55,108 nt of DNA from Pirellula staleyi DSM 6068. GTDB taxonomy: Bacteria > Planctomycetota > Planctomycetia > Pirellulales > Pirellulaceae. The stretch spans positions 1 to 55,108 of the forward strand of contig CAMCMB010000047.1 of assembly GCA_945875845.1 (NCBI GenBank). The letters run 5' to 3'. Shown one piece after another: positions 1 to 55,108 of the stretch. Made by a program: the position numbers and the translations under genes. Each line of letters begins with the position of its first letter. The stretch's first letter is position 1. Under the pieces are notes generated by a model. It had not been told where the DNA came from. It ran no database searches and saw only the letters and a list, made by a program, of their open reading frames with translations.

Positions 1-136
1 CGCCGCCCTGGGTAATGGTGAAACGCGCTAACGTTGCCCTGAAGGGGCCGAACTAAGGAGTCTCGACAACAATGGATGGTCCGTTTGGCCCCTTCAGGGC
101 AATGCGCACCTTTTTTCATGACGACCCAGGGCGGCG
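1..136. repeat. Concentric inverted repeat at the left edge
   Basis: Two nested inverted repeats share one centre. The outer arms are CGCCGCCCTGGGT (1-13) and its complement at 124-136. The inner arms are TTGCCCTGAAGGGGCC (34-49) and its complement at 87-102. The structure may extend left of the window. The right half overlaps an open frame continuous with the downstream cytochrome gene, which is one reason to start that gene at 351. Further short palindromes (AGCCCGTTGGGCT, AGCCCTGCGGGCT) follow at about 157-210. No gene is seen in 1-350. Confidence 0.8.
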
Positions 137-350
137 CTGCGCTCTGCCCTGGGCTAGGTTCTGTAAGCCCGTTGGGCTATCAAACCCATTAGCCCTGCGG
201 GCTATTGCAAAGATGTTGACACTTTGGGCCTTTCAAACCCCCGCGCTGAAACCGTGGGCTGGTCGATGTCCGTTTGCCCCTCGCCCAAGTACAATAACGG
301 CTCTTTCCACACCGACGAGCTCGCTCCCGCCCGATCCTCCCATTAAGCAT

Positions 351-3300
351 ATGTGTCACTTTCCTAACCCGTGTCCGATTTTTGTTTCGTGGCTATTGCT
401 CTTGACCATGCTCAATGGCATTTCCCCAAAAGGGATGGTCGCTAGTCCGCCCGAGAGCACGGAGCGCGCATCGTTCAATCGAGATGTCCGCCCCATTTTG
501 TCGGACCTTTGTTTTGCATGCCATGGCCCAGATACCAATCATCGGGAAGCCGACCTGAGGCTCGATCAACGCGATGGGGCTCTCTCGGTCATCCAAGTCA
601 ATGACGCATCCGCCAGCGAACTTGTCCGGCGCATGCTATCGCACGATGACCAGGAACGAATGCCTCCCCCAAAATCCAATAGGCAACCCACGAAAGAACA
701 GATCGAAATAATCAAGCGATGGATCGATCAGGGCGCGGTATGGGAAGAGCATTGGTCGTTTATGCCTCTCATCAAGCCTGCGATTCCAGTTTTGGACCCA
801 AGCAACGCAAGCTCGATTCGCAACCCCATCGACGCCTTTATTCAGAGCCAGTTATTGAGTCGCGGATGGAAGCCAGCTCTCGAAGCGGATCGTCGGACCT
901 TGATCCGGCGGGTGACGCTCGACCTGACAGGACTTCCCCCTACCCTAAACGAAGTGGATGACTTTGTTGCCGATGCGACACCTGCTGCATACGAAAAAGT
1001 GGTTGCTCGACTTTTGCAATCGAGCGCATTCGGAGAACGCATGGCATGGGATTGGCTCGACGCAGCTCGCTATGCCGACACCAACGGTTACCAAGGGGAC
1101 AACGAACGAACCATGTGGCCTTGGCGCGATTGGGTGGTTCGAGCATTCAACGAAAACCTCCCGTTCGATCAATTCACTCTTTGGCAACTTGCGGGCGATA
1201 TGCTTCCTGATGCCACTTTAGAACAAAAACTTGCCACCGGCTTTTGTCGCAATCACATGATTAATGGGGAAGGTGGGCGAATTCCCGAAGAAAATCGAGT
1301 CGATTACGTGATGGACATGACCGAAACCATGGGGACGGTTTGGCTCGGGCTGACTCTCAATTGTTGTCGATGTCACGATCACAAGTTCGATGCCATCAAA
1401 CAAGCCGAGTATTACCAGTTGTTCGCGTTCTTTAACCAAACTCCGGTCGACGGAGGGGGTGGCAACGCAAAAACCCTCCCCATCCTTGCAGTCCCCAGCC
1501 AAGCTCAAAAATCACAGATCGAGAAGATCGACTCTCAGATTCAGATCGTACAAGGCGAAATCAATGCGAGAGCGAACGAACTACTAACACAGCAACCCGA
1601 ATGGGAGGACATGCTGCGCCAGTCGCCCCAATTTTTCGATTGGAAACTCGCCACGGTTCTTTCCGCAACCGCCCAGCATCAACAGCTGAAAATCGAAGAC
1701 GATCGATCCGTTTTGGCTTCGGGCGAAAATCCACCAAAGGATGTGTATGAGATTGCATTGAAGCCTGAGACAGAAACCGTCGCAACCATCCGGCTCGATG
1801 CCCTGCAACACAAAAGCCTGACCAAGAATGGGCTTTCGCGTTCGGATAGCGGAAACTTCGTGCTCACGTCCTTCGAAGTTTATCGGGAGCGTTTTCGCAC
1901 AAGCGACGAGACCGAATCCAAAACCGAAGGAACATCCGCTCGCATCCCTTTGAAGATAGTCGACGCCAAGGCCACGTTTGAACAAGGCGGGCACATGATT
2001 TCCTCCGCCCTCGATAGCGATTCCAAGACGGGGTGGGCGGTCTGGGAGGGGCGAACGGTGGATCGTTCGCACAGCGCGTCTTTCTATTTCGAGGAACCCA
2101 TTCAGCTCCATGCCAATGAGCGACTCGTGATTTTGATGCGGCACGAATCCGCAAATGCGCAACACAATATGGGACGATTCCGTCTCTCGACAAGTTCGAA
2201 CAAGAATGCAACCCTCGATGCCTTCGAACCCGAGTTCGAATCGGCGCTCGCCAAGCCCGTACCAGAACGTTCCAAAGCCGAGCGTGAACTGCTGGTTCAG
2301 TTTCACCATCAATCCGATGACAAGACCAAAACGTTAAACAAATCCATGAGTGGACTCAAAGATCAACGAAAGTCGGTCGTGGCGAAAATACCCGATGTCA
2401 TGGTCATGGGAGAACGCGACAAGCCCCGCGATACGTTTCTTCTAAATCGCGGCCTTTACAATGATCCCGGCCCGCGAGTGACTGCCAATGTACCAGCGAG
2501 CCTGCCACCGCTCCCAACCAACTCTCGGGCAGACCGACTCGCCATGGCACGTTGGCTGGTCTCCAACGAACAACCGCTAACCGCCCGAGTGATCGTCAAT
2601 CGTTTTTGGCAACAGTTCTTCGGCATAGGCTTAGTCAAAACGGTCGAAGACTTTGGATCGCAAGGCGAAATACCGCGTTATCTTGAACTGCACGAATGGC
2701 TCGCAACAGAGTTTCGAGATAGTGGCTGGGACACCAAGCAATTGGTTCAGCTCATCGTGACCAGTCACGCGTATCGGCAGTCTTCGAGCTTTTCCGATTC
2801 CTCCCTCGCAACGGAGGATCCGGAAAATCGTCACTTGGCACGTGGACCAAGATTCCGTATGCCTAGTTGGATGGTGCGGGATCAAGCCCTGGCTGCAAGC
2901 GGTCTCTTGGTCCAAACAATGGGTGGGCCTGCCGTCAATGGCTATCAGCCGGCGGGTGTATGGGAAGAAGCGACATTCGGCAACAAGAAATACAAACAGG
3001 ACACGGGAGACTCTCTCTATCGCCGAAGCCTCTACACGTATTGGAGGCGAATCATCGGACCCACCATGTTCTTTGATAATGCATCGAGACAAGTATGTAC
3101 CGTCAAAGTCGTGCGAACCAATACGCCTCTCCAGGCCTTGTTCACGCTCAACGACGTCACGTTTGTCGAGGCAGCTCGTGGGCTGGCAACCCAGATTCTG
3201 TACACACCGGCCCGAGACGATGCAGTTGGCATCGATCTCGCATTTCAAAGGGTTCTTGCGAGAACGGCCACCTCGAGCGAGAAAAACGTTTTGCTCGCGG

Positions 3301-3470
3301 GTCTTTCGCGAAGCCGCCATCAATTTGCTGAGCACCCCAACAACGCGAATAGCATACTGGCGGTGGGGGATTCCAAAGCAGGATCCGATTTGGACCGCAT
3401 CGAACTGGCAAGCTGGACGTCGTTGTGCTTGGCTGTTCTGAATCTTGACGAAACCCTAACCAAAGAGTGA
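351..3470 (+). CDS. Planctomycete cytochrome c protein, PSCyt1-DUF1549-DUF1553 (pair 1)
   Basis: About 1039 aa. An export signal (hydrophobic FVSWLLLLTML at about residues 11-21) is followed by a PSCyt1 heme motif CFACH (54-58), a DUF1549 region with a second CxxCH (CCRCH, 338-342), a middle region resembling a carbohydrate-binding fold, and a C-terminal DUF1553 region ending near LNLDETLTKE. The family is abundant in Planctomycetes and is thought to be exported; its reaction is not firmly established, and roles in polysaccharide breakdown are proposed. The frame opens at 72, but 72-350 lies in palindromic repeat sequence, so the ATG at 351, directly before the signal peptide, is preferred. 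The DUF1501 gene begins 3 nt after the stop, so the two are almost certainly co-transcribed. Confidence 0.9.
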   Translation: MCHFPNPCPIFVSWLLLLTMLNGISPKGMVASPPESTERASFNRDVRPILSDLCFACHGPDTNHREADLRLDQRDGALSVIQVNDASASELVRRMLSHDDQERMPPPKSNRQPTKEQIEIIKRWIDQGAVWEEHWSFMPLIKPAIPVLDPSNASSIRNPIDAFIQSQLLSRGWKPALEADRRTLIRRVTLDLTGLPPTLNEVDDFVADATPAAYEKVVARLLQSSAFGERMAWDWLDAARYADTNGYQGDNERTMWPWRDWVVRAFNENLPFDQFTLWQLAGDMLPDATLEQKLATGFCRNHMINGEGGRIPEENRVDYVMDMTETMGTVWLGLTLNCCRCHDHKFDAIKQAEYYQLFAFFNQTPVDGGGGNAKTLPILAVPSQAQKSQIEKIDSQIQIVQGEINARANELLTQQPEWEDMLRQSPQFFDWKLATVLSATAQHQQLKIEDDRSVLASGENPPKDVYEIALKPETETVATIRLDALQHKSLTKNGLSRSDSGNFVLTSFEVYRERFRTSDETESKTEGTSARIPLKIVDAKATFEQGGHMISSALDSDSKTGWAVWEGRTVDRSHSASFYFEEPIQLHANERLVILMRHESANAQHNMGRFRLSTSSNKNATLDAFEPEFESALAKPVPERSKAERELLVQFHHQSDDKTKTLNKSMSGLKDQRKSVVAKIPDVMVMGERDKPRDTFLLNRGLYNDPGPRVTANVPASLPPLPTNSRADRLAMARWLVSNEQPLTARVIVNRFWQQFFGIGLVKTVEDFGSQGEIPRYLELHEWLATEFRDSGWDTKQLVQLIVTSHAYRQSSSFSDSSLATEDPENRHLARGPRFRMPSWMVRDQALAASGLLVQTMGGPAVNGYQPAGVWEEATFGNKKYKQDTGDSLYRRSLYTYWRRIIGPTMFFDNASRQVCTVKVVRTNTPLQALFTLNDVTFVEAARGLATQILYTPARDDAVGIDLAFQRVLARTATSSEKNVLLAGLSRSRHQFAEHPNNANSILAVGDSKAGSDLDRIELASWTSLCLAVLNLDETLTKE

Positions 3471-3473
3471 CCC

Positions 3474-4937
3474 ATGGATTCGCTATCTCAACTCGCCATT
3501 CAACATGCCACGCGGCGGGCTTTCTTCGGCCAAGCGTCCACAGGAGTGGCGACCGCAGCCTTAGCCACACTGCTAGGGAAATCCGTCAACGCAAATAACG
3601 ATCCGCTCCGAATCGGTGGCCTACCAGAACTTCCGCATTTTGCTGCCAAAGCCAAGCGAGTGATCTACCTTTTTCAGAATGGTGGGCCAACTCACGTCGA
3701 CCTTTTCGATTGGAAGCCTGAAATCCAAAGGATGAATGGCAAGCCTGTTCCGAAGGAATTTGTTGGCGGTAGGCGATTTAGTACGATGACCGGCGATGCC
3801 AACAACAAGCTGATGCTTGCGCCCGTGGAGCCGTTTTCACAGCATGGGACAAGTGGCGCGTGGGTCAGCCAGTTTTTACCGCACACCTCGAAAATCGTGG
3901 ACGATTTGTGCTTCATCAAGAGTATGCATACGGATGCAATTAACCATGCACCAGCCATCTCTTTCTTGTTGAGCGGAGCACAGATTCCTGGTCGTCCAAC
4001 GCTTGGGGCCTGGTTGACGTATGGTCTCGGTACCGAGACAGAAGAGCTACCCTCTTTCGTGGCCATGACGAGCGTTAGCAAGAACACGAGTTGTGGGCAG
4101 ATCTTCTATGATTTCTATTGGGGGCCTGGCTTCCTACCGTCCAAGTATCAGGGGGTTAAATTTCGAGGGAGTGGCGATCCCGTATTATATCTTTCCAATC
4201 CCGAAGGCATGTCTCGACCGATGCGACGCGAATGGTTGGATGATATCGCCAAGCTCAATACGATGAAATTTCAGTCCGTGGCGGATCCCGAGATTGAAAC
4301 CCGAATCGCTCAGTACGAGATGGCATTCAAGATGCAAACGAGTGTGCCGGAAATGGCGGATCTGTCCGGTGAATCGCGTGAGACATTGGACCTGTATGGT
4401 CCTCAAGTCGAAGAACCAGGGACGTTCGCTCACAATTGTCTGTTGGCACGTCGACTTGTTGAACGCGGTGTTCGATTTGTCCAAGTGATGCATGCTGGAT
4501 GGGATCAGCACAACAGCTTAACCACCGAGTTGTACACTCAATGCAAAGATACGGACCAGCCCAGTGCAGCACTCGTTCAAGATCTGAAACGACTTGGTTT
4601 GCTCGACGATACACTCGTCATTTGGAGCGGTGAGTTTGGTCGAACCCCGTTCATTCAAGGTGACATCAATAATCGGCCGCGTTGGGGTCGCGACCATCAT
4701 CCGTATGCGTTCACTCTTTGGATGGCAGGTGGCGGAACCAAGAGCGGGTATTCTTACGGGCAAACGGACGAGTTGGCCTTTAATGTGGCAGAAAATCCGT
4801 GTCACGTTCATGACTTTCAAGCGACGGTAATGCACTTGCTGGGGATCGACCACGAACGCTTGACCTATCGATTTCAAGGTAGGGATTTTCGCCTGACCGA
4901 TGTGCATGGAAAAATGGTGCACGACGTCATCGCATGA
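3474..4937 (+). CDS. DUF1501 protein (pair 1)
   Basis: 487 aa. DUF1501 proteins belong to the alkaline-phosphatase/sulfatase-like superfamily; their substrate is unknown. The N-terminus has an ATRRAF stretch before a hydrophobic segment, resembling a Tat signal without a perfect twin-arginine motif. Typical family blocks are visible: AKRVIYLFQNGGPTHVDLFDWKP, the SMHTDAINHAPA block, a WDQHNSL block, SGEFGRTP, and a C-terminal HLLGIDHERLTYRFQGRDFRLTDVHG block. It follows the cytochrome gene with a 3-nt gap and is the invariant downstream partner in all three pairs of this window, which suggests that the two exported proteins act on the same substrate (inference). Confidence 0.9.
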   Translation: MDSLSQLAIQHATRRAFFGQASTGVATAALATLLGKSVNANNDPLRIGGLPELPHFAAKAKRVIYLFQNGGPTHVDLFDWKPEIQRMNGKPVPKEFVGGRRFSTMTGDANNKLMLAPVEPFSQHGTSGAWVSQFLPHTSKIVDDLCFIKSMHTDAINHAPAISFLLSGAQIPGRPTLGAWLTYGLGTETEELPSFVAMTSVSKNTSCGQIFYDFYWGPGFLPSKYQGVKFRGSGDPVLYLSNPEGMSRPMRREWLDDIAKLNTMKFQSVADPEIETRIAQYEMAFKMQTSVPEMADLSGESRETLDLYGPQVEEPGTFAHNCLLARRLVERGVRFVQVMHAGWDQHNSLTTELYTQCKDTDQPSAALVQDLKRLGLLDDTLVIWSGEFGRTPFIQGDINNRPRWGRDHHPYAFTLWMAGGGTKSGYSYGQTDELAFNVAENPCHVHDFQATVMHLLGIDHERLTYRFQGRDFRLTDVHGKMVHDVIA

Positions 4938-5000
4938 TGGGAATGCCATCTGGCTTTATGCCAGTGGTGGTTTGACCTTCGCCCTAGCATGAAGGTAACG

Positions 5001-5175
5001 ATCCCCTGGGATAAACCCAGGGGTCACTCACTTTGTAGCGGAACAGCGCAAGCTGTCCGGTGACCGTAGGCAAATCACTTGGATATTCACCGGGCGGCTC
5101 GCGCCGCTCCGCTACGAAAACATTGGTTTGAACCGAAAATGAGTGCCATTGGGATAAACCCAGGGGCATGCGATT
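5001..5175. repeat. R7 hairpin flanked by two CCCAGGGG hairpins
   Basis: R7 has left arm GTAGCGGAACAGCGC (from 5035) and right arm ending GCGCCGCTCCGCTAC (to about 5115). It lies between two copies of a short hairpin whose core is TGGGATAAACCCAGGGG (about 5007-5023 and 5152-5166), and flanking CACTCA/TGAGTG also pair. Single R7 arms occur alone at about 16770-16799 and 48947-48976. The 4938-5207 interval holds no gene. Confidence 0.7.
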
Positions 5176-5207
5176 CTGCCATCTGGCGTTTAGCCTGGCG
5201 TTAGCGC

Positions 5208-5241
5208 AAAAAAAATCGTAACCAAGCGTCGCTTGGTTACG
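5208..5241 (-). terminator. Intrinsic terminator of the small lipoprotein gene
   Basis: On the minus strand, CGTAACCAAGC pairs perfectly with GCTTGGTTACG around a 3-nt loop and runs directly into a T-tract (eight A on the plus strand, 5208-5215). It lies 27 nt past the stop of the lipoprotein gene. Confidence 0.85.
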
Positions 5242-5268
5242 AAATGTCCTTTGTCAAGGGATGCGTTG

Positions 5269-5460
5269 TTACTTGGGTGGTGCGATGGCGTTACCACCCT
5301 TGATAGGACTGGCAGGCCCCCCACCACCGCCTGGAGCAGAACGCGTCGATGGCGGAATGTCAGGAATATCTTCCGCCTTTGGCACGTAGGGCTTTGGACC
5401 GCAACCGACCATCATTACTGTAGCAACGAGAAGTGAAGAACTGAGAACATATCGAACCAT
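5269..5460 (-). CDS. Small lipoprotein, unknown function
   Basis: 63 aa. The N-terminus MVRYVLSSSLLVATVMMVGC has a hydrophobic segment ending in the lipobox-like VGC, so signal peptidase II would leave Cys20 lipidated. The mature peptide is short and rich in Pro, Gly and Ser (PSTRSAPGGGGGPASPIKGG) and probably unstructured. The gene lies between two intrinsic terminators on the same strand, so it is probably its own transcription unit or receives read-through from the DUF1559 gene upstream. Small lipoproteins following DUF1559 genes are familiar in Planctomycetes (general knowledge). No catalytic function can be read from the sequence. Confidence 0.75.
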   Translation of the reverse strand: MVRYVLSSSLLVATVMMVGCGPKPYVPKAEDIPDIPPSTRSAPGGGGGPASPIKGGNAIAPPK

Positions 5461-5495
5461 GAGTTTTTGTCCGTCAAGTCAAAGAGTATGGAGAT

Positions 5496-5527
5496 AAAAA
5501 AACCAGCTCCTTCGATCGAGGAGCTGG
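5496..5527 (-). terminator. Intrinsic terminator after the DUF1559 gene
   Basis: CCAGCTCC (5503-5510) and GGAGCTGG (5520-5527) form a perfect 8-bp stem around a 9-nt loop. On the minus strand the stem is followed by seven T (A-run 5496-5502). It lies between the DUF1559 stop (5554) and the lipoprotein start (5460), so it would separate or attenuate expression of the lipoprotein gene. Confidence 0.85.
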
Positions 5528-5553
5528 CTAGGTCAAACTTCTAAACTGACACA

Positions 5554-6603
5554 TCATTCATTGACAGCAGCAACTTCACCATTGGCTCGAGTCGCCAACG
5601 CTTCGATTACGTTGATCGGACGATTTGGAGCTGACACAACCACTTGTGGGGAAGTAGACGAGTAAGAGAAGAATCTTACGCTACCGTCCGCCAAAGCAAA
5701 GTTACCTCCACCTGGATGCAAACTCCAGAAGTGAAAGCGGTGAAGATCGTTCGGATCTTGGAGCGAACCTGGACGAAAGAAATCTGGCTGCGCCGTGGGC
5801 GTACCATTTTTCTCATGCACACCAAGTACAACGTCGGTCGCACCGAAGTACGGCGCGTCACCTGAACCAGCCCACATCCATCCGTAATCCAAAGTGTTCG
5901 AGGGTGGACGTTCGCCGATCATGAGCGTGTTGCTGGTACCGTCGGTAATTCCAGACATCTTTACGCCCGAGTTTACGAAGAGAATTCCATTTTGGCCGCC
6001 CAGAGTTGGGTCTGTGGTGACAGGGCTCTCTCTGAATTGGTTCGTGCCGGACACACCCATGTACGAAGTCAATGCCATGGAATCCGTACCGTCGGTCCAT
6101 TTCACGCCACCGCGAGCATCCGATGGGCAAATGAACGTTGGGCACATGGTGCCGAACTTGTTCTTGACTGGGGCGCCCCACCATGGCCAAGCTGCTCCAA
6201 CTGGTCTCATGTCGAAGGAATCTTTCAAGTTTCCGAATTCGATGAACGGAGTCAACCGAACCATCCAGCTCCAGAACGGACCTTCGACCGGATAACCGGC
6301 CTGCGCGTTTGGAGTCGACGGTGCTGGAACCACTCCGCCTGGAGCGACGCTTCGTTGATAACCAGTGTACCAAGTGGTACCCAACTGCAGTGCGGAGGGA
6401 AACCGCTTGAACGTGTCGTGGTGACTGTGCATCGCCAAGGCTTGCTGCTTGAGATTGTTAACGCACTGCATGCGCCTCGCAGCCTCGCGTGCAGCCTGAA
6501 CGGCGGGCAACAAAAGCCCGACTAGAATGCCGATAATCGCAATGACTACCAGCAGTTCGACGAGCGTAAAGCCCCTCGCACGAACTCGAAAAACTCTCGA
6601 CAT
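5554..6603 (-). CDS. DUF1559 pseudopilin-like protein
   Basis: 349 aa from the ATG at 6603. That start has an AGAGG ribosome-binding site 9 nt upstream, which favours it over an in-frame start ten codons earlier. Near the N-terminus is a type IV prepilin cleavage/methylation motif, GFTLVELLVVIAIIGILVG, followed by the family block LLPAVQAAREAARRMQCVNN. Near the C-terminus is the H-x9-DG motif (HPGGGNFALADGSVRFF). DUF1559 proteins occur in large paralogous sets in Planctomycetes; they are thought to be membrane-anchored and surface-exposed, but their role is unknown. It has its own terminator and probably its own promoter in the AT-rich region upstream. Confidence 0.92.
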   Translation of the reverse strand: MSRVFRVRARGFTLVELLVVIAIIGILVGLLLPAVQAAREAARRMQCVNNLKQQALAMHSHHDTFKRFPSALQLGTTWYTGYQRSVAPGGVVPAPSTPNAQAGYPVEGPFWSWMVRLTPFIEFGNLKDSFDMRPVGAAWPWWGAPVKNKFGTMCPTFICPSDARGGVKWTDGTDSMALTSYMGVSGTNQFRESPVTTDPTLGGQNGILFVNSGVKMSGITDGTSNTLMIGERPPSNTLDYGWMWAGSGDAPYFGATDVVLGVHEKNGTPTAQPDFFRPGSLQDPNDLHRFHFWSLHPGGGNFALADGSVRFFSYSSTSPQVVVSAPNRPINVIEALATRANGEVAAVNE

Positions 6604-7520
6604 AAGAACACCTCTAAATCCGAATAGAAACAAAAAAACAAAAAACGCTTCCGCATGTGTGTGTGCGACTGCGCAATTTCGAACTTAATTTTGGGCGCGT
6701 GTGATTGCAGCCTGAATTCCATCTCGGGAGAAAACTTCAAACCTGCGTCTGAAAGCGAGACAACCCCCTATTGAAGCCAACCCCTGAACTGATGTCAACT
6801 AGCAAAATACTCCGGACGAACGGGGCTCAAGGCAAGTTGTCAAGCTCAGTTGTGTGGTGTTTTGGAGAATGTCTGTGCGAAATACCTTGTAAAAGGTTAA
6901 TATGTCGAACGAATGGAGCTCATCGCGTGGCATTGAATTGTCCCCGAAAAATTTTTAGATTTTTCCCGATATTTTTTGACATGTTTTTCGCGTGGCCTTT
7001 TTTGCTCACTCCCTCGCTCAAGCACGGTATTTTGGTAACCCGACGCATAACGGCTTGTTGAAGTAGTTGGTTTTCCGCAAACGATATCAGCGATTGGGCG
7101 TTAGGCCTGGGTTTTAGGACACTGAACCGCCGCTAACGCGGTACGACTAATGAAAGCATAGTGCGGATTTGTGTCGTGGGTCGCTCAAGTTTCGAACGTT
7201 GCCGAGCCAGGAAACTTTCTCACCCATGTGGCAAGCACATGGGGGCCGAGACCGCTGCGCGGTTTGGCTGGGTTTAGCTGACCAAACTTGCTGTCCAACG
7301 ACACAAGGTCGTAGGGGCAGTAGCGCTTGCTGCGCTTGCGTCACGGCGAGTTGGCGACGCCATAGGTTTCAAGTAGCATGCCAAGCAATTGCGAAATAAC
7401 GGGGCACGCCAGCTTTTCGCGGCGGTGGGGGCGGTGGCGACAGCTTTGTGTACGCGGACTTGGGCCTTGGGCCCAAGGTTCGCAACATGCTTGGTGTGCT
7501 AAGAATGGAGTTCAAAGATG
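6604..7520. other. Gene-free interval with AT-rich upstream region and degenerate palindromes
   Basis: No convincing gene is present on either strand. About 6640-7000 is AT-rich, including a T/A-rich stretch at about 6945-6990, and probably carries promoter elements for the DUF1559 gene. About 7080-7500 is GC-rich with small hairpins, for example CCATGTG-GCAAG-CACATGG at about 7223-7241, and looks like decayed repeat sequence. The 96-codon frame at 6771-7061 lacks a ribosome-binding site and protein-like composition. Confidence 0.5.
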
Positions 7521-7638
7521 AGGCGTCTCGCCCATGGATTCACGAGCGAGCGCGCTCGTGCCACGCTTTGGTAACCAAATCACAGGCTATCCGCGAAAGA
7601 ACGCGTCGTTAGGGCTTCTTTTGCGGAGCAAGAGGCGA
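7521..7638. repeat. Partial R2 core followed by R9 repeat
   Basis: 7521-7576 matches the R2 core (GCGTCTCGCCCATGGATTC, then CGCGCTCGTGCCACGC and GGTAACC) seen at about 20269, 22801, 46000 and 54691. 7587-7638 matches R9 (CTATCCGCG...TTTTGCGGAGCA), also found at 46141-46192. The R9 copy encodes the last roughly nine codons of the neighbouring GDPD-like gene. Confidence 0.65.
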
Positions 7639-8478
7639 CAACGGTGTTTCTTTGAATTCGGTCGAGTCTAAAAACGCACCTAATTTCTTCAGATTGTCGG
7701 TTCCGATCAAGTCGACTTGGGCCGACTGCAATTCCTTCCAAATCGAATCCGACTCAGGCGTGGCCCAAAATCGCACTCGGCGGCCTTTCGAGTGAGCTTT
7801 GGTGACGATTTCCCGCAATTTCGTTCGATCTGTTTCGCTCATTTCGCCGTCTCCCCGATATCGAAAATGAAGACTCCAGTTGTCGCTGATCAGCGGCAGA
7901 AGCGATGCAGGCGCGTCGCTGTCGAGGTCACTCAATCGCCCGTCGATACCTGCATAACGGGGATTCGAATCTGAAATGACGGACTTGGGTCGGTCGCCGC
8001 TAATGATGACTGTGACGGCTTTCTCGATGAGCTTTCCGTCCTGCGTTTGCGAGATGAACTCACTGTACTTTGTGAGTAGTTTCTCCAACGCCACGTAGGC
8101 GGATTCACCGTCCCGCTTGATATCTACCAACAAGGTGAACGCTGGGCCGCCAGGAAAAACGCGTCCTTGGTTTGCCTGAATGCGCTCTTGAAGCGGAATT
8201 AAGTAGAGTCGTTCCAGCGTGCGTTTCTTCGAAACTTTCCAGAAGTCGTGGGCGACGAGCAGCTCTCCGTCGACCAAATAAACATCTGCTTCCACGCTGT
8301 TGAAGCCTTCGTCGAGTGCGTCGTACAAGGGCCGCGCGTGCTCGTAATCGTTGTGAGCATGGGCTTGGCTAAGAGGTTTTGCGGATCTCGCATGTTCTTG
8401 GCCGTTGGCTTGTTGGGGTACGAATATCCCCACGCATAGAGCCATTGCGAACAGGCTCAACCTTGTGATTGCAACCAT
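7609..8478 (-). CDS. Secreted AIM6/GDPD-like phosphodiesterase
   Basis: 289 aa from the ATG at 8478. An N-terminal signal peptide (VAITRLSLFAMALCVGIFV, ending near ANGQ) precedes a TIM-barrel phosphodiesterase domain. HAHNDYEHARPL, SVEADVYL and LLVAHDF match the start of the PI-PLC/GDPD superfamily, closest in pattern to the AIM6-like branch. The His and Glu/Asp positions expected to bind metal and phosphate are present. Substrate is unknown. A start at 8547 is possible in frame but lies in the GGCCAAAGGCC repeat cluster; 8478 has a GGGTGA ribosome-binding site. The last residues (PLAPQKKP) are encoded by an R9 repeat, so the original C-terminus may have been replaced. Confidence 0.8.
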   Translation of the reverse strand: MVAITRLSLFAMALCVGIFVPQQANGQEHARSAKPLSQAHAHNDYEHARPLYDALDEGFNSVEADVYLVDGELLVAHDFWKVSKKRTLERLYLIPLQERIQANQGRVFPGGPAFTLLVDIKRDGESAYVALEKLLTKYSEFISQTQDGKLIEKAVTVIISGDRPKSVISDSNPRYAGIDGRLSDLDSDAPASLLPLISDNWSLHFRYRGDGEMSETDRTKLREIVTKAHSKGRRVRFWATPESDSIWKELQSAQVDLIGTDNLKKLGAFLDSTEFKETPLSPLAPQKKP

Positions 8479-8524
8479 GTAAGTATCACCCTTATGAGTT
8501 GTCGAAATTCGGCAGTTTAGGCAA

Positions 8525-8660
8525 AAGGCCATATTCGTTTTGGCCAAAGGCCCTATTTAGCGTAGCCTAGGAAAAGGCCCATGTCAGGTTAATTTTGGCC
8601 AAAGGCCATGTTCAAATCGGCGTCGGTCCGGGGCGATCGATTATGGCCATAGGCCAAAAG
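8525..8660. repeat. R8 cluster of GGCCAAAGGCC palindromes
   Basis: Several short palindromes of the form GGCCAAAGGCC or GGCCATAGGCC are scattered across this interval, upstream of the GDPD-like gene and directly next to the MITE-like element. Function unknown. Another copy, GGCCAAAGG, occurs at about 54781. Confidence 0.65.
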
Positions 8661-8826
8661 GACACAGCCGACAAAAGTAGCAGGCACGCTCCGCCGTGCC
8701 GTTCGCAGGCAAGCTTTTGCCAGGATTCTAGGTGGACGGCACATGGAATGTGCCTACCAGGTTTCTAGGTGGACGGCACATGGAATGTGCCTACTACTTT
8801 GACTTTTGTCGGCTGTGTCCAAAAGG
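8654..8826. mobile_element. MITE-like element with 16-bp terminal inverted repeats and 8-bp flanking direct repeat
   Basis: The 157-bp segment 8662-8818 begins ACACAGCCGACAAAAG and ends with its exact complement. It is flanked by CCAAAAGG on both sides (8654-8661 and 8819-8826), as expected for a target-site duplication. Inside are two 32-bp direct repeats (8726-8757 and 8763-8794), each containing the hairpin GGCACATGGAATGTGCC. There is no coding capacity, so it would need a transposase supplied elsewhere. Confidence 0.65.
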
Positions 8827-8867
8827 CTTCGTTGAGCTCCCAGTTCTTCCCCACCCAACATCATTGC

Positions 8868-8937
8868 AATTTCAAATGGAGTGAAAATCAATGGGAGAGC
8901 GAGCAATGGTTCGGCAGGAGCCTCACCCTCCCCAAAT
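8868..8937. repeat. R4 repeat, truncated copy
   Basis: GGGAGAGCGAG followed by TTCGGCAGGAGCCTCACC matches one arm of the R4 family (full copies at 31205-31265, 42976-43036, 47637-47693, 49032-49092). The AT-rich flank at 8868-8891 also resembles the flank at about 49005-49031. It lies in the false N-terminal extension of the downstream regulator frame. Confidence 0.65.
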
Positions 8938-8968
8938 AGAAAAATCTTCCGACACCCTCCATTTCGCC

Positions 8969-8996
8969 TTGATTCTGGCGGATCATCTGTTATTCT
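8969..8996 (+). promoter_or_regulatory. Candidate sigma-70-type promoter of the regulator-ahcY unit
   Basis: TTGATT (8969-8974) and TATTCT (8991-8996) are separated by 16 bp, close to the canonical -35/-10 arrangement. Transcription would start around 9003, inside the inverted repeat 8999-9016. Read by eye only. Confidence 0.5.
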
Positions 8997-8998
8997 TC

Positions 8999-9016
8999 CA
9001 TCCGGATAAACGGATG
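8999..9016. promoter_or_regulatory. Candidate operator: CATCCG-6-CGGATG inverted repeat
   Basis: A perfect 6-bp inverted repeat around GATAAA sits just downstream of the -10 hexamer and in front of an ArsR-family regulator gene. ArsR-type repressors commonly bind such imperfect palindromes at their own promoters, so autoregulation is likely (inference). The position also argues against the upstream ATGs at 9014 and 9017. Confidence 0.5.
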
Positions 9017-9034
9017 ATGCTTAGACCCAATCAA

Positions 9035-9973
9035 ATGACCAATGCCTCCCCAATGATTCTCTGGATGCAGAGCCTCTCGGATCCAACCCGAGCTAGGCTG
9101 CTGCGTTTGCTTGAGCGAACCGAGTTAACCGTCGTCGAAATGTGCACCACCTTACAACTTCCTCAAAGCACGGTTAGCCGTCATCTGAAAGTCCTTGCGG
9201 ACGATGGCTGGGCTGCTTCGCGTCGCGATGGTACGAGCAATCTGTACCGTATGCACAGCAGCGACATGGAACCGCCGCAGAAGAAGCTTTGGAGCGTGGT
9301 GAAGGGGCATAGCGTGCCCTCCAGTACGGCCGACCAAGACGATGCCAGACTGGAACAGGTGATCGATGCACGGCGTTCGCGGTCGCAAGCTTTCTTTTCG
9401 TCCGCAGCCGAGAAATGGGACCGCCTTCGAGCTGATCTGTTTGGATATCGCGTCGACGCTTGGGCCTTTGCAGCCGCATTTCCTTGCGATTCGGTCGTCG
9501 GAGACTTGGGCTGCGGGACTGGAGCCGTCGCCCAGACTTTGGCTCCTTGGGTTTCCCAGGTGATCGCCGTGGATTCGTCTGCTGCCATGATGCAATCGGC
9601 TCGCAAGCGGCTCAAGGACCACTCGAACATTGAGCTGCGGCGAGGTGAATTGACCCAGCTACCCATTGAGGATGCAACCCTGAGCCACGCGATTTTGATT
9701 CTCGTGCTGCCGTATCTTGCCTCGCCTCACTTGGCTTTCGAGGAAGCCCGGCGAGTGACCAAGCCTGGTGGGAAATTAATTGTGGTGGATATGATCCCAC
9801 ACGATCGAGCTGAGTATCGCGAAGAACTTGGACACTCATGGCAGGGATTTCCTGCCGAACAGATTCAAACATGGATGAACCAATCAGGCTGGCTTCCCAG
9901 CAAATTCGCTTTGATGCCGCATGAGCCTGATGCCAAAGGAACTGGCTTGTTTGTTACGACTGCTACCCGATAA
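9035..9973 (+). CDS. ArsR-family regulator fused to a SAM-dependent methyltransferase domain (SahR-like)
   Basis: 312 aa from the ATG at 9035. Residues about 5-85 form a winged-helix ArsR domain (SDPTRARLLRLLE; recognition helix QLPQSTVSRHLKVL). Residues about 120-300 form a class I methyltransferase with motif I VVGDLGCGTGAVAQ near residue 153 and a later KPGGKLIVVDMI strand. ArsR-methyltransferase fusions next to ahcY are known as SahR-type regulators of methionine/SAH metabolism in Proteobacteria. By analogy this protein may sense SAH or SAM. The frame is open back to 8891, but that part is repeat and promoter sequence. ahcY starts 35 nt downstream, so an operon is likely. No strong ribosome-binding site is seen. 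Confidence 0.82.
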   Translation: MTNASPMILWMQSLSDPTRARLLRLLERTELTVVEMCTTLQLPQSTVSRHLKVLADDGWAASRRDGTSNLYRMHSSDMEPPQKKLWSVVKGHSVPSSTADQDDARLEQVIDARRSRSQAFFSSAAEKWDRLRADLFGYRVDAWAFAAAFPCDSVVGDLGCGTGAVAQTLAPWVSQVIAVDSSAAMMQSARKRLKDHSNIELRRGELTQLPIEDATLSHAILILVLPYLASPHLAFEEARRVTKPGGKLIVVDMIPHDRAEYREELGHSWQGFPAEQIQTWMNQSGWLPSKFALMPHEPDAKGTGLFVTTATR

Positions 9974-10008
9974 ACCTTTTTTTGTTGTTCCCCAGGAGAG
10001 ATGATTGA

Positions 10009-11553
10009 ATGAGTACTGTTGCTGATAAAAAGAATGTTAAGCCAGGCGTTGCGGATGCGTCCCGCGTTCCATTTAAGGTTCGCGCGTTCGATCTGTTGGT
10101 AGCTGGCAAGCGAGCCGAAGCCGAAGAGATTGCTTCGCTCGGCCGCAAGGAAATTCAACTTGCCGAAGACGAGATGCCAGGCCTGATGGCCTTGAGAGCC
10201 CGACACGGCAAGACCAAGCCATTGGCTGGTGCCAAGATCATGGGTTCCTTGCACATGACAGTTCAGACCGCGGTTCTGATTGAAACCCTGTCCGACTTGG
10301 GGGCGGATGTACGGTGGGTTAGCTGCAACATTTTCTCGACGCAAGATTCGGCTGCGGCAGCGGTTGTTGTCGGTCGGGGCGGTTCGTTGGATAATCCCGT
10401 TGGTATTCCAGTGTTCGCCTGGAAAGGTGAAACGCTGCCTGAATACTGGTGGTGCACCAAGGAAGCATTGGTATGGCCAGACGGAAGCGGTCCAGATTTG
10501 ATCGTGGATGATGGTGGTGATGCAACCATGTTGATTCACAAAGGCACCGAATACGAAGCGACCGGCGTTGTCCCAGACTTCGATGCAGAAAATGAGCCAG
10601 AAGAATGGGGCGTCATTCTTGATTTGCTTCGCCAAGAATTGGTAGTTAATCCCGGTCGATACACGGCCATGGGCAAAGCTTGCATGGGTGTTTCCGAAGA
10701 AACCACCACCGGTGTGAAGCGATTGTACGACATGGCCAAGGACAAGACGTTGCTCTTCCCTGCCATCAACGTGAACGACTCGGTTACCAAGAGCAAGTTC
10801 GATAATCTCTACGGTTGCCGTCATTCGCTCATCGACGGATTGAACCGTGCCGCGGACGTGATGTTGGCTGGTAAAGTCGCTGTGGTTTGTGGGTTCGGCG
10901 ACGTGGGCAAGGGTAGCTGCCAATCGTTGAGGGGCCAAGGTTGCCGTGTGATCGTGACCGAAGTCGATCCAATCTGCGCGCTGCAAGCAGTGATGGAAGG
11001 CTACGAAGTCAAAACGCTGGAAGACTTCTTGTCAACCGCCGACATTTTCGTAACGGCAACAGGCAACAAGGACATTATCACCGCCGAGCAAATGGCAAGG
11101 ATGAAGGACAAGGCGATTGTTTGCAACATCGGACACTTCGACAACGAAATCGATATGTCTGGATTGGAAAAGATGCAAAAGTCTGGCAAGGTCGAACGAC
11201 GCAATATCAAGGCTCAATTCGACCAATGGTATTTCCACGGTTCGAAGCACAGCATCTTGGTTTTGGCGGAAGGTCGATTGATGAATTTGGGCTGTGCCAC
11301 AGGCCACCCAAGCTTCGTGATGAGCACCAGTTTCACCAACCAAGTGTTGGCCCAATTGGAGCTTTGGATCGAGCGAAAGACCGGCAAGTATGCGAAGACA
11401 GTTTACACGTTGCCTAAGCACTTGGACGAAGAAGTCGCACGATTGCACTTGGGCAAACTGGGCGTGAAGCTGACGACGCTGACCCCATCGCAAGCCGAAT
11501 ATTTGGGCTGCGGCACGAATGGTCCGTACAAGGCTGATCAATACCGATACTAA
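10009..11553 (+). CDS. ahcY: Adenosylhomocysteinase
   Basis: 514 aa. Cleaves S-adenosylhomocysteine to adenosine and homocysteine, relieving product inhibition of methyltransferases; cytoplasmic, NAD-dependent. Family features include [13 protein letters not shown], the SCNIFSTQD block, the NAD-binding motif [10 protein letters not shown] (residues 295-304), [12 protein letters not shown] and the C-terminal [10 protein letters not shown]. It is longer than the shortest forms, and the insertion before [21 protein letters not shown] is typical of long bacterial forms. A good AGGAG (9994-9998) precedes the start. It follows the SahR-like gene closely and ends at a strong terminator, giving a two-gene transcription unit. 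Confidence 0.96.
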
Positions 11554-11623
11554 TATGTTGAGTTTAAGATTGGTTCGAGGGTAGTCATACTATCCTGGAC
11601 TAAATTTGACAGATTTCAGAAAG

Positions 11624-11654
11624 AACCCCAGTTGCATTGCAACTGGGGTTTTTT
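11624..11654 (+). terminator. Intrinsic terminator of ahcY
   Basis: AACCCCAGTTGC (11624-11635) pairs perfectly with GCAACTGGGGTT (11639-11650) around a 3-nt loop; the right arm ends in and continues into a run of six T. Confidence 0.92.
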
Positions 11655-11658
11655 CGTC

Positions 11659-11703
11659 GAAGCGATGCTTTGAAGCGATGCTTTGAAGCGATGCTTTGAA
11701 GCG
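11659..11703. repeat. 13-bp tandem repeat
   Basis: Three perfect copies of GAAGCGATGCTTT (11659-11671, 11672-11684, 11685-11697) plus a partial fourth, directly downstream of the ahcY terminator. Confidence 0.85.
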
Positions 11704-11741
11704 GAACAATGCGCCTGCATATCAGCCGCAGGGCACTAGCG

Positions 11742-11856
11742 GTCTGTTGATTTAGTGAAGTCGTTATTGGGTAAGGGCGGTACGACGGACTTCCAAGTCC
11801 GTCGATGGGGAATTCGACGGACTTGGAAGTCCGTCGTACCATTAAATCAACAAGCT
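11742..11856. mobile_element. R1 palindromic element with shared TGTTGATTTA ends
   Basis: A long hairpin (11779-11840) with arms GGTACGACGGACTTCCAAG and its complement is bounded by TGTTGATTTA (11745-11754) and TAAATCAACA (11843-11852). ACTAGCG occurs just outside on both sides (11735-11741 and 11857-11863), resembling a 7-bp target duplication. Related copies lie at 22924-23041 and 45856-45973. Confidence 0.7.
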
Positions 11857-11942
11857 ACTAGCGCGTTCCGGTTGATTTGGACCGTACAGCGCCAACCCTG
11901 GAAGCGATGCACGATGCAAGATGACGCATGCTCCGTGTCGTC

Positions 11943-13430
11943 CTAACTTTCGAGCAGTTCGTGGCGTACGACTCCGTGAATATCCGTCAATCGAAAATCG
12001 CGGCCTTGGTACTTGTACGTCAAGCGTTCGTGATGGACTCCCAGCAGATGCATGATGGTTGCATTTAGGTCGTGTACGTGGACTGGGTCGCGAGTGATGT
12101 TGTAGCAGTAGTCATCGGTCTCGCCAAAGGTAAGACCGCGTTTGACTCCGGCACCTGCCATTAACATGGTGAAACACCGAGGATGATGATCTCGGCCGTA
12201 GTTCGTTGCCGTGATTTCCCCTTGCGAATAGATGGTCCGTCCAAATTCGCCTCCCCAGACGATCAGCGTATCGTCGAGCATTCCGCGTTGTTCGAGATCC
12301 TTGATCAACGCGGCAGTCGCTTGATCGGTGTCCGTGCATTGGCCACGAATCGCTGCGGGCAGTCCGCCGTGGTGGTCCCAGCCCATGTGAAAGAGTTGAA
12401 TGAACCGCACGTCGCGTTCGGCCAATCGCCGCGCCAATAAGCAGTTCGCCGCGTAGCTGCCAGGACGTTTGACATCGGGGCCGTACATGTCGAGGATATG
12501 CTGAGGCTCGCTGGCGAGATTGAGTAGATCTGGAACACTGGATTGCATCCGAAAAGCCAATTCGTATTGGGCAATCCTCATTTGGATTTCCGGATCTTGT
12601 GTCGCCTGAAAGTGTTCGCCATTGAGAACTGCCAAGCGATCCAGAGTGGATCGTCTGATTTCGGAACTAACGCCAGGTGGATTGGAGAGATAGAGGACTG
12701 CGTCCCCTTGATTGCGAAATTTGACCCCTTGATGTTTTGAGGGGAGAAAGCCGGCGCTCCACAACCGATCGTAAAGGGGTTGATCATCTTTGCGGCCGCT
12801 GCCGAAAGATGTCAAGACGACGTATGCTGGCAGGTCAAGATTCTCGCTCCCCAGTCCATAGCTGACCCACGACCCGATGCTCGGTCGCCCGGCTAACTGC
12901 GACCCCGTTTGACAAAAGGTAATGGCCGGATCGTGGTTGATGGCTTCGGTTACCATCGATCGGACCATACACAGCTTGTCGGCCACGGTCGCCATGTTGG
13001 GCAACAGATTGCTCATCCACATCCCGCATTCGCCATGCTGTTTGAAATCAAATATCGACGGTGCAACCGGAAACGTTTTTTGCCCGGAAGTCATGGTCGT
13101 CAAGCGCTGGCCTAGGCGAATCGAGGCGGGCAGATCTTCTCCCTTGCGATCCTTCATCAATGGCTTCGGATCAAAGAGATCCATCTGCGAGGGTGCGCCC
13201 GATTGAAACAAATAGATGATTCGCTTGGCCTTGGGCGGATGATTCGGAAAGCCAGGCAAGCCAACGGGCTCTTTGGAACCCGTCGCTTTGCCGTCACCAT
13301 TGAGATCGCTAGACAACAGGGATGTGAGAGCGGCAGCTCCAACAACCTGGGCTCCCCCACGCATAAAAAGTCTGCGATTGAGTCGATCTTGCAATTGCAT
13401 TGTTTCGATTGAGTTCATTTTAAAATTCAT
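11943..13430 (-). CDS. DUF1501 protein (pair 2)
   Basis: 495 aa. It has the same architecture as the DUF1501 proteins of pairs 1 and 3: an N-terminal RRLFMRGG segment followed by a hydrophobic Tat-like stretch, AKRIIYLFQSGAPSQMDLFDP, the [15 protein letters not shown] block, a MGWDHHGGL block, WGGEFGRT and the C-terminal HLLGVHHERLTYKYQGRDF block. In-frame ATGs at 13418 and 13400 are alternatives; 13400 would place the RRLF motif nearer the start. The cytochrome gene ends 12 nt upstream on the same strand, so they form a unit. Exported; substrate unknown. Confidence 0.9.
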   Translation of the reverse strand: MNFKMNSIETMQLQDRLNRRLFMRGGAQVVGAAALTSLLSSDLNGDGKATGSKEPVGLPGFPNHPPKAKRIIYLFQSGAPSQMDLFDPKPLMKDRKGEDLPASIRLGQRLTTMTSGQKTFPVAPSIFDFKQHGECGMWMSNLLPNMATVADKLCMVRSMVTEAINHDPAITFCQTGSQLAGRPSIGSWVSYGLGSENLDLPAYVVLTSFGSGRKDDQPLYDRLWSAGFLPSKHQGVKFRNQGDAVLYLSNPPGVSSEIRRSTLDRLAVLNGEHFQATQDPEIQMRIAQYELAFRMQSSVPDLLNLASEPQHILDMYGPDVKRPGSYAANCLLARRLAERDVRFIQLFHMGWDHHGGLPAAIRGQCTDTDQATAALIKDLEQRGMLDDTLIVWGGEFGRTIYSQGEITATNYGRDHHPRCFTMLMAGAGVKRGLTFGETDDYCYNITRDPVHVHDLNATIMHLLGVHHERLTYKYQGRDFRLTDIHGVVRHELLES

Positions 13431-13442
13431 TGGTTGTGTTTT

Positions 13443-16400
13443 CTATTCACGAGTGACAAACTCATCCAGGTTGAGCAGAATATTGGCGACCAACGAATAG
13501 GCTGCATGCGTGGCCGGATCTAGCTCTGGATGCGATGGCGAGTCACCTGTTTTAAGCAGAAGCTTGGTTGCATCCGGATCGCTCTTAAATCGCTGTTGAT
13601 CTTCCGCCAGACCTTTCAAAAGTACATCCGATTCGCGATCGGTCGGAGCTCGTCCGATGGCCGTTCGAAATCCGAACTCAATGCGCTCTCGATCGGTGCT
13701 CCCGCCTTCAAGAATCATCCTTGCACCGAAGTGGCGAGCCGCTTCGACGAACGTAACTTCGTTCATGAGCGACAGTGCTTGGAGCGGTGTATTGGTCCTC
13801 GATCGCTTGACAATGCAAGCCTCTCGGTTCGGTGCGTCAAAAAGCAACAGCGAGGGTGGGGCTGCTGTCCGTTTCCAAATCGTGTACATCGTTCGACGAT
13901 ACAGGCCATCCCCTTTGTCAGGAATGTAGTTGCGAAGGTTACCATACTTGCTCGTCTCGTCCCAAACTCCTTCGGGCATATACGGGCGAACGCTCGGTCC
14001 ACCGATCTTCGGTACCAGTAGATTGCTGACAGCCAGGGCGGAATCGCGAAGAACTTCACCCGTTAAGCGGATGCGCGAAGCGCGAGTCAACAATCGATTT
14101 TCCGGATCTCGCTTGGCAATCTCCGGATCGACTCGTTGCGATTGACGATAGGTTTGGCTCAAGAGAATGAGTTTTTGTAGGGACTTCATGTCCCAAGCGG
14201 TCGGAGGCTTGCTAGGGTCCAATGTATTTTTTGTCGGTTCCATGAATTCCGAAGCAAGCCAATCGAGCAGTTCCGGATGGCTCGGATACTCCGCTTGTGC
14301 GCCAAAATTCTCGGTGGTCTTCACCAGTCCGACGCCAAAGAATCGCTCCCATTCGCGATTGACCCAAACGCGAGCCGTTAAAGGGTTGTTGCGTTGCACA
14401 ATCCATTTTGCAAACCCCAATCGATCCATGGATTCCGTTTCTGGAATCGGTGGCAAGACGGCAGGTACACCGCGCGATACTTTGTCACCGGGTTGATCGT
14501 ATTGGCCTCGGACGAGAACGAACGCATCTCGCGGCTTGCCCTCTTTCATCACCATTGTGGTCGGCAGATCATCGCGATAGTCTTGCAGTTTCTTCTTGGC
14601 AGCCTCGACTTCCTTGACCGCATCGGCATAGGGGCCCGGCACATTCTTTTTGTAATGTTCCGTCAAAATCTTGCGTTGTTCGTCCGTACGAGCCTCTTGC
14701 GGTTTATCCAAGATGAGCTGAATGTCCGCGGAGGTACTGGCATCTTTGAGAGAAATACGATCGGGGGCGATCGACGTAGTCGACAGGCGAAATCGGCCAA
14801 CGTTGTGGTCTTGATAGGTCGATCCATTCTTGATGGTGATTTCAATCTTGGCATCGTTTGGAATTGGCACGGCTTTGTTGGTTTGCAAAACGAGTTTCCT
14901 GGGGAGCCGCTTGGTAACGTCGTTGCCATCGATGGCCCATCCGATATTGGGTTCTGCTTTGCGTTTCGCACGGGCAGTCACGATCGATGCGGCTGGCCAT
15001 CCCTTTTGCTCATAGTCCGCCTGGGCTTTGGTGAATCGAAGCGGAAGTGGTTCGGATAGACTTGGTGCTCGGATCTGAGCTGTAACGTCGGTCAAAATAA
15101 AGTTACCGTTGAACCCTCTGCCTAAGCTCTCATTGGGCAGCGATGCATCCGGAAAAACTTCGATGAGAATGGCGGTGAGTTCCGAGCCGGCCAGTGCACC
15201 GGAAGCAACGTAGGAGTCGTTGGCGGGATTGGGTCCGCTCGCCAAATAGCTACCGTCGCTTTGCTTGGTTAATTGGGCTCCCCCAATGGACTTAGCGACA
15301 TCGATCGCGAGCGGTCGCCAAGGCGTTTCGGTTTCGCTAGGCTTGACCTCCCTCGACTTTTCCCACTCTTGAATCCAAGCAGGCAATCGAATTTCCGCAT
15401 TCTTAAGGTTTGTGTCTGCGTCGGACTTGGCTGACTCGAGTCTCGCAATTTCCCTCTCGGTTTCGGCAGTCGAAAGCGTTAATAACGGCGGGGTATTTTC
15501 GCCTTTCTTTCCGGCGGGCGCCAGGACTCCGCTTTCGTCATTGGAATTGAAAAACGCATAAAGCGAATAGAACTCCTTTTGCGAAATCGGATCAAACTTG
15601 TGATCATGGCAACGGCAGCAATTGAATGTAAGTCCGAGCCAAGTCAGCCCCGTGGTTTCGACACGGTCGATCACCGTCTCAACAAACCACTCCGCTTCGA
15701 TTCGCCCCCCTTCGCCATTCAAACGATGGTTGCGATTGAATCCGGTGGCGATAATTTGGTCGGGTGTGGCATTTGGCAGGAGATCACCAGCCAACTGTTC
15801 GATGGTAAACTGATCGAATGGCAGATTCTTGTTGTAGGCTTGGATGACCCAATCTCGCCAAGCCCAAATGTCGCGACTCCCATCGCTTTGGAATCCGTTG
15901 CTATCGGCATAGCGCGCATAGTCCAGCCAGTTCAATGCCATGCGTTCGCCGTACTGCGGTGCATTCAGCAATCGATCGACGACCTTCTCGTACGCATTGA
16001 CGGACTGGTCTTTTAAAAACGCATCGATCTCATCGGGCTTGGGAGGAAGGCCCGTCAAGTCAAGTGTCGCGCGGCGAATGAGCGTTACCTTATCAGCCTC
16101 CTTTGCCGGCAAAATACCTTCCCGTTCCAGCCGACCGCGAATAAACAAGTCGATCGGATTGGCTTGCTCCGCTGCGATGTTGGTGAGCTTTGGGAGAGAA
16201 GGCCGCACAGGCGGAATGAACGCCCAGTGACTCTGGTACTTGGCTCCTTGAGCAACCCACTGTCGCAGCGTCTCTTTCTGAGCGGTGGTCAAGTGCTTTT
16301 CGGATCGAGCAGGGGGCATATGAACATCGGGATCGTCGGACAGGATCCTAGCAATCAATTCGCTGTGATCCGGATTGCCTGCCACGATGGCTACCTTTCC

Positions 16401-16652
16401 GGAATCGGATGGTGCAATAGCCCCATCTCGGTTATCCAATCGCAACCCGCCTTCGCGTTTATTTTGGTCGGGGCCGTGGCAGGCAAAGCAATTCTCGGAA
16501 AGGATGGACCTTACGTCCCGATTGAATTCAATTTCCTCGGCCTGAGCGGCGGCGTTTGGACCAAGAAATTCGCCCCTGAAACAAGCGAGAGCCAATGCAA
16601 TCGAAGCAAGAACTCTCGGCGAAAATGCATGGAACATGTTCAGCATTCGCAT
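13443..16652 (-). CDS. Planctomycete cytochrome c protein, PSCyt1-DUF1549-DUF1553 (pair 2)
   Basis: About 1069 aa from the ATG at 16652 (16646 also possible). Signal peptide LASIALALACF; PSCyt1 motif CFACH (55-59) in the context [25 protein letters not shown]1549 with a second CxxCH (CCRCH in [17 protein letters not shown]); and a C-terminal DUF1553 with NPLTARVWVNREWERFFGVG and TYRQS blocks. The open frame extends to 16769 but would begin in the R7 fragment at 16770-16799, so the longer start is rejected. A middle region of about 250 residues differs from pairs 1 and 3 more than the two ends do. Function as for the family: exported, possibly redox-linked, unproven. Confidence 0.9.
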   Translation of the reverse strand: MRMLNMFHAFSPRVLASIALALACFRGEFLGPNAAAQAEEIEFNRDVRSILSENCFACHGPDQNKREGGLRLDNRDGAIAPSDSGKVAIVAGNPDHSELIARILSDDPDVHMPPARSEKHLTTAQKETLRQWVAQGAKYQSHWAFIPPVRPSLPKLTNIAAEQANPIDLFIRGRLEREGILPAKEADKVTLIRRATLDLTGLPPKPDEIDAFLKDQSVNAYEKVVDRLLNAPQYGERMALNWLDYARYADSNGFQSDGSRDIWAWRDWVIQAYNKNLPFDQFTIEQLAGDLLPNATPDQIIATGFNRNHRLNGEGGRIEAEWFVETVIDRVETTGLTWLGLTFNCCRCHDHKFDPISQKEFYSLYAFFNSNDESGVLAPAGKKGENTPPLLTLSTAETEREIARLESAKSDADTNLKNAEIRLPAWIQEWEKSREVKPSETETPWRPLAIDVAKSIGGAQLTKQSDGSYLASGPNPANDSYVASGALAGSELTAILIEVFPDASLPNESLGRGFNGNFILTDVTAQIRAPSLSEPLPLRFTKAQADYEQKGWPAASIVTARAKRKAEPNIGWAIDGNDVTKRLPRKLVLQTNKAVPIPNDAKIEITIKNGSTYQDHNVGRFRLSTTSIAPDRISLKDASTSADIQLILDKPQEARTDEQRKILTEHYKKNVPGPYADAVKEVEAAKKKLQDYRDDLPTTMVMKEGKPRDAFVLVRGQYDQPGDKVSRGVPAVLPPIPETESMDRLGFAKWIVQRNNPLTARVWVNREWERFFGVGLVKTTENFGAQAEYPSHPELLDWLASEFMEPTKNTLDPSKPPTAWDMKSLQKLILLSQTYRQSQRVDPEIAKRDPENRLLTRASRIRLTGEVLRDSALAVSNLLVPKIGGPSVRPYMPEGVWDETSKYGNLRNYIPDKGDGLYRRTMYTIWKRTAAPPSLLLFDAPNREACIVKRSRTNTPLQALSLMNEVTFVEAARHFGARMILEGGSTDRERIEFGFRTAIGRAPTDRESDVLLKGLAEDQQRFKSDPDATKLLLKTGDSPSHPELDPATHAAYSLVANILLNLDEFVTRE

Positions 16653-16769
16653 AATCGAATCGCGTGGTGGAGAGATGGGGAGGGATGTTAGGCTACGGGC
16701 AGATTCAATTCTACCCGTAAAATGGGTGGCGCGCTGTGAGGAACGAAGGGCGTGTGACGCGAACCACAA

Positions 16770-16799
16770 TTCACCGGGCGGCTCGCGCCGCTCCGCTAG
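16770..16799. repeat. R7 right-arm fragment
   Basis: TTCACCGGGCGGCTCGCGCC followed by GCTCCGCTAG matches the right arm of the complete R7 repeat at about 5086-5115. The left arm is absent. Confidence 0.65.
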
Positions 16800-16834
16800 G
16801 AGTGCCTAGCTAGTCTGCCATGGGTCGTCAAAAA

Positions 16835-17371
16835 CTACTTTGCAGGTTTTTTTGCGACGCCTAGTTTAGCCAACTGCACCGAAAGGTCTTTCCCGTGGGT
16901 TTCCGTCTTGACCATATCATCGATCGCCAAGATCTTTCCGTCTTTTCCGATAATAATGGTCACCCGATTCGCAGCTTTGCCGTCTGGCTTTAAGACTCCG
17001 AACAGCTTTGCATTCTTGCCGTCCGGATCGCACAAGATAGGGTAATCGAGGTTGAGGCTTTTGGCGAACTCGGCGTTCTTTTCGACCGTGTCCGTGCTCG
17101 CCGTAAAGTAGGCGACTTCGTACTGTCGCAATTGAGCGCCGGATTCGCGCATCGAGTTGCATTCTTTCGTGCATCCGCCGGTAAAGGCACGTGGAAACCA
17201 AGCGATAATCACCGCTTGTTTGCCGATGAAATCCTTGGCTGCGTATGTTTTGCCATCGCTCGCTTTGAGTTCGAATTCGGGTGCATTATCACCGACTTTG
17301 AGTCCGTCTGCGGCAAAGGTGGTGGATACGAACATCATTGCCATTATCAGGATACTGTTAACGAGTCGCAT
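16835..17371 (-). CDS. Exported peroxiredoxin (AhpC/TSA, BCP-like)
   Basis: 178 aa. A signal peptide (ILIMAMMFVSTTFAA) makes this an exported thiol peroxidase. The thioredoxin-fold domain starts at LKVGDNAPEFELKASDGK. The catalytic block is PRAFTGGCTKEC: T64 and C67 fit the PxxxTxxC peroxidatic motif, and C71 could be the resolving cysteine. The C67-x3-C71 spacing is one residue shorter than the usual C-x4-C of BCP/PrxQ. A GAGG ribosome-binding site precedes the ATG. Likely role is removal of peroxides outside the cytoplasm. It lies on the same strand as pair 2, about 180 nt upstream of it, and probably has its own promoter. Confidence 0.88.
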   Translation of the reverse strand: MRLVNSILIMAMMFVSTTFAADGLKVGDNAPEFELKASDGKTYAAKDFIGKQAVIIAWFPRAFTGGCTKECNSMRESGAQLRQYEVAYFTASTDTVEKNAEFAKSLNLDYPILCDPDGKNAKLFGVLKPDGKAANRVTIIIGKDGKILAIDDMVKTETHGKDLSVQLAKLGVAKKPAK

Positions 17372-17581
17372 GCTTGTCCTCGGTAGGAAGAAAGGTTAGG
17401 AAGGGTGGGGAACCATTGGTATTCTAACCGGGACGCTATAGGCTATGTGAATAATCGATGATTTTCTTGCGTCTGCCGCCCGTTGAAGGAAAACTTAGTT
17501 AAAACCACAGTCTGTACCGTTCCGCTGCGTTCCGAATCGCGGCTTGTCTCGATTGAAATTTCCGAAAACCAACCAAAAACT

Positions 17582-20170
17582 ATGTCGACGTCCAAACGTT
17601 TCCTTTGCATCGCGACCGGTTTCGTCTCGCTCCTTGCGATGCCCTGCGCGCTTTGTTCCAACGCAAAGTCGCAAGAAAAGTTAGCTCAAAAAAGTCGAGT
17701 TCAATTGCCGGGACTGCAGAGCAGCGGCGAGACCTTGTTGCCCAATGGATGGTCCTTGAGACCAGCCGGCCAACAGATCGACCTAGGTGATTTTCCAAGC
17801 CGCATGGAAATCTCGCCCGACGGAAAATATGCAGCCCTGCAGCACACCGGTTGGGGACAACACGAGATCAAGATCGTTTCCCTGGCGGATCGCAAGATTC
17901 GCTCGTCGGTTGTCATTGATCAGACATTCCAGGGACTACGGTTTTCCCAAGATGGAGGTCGACTCTATGTCAGCGGTGCTGAGGATGAGATTGTCTACGT
18001 TTACGATCACCGTGACGGATATCTGACCCTCAATAAAAAAATCCAGTTGGCCGATCCCAAAGACAAACTGGTGGTCGCTGGCATTGCAGAGGCTGATGAC
18101 GGCAAGAAACTCTTGGCTTGTGGTTTGATGGCGGATCAGCTCGTGATCGCAGAGTTTGGAGAGATCGGCGCGGTATCCAAGGTGGATCTTCCAAAGGGTA
18201 GCTATCCCATTGACGTAATCGTTTCGCCTGACAAAAAACGTGCCATGGTCAGCTTGTGGGGAAAAGCGTCTATTGCGGTTGTCGATATTGCGTCCCAGAA
18301 GTTGTTGGCTCAATGGCCTGTTCGCAGCCATCCAACGGAGATGCTTTTTTTGGACGAAGGCAAACTGCTGCTGGTCGGATGCACCGACGACAATTCGGTG
18401 GTTATGCTCGATACCGAAACGGGTGCACAGAAAGAGATCATTCGGACTTCTTTGTATGCAACACGCACCAACGGGAGTACACCCAACAGTCTCTCTGTTT
18501 CTCCGGATGAGAAGGTTCTCATTGTTGCCAATGCGGACAACAACAACATCGCCATGTTTGATATTCAGGAACGGGGCAAGTCCAAGTCACTTGGCTTTAT
18601 TCCTGTTGGCTGGTACCCGACCAGTGTTCGATTTGCAGATTCGGGTCAACAGATCTTGGTTGCGAACGGCAAGGGGCTCGCATCTCGCGACAACGCGAAA
18701 GGTCCGAATCCCATGCGCGAACCACCTGCATCGGTTCGAGAGTACATCGGCGGTTTGTTCAAGGGGACGCTCAGCGTGATTCCAGCCCCGTCGCCTGCTC
18801 AAATGGTTCGATTCACCAAGGATGCCTATGCTGTCTCGCCATTGCGTGAGGACGAACAACCCAACCTGCAGTCGCTGGCAAAGGATTCCGCCATCCCTGG
18901 TCGTGTCGGTGATACCAGTCCAATCAAACACTGCTTTTACATTATTAAAGAAAATCGGACCTACGATCAAGTCTTTGGTGACATTGCCAAAGGAAACGGG
19001 GATGCCAATCTTTGCATCTTTCCTGAGTTGGTAACGCCCAACCATCACGCCTTGGTCAACGACTTTGTGCTGCTGGATAATTTCTATGTGGAAAGCGAAG
19101 TGAGCGCGGATGGTCATGAGTGGTCGATGGCCGCGTATGCAACCGACTTCGTCGAGCGAGCCTGGCCGTTAAGCTATCGCGGCGGGAAAGGCAAGATTGG
19201 ATACACGTCGGAGGGCGGATATGAAATCGCAGCTCCTTCGAGCGGCTACATCTGGGACAATTGTGCTAAGAAAGGCGTCAGTTACTTTAGCTTTGGGGAG
19301 TTTATTCAGAACGGCCGCACTCCCGGCGTGCCGGGTAAAGCTCGAGTCAAGTCCTTGGAGGATCACTTTGATCCGCTCTATCGCTCGTACGACTTGGATT
19401 TTCCCGATGTGGAACGGGCAAAGCGATTCGCTGAAAAATTTGCCGAGTTCGATCGAAATGATAACCTGCCCCAGTTCATTGTTCTTCGAATTGGAAACGA
19501 CCACACAAGCGGAACGCGAGTAGGAAAACGTACCCCAACCGCCATGGTTGCGGACAACGACCTCGCGCTTGGAAAGATTGTTGAGACCATTTCCAATAGT
19601 CGATATTGGTCAACATCTGCGATCTTCGTGGTGGAAGACGATGCTCAAAATGGTTCCGACCATGTCGATGCTCACCGCACGGTAGCCTTGGCGATTAGCC
19701 CCTATGTGAAGCGAGGGACTGTCGATTCCACTCTTTATACCACAGCCAGTATGTTGCGTTCCATGGAACTGATTCTGGGCCTCGAACCGATGACTCAATT
19801 CGATGCAGCGGCCAATCCAATGTACGCAAGTTTTGGTAAGACGGCAGACACCACCAAGTTCGAAGCAAAGCCAAGCCTCGTCGATTTGAACACGACGAAT
19901 ACAGCGCTTGCCTGGGGGGCTGCCGAATCCGAAAAGATGGATTTATCCCGAGAGGATGCCGCCGACGATCTGTTGTTGGGCGATATCGTTTGGCGAAGTG
20001 TTCGAGGCGCAAACTCCCCGATGCCACCACCTGTCCGTTCCGCCTTTGTATTTTCGGTGGCTAAAGACGACGACGAAAAAGACGACGACGATGAAAAAGA
20101 GGCTGCTGACGAAAAAGACGCTGCTGACACGAAGGTGAAAAAACCCTCACCCCCAACCCCTCTCCCCTAA
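17582..20170 (+). CDS. Secreted YVTN-type beta-propeller/phosphoesterase protein
   Basis: 862 aa from the ATG at 17582, which opens a signal peptide (CIATGFVSLLAMPCALC); an upstream in-frame ATG at 17483 is less likely. Residues about 60-410 contain repeated propeller blades (ISPDGKYAAL, VSPDKKRAMVS, VSPDEKVLIVAN). From about 447 an alkaline-phosphatase/phospholipase C-like phosphoesterase follows (IIKENRTYDQVFGD, SADGHEWSMAAYATD, FVVEDDAQNGSDHVDAHR). Such fusions are exported and presumed to act on phosphoesters; substrate unknown. A strongly charged tail (DDDEKDDDDEKEAADEKDAA) precedes the last residues KPSPPTPLP, which are encoded by an R10 repeat arm. The stop codon coincides with the left TAAAA flank of a composite insertion. 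Confidence 0.85.
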   Translation: MSTSKRFLCIATGFVSLLAMPCALCSNAKSQEKLAQKSRVQLPGLQSSGETLLPNGWSLRPAGQQIDLGDFPSRMEISPDGKYAALQHTGWGQHEIKIVSLADRKIRSSVVIDQTFQGLRFSQDGGRLYVSGAEDEIVYVYDHRDGYLTLNKKIQLADPKDKLVVAGIAEADDGKKLLACGLMADQLVIAEFGEIGAVSKVDLPKGSYPIDVIVSPDKKRAMVSLWGKASIAVVDIASQKLLAQWPVRSHPTEMLFLDEGKLLLVGCTDDNSVVMLDTETGAQKEIIRTSLYATRTNGSTPNSLSVSPDEKVLIVANADNNNIAMFDIQERGKSKSLGFIPVGWYPTSVRFADSGQQILVANGKGLASRDNAKGPNPMREPPASVREYIGGLFKGTLSVIPAPSPAQMVRFTKDAYAVSPLREDEQPNLQSLAKDSAIPGRVGDTSPIKHCFYIIKENRTYDQVFGDIAKGNGDANLCIFPELVTPNHHALVNDFVLLDNFYVESEVSADGHEWSMAAYATDFVERAWPLSYRGGKGKIGYTSEGGYEIAAPSSGYIWDNCAKKGVSYFSFGEFIQNGRTPGVPGKARVKSLEDHFDPLYRSYDLDFPDVERAKRFAEKFAEFDRNDNLPQFIVLRIGNDHTSGTRVGKRTPTAMVADNDLALGKIVETISNSRYWSTSAIFVVEDDAQNGSDHVDAHRTVALAISPYVKRGTVDSTLYTTASMLRSMELILGLEPMTQFDAAANPMYASFGKTADTTKFEAKPSLVDLNTTNTALAWGAAESEKMDLSREDAADDLLLGDIVWRSVRGANSPMPPPVRSAFVFSVAKDDDEKDDDDEKEAADEKDAADTKVKKPSPPTPLP

Positions 20171-20580
20171 AAGAGACTGCTGATTTAATCCGCATTAATA
20201 CCAACCCGACGCGTAACGGCTCGTTGCTTTCATGGGCTGTGAGACGGGGTATTCGAAAGTGGCATGGGCGTCTCGCCCATGGATTCACGAGCGCGCTCGT
20301 GCCACGCGATGGTAACCCGTGCCCGTAAGCGAGGAGCCGACTGCAATCCCTCGCGTAGGCGAGCGGCGTTCTGCCCCTCGCTCACGGGCTTGTTGATTTA
20401 ATCACAACCCGAAGTGTAAACGAGGGATTATTTGCCCCTCACTCACGTTTCGGGTTATGATAAAACCACGGCTTAGGTAAAGACTCATTAAATCAACAAG
20501 CCGTCACGCTTCGGGTTGTGAACGAGCCTTTGCATGAAGCAAATCCACTAAATTAGCAGTCTCTAAAAGGGGCGAGGAGA
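20145..20580. repeat. R10 hairpin interrupted by a composite insertion
   Basis: The left arm (ending CCCCTCTCCCC, about 20145-20167) and right arm (GGGGCGAGGAGAG, 20569-20581) form a hairpin if the intervening segment is removed. The central TAAAA is now present twice, at 20168-20172 and 20564-20568. A more intact R10 copy lies at 54584-54636. Confidence 0.65.
20173..20563. mobile_element. 391-bp composite of nested palindromes, flanked by TAAAA
   Basis: The ends GAGACTGCTGATTTA (20173-20187) and TAAATTAGCAGTCTC (20549-20563) are inverted repeats matching at 14 of 15 positions, flanked by TAAAA on both sides. Inside are an R2 core (about 20203-20330) and an R3 unit bounded by GGGCTTGTTGATTTAAT (20386-20402) and ATTAAATCAACAAGCCG (20487-20503). 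There is no open frame of note. This looks like a non-autonomous element built from smaller elements and inserted into the loop of an R10 hairpin. Confidence 0.65.
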
Positions 20581-20606
20581 GCAAGAACAAACGATGTGGG
20601 TCTGGG

Positions 20607-22649
20607 TCACAAGGATGGCACCGCATCGCTCTCATTTGCATTGACTGCCGGGGTTTCGGTTATCGAAACATGCGGAGCCTGGACTTGAATTCGAACGGAG
20701 TCGACTCTCATGATTTGACCGTCGAACACATCCATGAACTGTTTGACCAAAGGATTGTTCATGGCATTGCGAATCAACTGCGATTGAGAAACAGTTCGCG
20801 ACAAAGACTCGACGGGTCGCTCCTCTGAAATTGGTTGGACAACGTCGGCTTCCAGGGCTGGGGCGACGGTACTCGGATCGTCCGTCAATGCGAAAGTCAA
20901 ATGAATATCGCGACCCACCTTTTGTTTGACCGCTTGCTTGAGCCGTTTGCTGTTTTCGCCCGCAGCAAAGTAATCCCGAATCATGGCGCCATCGCGGGAC
21001 AAGCAAACTCTCCATTGCGAGTCGGAAAGAACTTCAATGCGAACTGTCATTGAAGCGCATTGCTCTGCAAAGCCGCCCAACTGGATCGCACACTCGCGGA
21101 ATTGAAGCAAGGCATCGACCGGTGCAACATCTTGATTTGCGAGGTTGGGTTCGGTACTCGATTCGTCAACTGCGGGTTCTTGTTCGGTTGGGGGCTCGAC
21201 GGATTGTCTATTCTCGAGCGTCTCAATTGCCACCGTCTCAATTGCGGTTGGATTGACTTGGGTTGCAGAACCCGGCATTTCGGCGATATCGGGTTGCGTG
21301 CCGGAATGGCTATCGATGCCTCCAGCCGATTCCTCATCAACACGCACTGCTACGTCATCTTTTTTTTTTGCTTCTTCGGCAGGTACGGCGACTCTGGGTG
21401 CCGATGCAGCCGCAACGCGTCGCACGGGAGCTTGTTGACCTGCGGCAAATGCTTTTACTAGCTCGGAGAGCGATTGCAAGTCTTGCAAGTTGCAGATTTG
21501 CACCAGTGCAACTTCGAGCAGGACTCGGCTCTGCACACTGTGTCGCATTTTGACAATCGTTTCATCGAGCAATTGCAAAGCGGACAAGAGGGTCATCGTT
21601 CCCCAGGTTTTGCCCCATTCGATGAGTTGATCCACGCTATTGGTGTTGGCCGTTCGAATCAAATCAGCACCGCCGCCAACGCTAACGGTCATCATGTCGC
21701 GCAGATATCCCAATAGCTGCTCTGCCAATTGACCGACATCAACCCCTTCGCTGGCTGCATTGTCCAATTCTCGCAAGGCGCCGGCTGCGTCACGCTCAAT
21801 CAATCGCGACGCAAAAGCACTTAGACGCGTTTCATCTGCGGTACCAAGCATTGCGTGAACCACATCGGCGGTTATGCGATCTCCGCCAAAGCTTAGCAGT
21901 TGTTCCAAAAGCGATTGGCTGTCTCGCATCGAACCAGCAGCCCGGCGTGCGATCAATCTCAATGCCGCCTCGTCCGCGTTGGTTCCCTCATTCTGGCAAA
22001 TGAACTTCAACCGTTCGTAGATCTGTTCGGCATGTACGGGCGGAAAATCGAATCGCTGGCATCGTGACAGAACGGTGACAGGAAGTTTCTCCGGGTCGGT
22101 TGTGCAGAAGATAAATTTGACGTGCCCTGGCGGCTCCTCAAGCGTCTTGAGCAGTGCGTTGAAGGCCTGGGTCGTCAACATGTGCACTTCGTCGATGATG
22201 TAGATTTTGTAACGCGATCGGCTTGGCCGCACTGCTGCGTTGGCTCGCAATTGGCGAATTTCATCGATACCGCGATTGCTGGCACCGTCGATTTCCAGAA
22301 CGTCCATGTCTTCGCCAGCATCGATGGCTTGCGCCATATCGGAATTCGGATCGAACTGGCCATCCGTGTCTGCGGATGCGTTCAGAGCCTTGGCAAAAAT
22401 TCGAGCGGTGCTGGTTTTGCCGACCCCACGAGCGCCGGTGAACAAGTAGGCATGACCGACTCGATTGCTATTGATCGCGCTGAGCAAGGCTTGGGCGACG
22501 GTAGATTGCCCGACCAGTTCCGCAAACGTTTTTGGCCGATAGCGTCGCGCTACGACCGTGTATTTTCCGTCGCCGCTCAAGTGTTCGGCTTCGGGTCCGC
22601 TCGCTAATTCCTGCGTTTTAACTTCGGAAATTGTGGATTTTTTCGCCAT
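20607..22649 (-). CDS. dnaX: DNA polymerase III subunit gamma/tau
   Basis: 680 aa. Clamp-loader ATPase of the replicative polymerase, cytoplasmic. YTVVARRYRPKTFAELVGQ is the standard N-terminus; Walker A is GARGVGKTS (72-80), IYIIDEVHMLT the Walker B, and CTTDPEKLPVTVLSRCQRF the sensor/SRC segment. Domain III continues to about residue 370, then a Glu/Pro/Ala-rich linker leads to a C-terminal domain typical of the tau form. Oddly, the zinc module between Walker A and DVLEIDGASNRG, normally four Cys, reads ASADTDGQFDPNSDMAQAID with no Cys. No frameshift signal for a gamma form was identified. The gene stands alone on the minus strand. Confidence 0.95.
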   Translation of the reverse strand: MAKKSTISEVKTQELASGPEAEHLSGDGKYTVVARRYRPKTFAELVGQSTVAQALLSAINSNRVGHAYLFTGARGVGKTSTARIFAKALNASADTDGQFDPNSDMAQAIDAGEDMDVLEIDGASNRGIDEIRQLRANAAVRPSRSRYKIYIIDEVHMLTTQAFNALLKTLEEPPGHVKFIFCTTDPEKLPVTVLSRCQRFDFPPVHAEQIYERLKFICQNEGTNADEAALRLIARRAAGSMRDSQSLLEQLLSFGGDRITADVVHAMLGTADETRLSAFASRLIERDAAGALRELDNAASEGVDVGQLAEQLLGYLRDMMTVSVGGGADLIRTANTNSVDQLIEWGKTWGTMTLLSALQLLDETIVKMRHSVQSRVLLEVALVQICNLQDLQSLSELVKAFAAGQQAPVRRVAAASAPRVAVPAEEAKKKDDVAVRVDEESAGGIDSHSGTQPDIAEMPGSATQVNPTAIETVAIETLENRQSVEPPTEQEPAVDESSTEPNLANQDVAPVDALLQFRECAIQLGGFAEQCASMTVRIEVLSDSQWRVCLSRDGAMIRDYFAAGENSKRLKQAVKQKVGRDIHLTFALTDDPSTVAPALEADVVQPISEERPVESLSRTVSQSQLIRNAMNNPLVKQFMDVFDGQIMRVDSVRIQVQAPHVSITETPAVNANESDAVPSL

Positions 22650-22749
22650 TTTGAAATACGGTTTTGGCAGCTGTCAGGAAATGAGGCGGTAAGCTTCCAA
22701 GTATAACATGGCCTCCGTTTTGTCAAATGCTGCACATTCCCTCGCTGAC

Positions 22750-23114
22750 CGGCTTGTTGCTTTAATGGGCTGTGACACGGGGTATTCAAAAGTGGCATGG
22801 GCGTCTCGCCCATGGATTCACGAGCGCGCGCTCGTGCCACGCTTTGGTAACCCGACGCTGGCGGGCTTGTTGATTTAATCACAACCCGAAGTGTAAACGA
22901 GGGACTCTTTGCCCCTCACTCACCGGCTTGTTGATTTAGTGAAGTCGTTATTGAATAAGGGCAGTACGACGGACTTCCAAGTCCGTCAATGGGGAATTCG
23001 ACGGACTAGGAAGTCCGTCGTACCATTAAAGCAACAAGCCGTTACGTTTCGGGTTATGATAAAACCATAGCTTAGGTAAAGACTCGTTAAATCAACAAGC
23101 CCTGGCGCGTCGGG
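22750..23114. mobile_element. Nested palindromic elements: R2, R3 and R1 within one another
   Basis: The segment opens with CGGCTTGTTGCTTTAAT (22750-22766) and an R2 core containing the hairpins CATGGGCGTCTCGCCCATG and CGAGCGCGCGCTCG, then an R3 unit starting GGGCTTGTTGATTTAAT (about 22863-22879). R3 is interrupted after GCCCCTCACTCA by a complete 118-bp R1 element (22924-23041) and then resumes at CGTTTCGGGTTATGAT. The uninterrupted R3 at 20386-20503 shows the join. The outside closes with AATCAACAAGCC and CGCGTCGGGTT, the complement of AACCCGACGC on the left. Confidence 0.7.
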
Positions 23115-23218
23115 TTGGGATCCGTTTGAAACGTATGCTAAGCACTTCCGCATGAGTCGTTGGAGTGAAAACAAGCATTATGCACACGGTGTTTACCGCA
23201 GTTTTCGGCAATGAAATG

Positions 23219-23274
23219 TAGTTTGGGACCATTGTCCCGAACGAATCATCGGACGGGACAATGGTCCCATCCTA
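23219..23274. repeat. R6 hairpin (GGGACCATTGTCCCG)
   Basis: GGGACCATTGTCCCG (23225-23239) and CGGGACAATGGTCCC (23254-23268) form a 15-bp stem, and each arm is itself palindromic. Flanking GTAG and CTAC also pair. A second copy is at 36579-36636. Confidence 0.8.
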
Positions 23275-23318
23275 CGGAACGGGACCTCGTGGAACAGGGC
23301 CAAATTCCACCGAAAGAT

Positions 23319-23711
23319 TCATGCACTTGTGCTTAGCTTGGTTGAGATTTCGTTCGCGGTCGTCCAATCGCCTGTTTGAGTCCAATGAACTCGTAGGATG
23401 GCGTCGATGGACGGATCGTTGTCCATTCTAGTGTCTTCTGAGATGTCTAGGCTGCAAATGGCCTGACAAAGGGTTTGCCATTGTTCTAGGTTGCAATCGC
23501 CTTTTACCTCAATATACTCCAAGCGCCCGTCGCGATCATAGACCATGGCGTCCATTTGACGCGGCGGATGCCTTTGGTGGTCCACCCATACAAACGAGCC
23601 GTCCATTTCGAAGACCATGCCAGGTAAATCGCTCAACGCAGCCACAAGTCCTTCGAAGGATTGCGGCAGTCGTTGACCGGCTACAGGGTGAATTTGAACG
23701 AACAAGTACAT
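23319..23711 (-). CDS. Conserved-looking hypothetical protein
   Basis: 130 aa, not recognised. There is no signal peptide or membrane segment. The sequence is acidic with a mixed alpha/beta look: FEGLVAALSDLPGMVFEMDGSFVWV, then QMDAMVYDRDGRLEYIEVKG, resembling a two-layer sheet with a possible E-x-K motif (YIEVKG) of the kind seen in nuclease folds; that is too weak for a function call. Composition and codon use are coding-like, and no alternative frame is better. It is flanked by an R6 hairpin downstream and a divergent AAA+ gene upstream, about 125 nt away, so the two may share an intergenic promoter region. Confidence 0.6.
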   Translation of the reverse strand: MYLFVQIHPVAGQRLPQSFEGLVAALSDLPGMVFEMDGSFVWVDHQRHPPRQMDAMVYDRDGRLEYIEVKGDCNLEQWQTLCQAICSLDISEDTRMDNDPSIDAILRVHWTQTGDWTTANEISTKLSTSA

Positions 23712-23835
23712 CGGTTGAATTAACTAAGGAAGCAGAACGACCCAACGCATAATGATAGCCGATCGTCTATACTCTTTCGGACTCTGCCGGCATTAACTTA
23801 TTCCAAACTCATTTTGTTTTTCCGTATTGAATCCC

Positions 23836-25632
23836 ATGAGCACAGTTGCCATCCAAGTACCTGCGGGTGATTTGCCTTCGACTTCTTATCCGTTCTTTGC
23901 GAATTTGGCGCGGATTATCAATTCCGGTCAAGCTCGATCGATTGTGATTTCTGGAAATATTTACGATCTGTATTTCGACGGCAAGCAGTACGTCCCGCTC
24001 ATTCCGTTTATCCAAGCGAAAACTCAAATTCCTGGGCTGATCCAGGTTCTCTATGAACTGAATGGGCCTGTGCGAGTATCGGACGAGGATAAAACAAAAC
24101 TGCGCGAAGCTTGGGCGGCATGGAAGAATGGCATTGCGATCGATGCGATTCCAATGCGAGAGGTGCTCAACGATGGCAGCAAGTTCGATTTGCGACGACG
24201 CGAATTCGATCAGTACCTGAGGGACGCAATCGGCAATGCAACTCAAGCCTTAGAGTTCTTGAGGCAGCTGACGATTTGTTCGCGAACTTGCCTCAAAGAG
24301 AATTTGCTCATTATGATCGAGGGAGCGGACATGCTATTACCCTCGGGTGACGGTGACGTTGCCAGGATGAACGATGCACAAGTGCGTCGAGTTGCGATTG
24401 TTACCGACTGGTTTGGCGACCCCAGTTTTTTTGGTGGCAAGGACACGGTTTTGCTGTTTGCAGAGTCTCGAAGTCTGATTCATCCTCGTATTTCGCGGCT
24501 TCCGCAGGTTTTGTCGGTGGATGTTTCGGCACCGGATCTGGCGTCGCGCAAGCACTTCATCCAATGGCATAGCGTCAACACCGGAAATCGCAGTGTTCCT
24601 CAGTCCGCCGATACCGTTGCCGAAGCGACCGCTGGGCTGAGTCTGCATGCTATGCGGCAATTGCTTTTGGCCGCCGACTATTCTCAGAAGCCGATCAGCC
24701 GCCAGGATACAACGTTGCAGGTCGAACAGTTCATTCAATCGCAGCTTGGTGAGGACGTGATCGAGTTTAAAAAGCCATCGCAGTCGCTTAAGGATGTGAT
24801 TGGTTTTTCGAAGTTAAAGGAATTTTTGCATACCTATTTGATACCTCGGATGAAATTGCCGGACGACCGCGCGTTGCCGGGAGCGGCCATTGCGGGTCCG
24901 ATCGGAGGGGGTAAGACCTTTATCTTCGAAGCGGTAGCGGCTGAGTTGGATATGCCCGTGTTGGTGCTGAAGAACATTCGCAGTCAATGGTTTGGCCAGA
25001 CGGACGTCATTTTTGAACGCCTCAAACGCGTGTTAGAAGCGTTGGAGCAAGTTGTGATTTTCGTGGATGAAGCCGACACTCAGTTCGGTGGTGTAGGCGA
25101 GGGCGCACATGAAACGGAGCGTCGCTTGACGGGCAAAATCCAAGGAATGATGAGTGACCCAAAGCTTCGAGGTAAAGTGATTTGGCTTTTGATGACGGCC
25201 CGCATTCACTTGCTCTCGGCCGATATTCGTCGTCCGGGTCGGGTGGGAGATTTGATTATTCCGATCTTGGATCCTGTCGGGGAAGATCGCAAGGAGTTCA
25301 TACGCTGGATGCTAAAACCCACCAATCTAGGGGATGATGCGTTGGTGGAGTGGCTCGATCAAGAAGGGCTCGAACAGGACTTTTCGTCGGCAGGATATGC
25401 GGCCTTGCGCAGTCAACTCAAAGCGATTCCACCTAAAGACCAAGAGGAATTGAAGTCGATCATTCGTGATTTCATGCAACCGGCGATCAAACAAACGCGT
25501 CGCTATCAGACGTTGCAAGCCTTGGTAAACTGCACTCGACGATCTTTGTTGCCCGATCCGAACATTTCCGACAAGGATCGCGCCCTCATGGAAGACGAAA
25601 TCCGCCTACTTGAGCTGCAAGGCATCCGGTAG
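23836..25632 (+). CDS. Tandem AAA+ ATPase with degenerate N-terminal module
   Basis: 598 aa from the ATG at 23836 (a TTG at 23827 is less likely). The second half is a complete AAA+ module: Walker A GPIGGGKT (354-361), Walker B VVIFVDEAD (406-414), sensor-1-like VIWLLMTAR and an arginine-finger segment DIRRPGRVGDL. The first half lacks a Walker A but retains LLIMIEGADMLLP (about 157-169) and DTVLLFAESR, which look like Walker B and sensor 1 of a decayed AAA+ module, as in Ycf46-type tandem ATPases (pattern comparison only). It has no signal peptide, so it is cytoplasmic. The SBP-OmpA gene starts 56 nt downstream on the same strand. It probably remodels a protein partner; the client is unknown. 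Confidence 0.85.
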   Translation: MSTVAIQVPAGDLPSTSYPFFANLARIINSGQARSIVISGNIYDLYFDGKQYVPLIPFIQAKTQIPGLIQVLYELNGPVRVSDEDKTKLREAWAAWKNGIAIDAIPMREVLNDGSKFDLRRREFDQYLRDAIGNATQALEFLRQLTICSRTCLKENLLIMIEGADMLLPSGDGDVARMNDAQVRRVAIVTDWFGDPSFFGGKDTVLLFAESRSLIHPRISRLPQVLSVDVSAPDLASRKHFIQWHSVNTGNRSVPQSADTVAEATAGLSLHAMRQLLLAADYSQKPISRQDTTLQVEQFIQSQLGEDVIEFKKPSQSLKDVIGFSKLKEFLHTYLIPRMKLPDDRALPGAAIAGPIGGGKTFIFEAVAAELDMPVLVLKNIRSQWFGQTDVIFERLKRVLEALEQVVIFVDEADTQFGGVGEGAHETERRLTGKIQGMMSDPKLRGKVIWLLMTARIHLLSADIRRPGRVGDLIIPILDPVGEDRKEFIRWMLKPTNLGDDALVEWLDQEGLEQDFSSAGYAALRSQLKAIPPKDQEELKSIIRDFMQPAIKQTRRYQTLQALVNCTRRSLLPDPNISDKDRALMEDEIRLLELQGIR

Positions 25633-25688
25633 AATTGGAGCGTTGATAAACTGCAAGTCCATTTTTCCTGCAAAAAAGATCTTTGAAC

Positions 25689-27542
25689 ATGAAAAAACAC
25701 CGTACGTTGGGCAGCACGCTTTTCTCATGGATCGCTATTGTTTGCTTGCCCATGAGCTTGATGGCCCAGGACTATTTCTCCGATTTGGTGGGAAGCGTTC
25801 AGGTCCAAAACGTTGCGAAAGGGGGTGCCGTTGAGGTCCCTTACATTCTGTGGGGCGGCGATGTCGCAACGTTTCTTGCGAACGGAGACCTGAAAACCAA
25901 GCCTTCGTCGATTTTCCAGCAGTCCGGGTTGGACATTCAGCTCGTCCAAGGGGATGACTTCGTCGGACAAGTCAAAAACTACATGCAGGGCAAGAGTCCT
26001 TTTCTCCGAGGCACGATGCACATGATCGGCTTGGCAGGGGAAGTGGTTGGTTCGGATCCAAGGACCAAGCCCGTTGTCATCTTGCAATTGTCATGGAGTG
26101 CTGGAGATCATATCGTCGCAAGAAAAGGGGTCCGCAGTCTTAACGATTTGAAAGGGAAAAAGATCGCTTGCCAGCAAGGCGGCCCTCACGTTGGGCTTCT
26201 TTATGATTCCTTGAGTGCAGCCAAACTTCTGAAATCGGATGTTGAGATCGTGTGGACGAAAGACATTACCGGCCCGAATGGACCGGCGGAAGCGTTTCGA
26301 AAAGACGCTTCCATCGATGCTTGCTGTGTCATTACGCCTGACATGATGGGGCTGAGTACGGGGCTGAACCTTGAGGGCAGCGGTGCCGAAGGGACAGTGG
26401 CTGGAGCTCACGTTGTGAATAGCACGGCACAGATGAGCCGGTCGATCGCAGACGTCTATGCAGTGAGACGGGACTGGTACGACGCCAACAAAGAATGGGT
26501 AAAGAAGTTTGTGGCTGGCCAACTGAAGGCGACTGCCCAGGTTGTTGCCATGCGAAAGAGTCTTGATGAAACCAAAAAGCTGACCAAGGAATATGAGCAG
26601 CTACTCACCTTGTCGCAACGCATCTTTGGCAAGGAGACGCTGCCGACGTTGGAAGAGGATGCGCACGGGCTATTGAAGGATTGTTCGTTCGTGGGATTGA
26701 CTGGCCAGCTTGCGTTTTTTCTCGACCCCAAGAACCAAAGCGGTTTCAAGAACAAGATGGAAGATTCCGTCAATCTGGCAACGACTTGGGGATACGCAAA
26801 AAACCGCACTGGCTACGATCCAAATAATTTCGTGAAGGCAGACTATCAGAAGATCGCCGAGATATCGGGGCTTGAGTACGCGGAACCCAAAGACATCAAG
26901 AATTTCCAGGGAGAGAACAATCCGGAATCGACCGACCTGTTCTTGGGGGACAACCTCGATGCCAGCACCATTGTTAGCTTCACAATCAACTTTGAGCAAA
27001 ACGAAAAGGAGTTTTCATCCGATCGTTATGGAGCGGATTTTGCGAGAGCCCTGAGGGAAGCCAGTAAGTTTGGCAACGCAAGGGTGATTATTCGAGGACA
27101 CTCTGATCCCACCAAAACGTTGTTGGATCTCGTCAAGAGTGGGCTTGCCAAGAAAGTCATCCAACAAACTGGCACCACGGGGAACTATCGCTATTTCTTG
27201 AATGGTAAACCGCTCGATCTGAGTCGTACCAAGGAAGTGCTTGAGCTTGTGAAGGGGGGAGCGTTTGGTGGGGGCGACCCGGACCCGTTGATCACGATGC
27301 AAGCTGCCCTCAATCTTTCCAAGTCTCGGGCTGACGCGGTTTTTTTGGAGCTTCAACGCTATGCAAAGCAATCGCAAATGAATATTGACATTTCTCAGAT
27401 CGTACCAATCGGCGTTGGAATTACCGAGCCAATCATTCCCAAGCCACGCAACTTGGAAGAAGCCAAAGAGAATATGCGGGTAGAGTTTCGGATCGTGAAG
27501 GTGAATCCGGAATCACTCACACCAAGCGATTTCAACTTTTAA
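25689..27542 (+). CDS. Substrate-binding protein/OmpA-domain fusion
   Basis: 617 aa from the ATG at 25689. A signal peptide (LFSWIAIVCLPMSLMAQ) precedes a type 2 periplasmic-binding domain of NMT1/TauA style, about residues 30-340 (VPYILWGGDVATFLANGD, GVRSLNDLKGKKIACQQGG). From about 428 an OmpA-like peptidoglycan-binding domain follows (IVSFTINFEQNEKEF, ARVIIRGHSDPT, LNLSKSRADAVFLEL, NMRVEFRIV), with an extra segment between its GHSDP and SRAD blocks. No ABC permease or ATPase is nearby, so a sensor or structural role is more likely than import (inference). It sits between the AAA+ and vWA genes with gaps of 56 and 35 nt. Similar fusions are annotated elsewhere as phosphate ABC transporter substrate-binding/OmpA proteins (recalled, unchecked). 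Confidence 0.85.
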   Translation: MKKHRTLGSTLFSWIAIVCLPMSLMAQDYFSDLVGSVQVQNVAKGGAVEVPYILWGGDVATFLANGDLKTKPSSIFQQSGLDIQLVQGDDFVGQVKNYMQGKSPFLRGTMHMIGLAGEVVGSDPRTKPVVILQLSWSAGDHIVARKGVRSLNDLKGKKIACQQGGPHVGLLYDSLSAAKLLKSDVEIVWTKDITGPNGPAEAFRKDASIDACCVITPDMMGLSTGLNLEGSGAEGTVAGAHVVNSTAQMSRSIADVYAVRRDWYDANKEWVKKFVAGQLKATAQVVAMRKSLDETKKLTKEYEQLLTLSQRIFGKETLPTLEEDAHGLLKDCSFVGLTGQLAFFLDPKNQSGFKNKMEDSVNLATTWGYAKNRTGYDPNNFVKADYQKIAEISGLEYAEPKDIKNFQGENNPESTDLFLGDNLDASTIVSFTINFEQNEKEFSSDRYGADFARALREASKFGNARVIIRGHSDPTKTLLDLVKSGLAKKVIQQTGTTGNYRYFLNGKPLDLSRTKEVLELVKGGAFGGGDPDPLITMQAALNLSKSRADAVFLELQRYAKQSQMNIDISQIVPIGVGITEPIIPKPRNLEEAKENMRVEFRIVKVNPESLTPSDFNF

Positions 27543-27577
27543 GCGAGCGACAAAGGTCAGGAACTAAGGGCTCTGAA

Positions 27578-28453
27578 ATGAAGCGTGTCATTCCACTTGC
27601 AATTGCTGCCTTGTGCTTGGCGTTTGCTGCGCCCCGTTTGATTGCTCAAGACAATGTAGTCATCGTGCTCGATGACTCAGGGTCTATGAATGAGCAAATG
27701 AGAAATGGAGGGACGCGTATGGAGGCTGCCAAGTCCGCGATTGCGGCGGTCCTCAAGCAGTTTAAGCGCGATACGAAATTGGGTGTTCTCTTGCTCAATG
27801 GTTCGCCCTCGAAAGAACATTGGGCCATCCCGTTGGAGCCGTTGTCTGTCGAGAATTCAACGCGTTTGGTGAAAGCGTTGAGGGCAGACGGAGGTACCCC
27901 ACTGGGTGACCGGATTCGCGAAGGAGCGGATGCATTGCTCAAAATGCGCGAGAAGCAAATCTTTGGAAACTATCGTCTCTTGATCGTGACGGATGGGGAA
28001 GCGAACGATGCGAGATTGCTTGCCGCCTACCTGCCGGACGTCTTGTCGCGAGGAATCATTGTGGATGCAATCGGCGTCGACATGGAACAAGATCACTCGT
28101 TAGCGACACAGGTGCATAGCTATCGACGCGCAGACGACCAGGCCGCACTCCAGAAAGCCGTGCAAGAGGTTTTTGCAGAACGAGACGATTGGGCAAGTGC
28201 CAATAGTGCCGAGGATTTCTCGTTGTTAGAAGCAATCGATAGTGGGACGGCCAAGGAAGTGATCGATCTGCTGGCGAAGCCTAACAATTCCGCTATCGTT
28301 GGAGTTTCCAAACCGGATAATTGGATCCAAGTCGTGGAAACGGGGGATTCGATTGCGTGGTCGCTGATGATCGGAATGTTGACCTGCCTCGTTCCACTGA
28401 TGTTGTTTGTGATCGTGATTGGCAAGGTGCTATCCAAACTAAATAGAAAATAG
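27578..28453 (+). CDS. Membrane-anchored vWA-domain protein
   Basis: 291 aa. A signal peptide (IPLAIAALCLAFAAPRLIAQ) is followed by a von Willebrand A domain with a complete-looking MIDAS: DDSGS (32-36), the Thr of GGTPLGD and IVTDGEAND. The C-terminus has one transmembrane helix (SLMIGMLTCLVPLMLFVIVI) and a short basic tail KVLSKLNRK, so the vWA domain faces outward with a cytoplasmic stub. AAGGG (27566-27570) lies 7 nt upstream of the ATG. It is third in the AAA+/SBP-OmpA/vWA run. AAA+ plus vWA pairs such as MoxR systems usually work in metal or protein-complex assembly, but here the two are on opposite sides of the membrane, so direct analogy is uncertain. Confidence 0.88.
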   Translation: MKRVIPLAIAALCLAFAAPRLIAQDNVVIVLDDSGSMNEQMRNGGTRMEAAKSAIAAVLKQFKRDTKLGVLLLNGSPSKEHWAIPLEPLSVENSTRLVKALRADGGTPLGDRIREGADALLKMREKQIFGNYRLLIVTDGEANDARLLAAYLPDVLSRGIIVDAIGVDMEQDHSLATQVHSYRRADDQAALQKAVQEVFAERDDWASANSAEDFSLLEAIDSGTAKEVIDLLAKPNNSAIVGVSKPDNWIQVVETGDSIAWSLMIGMLTCLVPLMLFVIVIGKVLSKLNRK

Positions 28454-28756
28454 CAATCGTGGGTCGCGCACGTTTTCGGGCGAGTGTTGCGCGATGCACT
28501 TTCGGACTTTTAGATCATTTCTCCGTTGACTTCATATCTAGGCCGTCGGATAATCCGAAAGTTGTTTCCTAGGTTTGCCAACCTTGCTTGCTCGCCAAGT
28601 CCCTTGTTAGAGTCCTTGTGTTGAAGAAGAATGGTTGACGCTCCGCGGTTTTTTTAGGGAGTTGTCTTCACAAGTCGGCTCCTCAGTTTTTGATTTGCGC
28701 ATTGCTTGTCCAGATGAATGTGGCAAGGCGTATTTCTTTGTAAGAGGGTTTGGTCA
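28454..28756. other. Long leader upstream of the RRM protein gene
   Basis: 303 nt without a gene. It may hold a promoter and a long 5' untranslated region for the RRM gene. A T-rich stretch follows CCGCGG at about 28645-28658. No repeat family and no convincing terminator hairpin was recognised. Confidence 0.4.
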
Positions 28757-29293
28757 GTGACGAATATTTATGTAGGGAATCTCTCCTTTCGAGCCACGGA
28801 AGATGAGATTAGGCAGGCGTTTGCAAGGTTTGGTGAAGTGAGCAAGGTTAGCATCATCGTGGATCGCGAGACCGGTCGCTCACGAGGATTCGCGTTTGTT
28901 GAAATGCCAAGTGCAGAAGAAGCCAAGGCTGCGGTGGAAGCCTTGCATGAGCAAGAGGTCGCAGGGCGAAGGATTTCTTGCAATGAAGCACGACCGCGAG
29001 AAGAGCGACCTGCCGGCGGCGGTGGTTATGGAGGTGGTGGCGGCGGAGGCTACGGCGGAGGAGGTGGTGGCGGGGGCTACGGCGGTGGCGGAGGGGGCCG
29101 ACGTGAACGCGGTGGCGATAGCGGTGGCGGCGGTGGCGGCGGCGGCGGATATGGAGGCAACAGTGGTGGCGGTGGCGGCGGCGGATACGGCGGTGGAGGA
29201 TACGGCGGCGGCAACAGCGGCGGTGGCAACAGCGGTGGCGGCAACAGCGGTGGTGGCAACAGCGGTGGCGGCGGACGACGCGAACGCTACTGA
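28757..29293 (+). CDS. Glycine-rich RRM RNA-binding protein
   Basis: 178 aa from GTG at 28757, giving the usual N-terminus TNIYVGNLSFRATEDEIR; AGAGGG lies about 8 nt upstream. The frame is open from an ATG at 28718 but the added residues are atypical. One RRM (residues about 3-80) has RNP2 IYVGNL (4-9) and RNP1 RGFAFVEM (43-50). The rest is Gly/Tyr-rich with RRERGG and repeated GGNSGG. At DNA level 29205-29275 is a tandem repeat with period 12-15. The family is bacterial/cyanobacterial Rbp-like and single-stranded-RNA binding; in cyanobacteria such genes are cold-induced. A role in RNA chaperoning is likely; cold control is not shown. Confidence 0.92.
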   Translation: MTNIYVGNLSFRATEDEIRQAFARFGEVSKVSIIVDRETGRSRGFAFVEMPSAEEAKAAVEALHEQEVAGRRISCNEARPREERPAGGGGYGGGGGGGYGGGGGGGGYGGGGGGRRERGGDSGGGGGGGGGYGGNSGGGGGGGYGGGGYGGGNSGGGNSGGGNSGGGNSGGGGRRERY

Positions 29294-29387
29294 AATCTAG
29301 CTCAATTCGTATGGATTTCTCGGGTGCACCCAGCATTTCTCTGGTGCACCACGAGCCGAATTTGCTGCTTTTGCGAGTACGCCCTTC

Positions 29388-29608
29388 GTTGTGCGACGCT
29401 CCGCGTCGCAGAAATCACGGCGTCGCAGGAATCACGACGGCTCAGGAATCACGGCGGCTCAGGAATCACGGCGGCTCAGAAATCACGACGGCTCAGAAAT
29501 CACGGCGGCTCAGGAATCACGGCGGCTCAGGAATCGTGGCGGCTCAGGAATCACGGCGGCTCAGGAATCGTGACGGCTCAGGAATCACGACGCGGAGCGT
29601 CGTGCAAC
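29388..29608. repeat. R5 hairpin with an expanded 17-bp tandem array in its loop
   Basis: The left arm GTTGTGCGACGCTCCGCGTC (from 29388) pairs with a right arm ending at 29608 over 21 positions with 2 mismatches. Between them, 29405-29591 is eleven tandem copies of a 17-bp unit, consensus GGCTCAGGAATCACGGC, with small substitutions. The other R5 locus (38240-38363) has one such loop unit per hairpin. Frames read through the array give repetitive peptides but have no ribosome-binding site. Confidence 0.85.
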
Positions 29609-29824
29609 TTAGGGTCGTGCAACTTATTTAGGTAAAAAAATCAACCGAATCGCTCTGGAACCCGGGAAATTCGATCCGACCCTTCCAACCCAACGTATCA
29701 GTAACTTGCGAATTATTTCGCCAGGATGTCGTGAACGCATGACTGGAATCTGCCGTGTGCGTAGATTAGTCTGGTAAGAGCTTATTTTCCCGCGTTTGTT
29801 CTCTCACTTCGAAGTGACACCGGC

Positions 29825-31132
29825 ATGGCAAATTACGTATCGCTTGATGAAGCCGCAAAGATTCTTAGTATTTCGCCAGACGAATTGGTCGAGATGCGAT
29901 CGCGGGGAGAGATTTTCGGATACCGAGATGGTTCGTCTTGGAAGTTCAAATCCGAAGAGATTGAACGCGTTCAGTCGGAAATCAATGGCGATGCGCTGGA
30001 TGAAGAAGCGGGTGGTTCGTCCATCCTGGTTTCAGAAAGGCAACTTGGACCTTCTGGAAGCAAGAGTGGCTCAACGAAAGAGAAGGCCAGTTCGAGTGAA
30101 CTCGGATTGGGCAGTGAACTTAAATTGAGCGCCGAGGACAAACGATTAGGAAGCGACGTTTCGCTCGTGCCTGACCCGAAGAGTGGCAGCGGAGTTCGAT
30201 TGGTGAATCGAAAGAAAGAATCGTCCAGCAGTCTGGACCTAGACAAAGCGGCAGACGTGGCTGGTGTTTCGGATCTGAAACTACAAGACGAAGGTGGTTC
30301 GGGAAGCGAAGTCGAACTCGGTAGCGATTTGAAATTGATGGCAGAGGGATCAGCAGGTGAGAGCGGTCTTGATTTGATGAGCAAAGACTCGAATGTGCTC
30401 GGCTCTGGTTTGGGTTCTGGTTTAGGCTCCGGTTTAGGTTCTGGTAGCGGCAGCATCGGGATCGGTCGGGGCCTTGAGCTTGAAAGCGATGATGAAGACG
30501 ACTTGGTTCTTGGCTCCGATTCGGGCGTAGGTCTAGGTTCCGAAAGTGGAATTAATTTGATGAGCCCCTCCGATAGTGGATTGTCATTGGAAGACGAACC
30601 ACTTGATCTAGCGGGTACAGGAATTTCCGGATTGGATCTTGGTGCCGAAGTAGCTGGCGGTTCCGGTGCAGGTTCCGCAAGCGGCGTGAGTGGACTGGGC
30701 AGCGGCGCACTGATCGATTTCCAACAAGGCGAAGAGTTTCAGTTGACACCGTCCAGCGGCGGTATCGAAGTGGATGACGACAGCGGTTCTCAAGTGATCG
30801 AACTTGAAGACTCAACCGAATTTGGAGCTATCCCCGCAGGTGTTGGTGGATTTGATGCCATCCAAGAAGGTGGCTTTGATGATGGTGGCGGTTTTGGAGA
30901 TGACGCCGCTTTGGGCGGTGGAGCGATGGTCGCAGGTGCAGGCGTGCGTGGCATCCCTGAAACACCTTACGGTACAGGAGATGTCTTGCTCCTGTTGGGC
31001 ATTCTGCTCTTGATGGGCTTTGGCGGTTTGTTGCTCTCGGACCTCATGCGAAACATGTGGGCTTGGGACGGACAAAACGACTACACCTCCGGACTTACCA
31101 GCATGCTCGTCAAGGCCATCGGCGGGAAGTAA
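29825..31132 (+). CDS. Excisionase/MerR-type HTH protein with low-complexity middle and C-terminal membrane anchor
   Basis: 435 aa. Residues about 4-50 form an excisionase/MerR-like helix-turn-helix (SLDEAAKILSISPDELVEM, then FGYRDGSSWKFKSEEIERV). Residues 55-380 are acidic and low-complexity, rich in Ser, Gly, Leu, Asp and Glu, with repeats of GSGLGSGLGSGLGSG and ELGSDLKL-type units. One strongly hydrophobic helix (about 387-405, DVLLLLGILLLMGFGGLLL) is near the C-terminus, followed by about 30 residues. So a putative DNA-binding domain appears tethered to the membrane by a long disordered linker. Similar planctomycete proteins are known only as hypothetical. Target and topology are unknown. 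Confidence 0.75.
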   Translation: MANYVSLDEAAKILSISPDELVEMRSRGEIFGYRDGSSWKFKSEEIERVQSEINGDALDEEAGGSSILVSERQLGPSGSKSGSTKEKASSSELGLGSELKLSAEDKRLGSDVSLVPDPKSGSGVRLVNRKKESSSSLDLDKAADVAGVSDLKLQDEGGSGSEVELGSDLKLMAEGSAGESGLDLMSKDSNVLGSGLGSGLGSGLGSGSGSIGIGRGLELESDDEDDLVLGSDSGVGLGSESGINLMSPSDSGLSLEDEPLDLAGTGISGLDLGAEVAGGSGAGSASGVSGLGSGALIDFQQGEEFQLTPSSGGIEVDDDSGSQVIELEDSTEFGAIPAGVGGFDAIQEGGFDDGGGFGDDAALGGGAMVAGAGVRGIPETPYGTGDVLLLLGILLLMGFGGLLLSDLMRNMWAWDGQNDYTSGLTSMLVKAIGGK

Positions 31133-31147
31133 GCCTGCACAGGGCAG

Positions 31148-31290
31148 GGTTAGGTCACCCCTCTAAATAGGTTTTCCCCGACTTTGCCCAATCATTCCTT
31201 GCTTGGGAGGGTGAGGCTCCTGCCGAACCTTTGCGTCGTAAGCTCGGCAGGAGCCTCGCTCTCCCATTGGTTTCCAACGGATTCGCCACC
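31148..31290. repeat. R4 repeat, full copy with conserved flanks
   Basis: The core hairpin 31205-31265 has arms GGGTGAGGCTCCTGCCGA and CTCGGCAGGAGCCTCGCTC. The flank at 31148-31204 is the reverse complement of 49093-49150 with few differences, so the mobile or duplicated unit is about 150 bp. A short direct repeat, GGCTCCCATTTTGCTC, follows at about 31318-31350. Confidence 0.75.
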
Positions 31291-31381
31291 GCAAAGATGT
31301 TTGAAGCGGTGGCCTCAGGCTCCCATTTTGCTCTAGGCTCCCATTTTGCTCCGGGATTTGTTGGTAATCGGGCGCCCAACG

Positions 31382-33988
31382 CTACCGGCTGTTCGACAAA
31401 GAATCCTCGAAGAATGCATAGACCTGTGCATTCGAATCCGCGTTCGGAGAATGCTCTGGGCGATTCGTCATCGCGACACGTTTTGAGAACCCGAGGATCG
31501 CATTGACTGCGATCGAGTGGTTCAGCGGCACCCAACGACGCGGCGGATCCTCTTCTCCCCCTGAGACGAGGAAAGGCCGCGGGGCCATCAGCGCATGCAA
31601 TTCGTGCAAATCATGCCCCTCGGCTCGCAATCGAGGGTATGCTCCACGCGCTGGCTTGGAGTCGGTTACCAGTCCTCGTTCGCGCCACGGCTTCGGATGA
31701 TAACCTAGATACCATGGCTCCCAATAATTGATATTGGAGCGTGTATCATCAAACACGATACCGGGATCGGACCAGACAGCGCACGCATACTTGTCAAACA
31801 AGCAGGACGCAAACATGGCCCATTTGCCACCGAACGAATGACCCACAATCCCGATTCGCTTCGAATCGACCTCTGGACGAGACGCGAGGACGTACCATGC
31901 GTTGGCTGCCGCGTAAGCCAGCATCGATAACGGCTCCACCTTGGCATCTTCCAAGCTTGGATAATAAATCGAGTATGTTTTTGCTTCGGTCGCATCGGTG
32001 GTTCCAATCGATAACGTCACAAAGCCCCGTCGAGCTAGCTGAATTGCAAAATCCCGGTCGGCACTCTTCAATCCAATCGCGGTTTCCGGCTCATAGTAAA
32101 CGGAAACAACGGCTGGCCGCGGACCTTCGCCATCGGGGATCAACAGGTATCCCGTTGTGTATTCGTTGGGCGTCCACAGAAAGCGAATCTTGAGCTGCTG
32201 GATGTTTTCACGTTGGGTTGTTTCGAGTATCTCAACCTTGGGTTCTGTAATAAATGCCGGCCAAGCTCCCATGCGAGTGTGCCAGTACTTGGTTATCTCC
32301 GCCCGACGTTCCGCCCATTGTTCGGAGTTCTGCACCATTCGCCCGTCGTCAAACTTAAGCGGCGATCGATACTCCCCCATAACGCCCTTCCACTCATCGG
32401 GTGGCAAAAAGTAAGGCTCAATCCGCTTTCGAGCAGCGTCTTGGGTGGAGCTCGCTCCCGTCACTATTGGTTTGGCTTCGACGCGAACATGCAAATGAGC
32501 AACTGCCTTGACGCCGAATGCATCGGTGCGATGCACTTGAGCGACGTAGTCTCCAGGCTTTTGGTACTGGTGAGTCGTGACTGCGTAGCCATCAGGTGCC
32601 AACTGGACTTCGTTGCCGTCGGACTGAACTTCGCTCGTCGGGCTTCCATCACCAAAATCCCAGGTCTCTTTGCCATGCTTGTTACCAAAGCTTCGCACCT
32701 TAAATGTCACCTTGTCCCCCGGCTGGATTCCAGTCGTTGGGAAGTAGTTTGCATGGATCGAAGGCGTGACTCGCGTGGGATGAGTTGGGTCGCAAACATA
32801 CACGTCTGCAAAATCGAAAGACACATTTCCTTGATCGTCGGTCACACGCAAGATTTCGCTGTATTTCCCTGGCTGTTCGTAGGTTCGACGGGCCATCGGG
32901 CCTGAAGCAATCGAGCCGTCTCCGAACCGCCATTCGAACTTGAGTTTTCCATCGGATTTGCTCCATGATTTAGAGCCATCGAGAACCACGGACTCTCCGG
33001 ACCAAAGGAGATGGTGAGGACGAGCGACTGCGATGAGCGATGGCTGATATTGCTTCAAGTAGGCTTCCCAAAGATAGGCGTAGCCTTCTTCGGTACCCCA
33101 TTTACCGGACGGTTGGCGACACTTGATTTCGAAGTGCAAATGCGACCATCCGCCGCTACCCCCCTCCTTGCCCAGCAAGCCAACGCGATCTCCCATTTTC
33201 AGAACACGGCCAAGGACAACCTTTTTGTCGAACTCTTTCAAGTGGCTATAGCGATAGTACCAGCCCCTTGCATCCATTAAGTAAAGCACGTCATATCGGG
33301 GAGCGACGGGAGAATCCTCTTTGTGTCCTTCCAGGACTTCATTTGCAACCGAGACGACCAGTCCTTCGGTTGCGGCTACAACCTCCACCATTCCTTCTGA
33401 GCCACCGATATCGAGGCCACTGTGATAATAAATGGGTCGCTTACCAGGCTTTTCACCACCATCGACAAAGACAGGTTCGTTGGCCATGTGCGTATTCGAC
33501 GCAAACCATTTTTGCTTGACCGGATAGAGGAACGATCCTGGATTGATCAGCGGGGAGCCAGCTGGCCACAAACGAATTCTGGCGTCTTTGTCCAAGCCCC
33601 AAAAACCAGCATCGCCATTTTCGTTGTTCCCTTTGGTGATCGAGCAATCAACGAGAGTGGAACCAACCAACTTGGGCAATTGATAGTTGGCAGAAAGGAG
33701 TTCCTGTTTCAAGCCATTGATTTCAACTGTCACTGTGGCGGTTCGCACGGCAAAGCAAACTGGATCGCGAGACTCTTTTAGGTCCAAGAGTTTTACGGTT
33801 GACTTCGTTCCGTCGTGCAGAGTTACTTCCGACAACTCACCTATATTTAAATCAACCGTGCGAACGAGCGGTGTGAGTGCCTTGGCAGGTGAAGAGGGTT
33901 GCCCGCGTGCAGTCGTTGCATCACAACTGAGAGCACCCAACGCGAGTGTCCATGCAGAGAGAATTGAGCACATCCATCGAAATGACAA
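31382..33988 (-). CDS. Secreted M23 peptidase-PKD-PKD-esterase fusion
   Basis: 868 aa. A signal peptide (ILSAWTLALGALSC) and an N-terminal region of about 150 residues precede an M23/LytM metallopeptidase-like domain (about 180-310) with HSGLD (189-193) and HLH (283-285), the zinc-binding HxxxD and HxH. Two PKD-type Ig folds follow (about 330-400, WRFGDGS; and about 410-505, WDFGDGSP). From about 530 to the end is an alpha/beta hydrolase of the acetyl-xylan/sugar-esterase type with nucleophile elbow GHSFGG (Ser718) and a C-terminal PEHSP that could supply the catalytic His. It may cut peptide crosslinks and ester decorations in a wall or glycan. This domain order is unfamiliar to me. It stands alone on its strand. 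Confidence 0.85.
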   Translation of the reverse strand: MSFRWMCSILSAWTLALGALSCDATTARGQPSSPAKALTPLVRTVDLNIGELSEVTLHDGTKSTVKLLDLKESRDPVCFAVRTATVTVEINGLKQELLSANYQLPKLVGSTLVDCSITKGNNENGDAGFWGLDKDARIRLWPAGSPLINPGSFLYPVKQKWFASNTHMANEPVFVDGGEKPGKRPIYYHSGLDIGGSEGMVEVVAATEGLVVSVANEVLEGHKEDSPVAPRYDVLYLMDARGWYYRYSHLKEFDKKVVLGRVLKMGDRVGLLGKEGGSGGWSHLHFEIKCRQPSGKWGTEEGYAYLWEAYLKQYQPSLIAVARPHHLLWSGESVVLDGSKSWSKSDGKLKFEWRFGDGSIASGPMARRTYEQPGKYSEILRVTDDQGNVSFDFADVYVCDPTHPTRVTPSIHANYFPTTGIQPGDKVTFKVRSFGNKHGKETWDFGDGSPTSEVQSDGNEVQLAPDGYAVTTHQYQKPGDYVAQVHRTDAFGVKAVAHLHVRVEAKPIVTGASSTQDAARKRIEPYFLPPDEWKGVMGEYRSPLKFDDGRMVQNSEQWAERRAEITKYWHTRMGAWPAFITEPKVEILETTQRENIQQLKIRFLWTPNEYTTGYLLIPDGEGPRPAVVSVYYEPETAIGLKSADRDFAIQLARRGFVTLSIGTTDATEAKTYSIYYPSLEDAKVEPLSMLAYAAANAWYVLASRPEVDSKRIGIVGHSFGGKWAMFASCLFDKYACAVWSDPGIVFDDTRSNINYWEPWYLGYHPKPWRERGLVTDSKPARGAYPRLRAEGHDLHELHALMAPRPFLVSGGEEDPPRRWVPLNHSIAVNAILGFSKRVAMTNRPEHSPNADSNAQVYAFFEDSLSNSR

Positions 33989-34035
33989 AATACACCTACG
34001 ATTGTGAAGCGGGGAAAAAGGCCTTCATTAGAATG

Positions 34036-34497
34036 TCACAAGTCGTCGAATTTTACCGTATCTGCCGGCCGAGCGCCGCGAAATCGAGCCAGTCCAGTTC
34101 GGACATAATCGATAATGAGAAAGATACCTCCAACACAGCTTCCGCCCAAATAACCGAGTGAGACCCCGGGAAGCGGTATGCCAAGAAATAGGGCAATACG
34201 AAAGATAGGGTGAAACGATCTTGCGCCCCCGGACAAAAGGAAGATCGCTGCTAAATAAACGGTGCCCGCGATCATGGACGCAGCCCGCGGTGACTCGCCT
34301 TTGAGCAAAACTGCCTGCGAAATACCGACAAATGAAAAAAATCCGCCGATAGCCAAAAACGACCAAAAATCCACCCGAAGCAGGTTCATCAACGCAAAAA
34401 GGCAGGCATAAAAAACGGTAATTACCAGCAAGGTAGCTAAGTCCACTTTGCGAGTTACCGAGTAGATTGTCTTGGTCGAATCAAGCCTAGCAGCCAT
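34036..34497 (-). CDS. Small integral membrane protein
   Basis: 153 aa from the ATG at 34497; the frame continues upstream into the preceding gene, so the shorter start is preferred. Four hydrophobic segments are visible (LATLLVITVFYACLFALMNLL, FWSFLAIGGFFSFVGISQAV, AASMIAGTVYLAAIFLLSGG, and GIPLPGVSLGYLGGSCVGGIFL). There are no catalytic motifs; not recognised. It starts 43 nt after the anti-sigma/DUF1559 gene and is the last gene of the sigma operon, which suggests a membrane accessory role in that pathway (inference). Confidence 0.7.
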   Translation of the reverse strand: MAARLDSTKTIYSVTRKVDLATLLVITVFYACLFALMNLLRVDFWSFLAIGGFFSFVGISQAVLLKGESPRAASMIAGTVYLAAIFLLSGGARSFHPIFRIALFLGIPLPGVSLGYLGGSCVGGIFLIIDYVRTGLARFRGARPADTVKFDDL

Positions 34498-34540
34498 CGG
34501 AGAACATCGCGGTGAGTGGTTGAGATATTCGGTATCGGCT

Positions 34541-35563
34541 CTACTCGAACTTGATTGGCGCCAACGGAGATTGAAAGCTTGGTCCCAAGCAACAATCATC
34601 GACTCCAAATCCAGCTGCTTGCTGTCGTGCACGGTTCAAATAGGGATTATCGACGAAGGGAGCATCAATTCGATCCACACGAACATACTGCACGCGTCCA
34701 TCCGAAAACAGAATGTTGGAAGCGTTTCGACCGTGGATCCAGCCAAGACCCTCGTCCGATTCCATCGACCATAAACTATCCCCCATCACCGGGAAGTAGC
34801 TGTCCGAATCCATTCTTGGCGTGACATAGACTCCAGCAACAACATTGCCTAGGTTGTACGCATAATTGCCACCGACGGTGTACCTCAAGTTGTTCTGAGT
34901 GGTCGGCGACGCGGCCAAATACGCACTCCCTGTTGGAATCGGTTGGTCGATATCGACACAATCCCGAGCTGGACACCAAACTCGCTGCGAGAGAGGCAGC
35001 AGCCCGGCATCCTTCAAACGAATTGCATAAACACCCGCAAATGAAAGCGGTCCAGATACGTCAATTCGTGGTAATCGGCGTTCCGGATTGCCACACGCAA
35101 ACGCAGTCAGAGCTTGCCCGATCTCTTGAATGTTCGACGCGCACGCAACAGTTCGAGCGGATTCCTGCGTTACCCGAATGCTCGGCAGCAAGAAACTAAG
35201 GATGATAACCCCCGCCGCCAGCGTCACCAAACTGTCCAACCAAGCCAACTTGGTCGCTCGCGAACTTTCAAACTGCGGCTGCGACATCGAGACAACTTCC
35301 AAATTGCGTTCGGTTGAATTGTCCCCAGAGACTGCGTCTTGAATCAATTTCATGGTCGACGATGACAAGTCGGCCCTTGGTTCGAAGTGTTCCTCGGGCT
35401 GTTTCAAAGGGTCCAGCAGCCCTCGCAGGTCTTGGATTCTCTGATTCAATAAAGGATCCAAACCGGCCAATCGATCGATTTGTTCTTGCTCATCCTGGGG
35501 CAAAGACATCAACAGGTAACCCAAAAGGGTTTCGTCCGAGATGTTATTGTTGTTTCGACTCAT
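34541..35563 (-). CDS. Anti-sigma-like protein fused to a DUF1559-type domain
   Basis: 340 aa from the ATG at 35563. The N-terminal part (about 1-95) has the anti-sigma look: ISDETLLGYLLMSLPQDEQEQIDRLAGLDP. There is no Cys, so no ZAS-type zinc motif. A membrane helix follows (LVTLAAGVIILSFLLPSI) and runs into ESARTVACASNIQEIGQALTAF, matching the DUF1559 block after the pilin helix (LLPAVQAAREAARRMQC). The C-terminus keeps IHGRNASNILFSDGRVQYV, a DUF1559-like H-x10-DG motif, one residue longer than the usual H-x9-DG. It lies 83 nt downstream of the ECF sigma gene on the same strand. Likely the membrane sensor/anti-sigma for that factor. Confidence 0.8.
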   Translation of the reverse strand: MSRNNNNISDETLLGYLLMSLPQDEQEQIDRLAGLDPLLNQRIQDLRGLLDPLKQPEEHFEPRADLSSSTMKLIQDAVSGDNSTERNLEVVSMSQPQFESSRATKLAWLDSLVTLAAGVIILSFLLPSIRVTQESARTVACASNIQEIGQALTAFACGNPERRLPRIDVSGPLSFAGVYAIRLKDAGLLPLSQRVWCPARDCVDIDQPIPTGSAYLAASPTTQNNLRYTVGGNYAYNLGNVVAGVYVTPRMDSDSYFPVMGDSLWSMESDEGLGWIHGRNASNILFSDGRVQYVRVDRIDAPFVDNPYLNRARQQAAGFGVDDCCLGPSFQSPLAPIKFE

Positions 35564-35646
35564 CGAAGTGCTGCCAAAAAACAAAGGAATCCGAAACCGT
35601 TGGTCGCAGACTGATCCTTATGAAACTCCAACCTCAAATACTACGA

Positions 35647-36306
35647 CTAGTGAGCGTGTTGGTTCTCATCCATACGCATCCAAATCTGATTCAGTTTGCG
35701 AATTGCGGTAAAAACGCGACTCTTTACGGTCCCAAGTGGAATTTGCAGAATCTCAGCGATGTCCGAATATTTCATGCCTTGATAAAAGGCAAGTTGGATC
35801 AGGTGTTGCGTCGGCTCGCTCAGTTCTCGCAAAGCCATTCGGACTCGCGCACCCGTTTCATTGAATATCGCTTTCTCGTCCGGAGTCGCTTCGGATCCCT
35901 CCAGATTTTGAACGATGGAGTCGTCCGAATCACTGTAAATCGATTTCGCATCTAAGCTGGTCGCCTGATGTCGACGATTGCGTCGCATGAAGTCGATCCC
36001 TTTGTTGCTGGCGATCGCGTAGAGCCAGGGTCGGAATCGACGTCCCGTCTCAAACTGTTCGATTCGTAAGTGCACGCTCAAAAACGTGGCCTGAAAGACG
36101 TCTTCCGCCTGCTGAGCATCACCCAGGAATCGCCGCAAAAACGTATAAAGCTCGCGTTCGTATCGTTTGACCAGCTTTTCAAAATCCGAAGCACACCTCG
36201 TTTGCAAGTAGGAGGCTACCAGTTCCTCGTCGGACGGTTCGCAAGCCCGCGACTCAAAGCCGTGCAGAACCGTTTCCACCGGTTCCAATTCCTTTTTCTG
36301 ATTCAT
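35647..36306 (-). CDS. ECF-type sigma-70 factor
   Basis: 219 aa from the ATG at 36306. Region 2: ASDFEKLVKRYERELYTFLRR, then DAQQAEDVFQATFLSVHLR and RFRPWLYAIASNKGIDFMRR. Region 4: MALRELSEPTQHLIQLAFYQG, then YSDIAEILQIPLGTVKSRVFTAIRKL. The linker between is acidic. This is a complete ECF factor that would direct RNA polymerase to a small regulon. The anti-sigma-like gene and a small membrane protein follow, the common layout for envelope-signal ECF systems. A longer frame to 36366 has no better ribosome-binding site. No autoregulatory promoter was identified. Confidence 0.92.
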   Translation of the reverse strand: MNQKKELEPVETVLHGFESRACEPSDEELVASYLQTRCASDFEKLVKRYERELYTFLRRFLGDAQQAEDVFQATFLSVHLRIEQFETGRRFRPWLYAIASNKGIDFMRRNRRHQATSLDAKSIYSDSDDSIVQNLEGSEATPDEKAIFNETGARVRMALRELSEPTQHLIQLAFYQGMKYSDIAEILQIPLGTVKSRVFTAIRKLNQIWMRMDENQHAH

Positions 36307-36751
36307 GAATGATCTCAGCTGCTGTGGAGGATGATTTCCCAACCAGACGGGACATTCCCAGTCCACATCTAGCTAGATTTCGGAATCGCAATTCGGGCCG
36401 TGATGGGCTGGTCGCCCGGATATCCCTCCCAGATTGTAGTCGAATGCGTTTGTCAAAGTCAAAGATCGAGCCAGCCTCGCGTCCAGATTTTTCCAAATCG
36501 TGCGAGCATTTTGTTGGTGCGCACCCCTAAACGCCACCACATGAGGCGAGGCGAGCGGCAGATTGAAAACTACCAGAAGTAGATTGGGACCAATGTCCCG
36601 ATCCGTTGTTTGGACTGGACATTGGTCCCAACCTACCCTCCGTCCAATAAGGTATCTTTCACCCTGCCGCTAGCCTAACAGCGGTCTTTACCCTACCATC
36701 CCCCGCTTAGGCGTCTTCATTCCGCAAAGCATATCTCTCCATGCAATCCGA
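36307..36751. other. Divergent intergenic region with R6 hairpin
   Basis: This separates the minus-strand sigma operon from the plus-strand MFS gene and should hold promoters for both. The only recognisable structure is R6 (36579-36636), with arms TTGGGACCAATGTCCC and GGACATTGGTCCCAA. No gene is seen. Confidence 0.6.
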
Positions 36752-38230
36752 ATGCAACCCAACATGAAAAAACCTGAGCGTTCTTTGGGCCGCCATGAAG
36801 TCCTGGCGTTTGCCTGCACCCTTTCAATGATTACCTACTTGGACCGGGTTTGTTTCGGCACCGCAGCCTCGTTGCTGGTTCAAGATTTGGGACTGAATGG
36901 GGACAGCGATCTCAAGTGGGCCTTCACTGCGTTTGCATTCGCATATGCGTGGTTCGAGATTCCCAGTGGATGGCTGGGAGATGCATTTGGACCGAAACGA
37001 ACGCTGATTCGAATCGTCATTGGATGGTCTATCTTCACCGCATTGACCGGTTTGGTCGGACTGAAGGTCGGAGCCTTTACCTTTGGTGGTCTAGGGCTGT
37101 TGTGTCTGATTCGTTTTCTCTTTGGCATGGCCGAAGCAGGTGCTTATCCGAACTTGGCACGCGTGGTTGCCAACTGGTTTCCGGCTGAGGAGCGAGGGAG
37201 GGCCAAAGGTTGGGTATGGATGTCGGGTCGGTTCATGGGGGGCGCAACACCACTCATCTGGACGCTTTTGGTAGCGGGATCCGCCTACACGTCGCCGCTT
37301 GTTTCTTGGCGTGTTGCATTCGTGCTTTTTGGGACCCTCGGCCTTGTTTGGTGTTTGGCGTTCCGCAGACGATTCCAAGACCATCCCGTATCGCCAGATG
37401 CCCATTCCCTCGAACCGTCCACTGCGACCCCAGTTGCAGCTGCGACCCCAGTTGCAACCGCGACCCCAGTTGCAACCGCGACCCCAGTTGCAGCTGCGAC
37501 TCATGCGGTTCAAACCAAGGGTGGGCACGCGTTGCCTTGGCGATTGCTCTTCACCACTCGAAGTACCTGGTTGCTTGGGTTGATGTATTGTTGTGCGAGT
37601 TTTTCGTGGTACTTCAACATCACCTACATTTCCAGATATTTGGAAACACAGCATGGCGTGGCGGCCACGAGCATCAGCGGCGCACTCTTCAAAGGTGGGC
37701 CATTACTGCTAGGCGGCGTGGGCTGCTTGATCGGTGGGTATTGGACCGACTTCCTTCTGCGACGCTTTCGACAGCGTCGTTGGGCCCGCCGTATCCCTGC
37801 CATGATCGGGCACGGGCTCTGCGGTCTATGTTACTTGGCGGTTATTCAAGCCGATTCGGCTTGGACGGCTGCATTAGCGATCGCCTTAGCGGCATTCTCA
37901 AACGATTTGATGATGGGAGCCGCTTGGGCAACCTGCCAAGATATCGGACAACGGCACACCGCAGTCGTTGCGGGCTGGATGAATATGCTCGGCAACTTCG
38001 GTGGTGCCATCTCAGGCTGGACGATCGGAACGATTTTAGAAATGTCCGTTGCAAGTCGCGCAGCAGCAGAGCACGTCGAAGTCGCAGCGCTCACCCTGTC
38101 CGCCAAACAAATAGCCCTATCCCATGGCTATGTAACAGTATTTATCGCCTTTACCGTCGTTTCCTTTATCGCTATGTTTGCATGGCTCTTTGTCAACCCA
38201 GAACAACCACTCGAAGAGAATAATAGTTAG
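36752..38230 (+). CDS. MFS transporter, probable anion:cation symporter family
   Basis: 492 aa (an ATG at 36764 is an alternative). About twelve membrane helices are visible. After TM1 (CTLSMITYLDRVCFGTAASLL) comes FEIPSGWLGDAFGPKRTL, the MFS signature loop, and FGMAEAGAYPNLARVVANWFPAEERGRAKG, typical of the ACS family of carboxylate/sugar-acid importers. Substrate cannot be read. The central cytoplasmic loop carries an Ala/Thr/Pro-rich insert (ATPVAAATPVATATPVATA) encoded by four 18-bp tandem repeats, 37424-37495. It is followed by an R5 repeat and the convergent pair 3 genes. Confidence 0.85.
   Translation: MQPNMKKPERSLGRHEVLAFACTLSMITYLDRVCFGTAASLLVQDLGLNGDSDLKWAFTAFAFAYAWFEIPSGWLGDAFGPKRTLIRIVIGWSIFTALTGLVGLKVGAFTFGGLGLLCLIRFLFGMAEAGAYPNLARVVANWFPAEERGRAKGWVWMSGRFMGGATPLIWTLLVAGSAYTSPLVSWRVAFVLFGTLGLVWCLAFRRRFQDHPVSPDAHSLEPSTATPVAAATPVATATPVATATPVAAATHAVQTKGGHALPWRLLFTTRSTWLLGLMYCCASFSWYFNITYISRYLETQHGVAATSISGALFKGGPLLLGGVGCLIGGYWTDFLLRRFRQRRWARRIPAMIGHGLCGLCYLAVIQADSAWTAALAIALAAFSNDLMMGAAWATCQDIGQRHTAVVAGWMNMLGNFGGAISGWTIGTILEMSVASRAAAEHVEVAALTLSAKQIALSHGYVTVFIAFTVVSFIAMFAWLFVNPEQPLEENNS
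37424..37495 (+). repeat. 18-bp tandem repeat inside the MFS gene
   Basis: Four copies of GCGACCCCAGTTGCAACC or the variant ending GCAGCT, in frame, encode repeated ATPVAA/ATPVAT in the central loop. The pattern of variants is A-B-B-A, consistent with internal duplication. Confidence 0.85.
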
Positions 38231-38239
38231 GGCGATTTA

Positions 38240-38363
38240 GTTGTGCGACGCTCCGCGTCGCAGGAATCACGACGGCGGAGCGTCGTGCAACTAAGCAGGA
38301 ATCACGACGGCGGAGCGTCGTGCAACTAAGCAGGAATCACGACGGCGGAGCGTCGTGCAACTT
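38240..38363. repeat. R5 hairpin with 35-bp direct repeats
   Basis: GTTGTGCGACGCTCCGCGTC opens the hairpin at about 38240, followed by three near-identical 35-bp units (38261-38295, 38296-38330, 38331-38363), each containing AGGAATCACGACGGCGGAGC. The right arm of the hairpin is thus present three times. It lies between the convergent MFS and DUF1501 stops and could act as a bidirectional terminator, though no T-tract is present. Confidence 0.8.
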
Positions 38364-39822
38364 AGGCGAGGATATCCGTAACGACATGCGCTTCTTCCAC
38401 GCCCGTCAATCGCGTATTCAATCCCCGGAATTTGTACGTGAACCGACTGTGATCAATCCCTAAGCAATGCAGGATCGTCGCATGAAGATCGCGAAGGTGA
38501 ACCGGTTTCTCCGTAATGTTGTAGCAAAAGTCGTCGGTCGCTCCGTACTCGATGCCACCCCGAATTCCGCCACCAGCCAACCATACCGTGAAGCTTCGAC
38601 CATGATGATCACGGCCCATGCCCGGATCCCCCAACTTTCCTTGGCTGAACACCGTTCGACCAAACTCGGTCGCAAAGACCACTAACGTATCCTCCAGCAT
38701 GCCGAGCCGCTTCAGATCGTTCACGAGAGCCGCAGTCGGTTGATCAATGTCGGAGCATTGGTTCGGTAACTGCTTTGCAATCGCGATGTGTTGATCCCAG
38801 CCACGATGATACAACTGGACGTAACGAACATCGCGCTCCAGCAACCGACGAGCCAACAAACAGTTGGATGCATAGCTACCCGGCCTCTGTACTTCGGGTC
38901 CGTAGGCTTCCAGCGTTTGAGCGGACTCGCTCCGAATATCCGTCAACTCAGGTACCGAGGTTTGCATTCGATAAGCCATCTCGTACGCATTGATGCGTGT
39001 GGTGGTTTCTGGGTCCCCCAATTCCTCGGCTCGCATTTGATTCAGTTCCGCCAAGTCATCCAGAAAATGACGGCGCTGAGAGGGTTCGATACCCGGCGGG
39101 TTTTGCAAATAAAGAACGGGATTGGCGCCTGGTCGCAAACCAACACCTTGGTGCGACGACGGAAGAAATCCGCTTCCCCAGAGCCGCGAAAAAATCGGTT
39201 GGCCAGGGTTCTTGCCAGTCCCTTGCGAAACCATGGCAACAAACGCGGGTAGGTTTTGATTCTCGCTCCCCAATCCATAACTAACCCATGCTCCGATGCT
39301 TGCATAACCGGGTTGTTGATTCCCGGTGTTCATAAAGGTAATGGCTGGATCGTGATTGATGGCTTCTGTGTTGAGGCTCTTGACGATGCAGATATCATCG
39401 GCCAATGTTTGGATTCCAGGGAGCAAATCGCTGATCCAAGTTCCGTGCTGGCCACAGCGTTTTCCAGGCTTCAACGGTGGTACGATCGGATAAGAGGATT
39501 GTCCGGACGTCATTCCAGTCAGTCGTTGTGTTCCCTTGATCGACGCCGGAATCTCTTTTCCTGCATGTTCATGAAGCATGGGTTTGTCATCGAACAAATC
39601 GACATGCGACAGACCACCGCTCTGGAAAAGGCAGACAACTCGCTTGGCCTTCGGGGCAAAGTGGGGCAAGCCTGGTAGACCGCCGATCGGCCCGGTGCCT
39701 TGAGCTCGAAGCAACTCAGGGGACATCAACGATCCCAATGCCATGGCACCCATTCCGATGCTGGATTGGGTCAAAAAAATTCGTCTCAGTTGCCTTTGTC
39801 GTTGTGCAAAGTGATCCATCAT
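38362..39822 (-). CDS. DUF1501 protein (pair 3)
   Basis: 486 aa. [23 protein letters not shown] resembles a Tat-type signal. Family blocks: [76 protein letters not shown] and the C-terminal [23 protein letters not shown]. Its ATG at 39822 overlaps the TAA of the upstream cytochrome gene by one base (TAATG), implying translational coupling. The second codon is also ATG (39819). Exported and unassigned, as for the other DUF1501 copies. Confidence 0.9.
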
Positions 39823-42800
39823 TAGTTCTTTGTAAGTGTTTCGCTAAGATTGAGTAGAAGCGAAGCGACTTGAGACCAAGCCGCAAGTTCCGCTGGAGAG
39901 ACCTCATCGCTGATTTTCGATTCACCTACCGAAAGGTACGCCTTTGCTTGATTGGTTCTGCCACGGTATCGTTCCTGTTCTCGATCCAGCGATCGTGCAA
40001 GAATCGATCGTTCGTCTGAAGTTGGGTAACGACCTGTCGCCTCCACGAACGCCCATTCAAGGCGCTCTGGGTCGTCTTTGGCAGCCGAGAGTAGGATGCG
40101 TGCAGCGAAGGCCCTGGCTGCCTCTACGAACTGTGTGTCATTCAGCGTCACAAGTGCTTGGAGCGGTGTGGTCGTGTTGCCACGCGAAACAGTACAGACC
40201 TCCCGATTCGGAGCGTCAAATGCCATCATGTTGGGAGGCGGTGCCGTGCGTTTCCAATACGTATAAAGACTTCGTCGGTAAAGCTTCTCGCCGTGGTCTT
40301 GAACAAACGTTTGAGCCGTGGCAGGCGAGCTGCCGTAGTGACTGACTTCGCGCCACAAGTCGCCAGGCGTGTATGGGTTGACACTCGGGCCGCCGATACG
40401 AGGCACGAGCAAGCCACTGATCTTCAATGCCGAATCGCGAATAAATTCCGCCGACAATCGAAAGCGAGGACCGCGGGACAAAAGCAAGTTTTGCGGATCG
40501 CGTTCCATGAGTTCGAGGGGCGCTACAGACGATTGCCGGTATGTGTCCGATAGCACGATCGTACGAATCAGTTCCTTTACGTTCCAGCCGCGTTCGACAA
40601 AATCGACCGCCAACCAATCCAGCAATTCCGGATGCGTCGGCCATTCCCCTTGCGAGCCAAAATCCTCTAGCGTTCCAACGAGTCCACGCCCGAAGAGCAT
40701 TTTCCAAAACCGGTTGACTGCGACTCTGGCCGTCAGCGGGTTTTCTTTCATCACAATCCACTGCGCCAATCCCAAGCGGTCCCGGCTGCTCTGCACTGGC
40801 ATCGGAGGGAGAACGCCTAACGTACCCGGGCTAACCTTGTCCGTGGGTTTAGAATAATCGCCCCGTTGCAAGACAAATGTTTCGCGTTGCTTGGCGGCTA
40901 CATCCATCACCATGGAGGTAAAGGGCTTGGTCAAAACATCGAGTCGCTCTCGAAGATTGGCTAACTCGATTCGAGAAGGCAATAGATCCGATGAGTGTTC
41001 CGCACAATATTTCCAAAGCGACGCTTGCTGATCCGACGATCGATCCATTTCCGCAAGCTTTAGGATCGCCAGGATGTCCGATGGCAAGTCGGTGTCGTCA
41101 TCCACACCTGTGATCACTTGCAGTTCGATCGACTTAGCAACCAAGCTACGGCCGTTGCCAAAGTTCAGCTGTACCGTCAAATAAGGTGCCGAAACCGCAT
41201 CGAAGGGTTGGGAAAACGAGGCCGTTAGCTGAACGGGCCCTGAATGATCAACGTCGGGAGACCAACCACTCTCATTGCGAGGGTCCAAGCAGCCTGCCGG
41301 TGGATTCGCGGCCTCCCATGAATTTGCCGTCACATCCTCGATGGCTAGGAGCTTAAACAAATTGACTTGATCGCCTGGGACTTTGTCCGCCGTTACCGCA
41401 ATCGCGGTTAGCATAAAGGTCCCTTTGGTTTTTTTCTCATCGGACGCTTCCGAGGCTGTTTTATCTTTCTTGGCTTTGGCCTTCAGGGCATCATCGGGCC
41501 CATAACCCCAGCCACCACCTGAGAGTTCGGCCATGGGATGCATGATCACTCGCAAGCCCGTGATAGGTTGACTGATCTTGGGTATCTCAGCGACCACATC
41601 GATGGCTCCCATGGAACCGAACCCTTCCAGACGCACTCGATTGGTAGCTTTGTCGATCTCGAAGCCCGCACCACGATTCGGCGTCGATACTTTTTTCAAG
41701 GCAACGGGATAGCTTTGAAAATCTTTGCCGCGACGCTCCAATCTTGCCTGTTCGCGTTTTTCCCAAGCAGATAGCTGCGCCAGGTCCACATTGGAATGCG
41801 ATCTTTCGATCGCCTCGATCTGCTCGCGAAGCTTCGGTACCTCGCTCGTCTTCAGTACCGTCCGAGCCTGAATACTAGGGCCAGGATTGACGCCCGCATT
41901 TCCATCCAAGCCTTTATCGCTGATGGTGTTGAAGAAGGCGAACATTTGATAGTATTCGCTCTGTTTGAATGGATCGAATTTGTGATCATGGCACTGAGCG
42001 CACCCCAGCGTTAAACCCAGGATCGATTCACCTAACGTCTTAACTCGGTCCGCGTTGTAGTTCGTTAGATTCTCTTCCGGGATGGTCCCGCCCTCGTGCG
42101 TTACCATGTTGTTGCGCTGAAAGCCGGTTGCAATTTTTTGCGCATCGGTGCAGTTTGGCAGCAGGTCGCCAGCAAGTTGTTCCAGCAAGAATTGATCGTA
42201 GGGCAGATTGTCATTGAATGCCTGGATGACCCAATCACGCCACAACCACATGTGGCGCCCGCCATCGATCGAAAAACCATTGGTGTCGGCGTACCTGGCT
42301 GAGTCCAACCATTCGATTGCGAGACGCTCTCCAAAATGGGAACTCGACAACAAACTCTCAACTACTTTTTCGTAGGCGTTGACCGATGTGTCGGCAACAA
42401 AGGCTCGCACGTCATCGCCGCTGGGTGGCAATCCCGTCAAGTCAACGAAAAGACGCCGGAGCAGAGTTTCCCGATTGGCTTCGGGGGATCGTTTCATTCC
42501 CTCGGCTTCTAATCGGGCGTCGACAAAGGCATCGATAGGCTGTCGCGAAAGGCCAGTAGGCAATTCGTGTTTTATGGGCGGAATGAAAGACCAATGGCCC
42601 GCGTAGGGCGCTCCTTGTTCGATCCATCGTTTGAGCTTGTCCTTTTGCGAGTCGCTTAAACCTCGATGCGAATTCGGGGGTGGCATGACTTCGTCTGCAT
42701 CATCACTCATCACGCGTCGCCAAACCTCGCTTTTGGCTAATTGGCCGGGGACGATGGCAATGGTCCCTTTGCGATCTGCATAGGCCGATTCGACAACGTC

Positions 42801-43109
42801 TAGCCGCAGATCTGCTTGGCGACTTTTTTCGTCGAAACCATGACACGCAAAGCAGTTCTCGCTCAGGATCGGGCGAATGTCGCGGTTGTAGTCCATGGCA
42901 CGCTCCACAGCATGGCACGGGTTAAAGGACAGCACACCAACGCACGCGGTCCCGAGCAACAGAAATACATTGCAAGGGAGGGTTAGGCTCCTGCCAAACC
43001 ACGGCGTCGTTAGCTCGGCACGAGCCTCGCTCTCCCGTTGGCGTGTCCATCCTGGGATCAACAATTCTGCTGCTCGCCGGAGAGCCATTCGAAGTAGGTT
43101 TGAATTCAT
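39822..43109 (-). CDS. Planctomycete cytochrome c protein, PSCyt1-DUF1549-DUF1553 (pair 3)
   Basis: About 1095 aa from the ATG at 43109. PSCyt1 motif CFACH at 86-90 ([19 protein letters not shown]); DUF1549 with a second CxxCH (CAQCH, in [14 protein letters not shown]); C-terminal DUF1553 ending [12 protein letters not shown]. The signal-peptide core is [15 protein letters not shown] (about 48-62), unusually far from the start, because residues about 25-45 are encoded by an R4 palindrome (42976-43036) lying in frame. There is no ATG or GTG between R4 and the hydrophobic core, so the repeat is either translated or the true start is a TTG in the FLLLG stretch. The next gene, DUF1501, is coupled by TAATG. 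Frame extension to 43226 is unlikely. Confidence 0.85.
42976..43036. repeat. R4 repeat within coding sequence
   Basis: Arms GGGTTAGGCTCCTGCC and CTCGGCACGAGCCTCGC form an R4 hairpin lying in frame in the N-terminal coding region of the pair 3 cytochrome gene. It carries a few substitutions relative to the intergenic copies. Confidence 0.75.
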
Positions 43110-43238
43110 TCGTAGGGTCAGCAGGAAAGGGTACGGGGAGGAAGGGAGGAAGGGCGTGGCCGAGTTGGGAACGCAACCGTTCATCATAAAGGATAAAGCC
43201 ACATCGCACCAAGGATATTCACCCAACTTCAGCGAAAG

Positions 43239-44084
43239 TCAGCTTAGTGGCAGTACTTCTAGCTTCTTGGAACCCTCGACCACTAGGCCGATTTGCGAGG
43301 CTCGCGAGGACAACGCATTCAGTGCCCTTTGCCCCGTCTCGCCCAAGTCAACGGTCCAGTCATTGACATATAGGTCGACGTGTTGCATCAAAATATCATC
43401 ATCGAATTCCTGTGCGTATTCCCGCATCGTCCTCAACGTCTCACCGCGATGGGCAAGTCCATACAGCAACGACTCCTTGATGACCGCTTGAACGATCTTC
43501 AACACGTCCAATTCGAGAGCTCGCGACCCTAGGATTCCTCCGAGCGGTAACGGACAATGCGTCTCCGATTCCCAGCGACTGCCCAGATCTTCGACCAAGG
43601 ACAACCCCTCAGCCTCCCAGGTAAAGCGACCTTCATGAATGCAAACGCCGAAGTCCGCTTGGTTCTCTTTCAGCATCGGCATGATCTCGGAGAAGACAAC
43701 TTGCTTCACGTGAGCGGTGTTGGGGTAGAAGAGTTGAAAGAGCAGCGTCGCCGTGGTGTGCTTACCAGGACACAGAGTCAACTGCGATTTTTGATTTGGA
43801 ACATCATTGCGTTTGGAGGACAGAAGTAGTGGGCCGACACCAAAGCCCAACGCGGACCCACTTGGCAAAACCCACATGCGATCCGCCAAGTGAAGGGCCG
43901 CGTGGAAGCTTGCTTTTGCAACATCGAGGTCGCCGCGAAACAAGCGATCGTTGAGTTGCTGAATGTCAAGCAGTTCAACTTGGAAATCAAGGCCACGCCA
44001 ATCCACCAACCGATGGAGTAAAGCGTGAAAGGCAAACGTATCGTTGGGGCACGTCGAGATGCCTAGACGTAGGGTGTTGCTCAT
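43239..44084 (-). CDS. mqnD: 1,4-dihydroxy-6-naphthoate synthase (futalosine pathway)
   Basis: 281 aa. MqnD converts cyclic de-hypoxanthine futalosine to 1,4-dihydroxy-6-naphthoate on the futalosine route to menaquinone; cytoplasmic. LGISTCPNDTFAFHALLHRL is the signature N-terminus, followed by DVAKASFHAALHLADRMWVLPSGSALGFGVGPLLLS. The fold is periplasmic-binding-protein-like but there is no signal peptide, as expected. Its start overlaps the mqnB stop (ATGA, 44081-44084), so the two are translationally coupled. MqnA, MqnC and MqnE are not in the window. Identification is by pattern. Confidence 0.9.
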   Translation of the reverse strand: MSNTLRLGISTCPNDTFAFHALLHRLVDWRGLDFQVELLDIQQLNDRLFRGDLDVAKASFHAALHLADRMWVLPSGSALGFGVGPLLLSSKRNDVPNQKSQLTLCPGKHTTATLLFQLFYPNTAHVKQVVFSEIMPMLKENQADFGVCIHEGRFTWEAEGLSLVEDLGSRWESETHCPLPLGGILGSRALELDVLKIVQAVIKESLLYGLAHRGETLRTMREYAQEFDDDILMQHVDLYVNDWTVDLGETGQRALNALSSRASQIGLVVEGSKKLEVLPLS

Positions 44085-44737
44085 GTTCGCAAAGCCTCCA
44101 GCGCTTTGACTTCGACGGTGGCAATCGCCTCATGAATCCGCCAATGAGACTTGTTTCGATCGCCAGCTCGATTGGAAATGCCGCGAATGATTCTCAGCGG
44201 TGTTTTGTGTATCGCGCATGCTGCTGCGACCGCAAAGCCTTCCATGTCTTCCGCGATTGCATTAGGAAATTTCTCAAGACGCAGTTGGACATCCTCAGCG
44301 CTCGCAGAAGCCGCACAGCAGGTAAGCAGTTGAGCCGGTGAATCTCGCTTAACCGGGTTTTCTCGTAAGTTATCCACTGAGATAGCGTCTTTGATCTCAA
44401 ATCTATCGTGTTCAGAACGCCAATGACACCAACCCATTTCCTGCGCGGTGACAAAGCGGTTACCCGATCCGGCTCCAACGCCATAACAGACTACTTCATC
44501 GAATTCGAACGATTTTGCCACGGGTAGTTCTTCCGTCAGCCCACCCGCGACGCCAAGCAAAAGGACTTTGGTGGGTTTATGCTCGGAGATGAGTTGCGAT
44601 GCGAGGATGCCAGCCAAGATGGGGCCAAAACCGCACAGCGCAATCTTGCAGTCGAACTCAGCGATTCTTTGATGAAAAGCTCTGGACAGAAAATCCAATT
44701 CTATTCGAGTCGGAACAAGCAATAACGTCGAGACCAT
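44081..44737 (-). CDS. mqnB: Futalosine hydrolase
   Basis: 218 aa. Nucleosidase of the phosphorylase/MTAN fold that removes hypoxanthine from futalosine, giving de-hypoxanthine futalosine. VLLLGVAGGLTEELPVAKS, FDEVVCYGVGAGSG and AIAEDMEGFAVAAACAI, followed by IRGISNRAGDRNKSHWRI, are the family landmarks; Glu and Asp in EDMEG and SNRAGD are the expected catalytic/binding positions. It overlaps mqnD by 4 nt. A nucleotidyltransferase gene ends 14 nt upstream of its start on the same strand, so the operon may have three genes. Confidence 0.9.
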   Translation of the reverse strand: MVSTLLLVPTRIELDFLSRAFHQRIAEFDCKIALCGFGPILAGILASQLISEHKPTKVLLLGVAGGLTEELPVAKSFEFDEVVCYGVGAGSGNRFVTAQEMGWCHWRSEHDRFEIKDAISVDNLRENPVKRDSPAQLLTCCAASASAEDVQLRLEKFPNAIAEDMEGFAVAAACAIHKTPLRIIRGISNRAGDRNKSHWRIHEAIATVEVKALEALRT

Positions 44738-44750
44738 CTATGTTGTCAAA

Positions 44751-45476
44751 CTAAGTTGTCGAAAAATTTCGTTCCGCGAATTGAGCGAGTCGTTGCCACG
44801 ACAAATCGTCGCCCGCCGCTTCTAGGATACTGTGCGCTCGATCCCAATCTGCGTTGGTCTGCATTTGAAATCGGAGTGAGTCGTGGGCTAATTCCTGGGG
44901 TAACGGTATCAGCGTCGATTGAAAGAGGTCCGGATACCGCCGAATGATGTCTGGAACATCGCATGGTTCGGTCGCGAGCTTTTCACTTTCGATTTTGCCA
45001 ATCGCCGCCGCCGAGCACATCTCACCGACAAGCCCCAAAGCTTGCAGGGAGAAGCTTGGGTGTTTCGGTGACATGAAGCCTACGAGGTCATGAGTTGGGT
45101 TAGCCCACCCTCGCGAAACAAGTCGATCGATCAAGCTTGGATCAGTGAAAGGGCAGAGTGGACTAGCAAAGACAATCCAGTCCGCACTCAACCGATCCGA
45201 AATCTCCTTTGCCCGTTGACTGGGCGTGCTCATCGCACTAGGCATCCAACGCGCATTGCAAAGTCCCGTATTGGAAATCAGCTCTCGATACTGAGGAGGG
45301 CCCGTCACCACGATGGTATCGATAAGCGTTGACTCGCTGAGCCTGCGAATGCACCACTCAAGAAGTGTAAGTCCATCGAGTCTGCGCAGTGCCGCTTCCA
45401 CCCGAGTCGTATTCTTTTCATTGCCCGCAACAGCTAAATCAATCAACGCCAAAGTTTGTTTAGGATTGGTTGCCAT
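44751..45476 (-). CDS. Probable cytidylyltransferase/NTP transferase
   Basis: 241 aa from the ATG at 45476 (the frame is open to 45563 but without support). The N-terminus LALIDLAVAGNEKNTTRVEAALRRLDGLTLLEWCIRRL resembles the GT-A nucleotidyltransferase fold of CMP-sugar or CDP-alcohol synthetases, followed by LIDTIVVTGPPQY and ADWIVFASPLCPFTDPSLIDRLV. The strict L-x-x-R-x-x-S-K-x-L motif of KdsB/NeuA is not present, so substrate and even activity are uncertain. It could serve surface-glycan synthesis. It is the first gene of the mqnB-mqnD run; a functional link is not evident. Confidence 0.65.
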   Translation of the reverse strand: MATNPKQTLALIDLAVAGNEKNTTRVEAALRRLDGLTLLEWCIRRLSESTLIDTIVVTGPPQYRELISNTGLCNARWMPSAMSTPSQRAKEISDRLSADWIVFASPLCPFTDPSLIDRLVSRGWANPTHDLVGFMSPKHPSFSLQALGLVGEMCSAAAIGKIESEKLATEPCDVPDIIRRYPDLFQSTLIPLPQELAHDSLRFQMQTNADWDRAHSILEAAGDDLSWQRLAQFAERNFSTT

Positions 45477-45855
45477 ATCATGCTCCGTGCGCGTAAGGGA
45501 GAGGCCGTCTGCAACGCGATTGGCGTGCCGCGATGGATCAAGGTGGCAAAACAAGAGCGGCACTCGCTCAGCACATGAAGTTATCGCCCACTAATGTCCT
45601 GTACAAGGACCCACCCAAGGTTTAATGCGGTTTTCTAAGACTATGAGGGTACCTGTTAATGCTAGCAGTCTCCAACGAGCAAAAGGGTAGAGCTGCCGAT
45701 TTATTACCGTCTTATTATCGTCTTATTATCCTCGCCCTTCGCTCCGCGAAAGATGCGTTCTCCGTCGGATAGGCCATGGTAACCCGTGCCCGTGAGCGAG
45801 GGGCCAACCGCGATCCCTCGCTTGAGCGAGGAATTACACACAATCCCTCGCTCAC
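45477..45855. other. Intergenic region with decayed repeats
   Basis: No gene is seen. GTCTTATTATC occurs twice in tandem (about 45709-45730), followed by a fragment related to R9 (CTCCGCGAAAGATGCG) and a segment GGTAACCCGTGCCCGTGAGC shared with the composite at about 20311. Confidence 0.5.
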
Positions 45856-46099
45856 CGGCTTGTTGCTTTAATGAAGTCGTTATTGAATAAGGGTGGTACG
45901 ACGGACTTCCAAGTCCGTCAATGGGGAATTCGACGGACTTGGAAGTCCGTCGTACCATTAAAGCAACAAGCCGTCACGCGTCGGGTTACCAAAGCGTGGC
46001 AAGAGCGCGCTCGTGAATCCATGGGCGAGACGCCCATGCCACTTTCGAATACCCCGTGTCACAGCCCATTAAAGCAACAAGCCGTTACGCGTCGGGTTG
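45856..46099. mobile_element. R1 element joined to an inverted R2 element through shared ends
   Basis: R1: CGGCTTGTTGCTTTAAT at 45856-45872, hairpin 45895-45956, ATTAAAGCAACAAGCCG at 45957-45973; 118 bp, the same length as the copy at 22924-23041. Directly after lies R2 in reverse orientation, ending in a second ATTAAAGCAACAAGCCG (46068-46084) and CGCGTCGGGTTG. Two different cores therefore share one terminal motif. Confidence 0.75.
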
Positions 46100-46140
46100 T
46101 CAAACTGCCGCCCAAAAGTAGTTCCTCCAAAATTGAAAGC

Positions 46141-46319
46141 CTATCCGCGAAAGATGCGGCACTCACGCATCTTTTGCGGAGCAAAAGTCGACGATGTTTT
46201 GGCCTTCCACTCGCTGTGCATTATTTTTTACCACAGAGATATAGAGACACAGAGAAAAGCATTGTCTGCCCGATCGGGATCGTCGGCATCCCTTTGTGTC
46301 TTTGTGCCTCCGTGTGACA
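46141..46319. repeat. R9 and R11 repeats
   Basis: R9 at 46141-46192 (CTATCCGCGAAAGATGCG then CTTTTGCGGAGCAAAAG) matches 7587-7638. R11 at about 46230-46319 is an imperfect inverted repeat: CCACAGAGATATAGAGACAC on the left and TGTGTCTTTGTGCCTCCGTG on the right. No gene is present before the ribosome-binding site at 46512. Confidence 0.65.
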
Positions 46320-46523
46320 CTTTCCCCGGAAAGGCACATCAGCGCAATTCATCTTTGGAACTGCTTATTATGGCTTCTTTAGTTGCATTGTGTGCAATTG
46401 TTGGGATAATGCCCCACTGAATCGGTCGTGGAAGCAATTCGATGACTCGATAAAGCCAACCTAGTTCATCGACTGCTGGCTGTTGGCGATCTGATAAAAC
46501 CTTACAGCTTTAGGAGCAGAAGT

Positions 46524-47603
46524 ATGTTGCGCCGAAAATTTTCATGGGCATTGAGCCTTGGGTTGCTGATTCCGTGTGCCAACCTGAATGCCGACACTGG
46601 TATGAAAGAGGGCACCCCGGATATTAAACATGCCGGAGCGTTAGCGTTCGCCCCACTTGGCGTGCTACTTGTCGGAGATTCGGTCAGCGCTTCGATTTTC
46701 GCGATCGACACTGGCGATGCCCAGGCCGCGACAAATGCTGCGTCGGTTAGCATCGAAAAGGTCAACGAAAAAATCGCGGCCATGATTGGAAGTAGCGCCG
46801 AAGAAACCTCCATTAACGACATGGCCGTGAACCCGCTCAGTGGCAATATTTACCTCTCGGTTTCGCGCGGTCGTGGGCCGAGTGCAGCACCCGTGATTTT
46901 CAAAGCGGATGCCCAAGGCGCCCTGTCCGAATTGAGTCTCAAGAAGGTGAAGTTTAGCAAAGCGGTATTTGCGAACGCTCCCGAATCGAAAGAAGGTGCG
47001 CGTAATCCACGCATGAGTGCGATCACGGATATCCAATTCATGGATGGCAAAGTTGTGATCGCAGGGCTCTCGAACGAAGAATTCGCCTCCAAGCTGCGGT
47101 TGATGAACTATCCCTTCGATGGAAGCGAACAATCCACCAGTGTTGAAGTTTATCACGGTGCTCACGGTAAATTAGAAACGGCTTCGCCTGTCCGCACCTT
47201 TGTGACCTATGAAAATAGCGTGTTAGCTGCTTATACGTGCACTCCACTCGTCAACATCCCCATTAGCGATCTCAAGCCAGGAACCAAGACGCAAGGCAAA
47301 ACGATTGCGGAACTTGGCAATATGAATCAACCGCTCGACATGATTGTCTATAAGAAAGGTGATCAGGATTACCTGCTGATGGCAAATTCCGCTCGGGGCG
47401 TAATGAAACTAAAGTTAAGCAAGACCGACATCGAAGGGACCAAAGCGATCACATCGCGAATTGCGGATACCGCAGGCCTTCCCTACGAGACCGTCAAGGA
47501 CTTAAAGGGTGTTGTGCAACTGGATAAGCTGAACGCAAAGCAAGCAGTACTGCTGGTCAGCAACGAAGGTCGTCAAGATATCCGAACCATCGATTTGCCG
47601 TAG
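46524..47603 (+). CDS. Secreted propeller-like protein, unknown function
   Basis: 359 aa. A clear AGGAG (46512-46516) precedes the ATG by 7 nt. A signal peptide (FSWALSLGLLIPCANLNA) is followed by segments with propeller-blade rhythm: AGALAFAPLGVLLVGDSVSASIFAID, INDMAVNPLSGNIYLSVSRG, ITDIQFMDGKVVIAGLSNEEF, and a late YLLMANSARGVMKLKLSKTD. No catalytic motif is recognised. It probably folds as an NHL/SMP-like beta-propeller in the periplasm or outside. The next gene on the same strand starts about 140 nt away, across an R4 repeat, and is also exported. Confidence 0.78.
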   Translation: MLRRKFSWALSLGLLIPCANLNADTGMKEGTPDIKHAGALAFAPLGVLLVGDSVSASIFAIDTGDAQAATNAASVSIEKVNEKIAAMIGSSAEETSINDMAVNPLSGNIYLSVSRGRGPSAAPVIFKADAQGALSELSLKKVKFSKAVFANAPESKEGARNPRMSAITDIQFMDGKVVIAGLSNEEFASKLRLMNYPFDGSEQSTSVEVYHGAHGKLETASPVRTFVTYENSVLAAYTCTPLVNIPISDLKPGTKTQGKTIAELGNMNQPLDMIVYKKGDQDYLLMANSARGVMKLKLSKTDIEGTKAITSRIADTAGLPYETVKDLKGVVQLDKLNAKQAVLLVSNEGRQDIRTIDLP

Positions 47604-47636
47604 AGCGACACGCCGTATCCATTTCTTGTTCGCGCA

Positions 47637-47693
47637 GGGTGAGGCTCCTGCCGAACCATGGCGCATATAGCTCGGCAGGAGCCTCTCCCTCCG
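47637..47693. repeat. R4 repeat, full copy
   Basis: Arms GGGTGAGGCTCCTGCCGA and CTCGGCAGGAGCCTCTCCC form the R4 hairpin. It lies between two co-directional secreted-protein genes and just upstream of a gene lacking an ATG start. Confidence 0.8.
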
Positions 47694-47740
47694 GGTAGAA
47701 ACATTACTTTCGCTCGCCCGTAACAAAAGAGTCAAAACCG

Positions 47741-48934
47741 TTGTTGTCACCTCCACCCATTGCACTTGTCGTTCTTCTCTCGGTCTTGATTGGGGGCAAC
47801 CTTCGAGGGCAAGAGGAACGAACGTTAGCGAAGGTGTCCGTCCAAAGCCAACGCGCCGGTACGTCCGCCATTTCCGTCGAACTTCGTGAGACCTCCAACG
47901 CATCCATCTTCGCCGTTCTCGGGTTGCCGAACGCGGATCGCTTACGAACACTCGATGCGGATCAATTATCGAAGCTGCTCACCATCCGGGTCCAACCCAG
48001 GCAGGGCGATGTCGTGCTTCCAACGCTGCTTGGAACCTACTCCTTCGTTGATGGGGAATTGCTATTCCAAAGTCGTTTTCCGTTGAGCGAAAGCGTTCGC
48101 TATCAAGTTGAACTAGCCAGTCCATTGGATGATCCTAAGCAAATCCTACCGTCACTCCTGTTTTCGACGCATCCCAAACCAAAGCTGCCCGCCGCATCCG
48201 TCTCGGCCGTTTATCCATCCTCGGATGTACTGCCGGAGAATTTGCTGAAGTTCTACGTGCACTTTACGGCTCCCATGAGTCGCGGCGAAGCCTATCAACG
48301 GATTCATCTGATGCAAGGAAGTCGCGAGATCAAGTCACCCTTTCTGGAGTTAGGCGAAGAGTTATGGGACATCGAACAAACGCGGTTCACCTTGCTTGTT
48401 CATCCAGGTCTCGTGAAACGTGGTATTAAACCACGCGAAGACACTGGTCCACCCATGAGCAGTGGCAACGAATACTTACTGCAAATCGACTCCGATTGGC
48501 GAAGCGCAGACCGACAGACGCTTGCCGCGACGTTTGTCAAGAAATTTCGCGTTGCGGATGCGGATTATCAGCAGCCGAACCCAACGATGTGGAAGATCGG
48601 AACACCCAAGGCCAATACGACGGATCCTGTCACGCTTACTTTCGATGAATCCTTGGACCATGCCATGCTGAATCGTGTGTTGGTCGTTCGCGGTCCGTCG
48701 GGCGATCGGGTGGAAGGGGACGCGACCTTGGAACAGCACGAGACGCGATGGAGTTTTAAGCCTGACAAGCCTTGGAAAAGCGACGGCTATAGGGTCGAAA
48801 TCGCCACGAATCTCGAAGATGTCGCGGGCAATAGTTTGGCCCGCCCTTTCGAAACCAAGAGAGTCGATGAGCCAGACAAGTCCGACGAAGCCAAAGTAGC
48901 CTCACAAATGGTAGTCGAGTTCTTGGTGCAGTGA
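47741..48934 (+). CDS. Secreted protein with Big/SbsA-type Ig-like domains
   Basis: 397 aa if translation starts at the TTG at 47741. No ATG or GTG occurs in frame between the upstream stop (47696-47698) and the signal peptide (IALVVLLSVLIGGNLRG), so a TTG start (47741 or 47744) is inferred. The mature protein has Ig-like folds of the SbsA/Big_5 type, with paired phrases such as LPENLLKFYVHFTAPMSRG and DPVTLTFDESLDHAMLNRVLVV followed by DGYRVEIATNLEDVAGNSLARPF. These domains usually mediate surface or matrix interactions. The proximity of R4 suggests that the 5' end may have been remodelled. Confidence 0.72.
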   Translation: MLSPPPIALVVLLSVLIGGNLRGQEERTLAKVSVQSQRAGTSAISVELRETSNASIFAVLGLPNADRLRTLDADQLSKLLTIRVQPRQGDVVLPTLLGTYSFVDGELLFQSRFPLSESVRYQVELASPLDDPKQILPSLLFSTHPKPKLPAASVSAVYPSSDVLPENLLKFYVHFTAPMSRGEAYQRIHLMQGSREIKSPFLELGEELWDIEQTRFTLLVHPGLVKRGIKPREDTGPPMSSGNEYLLQIDSDWRSADRQTLAATFVKKFRVADADYQQPNPTMWKIGTPKANTTDPVTLTFDESLDHAMLNRVLVVRGPSGDRVEGDATLEQHETRWSFKPDKPWKSDGYRVEIATNLEDVAGNSLARPFETKRVDEPDKSDEAKVASQMVVEFLVQ

Positions 48935-48946
48935 GGCGAGCGATTT

Positions 48947-49150
48947 TGTAGCGGAACAGCGCAAGCTGTCCGGTGAGGAGTCTCCAATCACTCCAAGCAT
49001 CTTTGCAATTTAGAATAAATTGAAATTCAATGGGAGGGCGAGGCCCCTGCCGAGCTTACGACGCCATGGTTCGGCAGGAGCCTCACCCTCCCAAGCAAGG
49101 AATGGATTGGGCAAAGTCGAGGAAAACATGTTTAAAGGGGAGACCTCACC
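48947..49150. repeat. R7 left-arm fragment and R4 full copy
   Basis: 48947-48976 is the R7 left arm (GTAGCGGAACAGCGCAAGC) only. R4 core at 49032-49092 (GGGCGAGGCCCCTGCCGAG and TTCGGCAGGAGCCTCACCC) with flanks 49005-49031 and 49093-49150 matching those at 8868-8891 and 31148-31204. No gene. Confidence 0.75.
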
Positions 49151-49169
49151 ACCTCACCCTCCCCTTGCG

Positions 49170-49562
49170 TTACCGATTTCTTCCGAGCTTACCACCGAGT
49201 TGTGTGCACAGCCGTAGTAGCGACGAGGTGATTTGTTGGTAATCAGGGCTTGCACCGCGTTTGGGACGTACTACGACATCGAGGCATTGCGGCAGATCGA
49301 ATTTCTGTTTTCGAAAGGCCTCACGTATCAAGCGTTTCCATCGATTTCGAACGGGCGAATTGCCTACGCGTTTTGAGATGCTTAGACCGATTCGCGTCCA
49401 TTCTAGGTCATTGCGGCAAGCATGAATGACAAGCATCGAGTCGCTTGCCACAGTGCCCATTTTGAACACGCGATCAAAATCCTTTTTGCTGACGAGACGA
49501 AGGTTTTTTGGAAACCTTTCGTCACGTTTCGCTGCCATGCCAACCGAGGCTGCGTCGCGCAT
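49170..49562 (-). CDS. rnpA: Ribonuclease P protein component
   Basis: 130 aa from the ATG at 49562, or 122 aa from 49538 (MAAKRDERFPKNLRLVSK). RnpA assists the RNase P RNA in maturing tRNA 5' ends. LRLVSKKDFDRVFKMG, RIGLSISKRVGNSPVRNRWKRLIREAFR (the RNR box) and DVVVRPKRGA are the family blocks. The ATG at 49562 overlaps the rho stop as TGATG, so translation may be coupled to rho; the shorter start aligns better with usual RnpA N-termini. rnpA is normally beside rpmH and yidC; neither is seen here. Confidence 0.92.
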   Translation of the reverse strand: MRDAASVGMAAKRDERFPKNLRLVSKKDFDRVFKMGTVASDSMLVIHACRNDLEWTRIGLSISKRVGNSPVRNRWKRLIREAFRKQKFDLPQCLDVVVRPKRGASPDYQQITSSLLRLCTQLGGKLGRNR

Positions 49563-50920
49563 CAGTCCATGATCTTTGCGTTTGCAATTAGCTTGAGGAA
49601 CTCCGCGTTGCTTTGGAACCGAGATAGCTGCTTGGTGAGTTGCTCCATCGCTTCGACTGGGTGCATTGAGTTTAATGTCCGACGAATCATGGTTACCGAA
49701 TGGTAGGTGTCTGGATCGTGGAGCAATTCCTCGCGGCGTGTGCCGGATTGCGAGATGTCGATCGCAGGCCAAACGCGGCGATCGGCGAGTTTTCGATCGA
49801 GTACGAGTTCCATGTTTCCGGTACCTTTGAACTCTTGGAAAATGAGTTCATCCATGCGAGAACCGGTGTCGATGAGTGCCGTTCCAACAATCGTGAGCGA
49901 ACCGCCTTCCGCAAAACAACGCGCGGTCGCAAACAGCTTCTTGGGGATGTCCATCGCCTTGATGTTCACACCACCTGACATGGTCGCTCCGCTGTTGCCG
50001 ACCCACTTGTTGAACGCTCTGGCTAGCCGCGTGATTGAGTCCATGAGCATGAAGACGTCTTTGCCCATCTCGGCGAGGCGTCTGCATCGATCGACTGCCA
50101 ACTGGCTCAAACGCACATGCGAATCGACATCTTCGTCAAGGCTACTCGCAATGACTTCCCCGTGCTCGATACAGCGACGCATATCGGTCACTTCTTCGGG
50201 GCGTTCGTCGATGAGCAGAACGATCAATTCTATCTCGGGATAGTTTTGAGCAATTCCTTTCGAAATATTTTGCAACATGATCGTCTTGCCAGTGCGCGGC
50301 GGGGCGACGATCAAAGCGCGTTGTCCGCGTCCGAGTGGGGCCAGCAGATCGATCACGCGGTTGGTAATCGGTTGGGCACCAACTTCCAATTTTAGCCAGC
50401 GTTCCGGATTGATTGCCGTGAGTTGGTCAAAGTTCTTAACGTTCACATATTCTTCGGGCTTCATCCCTTCGACATCGATGATTTCTTTGATGCGTGGGCC
50501 TTGAGCTCGGCGCGTTTGTTGCATGATCGCGCGAATCTTGACGCCCTGACGCAACCGAAATTTTTCGATCATCGTTCCCGGAACAAAAGGGTCGGTTCGC
50601 TCTCGGGAGTAATTATTGGAAGAGGAACGAAGGAACCCATAACCGTTTGGATGCATTTCGAGTAAGCCGTAAAACTCTTGTCCCGGCTCCTCGGTTGGTG
50701 AGTCTGCTTCGTCGGTCGCAATCGGTTCGCCATCTTCATTGACCGCGACCTCACCTTGTTCGTCCTCGGGTTTGGTGAAGGCTTGTTGGTAATTCGGGCC
50801 GTATCGACGGCGTGGCTTTTTGGCCCTTGGCCGAGGGGCAGCTCCGCCGCCACCTACGCCACTGGAACTACCTTGGTCATCATTTTGAAAACGAGAACGA
50901 AAACGCTTCTTCTTGGGCAT
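49562..50920 (-). CDS. rho: Transcription termination factor Rho
   Basis: 452 aa from the ATG at 50920. Residues 1-80 are basic/Gly-rich and then acidic, a likely disordered insertion. The RNA-binding cold-shock-like domain begins FYGLLEMHPNGYGFLRSS (about 83-100). The RecA-type ATPase has Walker A VAPPRTGKTI (206-215), Walker B LIVLLIDERPEEV, and the Q/R-loop segments HVRLSQLAVDRCRRLAEMG and SGGVNIKAMDIPKK. Hexameric RNA helicase that ends transcription of untranslated RNA. The start was chosen at MPKKKRFRSRF; the frame reaches 51034 but without support. It is followed by rnpA with overlapping stop/start. Confidence 0.96.
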   Translation of the reverse strand: MPKKKRFRSRFQNDDQGSSSGVGGGGAAPRPRAKKPRRRYGPNYQQAFTKPEDEQGEVAVNEDGEPIATDEADSPTEEPGQEFYGLLEMHPNGYGFLRSSSNNYSRERTDPFVPGTMIEKFRLRQGVKIRAIMQQTRRAQGPRIKEIIDVEGMKPEEYVNVKNFDQLTAINPERWLKLEVGAQPITNRVIDLLAPLGRGQRALIVAPPRTGKTIMLQNISKGIAQNYPEIELIVLLIDERPEEVTDMRRCIEHGEVIASSLDEDVDSHVRLSQLAVDRCRRLAEMGKDVFMLMDSITRLARAFNKWVGNSGATMSGGVNIKAMDIPKKLFATARCFAEGGSLTIVGTALIDTGSRMDELIFQEFKGTGNMELVLDRKLADRRVWPAIDISQSGTRREELLHDPDTYHSVTMIRRTLNSMHPVEAMEQLTKQLSRFQSNAEFLKLIANAKIMD

Positions 50921-51480
50921 AGATTCAAATCCAAACAGGAAACAAAAATGTTGCCCCTTCGTGCCCCAAAATGGTTTTGGCAGTTTTTGCAGGAAGTGGT
51001 AACGAGGACTAGAGCGCCTAAACGCTCTGAACAATCGGGAAGCGCTGATTCGGAAAAAGCTCTAGTGTTTGCCGATCAGTTCCGCTAGTAGACAACTCCA
51101 TTTGGCATCCGCCGCTTGATGGAACAAAAACGGTCTATCAAGCAGATACTCGGGAGGATGATCAAACCAGCGGGTTCGATCGAAAACTTTCCGTGGATGA
51201 CACTCAGCGAGAGCAGTTGGTATGTGCAAGACGCCTGTCGGCGCCATTTGGCAGAGAATGGTTTCATTTCTGGCAAAACAACTGCTACGACCATGAAGTG
51301 TCATGTAAAGCCATCTGCATGTCAAGTAGGAAACCTCCCCCAAACGGCACAATCTGATATTTTTTTTTGATTCCGTCCACTTCCTATCGAGCCAGGTACT
51401 CATCGCAACCGATTCGATTGACAAGGTCGTTCGTTTTCGGCAATTGAACCGAATGGGGCCGCGGACAAGAGGGTTGCTCC
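50921..51480. other. Divergent promoter region of rho and the thioredoxin/YHS gene
   Basis: 560 nt. A minus-strand frame at 51062-51424 (up to 120 codons; ATG options inside) has partly protein-like composition near its end (WFDHPPEYLLDRPFLFHQ) and cannot be excluded, but it has no convincing ribosome-binding site and competes with a plus-strand frame of similar length. An A/T-rich run at 51355-51368 precedes the plus-strand gene. No repeat family is recognised. Confidence 0.35.
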
Positions 51481-52683
51481 ATGTTCAATCAAGTTTCAAT
51501 CGCTGGTTTCATCGACAAAAGTTTTTTTGCACGCATTATTTTAATGCTTGTTATGCCTACCGCTCTCGTTTTCTCTGCTGAGCGGGAAATCGCGTGGACC
51601 GATGACTACGAGGCCGCCCTACAACGAGCTGCTTCTGCAAATAGCGTTTTGCTTTTGCATTTTTACGGCGACTATTGTCCACCCTGCAAACTTTTGGACA
51701 AGAAGACGTTTCACGACCCAGCGCTCGTCGCCGCGATCAATGAAAACGTAGTCGCAGTCAAGATCAATGCGGAAAAGTGCCGAGACCTCGCGACAAAATA
51801 TAACGTAAACCGTTGGCCAACCGACGTTTATTTGTATTCCAATGGTGACGAACTCTATCGCGGCGTCAGCGATCAAGATCCAGCCGCCTTCACGAAAAAG
51901 ATTCAGCGAATCGCGTTGCATCATCGCGATTGGTCTCTTGAACGCGAATCGATTGCCAAAAACACACAACGAGGAAAGATCAACGCTTCGGCTGCAAATG
52001 CCCCACAAAATCATTCCGAAAAAACAACGTTGGCCAGCACAACTTTCAAGCCGACCAATAGCCAGTCGGTGTCATGGACGGACGATTCAAAGGCCCAACG
52101 CTCCACTCAATCCGCTTTACCTCCCGTCGTACACGCAGCCCCGATAAAACAAGCTCGCATCATCAACAATCCTTACCTCGCCCAGCAACCTATTGAAGTT
52201 CCTGCCGCGCCGCCTCATGACCTCGCCAAGCAACCTCTGGAAGTTCCTACGGCGGCGCCTCATGTGCTCGCCGAAACGATTGGCCTCGAGGGCTACTGCC
52301 CAGTGACTCTCGTCGAATCGATCGGCCGATCGAGCAATTCAACATGGGTCAAAGGCTCTGCCTCGTATGCTGTCCGACATCGAGGTCGTGTTTACCACTG
52401 CGCTAGCGAACAGGCCAGACAAACACTTCTCGGCGAACCAGATCGCTACACTCCCTGCTTGAGCGGATTCGATCTTGTGCATTTTTTTAAGACAGGTTTG
52501 CTTGTCGACGGTAAGTGTGAATTCGGTTGCATTCAACCCAAATCCAACAAAGTTTATTTGTTCGCTGACGTTGCGAACTACCAGGAGTTTGAGCGAGACA
52601 ACGAACATTTCTCCCGCCTCTTAGACCGCGTGACTCTCGAACGCGCAGAAGGTCGTTCTTTCGATACTCAAAACCGAAAGTGA
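51481..52683 (+). CDS. Exported thioredoxin-like protein with C-terminal YHS-type domain
   Basis: 400 aa. An uncleaved or weak signal segment (FFARIILMLVMPTALVFSA, about 15-33) is followed by a thioredoxin fold (about 38-150) with CPPC (66-69) and NRWPTDVYLY as the cis-Pro region. A Pro/Ala-rich linker contains a duplicated stretch (LAQQPIEVPAAPPHDLAKQPLEVPTAAPH). From about 265 a YHS-like domain follows (GLEGYCPVTL, then VRHRGRVYHCASEQARQTLLGEPDRYTPCLSGFD) with four further Cys. Likely reduces or holds metal and thiol groups outside the cytoplasm. The next gene overlaps its stop. Confidence 0.85.
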   Translation: MFNQVSIAGFIDKSFFARIILMLVMPTALVFSAEREIAWTDDYEAALQRAASANSVLLLHFYGDYCPPCKLLDKKTFHDPALVAAINENVVAVKINAEKCRDLATKYNVNRWPTDVYLYSNGDELYRGVSDQDPAAFTKKIQRIALHHRDWSLERESIAKNTQRGKINASAANAPQNHSEKTTLASTTFKPTNSQSVSWTDDSKAQRSTQSALPPVVHAAPIKQARIINNPYLAQQPIEVPAAPPHDLAKQPLEVPTAAPHVLAETIGLEGYCPVTLVESIGRSSNSTWVKGSASYAVRHRGRVYHCASEQARQTLLGEPDRYTPCLSGFDLVHFFKTGLLVDGKCEFGCIQPKSNKVYLFADVANYQEFERDNEHFSRLLDRVTLERAEGRSFDTQNRK

Positions 52684-52688
52684 TCCCC

Positions 52689-54515
52689 ATGCCCCAAATC
52701 CAAACACGCTGTCAATATGATCCACTCGGTGGCTTTCGGCACATAGGGAGAGTCGCCTTGCAACGATGGCTTACGAGATCGATACTGACTGCGTTCGCAT
52801 GCTGCAACACAAATGGCAATATCTTGATTGCCCAATCTGGGCTAGGCTCGGCTCCGGAAGAGGACGTTCGCGTTTACTGGCCTCGACTTGATTTCGTCAT
52901 TCCATTCAATGTCGAATTGACGGGGCAGACTCCTCGCGAAATTCAATTGGAGTACTCGGAGAACGGCGGTTCGAATTGGTCTCTCTATTCGAGAGGCGAC
53001 GTTCGAACGAAACAGTTTCAATTCATCGCTCAAGCAGACGGCGAATACAAGTTCCGGCTCAAAACTCTGGATAACCAAGGCAGGAGCTTTGACAACCCAG
53101 GTGAACCGCTCTGTGTGGTCGTCGACACCAACAAACCGACGGCGAACCTAATGATCGACATCGATCAGCGCGGTATGATGCTTGCAGAATTCGCGATCAG
53201 CGACGTCGCCTTGGATGCGACAAGTGTTCAACTTACCTACCAAACGGAAGCCTTGCCGCAGCCTCGTGAGATCGAATTTCAGTTGTCTCCAGGTCGCGAA
53301 AAAGGGTCCTGGCTCGGCACGGCTTCATGGAGTATCCCGAACGGCACCCGCCAATTGGCCGTTCGCCTCATCGCGAAAGACAAAGCGGGTAACACCGTCG
53401 AAATCAATCGCCTTCCACAACTGCCCCGTTCTGCTGCCGTCAGCAATAGCTTGCAACTCGCCAGTGGCAAAACTCGAGACTCTCGCACGCCTACAACAAA
53501 TGACCTTGCTCAGAGTCAACCCATCGGTACCGGAATTGCCGCACCACCCAAAGCATCCTCTCCCAAAATCGAAGTGCTAACTATCCCGGATGCACGCAAC
53601 AACGGCAGCAATGCCAATCTCTTCGGAACAGGTCCAAACGGTGTGCGTTCCTCCGAGAGTGTCGCTCGATCCGATACGAGAACAAGCAAATTGCCTGTTC
53701 GCGAAATGACCGACGAAGAGTACGAGCAAGCCGTTGCATCGAAAGGTATTAGTCTGGTTGCAAAACGCGGCGAGCAGTCGTTGATCGTGCAAGAATCCAA
53801 CGAGGAATCGCTCAAACCATCGACAACCAGTCTAGAGATTGAACCTAAGGTGGATCGGATTGCGGGTCAGTCCACTTTCCGCAACAACATTAAACCGCTC
53901 TTCAGCAGCAGCAAAACCTTTAGCCTTGACTATAGCATCGAGAACGACCTCGAATCCGCAATCTCCGCGGTTGAGCTTTGGGGAACAACAGACGAGGGCC
54001 AAACGTGGCAAATATGGGGCCAGGATCCCGATCGAGCAAGTCCGTTTGACATCCAGGTCGAAACGGAAGGATTGTTTGGGTTCCGGATGATCATCGTGGG
54101 AGCAAATGGACTCGCTTCGAATCGTCCCCGCAATGGTGACAACGCCGATGCTTGGATTCAAGTGGATACCACCAAGCCACAAGCAAAATTGATCAGCGCG
54201 CTCTATGGCAAGGGTCAACAAGCGGGTTCGATGGTCATCGAATACCGGGCGACCGACGACTACTTTCCCGAGCGGCCAATCACGTTATCGTATTCGGAAG
54301 CTCCAAGCGGTCCCTGGAAAACGATAGCGTCCGGTGTTCGGAACAATAGCCGTTACATCTGGCCTGCAGATCCAAGCCTTCCGGCGACCATTTACCTGCG
54401 ATTGGAAGCCTTCGATTCGGCGGGCAACGTCGGAGTTCATGTGTTGGATACCCCCATCGACGTACAAGGCCTTGCCCCACGCGGTCGCATCCAAGGCTTC
54501 CGCCCGATTCAATAG
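52689..54515 (+). CDS. Exported multi-domain Ig-like protein
   Basis: 608 aa from the ATG at 52689; a GTG at 52680 would overlap the previous stop as GTGA and is equally possible. A late hydrophobic stretch (LTRSILTAFACCNTNGNILIAQ) may be the signal peptide. The rest consists of beta-sandwich repeats: IQLEYSENGGSNWSLYSRG, then VDTNKPTANLMIDID, with a second set, VELWGTTDEGQTWQIWGQDP, then VDTTKPQAKLISALYG and IYLRLEAFDSAGNVGVHV. They resemble fibronectin/Ig-like folds. Coupled to the thioredoxin/YHS gene, it may form a complex with it outside the cell (inference). No enzyme motif. Confidence 0.78.
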   Translation: MPQIQTRCQYDPLGGFRHIGRVALQRWLTRSILTAFACCNTNGNILIAQSGLGSAPEEDVRVYWPRLDFVIPFNVELTGQTPREIQLEYSENGGSNWSLYSRGDVRTKQFQFIAQADGEYKFRLKTLDNQGRSFDNPGEPLCVVVDTNKPTANLMIDIDQRGMMLAEFAISDVALDATSVQLTYQTEALPQPREIEFQLSPGREKGSWLGTASWSIPNGTRQLAVRLIAKDKAGNTVEINRLPQLPRSAAVSNSLQLASGKTRDSRTPTTNDLAQSQPIGTGIAAPPKASSPKIEVLTIPDARNNGSNANLFGTGPNGVRSSESVARSDTRTSKLPVREMTDEEYEQAVASKGISLVAKRGEQSLIVQESNEESLKPSTTSLEIEPKVDRIAGQSTFRNNIKPLFSSSKTFSLDYSIENDLESAISAVELWGTTDEGQTWQIWGQDPDRASPFDIQVETEGLFGFRMIIVGANGLASNRPRNGDNADAWIQVDTTKPQAKLISALYGKGQQAGSMVIEYRATDDYFPERPITLSYSEAPSGPWKTIASGVRNNSRYIWPADPSLPATIYLRLEAFDSAGNVGVHVLDTPIDVQGLAPRGRIQGFRPIQ

Positions 54516-54583
54516 TCAGGAAGGCACAAGTTCGCGAAGCCAAGGCCGTCGGCCACCGTGTCGACGCACACCTTTTGATCTTG

Positions 54584-54636
54584 CTCCCCTCGCCCTGTAC
54601 AACGAGCTGCACTCGGGGAGAGGGGCAGGGGGTGAG
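54584..54636. repeat. R10 repeat (CTCCCCTCGCCC / GGGGAGAGGGGCAGGGGG)
   Basis: An imperfect inverted repeat in the 3' flank of the Ig-like gene. It is the uninterrupted relative of the hairpin split by the composite element at 20145-20580. Confidence 0.7.
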
Positions 54637-54680
54637 CGGTTTTGCACTGTGTTTCAATTGGTTTTTTGATCGTGAATTCA

Positions 54681-54942
54681 ATGTCTAGCTGCGTCTCGCC
54701 CATGGAGTCACGAGCGAGTTCATGCCAAGCGATGGTAACCCGACGCGTAAGCGATTTGTTGATTTAATATGGTTCGAAATGGCCAAAGGTAACATCACAA
54801 CCCGAAACGTGAGTGAGGGGCGAACAATCCATCGCTAACGCTCTAAAGCTTCGGGTTACCATTAAATCAACAAGTGGTCACGCTTCGGGTTGTGATCGAG
54901 CCTTTGCCGTCAGCAAATCCACTAAATCAGCAGTCCACCAGC
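54681..54942. mobile_element. Truncated composite of R2 and R3-like palindromes
   Basis: R2 fragment (GCGTCTCGCCCATGG, 54691-54705, then GGTAACCCGACGCGTAA) joined to TTTGTTGATTTAAT (54755-54768); a core containing AACCCGAAACGTGAGTGAGG; ATTAAATCAACAAG (54861-54874); and a right end AGCAAATCCACTAAATCAGC (from 54912), continuing AGTC, matching the right end of the 391-bp composite. The matching left end (GACTGCTGATTTA) is missing. Confidence 0.65.
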
Positions 54943-54952
54943 AGTCCACGAA

Positions 54953-55108
54953 TTAGCCTCGCACGGGCTCAGAGGCCCATGCTACGGCATAAGCTTCGGC
55001 CAGGGCCGATTCGAACTCCAAGGCAAATCTCTCGGGCGATCCCAACGTGCTCTGCGAGAATCGCTCACGTAAGCCCATCCTCAGCGCTGCCAGTCCGTCG
55101 ATGTCCTG
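54953..55108 (-). CDS. C-terminal fragment, possible GT41/SPINDLY-type glycosyltransferase
   Basis: An open frame of 51 codons runs off the right edge and ends at TAA (54953-54955), so only the C-terminus is visible. GLAALRMGLRERFSQSTL, followed by PERFALEFESALAEAYAVAW, resembles the end of TPR-linked O-GlcNAc transferase-like (GT41) proteins, where a GLAxLRxxLRxR...FAxxxExAY pattern is usual. The match is short, and the N-terminal catalytic part lies outside the window, so this is tentative. Confidence 0.55.
   Translation of the reverse strand, partial: QDIDGLAALRMGLRERFSQSTLGSPERFALEFESALAEAYAVAWASEPVRG

Follow-up and report, generated by a model that had tools for sequence, protein, structure and literature searches.

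The interval 22750-23116 of the stretch analysed here (55,108 nt in all, hereafter the window) contains a nest of short palindromic sequences, one inserted within another and carrying the same terminal motif, and it raises the question of what kind of element combines like ends with unlike cores and lands in its own relatives. An earlier note on this DNA proposed a modular, mobile family driven by a single recognition sequence. That reading appears largely right as far as sequence comparison can tell, since the same ends, unlike cores, mutual insertion and one recognition system are all found. With a probability of about 0.9, we interpret R1, R3 and R2 as non-autonomous MITEs that would be moved in trans by a DDE transposase of the IS1182 family recognising the inverted end CGGCTTGTTGMTTTAAT.

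Organization of the nested elements

From left to right the nest consists of R2, the arm of a P-type palindrome, and R3, with R1 inside R3:

22750-22852, + strand: R2 element, with the end motif at 22750-22766 and hairpins, continuing into a P-type palindrome (left arm)
22849-22862, + strand: target palindrome, left half, AACCCGACGC-TGGC, with the duplicated tetramer at 22859-22862 (read directly)
22863-23102, + strand: R3, with a P-like core, split by R1; the uninterrupted form is 118 bp
22924-23041, + strand: R1, complete, 118 bp, with two GACGGACTTCCAAGTCCGTC-type hairpins enclosed by inverted ends of 17 bp
23103-23116, + strand: target palindrome, right half, TGGC-GCGTCGGGTT (read directly)

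That R1 sits within R3, as had been claimed, is borne out by both coordinates and sequence: the two halves of R3 (22863-22923 and 23042-23102) together match the uninterrupted R3 at 20386-20503 (CACTCAC...GTTTCGGG). The tetramers at the junctions of the nested R1 are TCAC and TTAC, one base off a perfect duplication, and the split R3 is itself flanked by TGGC/TGGC within AACCCGACGC-TGGC-GCGTCGGGTT (read directly). The further claim that three cores carry the same terminal motif holds for R1 and R3, which have inverted motifs at both ends, but only in part for R2, which has one end in the window; no right-hand end motif was found for R2 at 22750-22852. The adjoining sequence AACCCGACGCGT, which had been noticed beside the motif, is not part of the element but an arm of P, a distinct palindromic repeat into which insertion usually occurs.

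Further copies lie elsewhere in the window:

7051-7067, + strand: lone degenerate end motif adjoining AACCCGACGCATAA, probably a decayed copy
11740-11857, + strand: R1, 118 bp, with a perfect CTAG duplication, in the second common context (Q)
20174-20562, - strand: R0, the older, enclosing element, P-cored and bounded by AGACTGCTGATTTA, with R2 and R3 inside
20217-20319, + strand: R2 inside R0, with the motif at 20217-20233 (3 mismatches)
20386-20503, + strand: R3, uninterrupted, 118 bp, with a perfect TCAC duplication
45856-45973, + strand: R1, 118 bp, with a perfect TCAC duplication
45976-46084, - strand: R2 adjoining R1, with the end motif at 46068-46084
54752-54877, + strand: R3 variant, 126 bp, in a partial R0 that has its right end at 54913-54936

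Other repeats are also present in the window. A 17-bp unit (GGCTCAGGAATCACGGC) forms a tandem array at 29369-29609, and 35-bp tandem repeats with a hairpin related to that array lie at 38237-38364. A second dispersed palindromic family (GGGAGGGTGAGGCTCCTGCCGAACC...GGCAGGAGCCTC) is located at 31194-31270, 42965-43041, 47622-47698, 49021-49097 and 8903-8932, and as far as read is without the end motif.

Copy number and uniformity

The end motif is strongly enriched. The window has 16 matches at up to three mismatches where 0.18 are expected, and the genome to which it belongs (7.01 Mb; the own genome) has 396 at up to one mismatch (196 on the + and 200 on the - strand), with none for the reversed pattern. 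The 17-bp inverted end of the MITEs is CGGCTTGTTGMTTTAAT. Units, defined as distinct innermost pairs of convergent ends at up to three mismatches, were sampled from 100 listed places among the 396, the other 296 lying outside that list; 30 of the 100 were taken as loci, six lie in the window, 48 fall in 40 stretches and 16 were left out. The sample was extended by 380 kb from contigs C1 and C2, chosen irrespective of the motif, and by a locus with a transposase remnant.

The sample holds 86 two-ended units (81 R1, four R3 and one other), 76 of which are exactly 118 bp long. The 380-kb portion from C1 and C2 contains 16 copies of R1, and with the window the count is 19, from which extrapolation gives about 300 per genome. 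Identity to the R1 consensus averages 95.5% over 73 copies of 118 bp, with conservation of 0.988 and 0.974 in the hairpins, 0.992 in the adjoining GTACC and 0.920 in the left spacer. This uniformity, highest in the hairpin block, would fit a single founding composite that later spread. The consensus is predicted to fold nearly completely (-68.1 kcal/mol, RNA parameters). The elements thus have the hallmarks of MITEs: they are short, gene-less and multicopy, they have terminal inverted repeats in common with an autonomous IS (an intact element in the congener G007 and a remnant in the own genome, see below), and they are associated with a 4-bp target-site duplication.

Target duplication and the target palindrome

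There are several features of the insertion sites. First, 55 of the 86 units (52 of 81 R1 and three of four R3) have a perfect 4-bp direct repeat at their ends, whereas shuffled flank pairing gave 12.2 such units on average and never more than 20 over 200 trials, and none of the 86 has a 5-bp direct repeat; the 31 units without a perfect 4-bp duplication include the nested R1 at 22924-23041. Second, the duplicated tetramer is GTRA at 40 of the 55 sites, nearly all within P (AACCCGACGC-GTRA-GCGAGG), and the two orientations account for 22 and 18 of these insertions. Nine of the 55 have CTAG, mostly in the context Q (AACCGGACG-CTAG-CGCGTTCCGG), and the remaining six have neither; with 15 of the 55 being other than GTRA, P is therefore preferred without being required. 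Third, short complementary arms flank the tetramer in most cases (CGC-GTRA-GCG; ACG-CTAG-CGT). Finally, among the 29 duplicated sites with enough flank, only five fall within a joined open frame of at least 150 aa, as against 89.8% of 1,000 random positions, and by this measure placement is mostly intergenic.

The intergenic placement, the nearly complete fold of R1 and the strong conservation of its hairpin block could also arise if the elements were retained as RNA-level regulators or terminators, their mobility being incidental. Nonetheless, the window has no match in Rfam at gathering thresholds, placement differs between close species, and the ends and duplications indicate transposition; a regulatory role would, moreover, compete with selfish maintenance alone and not with mobility. 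We consider retention for such a role unlikely.

P is a palindromic repeat in its own right, predicted to fold almost fully. A different view is that AACCCGACGCGTRA belongs to the element, which would then have 31-bp ends and no target at all. The own genome has 206 junctions of AACCCGACGCGTRA with CGGCTTGTTG at up to three mismatches and 74 uninterrupted P arms at up to two, figures that do not form a strict ratio because the thresholds differ, and the arm is inverted on both sides in five of the 86 units. Of 27 genomes examined in the genus, however, 18, the own genome among them, have uninterrupted P, even some with no end motif (G021, 77 arms; G001, 27 arms), and the far side of most insertions is GTRAGCGAGG (52 of 86, inner/outer). 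The existence of CTAG sites without P, and the direct duplications themselves, contradict 31-bp ends, and we find that view scarcely credible. In G001, where the genome is without the end motif, two loci (L185 and L186) have P-like palindromes in tandem, with periods of about 116-151 bp.

A probable partner transposase of the IS1182 family

Among 40 genomes surveyed for the end motif, 13 (own included) are positive, all of the own genus, and none of 15 from other genera. A search of 297 genomes of the class for the exact motif was positive in four: the own genome, two of genus g23 (same family), and a distant one with a single match; the exact motif is absent from two own-genus genomes within that draw.

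The link to a transposase comes from the congener G007, which has only two matches to the motif at up to one mismatch. These are inverted and 1,786 bp apart, and the element that they bound encodes a 528-aa transposase of the IS1182 family (NF033551, 353.6 bits, cut-off 270; Pfam DDE_Tnp_1_6, DUF772 and DDE_Tnp_1), flanked by the unequal tetramers GTAA and TCAC. A contig search with this transposase found the G007 element (MAG 'Planctomycetota bacterium isolate REEB455') and no other locus, and within the genus nine of 27 genomes match it at all, mostly weakly or in part. Transposases 41% and 39% identical to it are encoded in G011 and G012, respectively, and likewise exceed the NF033551 cut-off (336.3 and 343.5 bits). 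The element of G012, a third species, has CGGGCTGTCTATTTAGT at both ends and CTTG/CTTG flanks, palindromic only in part; that of G011 has its left end alone on the contig. At one contig edge of G010 the C-terminus of a related transposase (65 aa, 66%) adjoins GGGCTTGTTGATTTAAT, and at another GGGCTTGTTGATTTAAT lies beside what is apparently a similar short N-terminus, such that the two may be halves of one transposase copy.

In the own genome, a profile search found no full IS1182 transposase, the best score being 95.5 bits (cut-off 270). A remnant is present, comprising 62 N-terminal codons with three in-frame stops in a 251-bp unit with such ends. The source of transposase in this genome would be lost or unassembled, so that amplification is probably past. 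The 95.5-bit match itself, a weak IS1182-like ORF at C24:69306-69980 (L250), is unrelated and lacks MITE ends.

It had been suggested that a transposase, recombinase or RAYT gene with the same ends would support mobility; an IS1182-family transposase has been found, but no RAYT link. REP/REPIN elements mobilised by a RAYT (a Y1 tyrosine transposase) deserve consideration because the R1 core resembles a REPIN in having two inverted hairpins. Moreover, G007 has ten regions with R1-type hairpins but no usable end motif: nine have none at up to three mismatches, and the tenth has one unconvincing match 180 bp off. Y1_Tnp has 19 matches in the own genome, 17 of them over the cut-off, and another planctomycete, R. 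baltica, is described as having many tyrosine transposase genes with flanking repeats (PMC3733652). However, instead of a RAYT gene flanked by the repeat, we find the end motif near only one of the 19 Y1_Tnp loci and an R1 hairpin near two, whereas all 19 R1 hairpin pairs in 435 kb of own sequence (16 in C1 and C2, three in the window) are bounded by IS1182-type ends. The ends, the duplication and the transposase are all of IS1182 type, and RAYT-type enzymes are not, to our knowledge, expected to yield inverted ends with a 4-bp duplication. We give mobilisation by a RAYT very little weight.

The preferred reading draws on features read from the sequence, namely ends in common with IS1182, a 4-bp duplication, a preferred site, insertion in both orientations, and nesting. 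A transposase of the IS1182 family would bind the 17-bp inverted ends and mobilise the MITEs in trans, guided by the target palindrome folded into a hairpin or cruciform whose loop is the duplicated tetramer, as described for IS1272. Palindromic targets are reported for some members of the family, and both the G007 IS and the MITEs have palindromic flanks.

Different cores between the same ends

The relatives provide a second sample, of 34 two-ended units from the own genus at places chosen for holding the motif, and ten of these have a perfect 4-bp duplication. Five core types are represented: 17 units are R1-type, 12 are P-cored, three have a core designated R4 (a TTTAACAGTCAGCCGTAGGCGTAC-type hairpin), one is R2, and one, of 149 bp, has another hairpin. 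The R2 unit is two-ended and 172 bp long (L140 in G014), and consists of an end, the R2 hairpins, P, and an end. Beyond the genus, G315 (another genus of the same family) has two exact-motif elements with two further hairpin cores, adjoining similar arms (CCTCGCTTAC-...-TTACGCGTCGGGTT and CTTGCTGAC-...-TGACGCGTC). The motif is therefore not confined to one fixed unit, the case that was to count against modularity, as there are five cores in the genus and two more elsewhere. Two R4-type hairpin elements in G023 (L187 and L188) have GGGCTTGTTGATTTAAT at one end, the other being decayed or missing.

It is possible, although we hold it at clearly less than even odds, that the system is one in which the ends come first: IS1182-type ends would repeatedly acquire resident palindromes, and cores that are themselves targets would drive self-nesting. 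The cores so acquired would be the REPIN-like pair of R1, the P of R3, R2 and R0, and further hairpins in R4 and in the other genus. Repeated capture would follow from the transposase being hairpin-guided and able to exchange stem-loops, a route of core acquisition that we infer.

Nesting and comparison with relatives

R3, through its P-like palindrome, and R2, which continues into P, can both serve as landing sites; nesting would arise because R3, R2 and R0 carry P-type palindromes, each copy adding a landing site. R1 is found within R3 in the window (22924) and at L013 and L001, the last by reading. R0, which when intact is 125 bp with a P core (L237 and L243), gave 16 matches, and with L245 unrelated and L248 and L249 representing one locus there are 14 loci: ten are interrupted by R1, R2 or R3, two are intact, and two are partial (L240 and L247). 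Altogether 14 of the 81 R1 copies lie in a recognisable R2, R0 or R3, the other 67 being unassigned under a 40-nt, 80% rule. R0 is often located between CCCTCTCCCC-type inverted arms (L237, L243 and others), so it may itself occupy a further palindrome. Arrays of R1 copies with a short P loop between them are also present, at L017 (G000:C4, ~150.4-150.9 kb; period 152 bp) and L114 (period 148 bp).

Orthologues of DnaX locate both flanking blocks (20174-20562 and ~22734-23120) in relatives. Both blocks are missing from G014 and G016, two genomes in which the N-terminal part of DnaX shows 91-92% identity; in their dnaX flanks the end motif is absent at up to four mismatches and there is no convincing P (one 2-mismatch match in G016). 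Since the whole blocks are lacking, this represents block gain or loss and does not provide a base-exact empty site. As to the empty and filled sites that the earlier note called for, R0 copies occur both empty (L237 and L243) and filled, but the two closest relatives gave no base-exact pair between strains.

Possible replacement of the target stem-loop

A minority of insertions have outer/outer flanks without the inner stem-loop: five of the 86 own units, seven of the 34 units from relatives by eye (a loose regular expression gave 13, of which six were misread), and the G007 IS. At L241, R1 occupies exactly the position of the 23-bp inner stem-loop of R0 (220 = 125 + 118 - 23). As a minority outcome, the transposase may replace the inner stem-loop of the target rather than duplicate the tetramer.

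An identical product is expected, however, when two ordinary insertions that occupy the two arms of P recombine, and outer/outer flanks might derive solely from this without any IS1272-type loss of the stem-loop. Double insertions do exist (L236, and the arrays at L017 and L114), and recombination between them would give the exact structure of L241, in which R0 is 220 bp. On the other hand, the single IS copy of G007 has outer/outer flanks (AACCCGAAACGTAA-TCACGCGTCGGGTT) and there is no second motif pair with which to recombine, which favours replacement, although ancestral IS copies in G007 could have been lost. We judge recombination as the sole source to be only slightly less probable than an even chance.

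Relationship to known elements

The earlier note knew of no name for these elements, but one exists, that of IS1182-type MITEs. One such element has been published, MITEPye1 of Paracoccus yeei (PMC11578231), and the kind is thus already known. MITEPye1 is described as gene-less and 159 bp long, with 18-bp inverted ends like those of the IS1182 family and 4-bp repeats; it is intergenic, has a long stem-loop fold, and is proposed to be mobilised in trans by IS1182-family ISs. The R1-type elements resemble it in being gene-less and mostly intergenic, with IS1182-type ends, 4-bp repeats and extensive folding. They differ in number and organization, MITEPye1 having one to three copies per chromosome and a single core whereas here there are about 300 R1 copies (extrapolated), several cores, a palindromic target and nesting; the string 'palindrom' is absent from the text of PMC11578231, in contrast to the fixed palindromic target here.

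IS1272 and TnSha1 are described as targeting hairpins, with loss of the stem-loop and no duplication (PMC5678879, PMC4923244), and a 4-bp repeat is given for ISPse1 of IS1182 (PMC3281130). The elements described here share with IS1272 and TnSha1 the transposase family, a hairpin or palindrome target and, with TnSha1, insertion in both orientations, and the outer/outer minority resembles their stem-loop loss. IS1272 and TnSha1 are, however, reported to have neither target duplication nor a primary sequence preference, whereas in the present elements duplication of 4 bp, and insertion at a fixed site, predominate. Bacterial MITEs, as outlined in PMC10969869 and PMC3733652, are likewise about 70-300 bp with inverted ends, no genes and target duplication, but several unrelated hairpin cores for one pair of ends, and targeting of their own palindromes, set the present elements apart from them. 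IS1111 is reported to land in QMITE2 of Coxiella via a GTAG REP palindrome (PMC10969869), although guest and host belong to different families in that case, whereas here they have ends or core family in common. REP dimers inserted in longer palindromes, and other palindromic repeats in R. baltica, have also been described (PMC3733652).

Among the titles and abstract openings that searches of open-access literature gave, we recognised none on these particular planctomycete elements, their several cores or their nesting. As far as the searches went, the novelty lies in the copy number, in several cores per end pair, in a palindromic target that is fixed, and in self-nesting. For a large set of intergenic palindromes in planctomycetes, these results point to a transposase as likely partner and to a rule for the target. 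A few hundred sites in one genome also form a natural catalogue for studying hairpin recognition by IS1182 transposases, including the question of whether duplicating the tetramer and replacing the stem-loop are alternative results of a single reaction. Here a single mobile family would use palindromic repeats as cargo and as targets alike.
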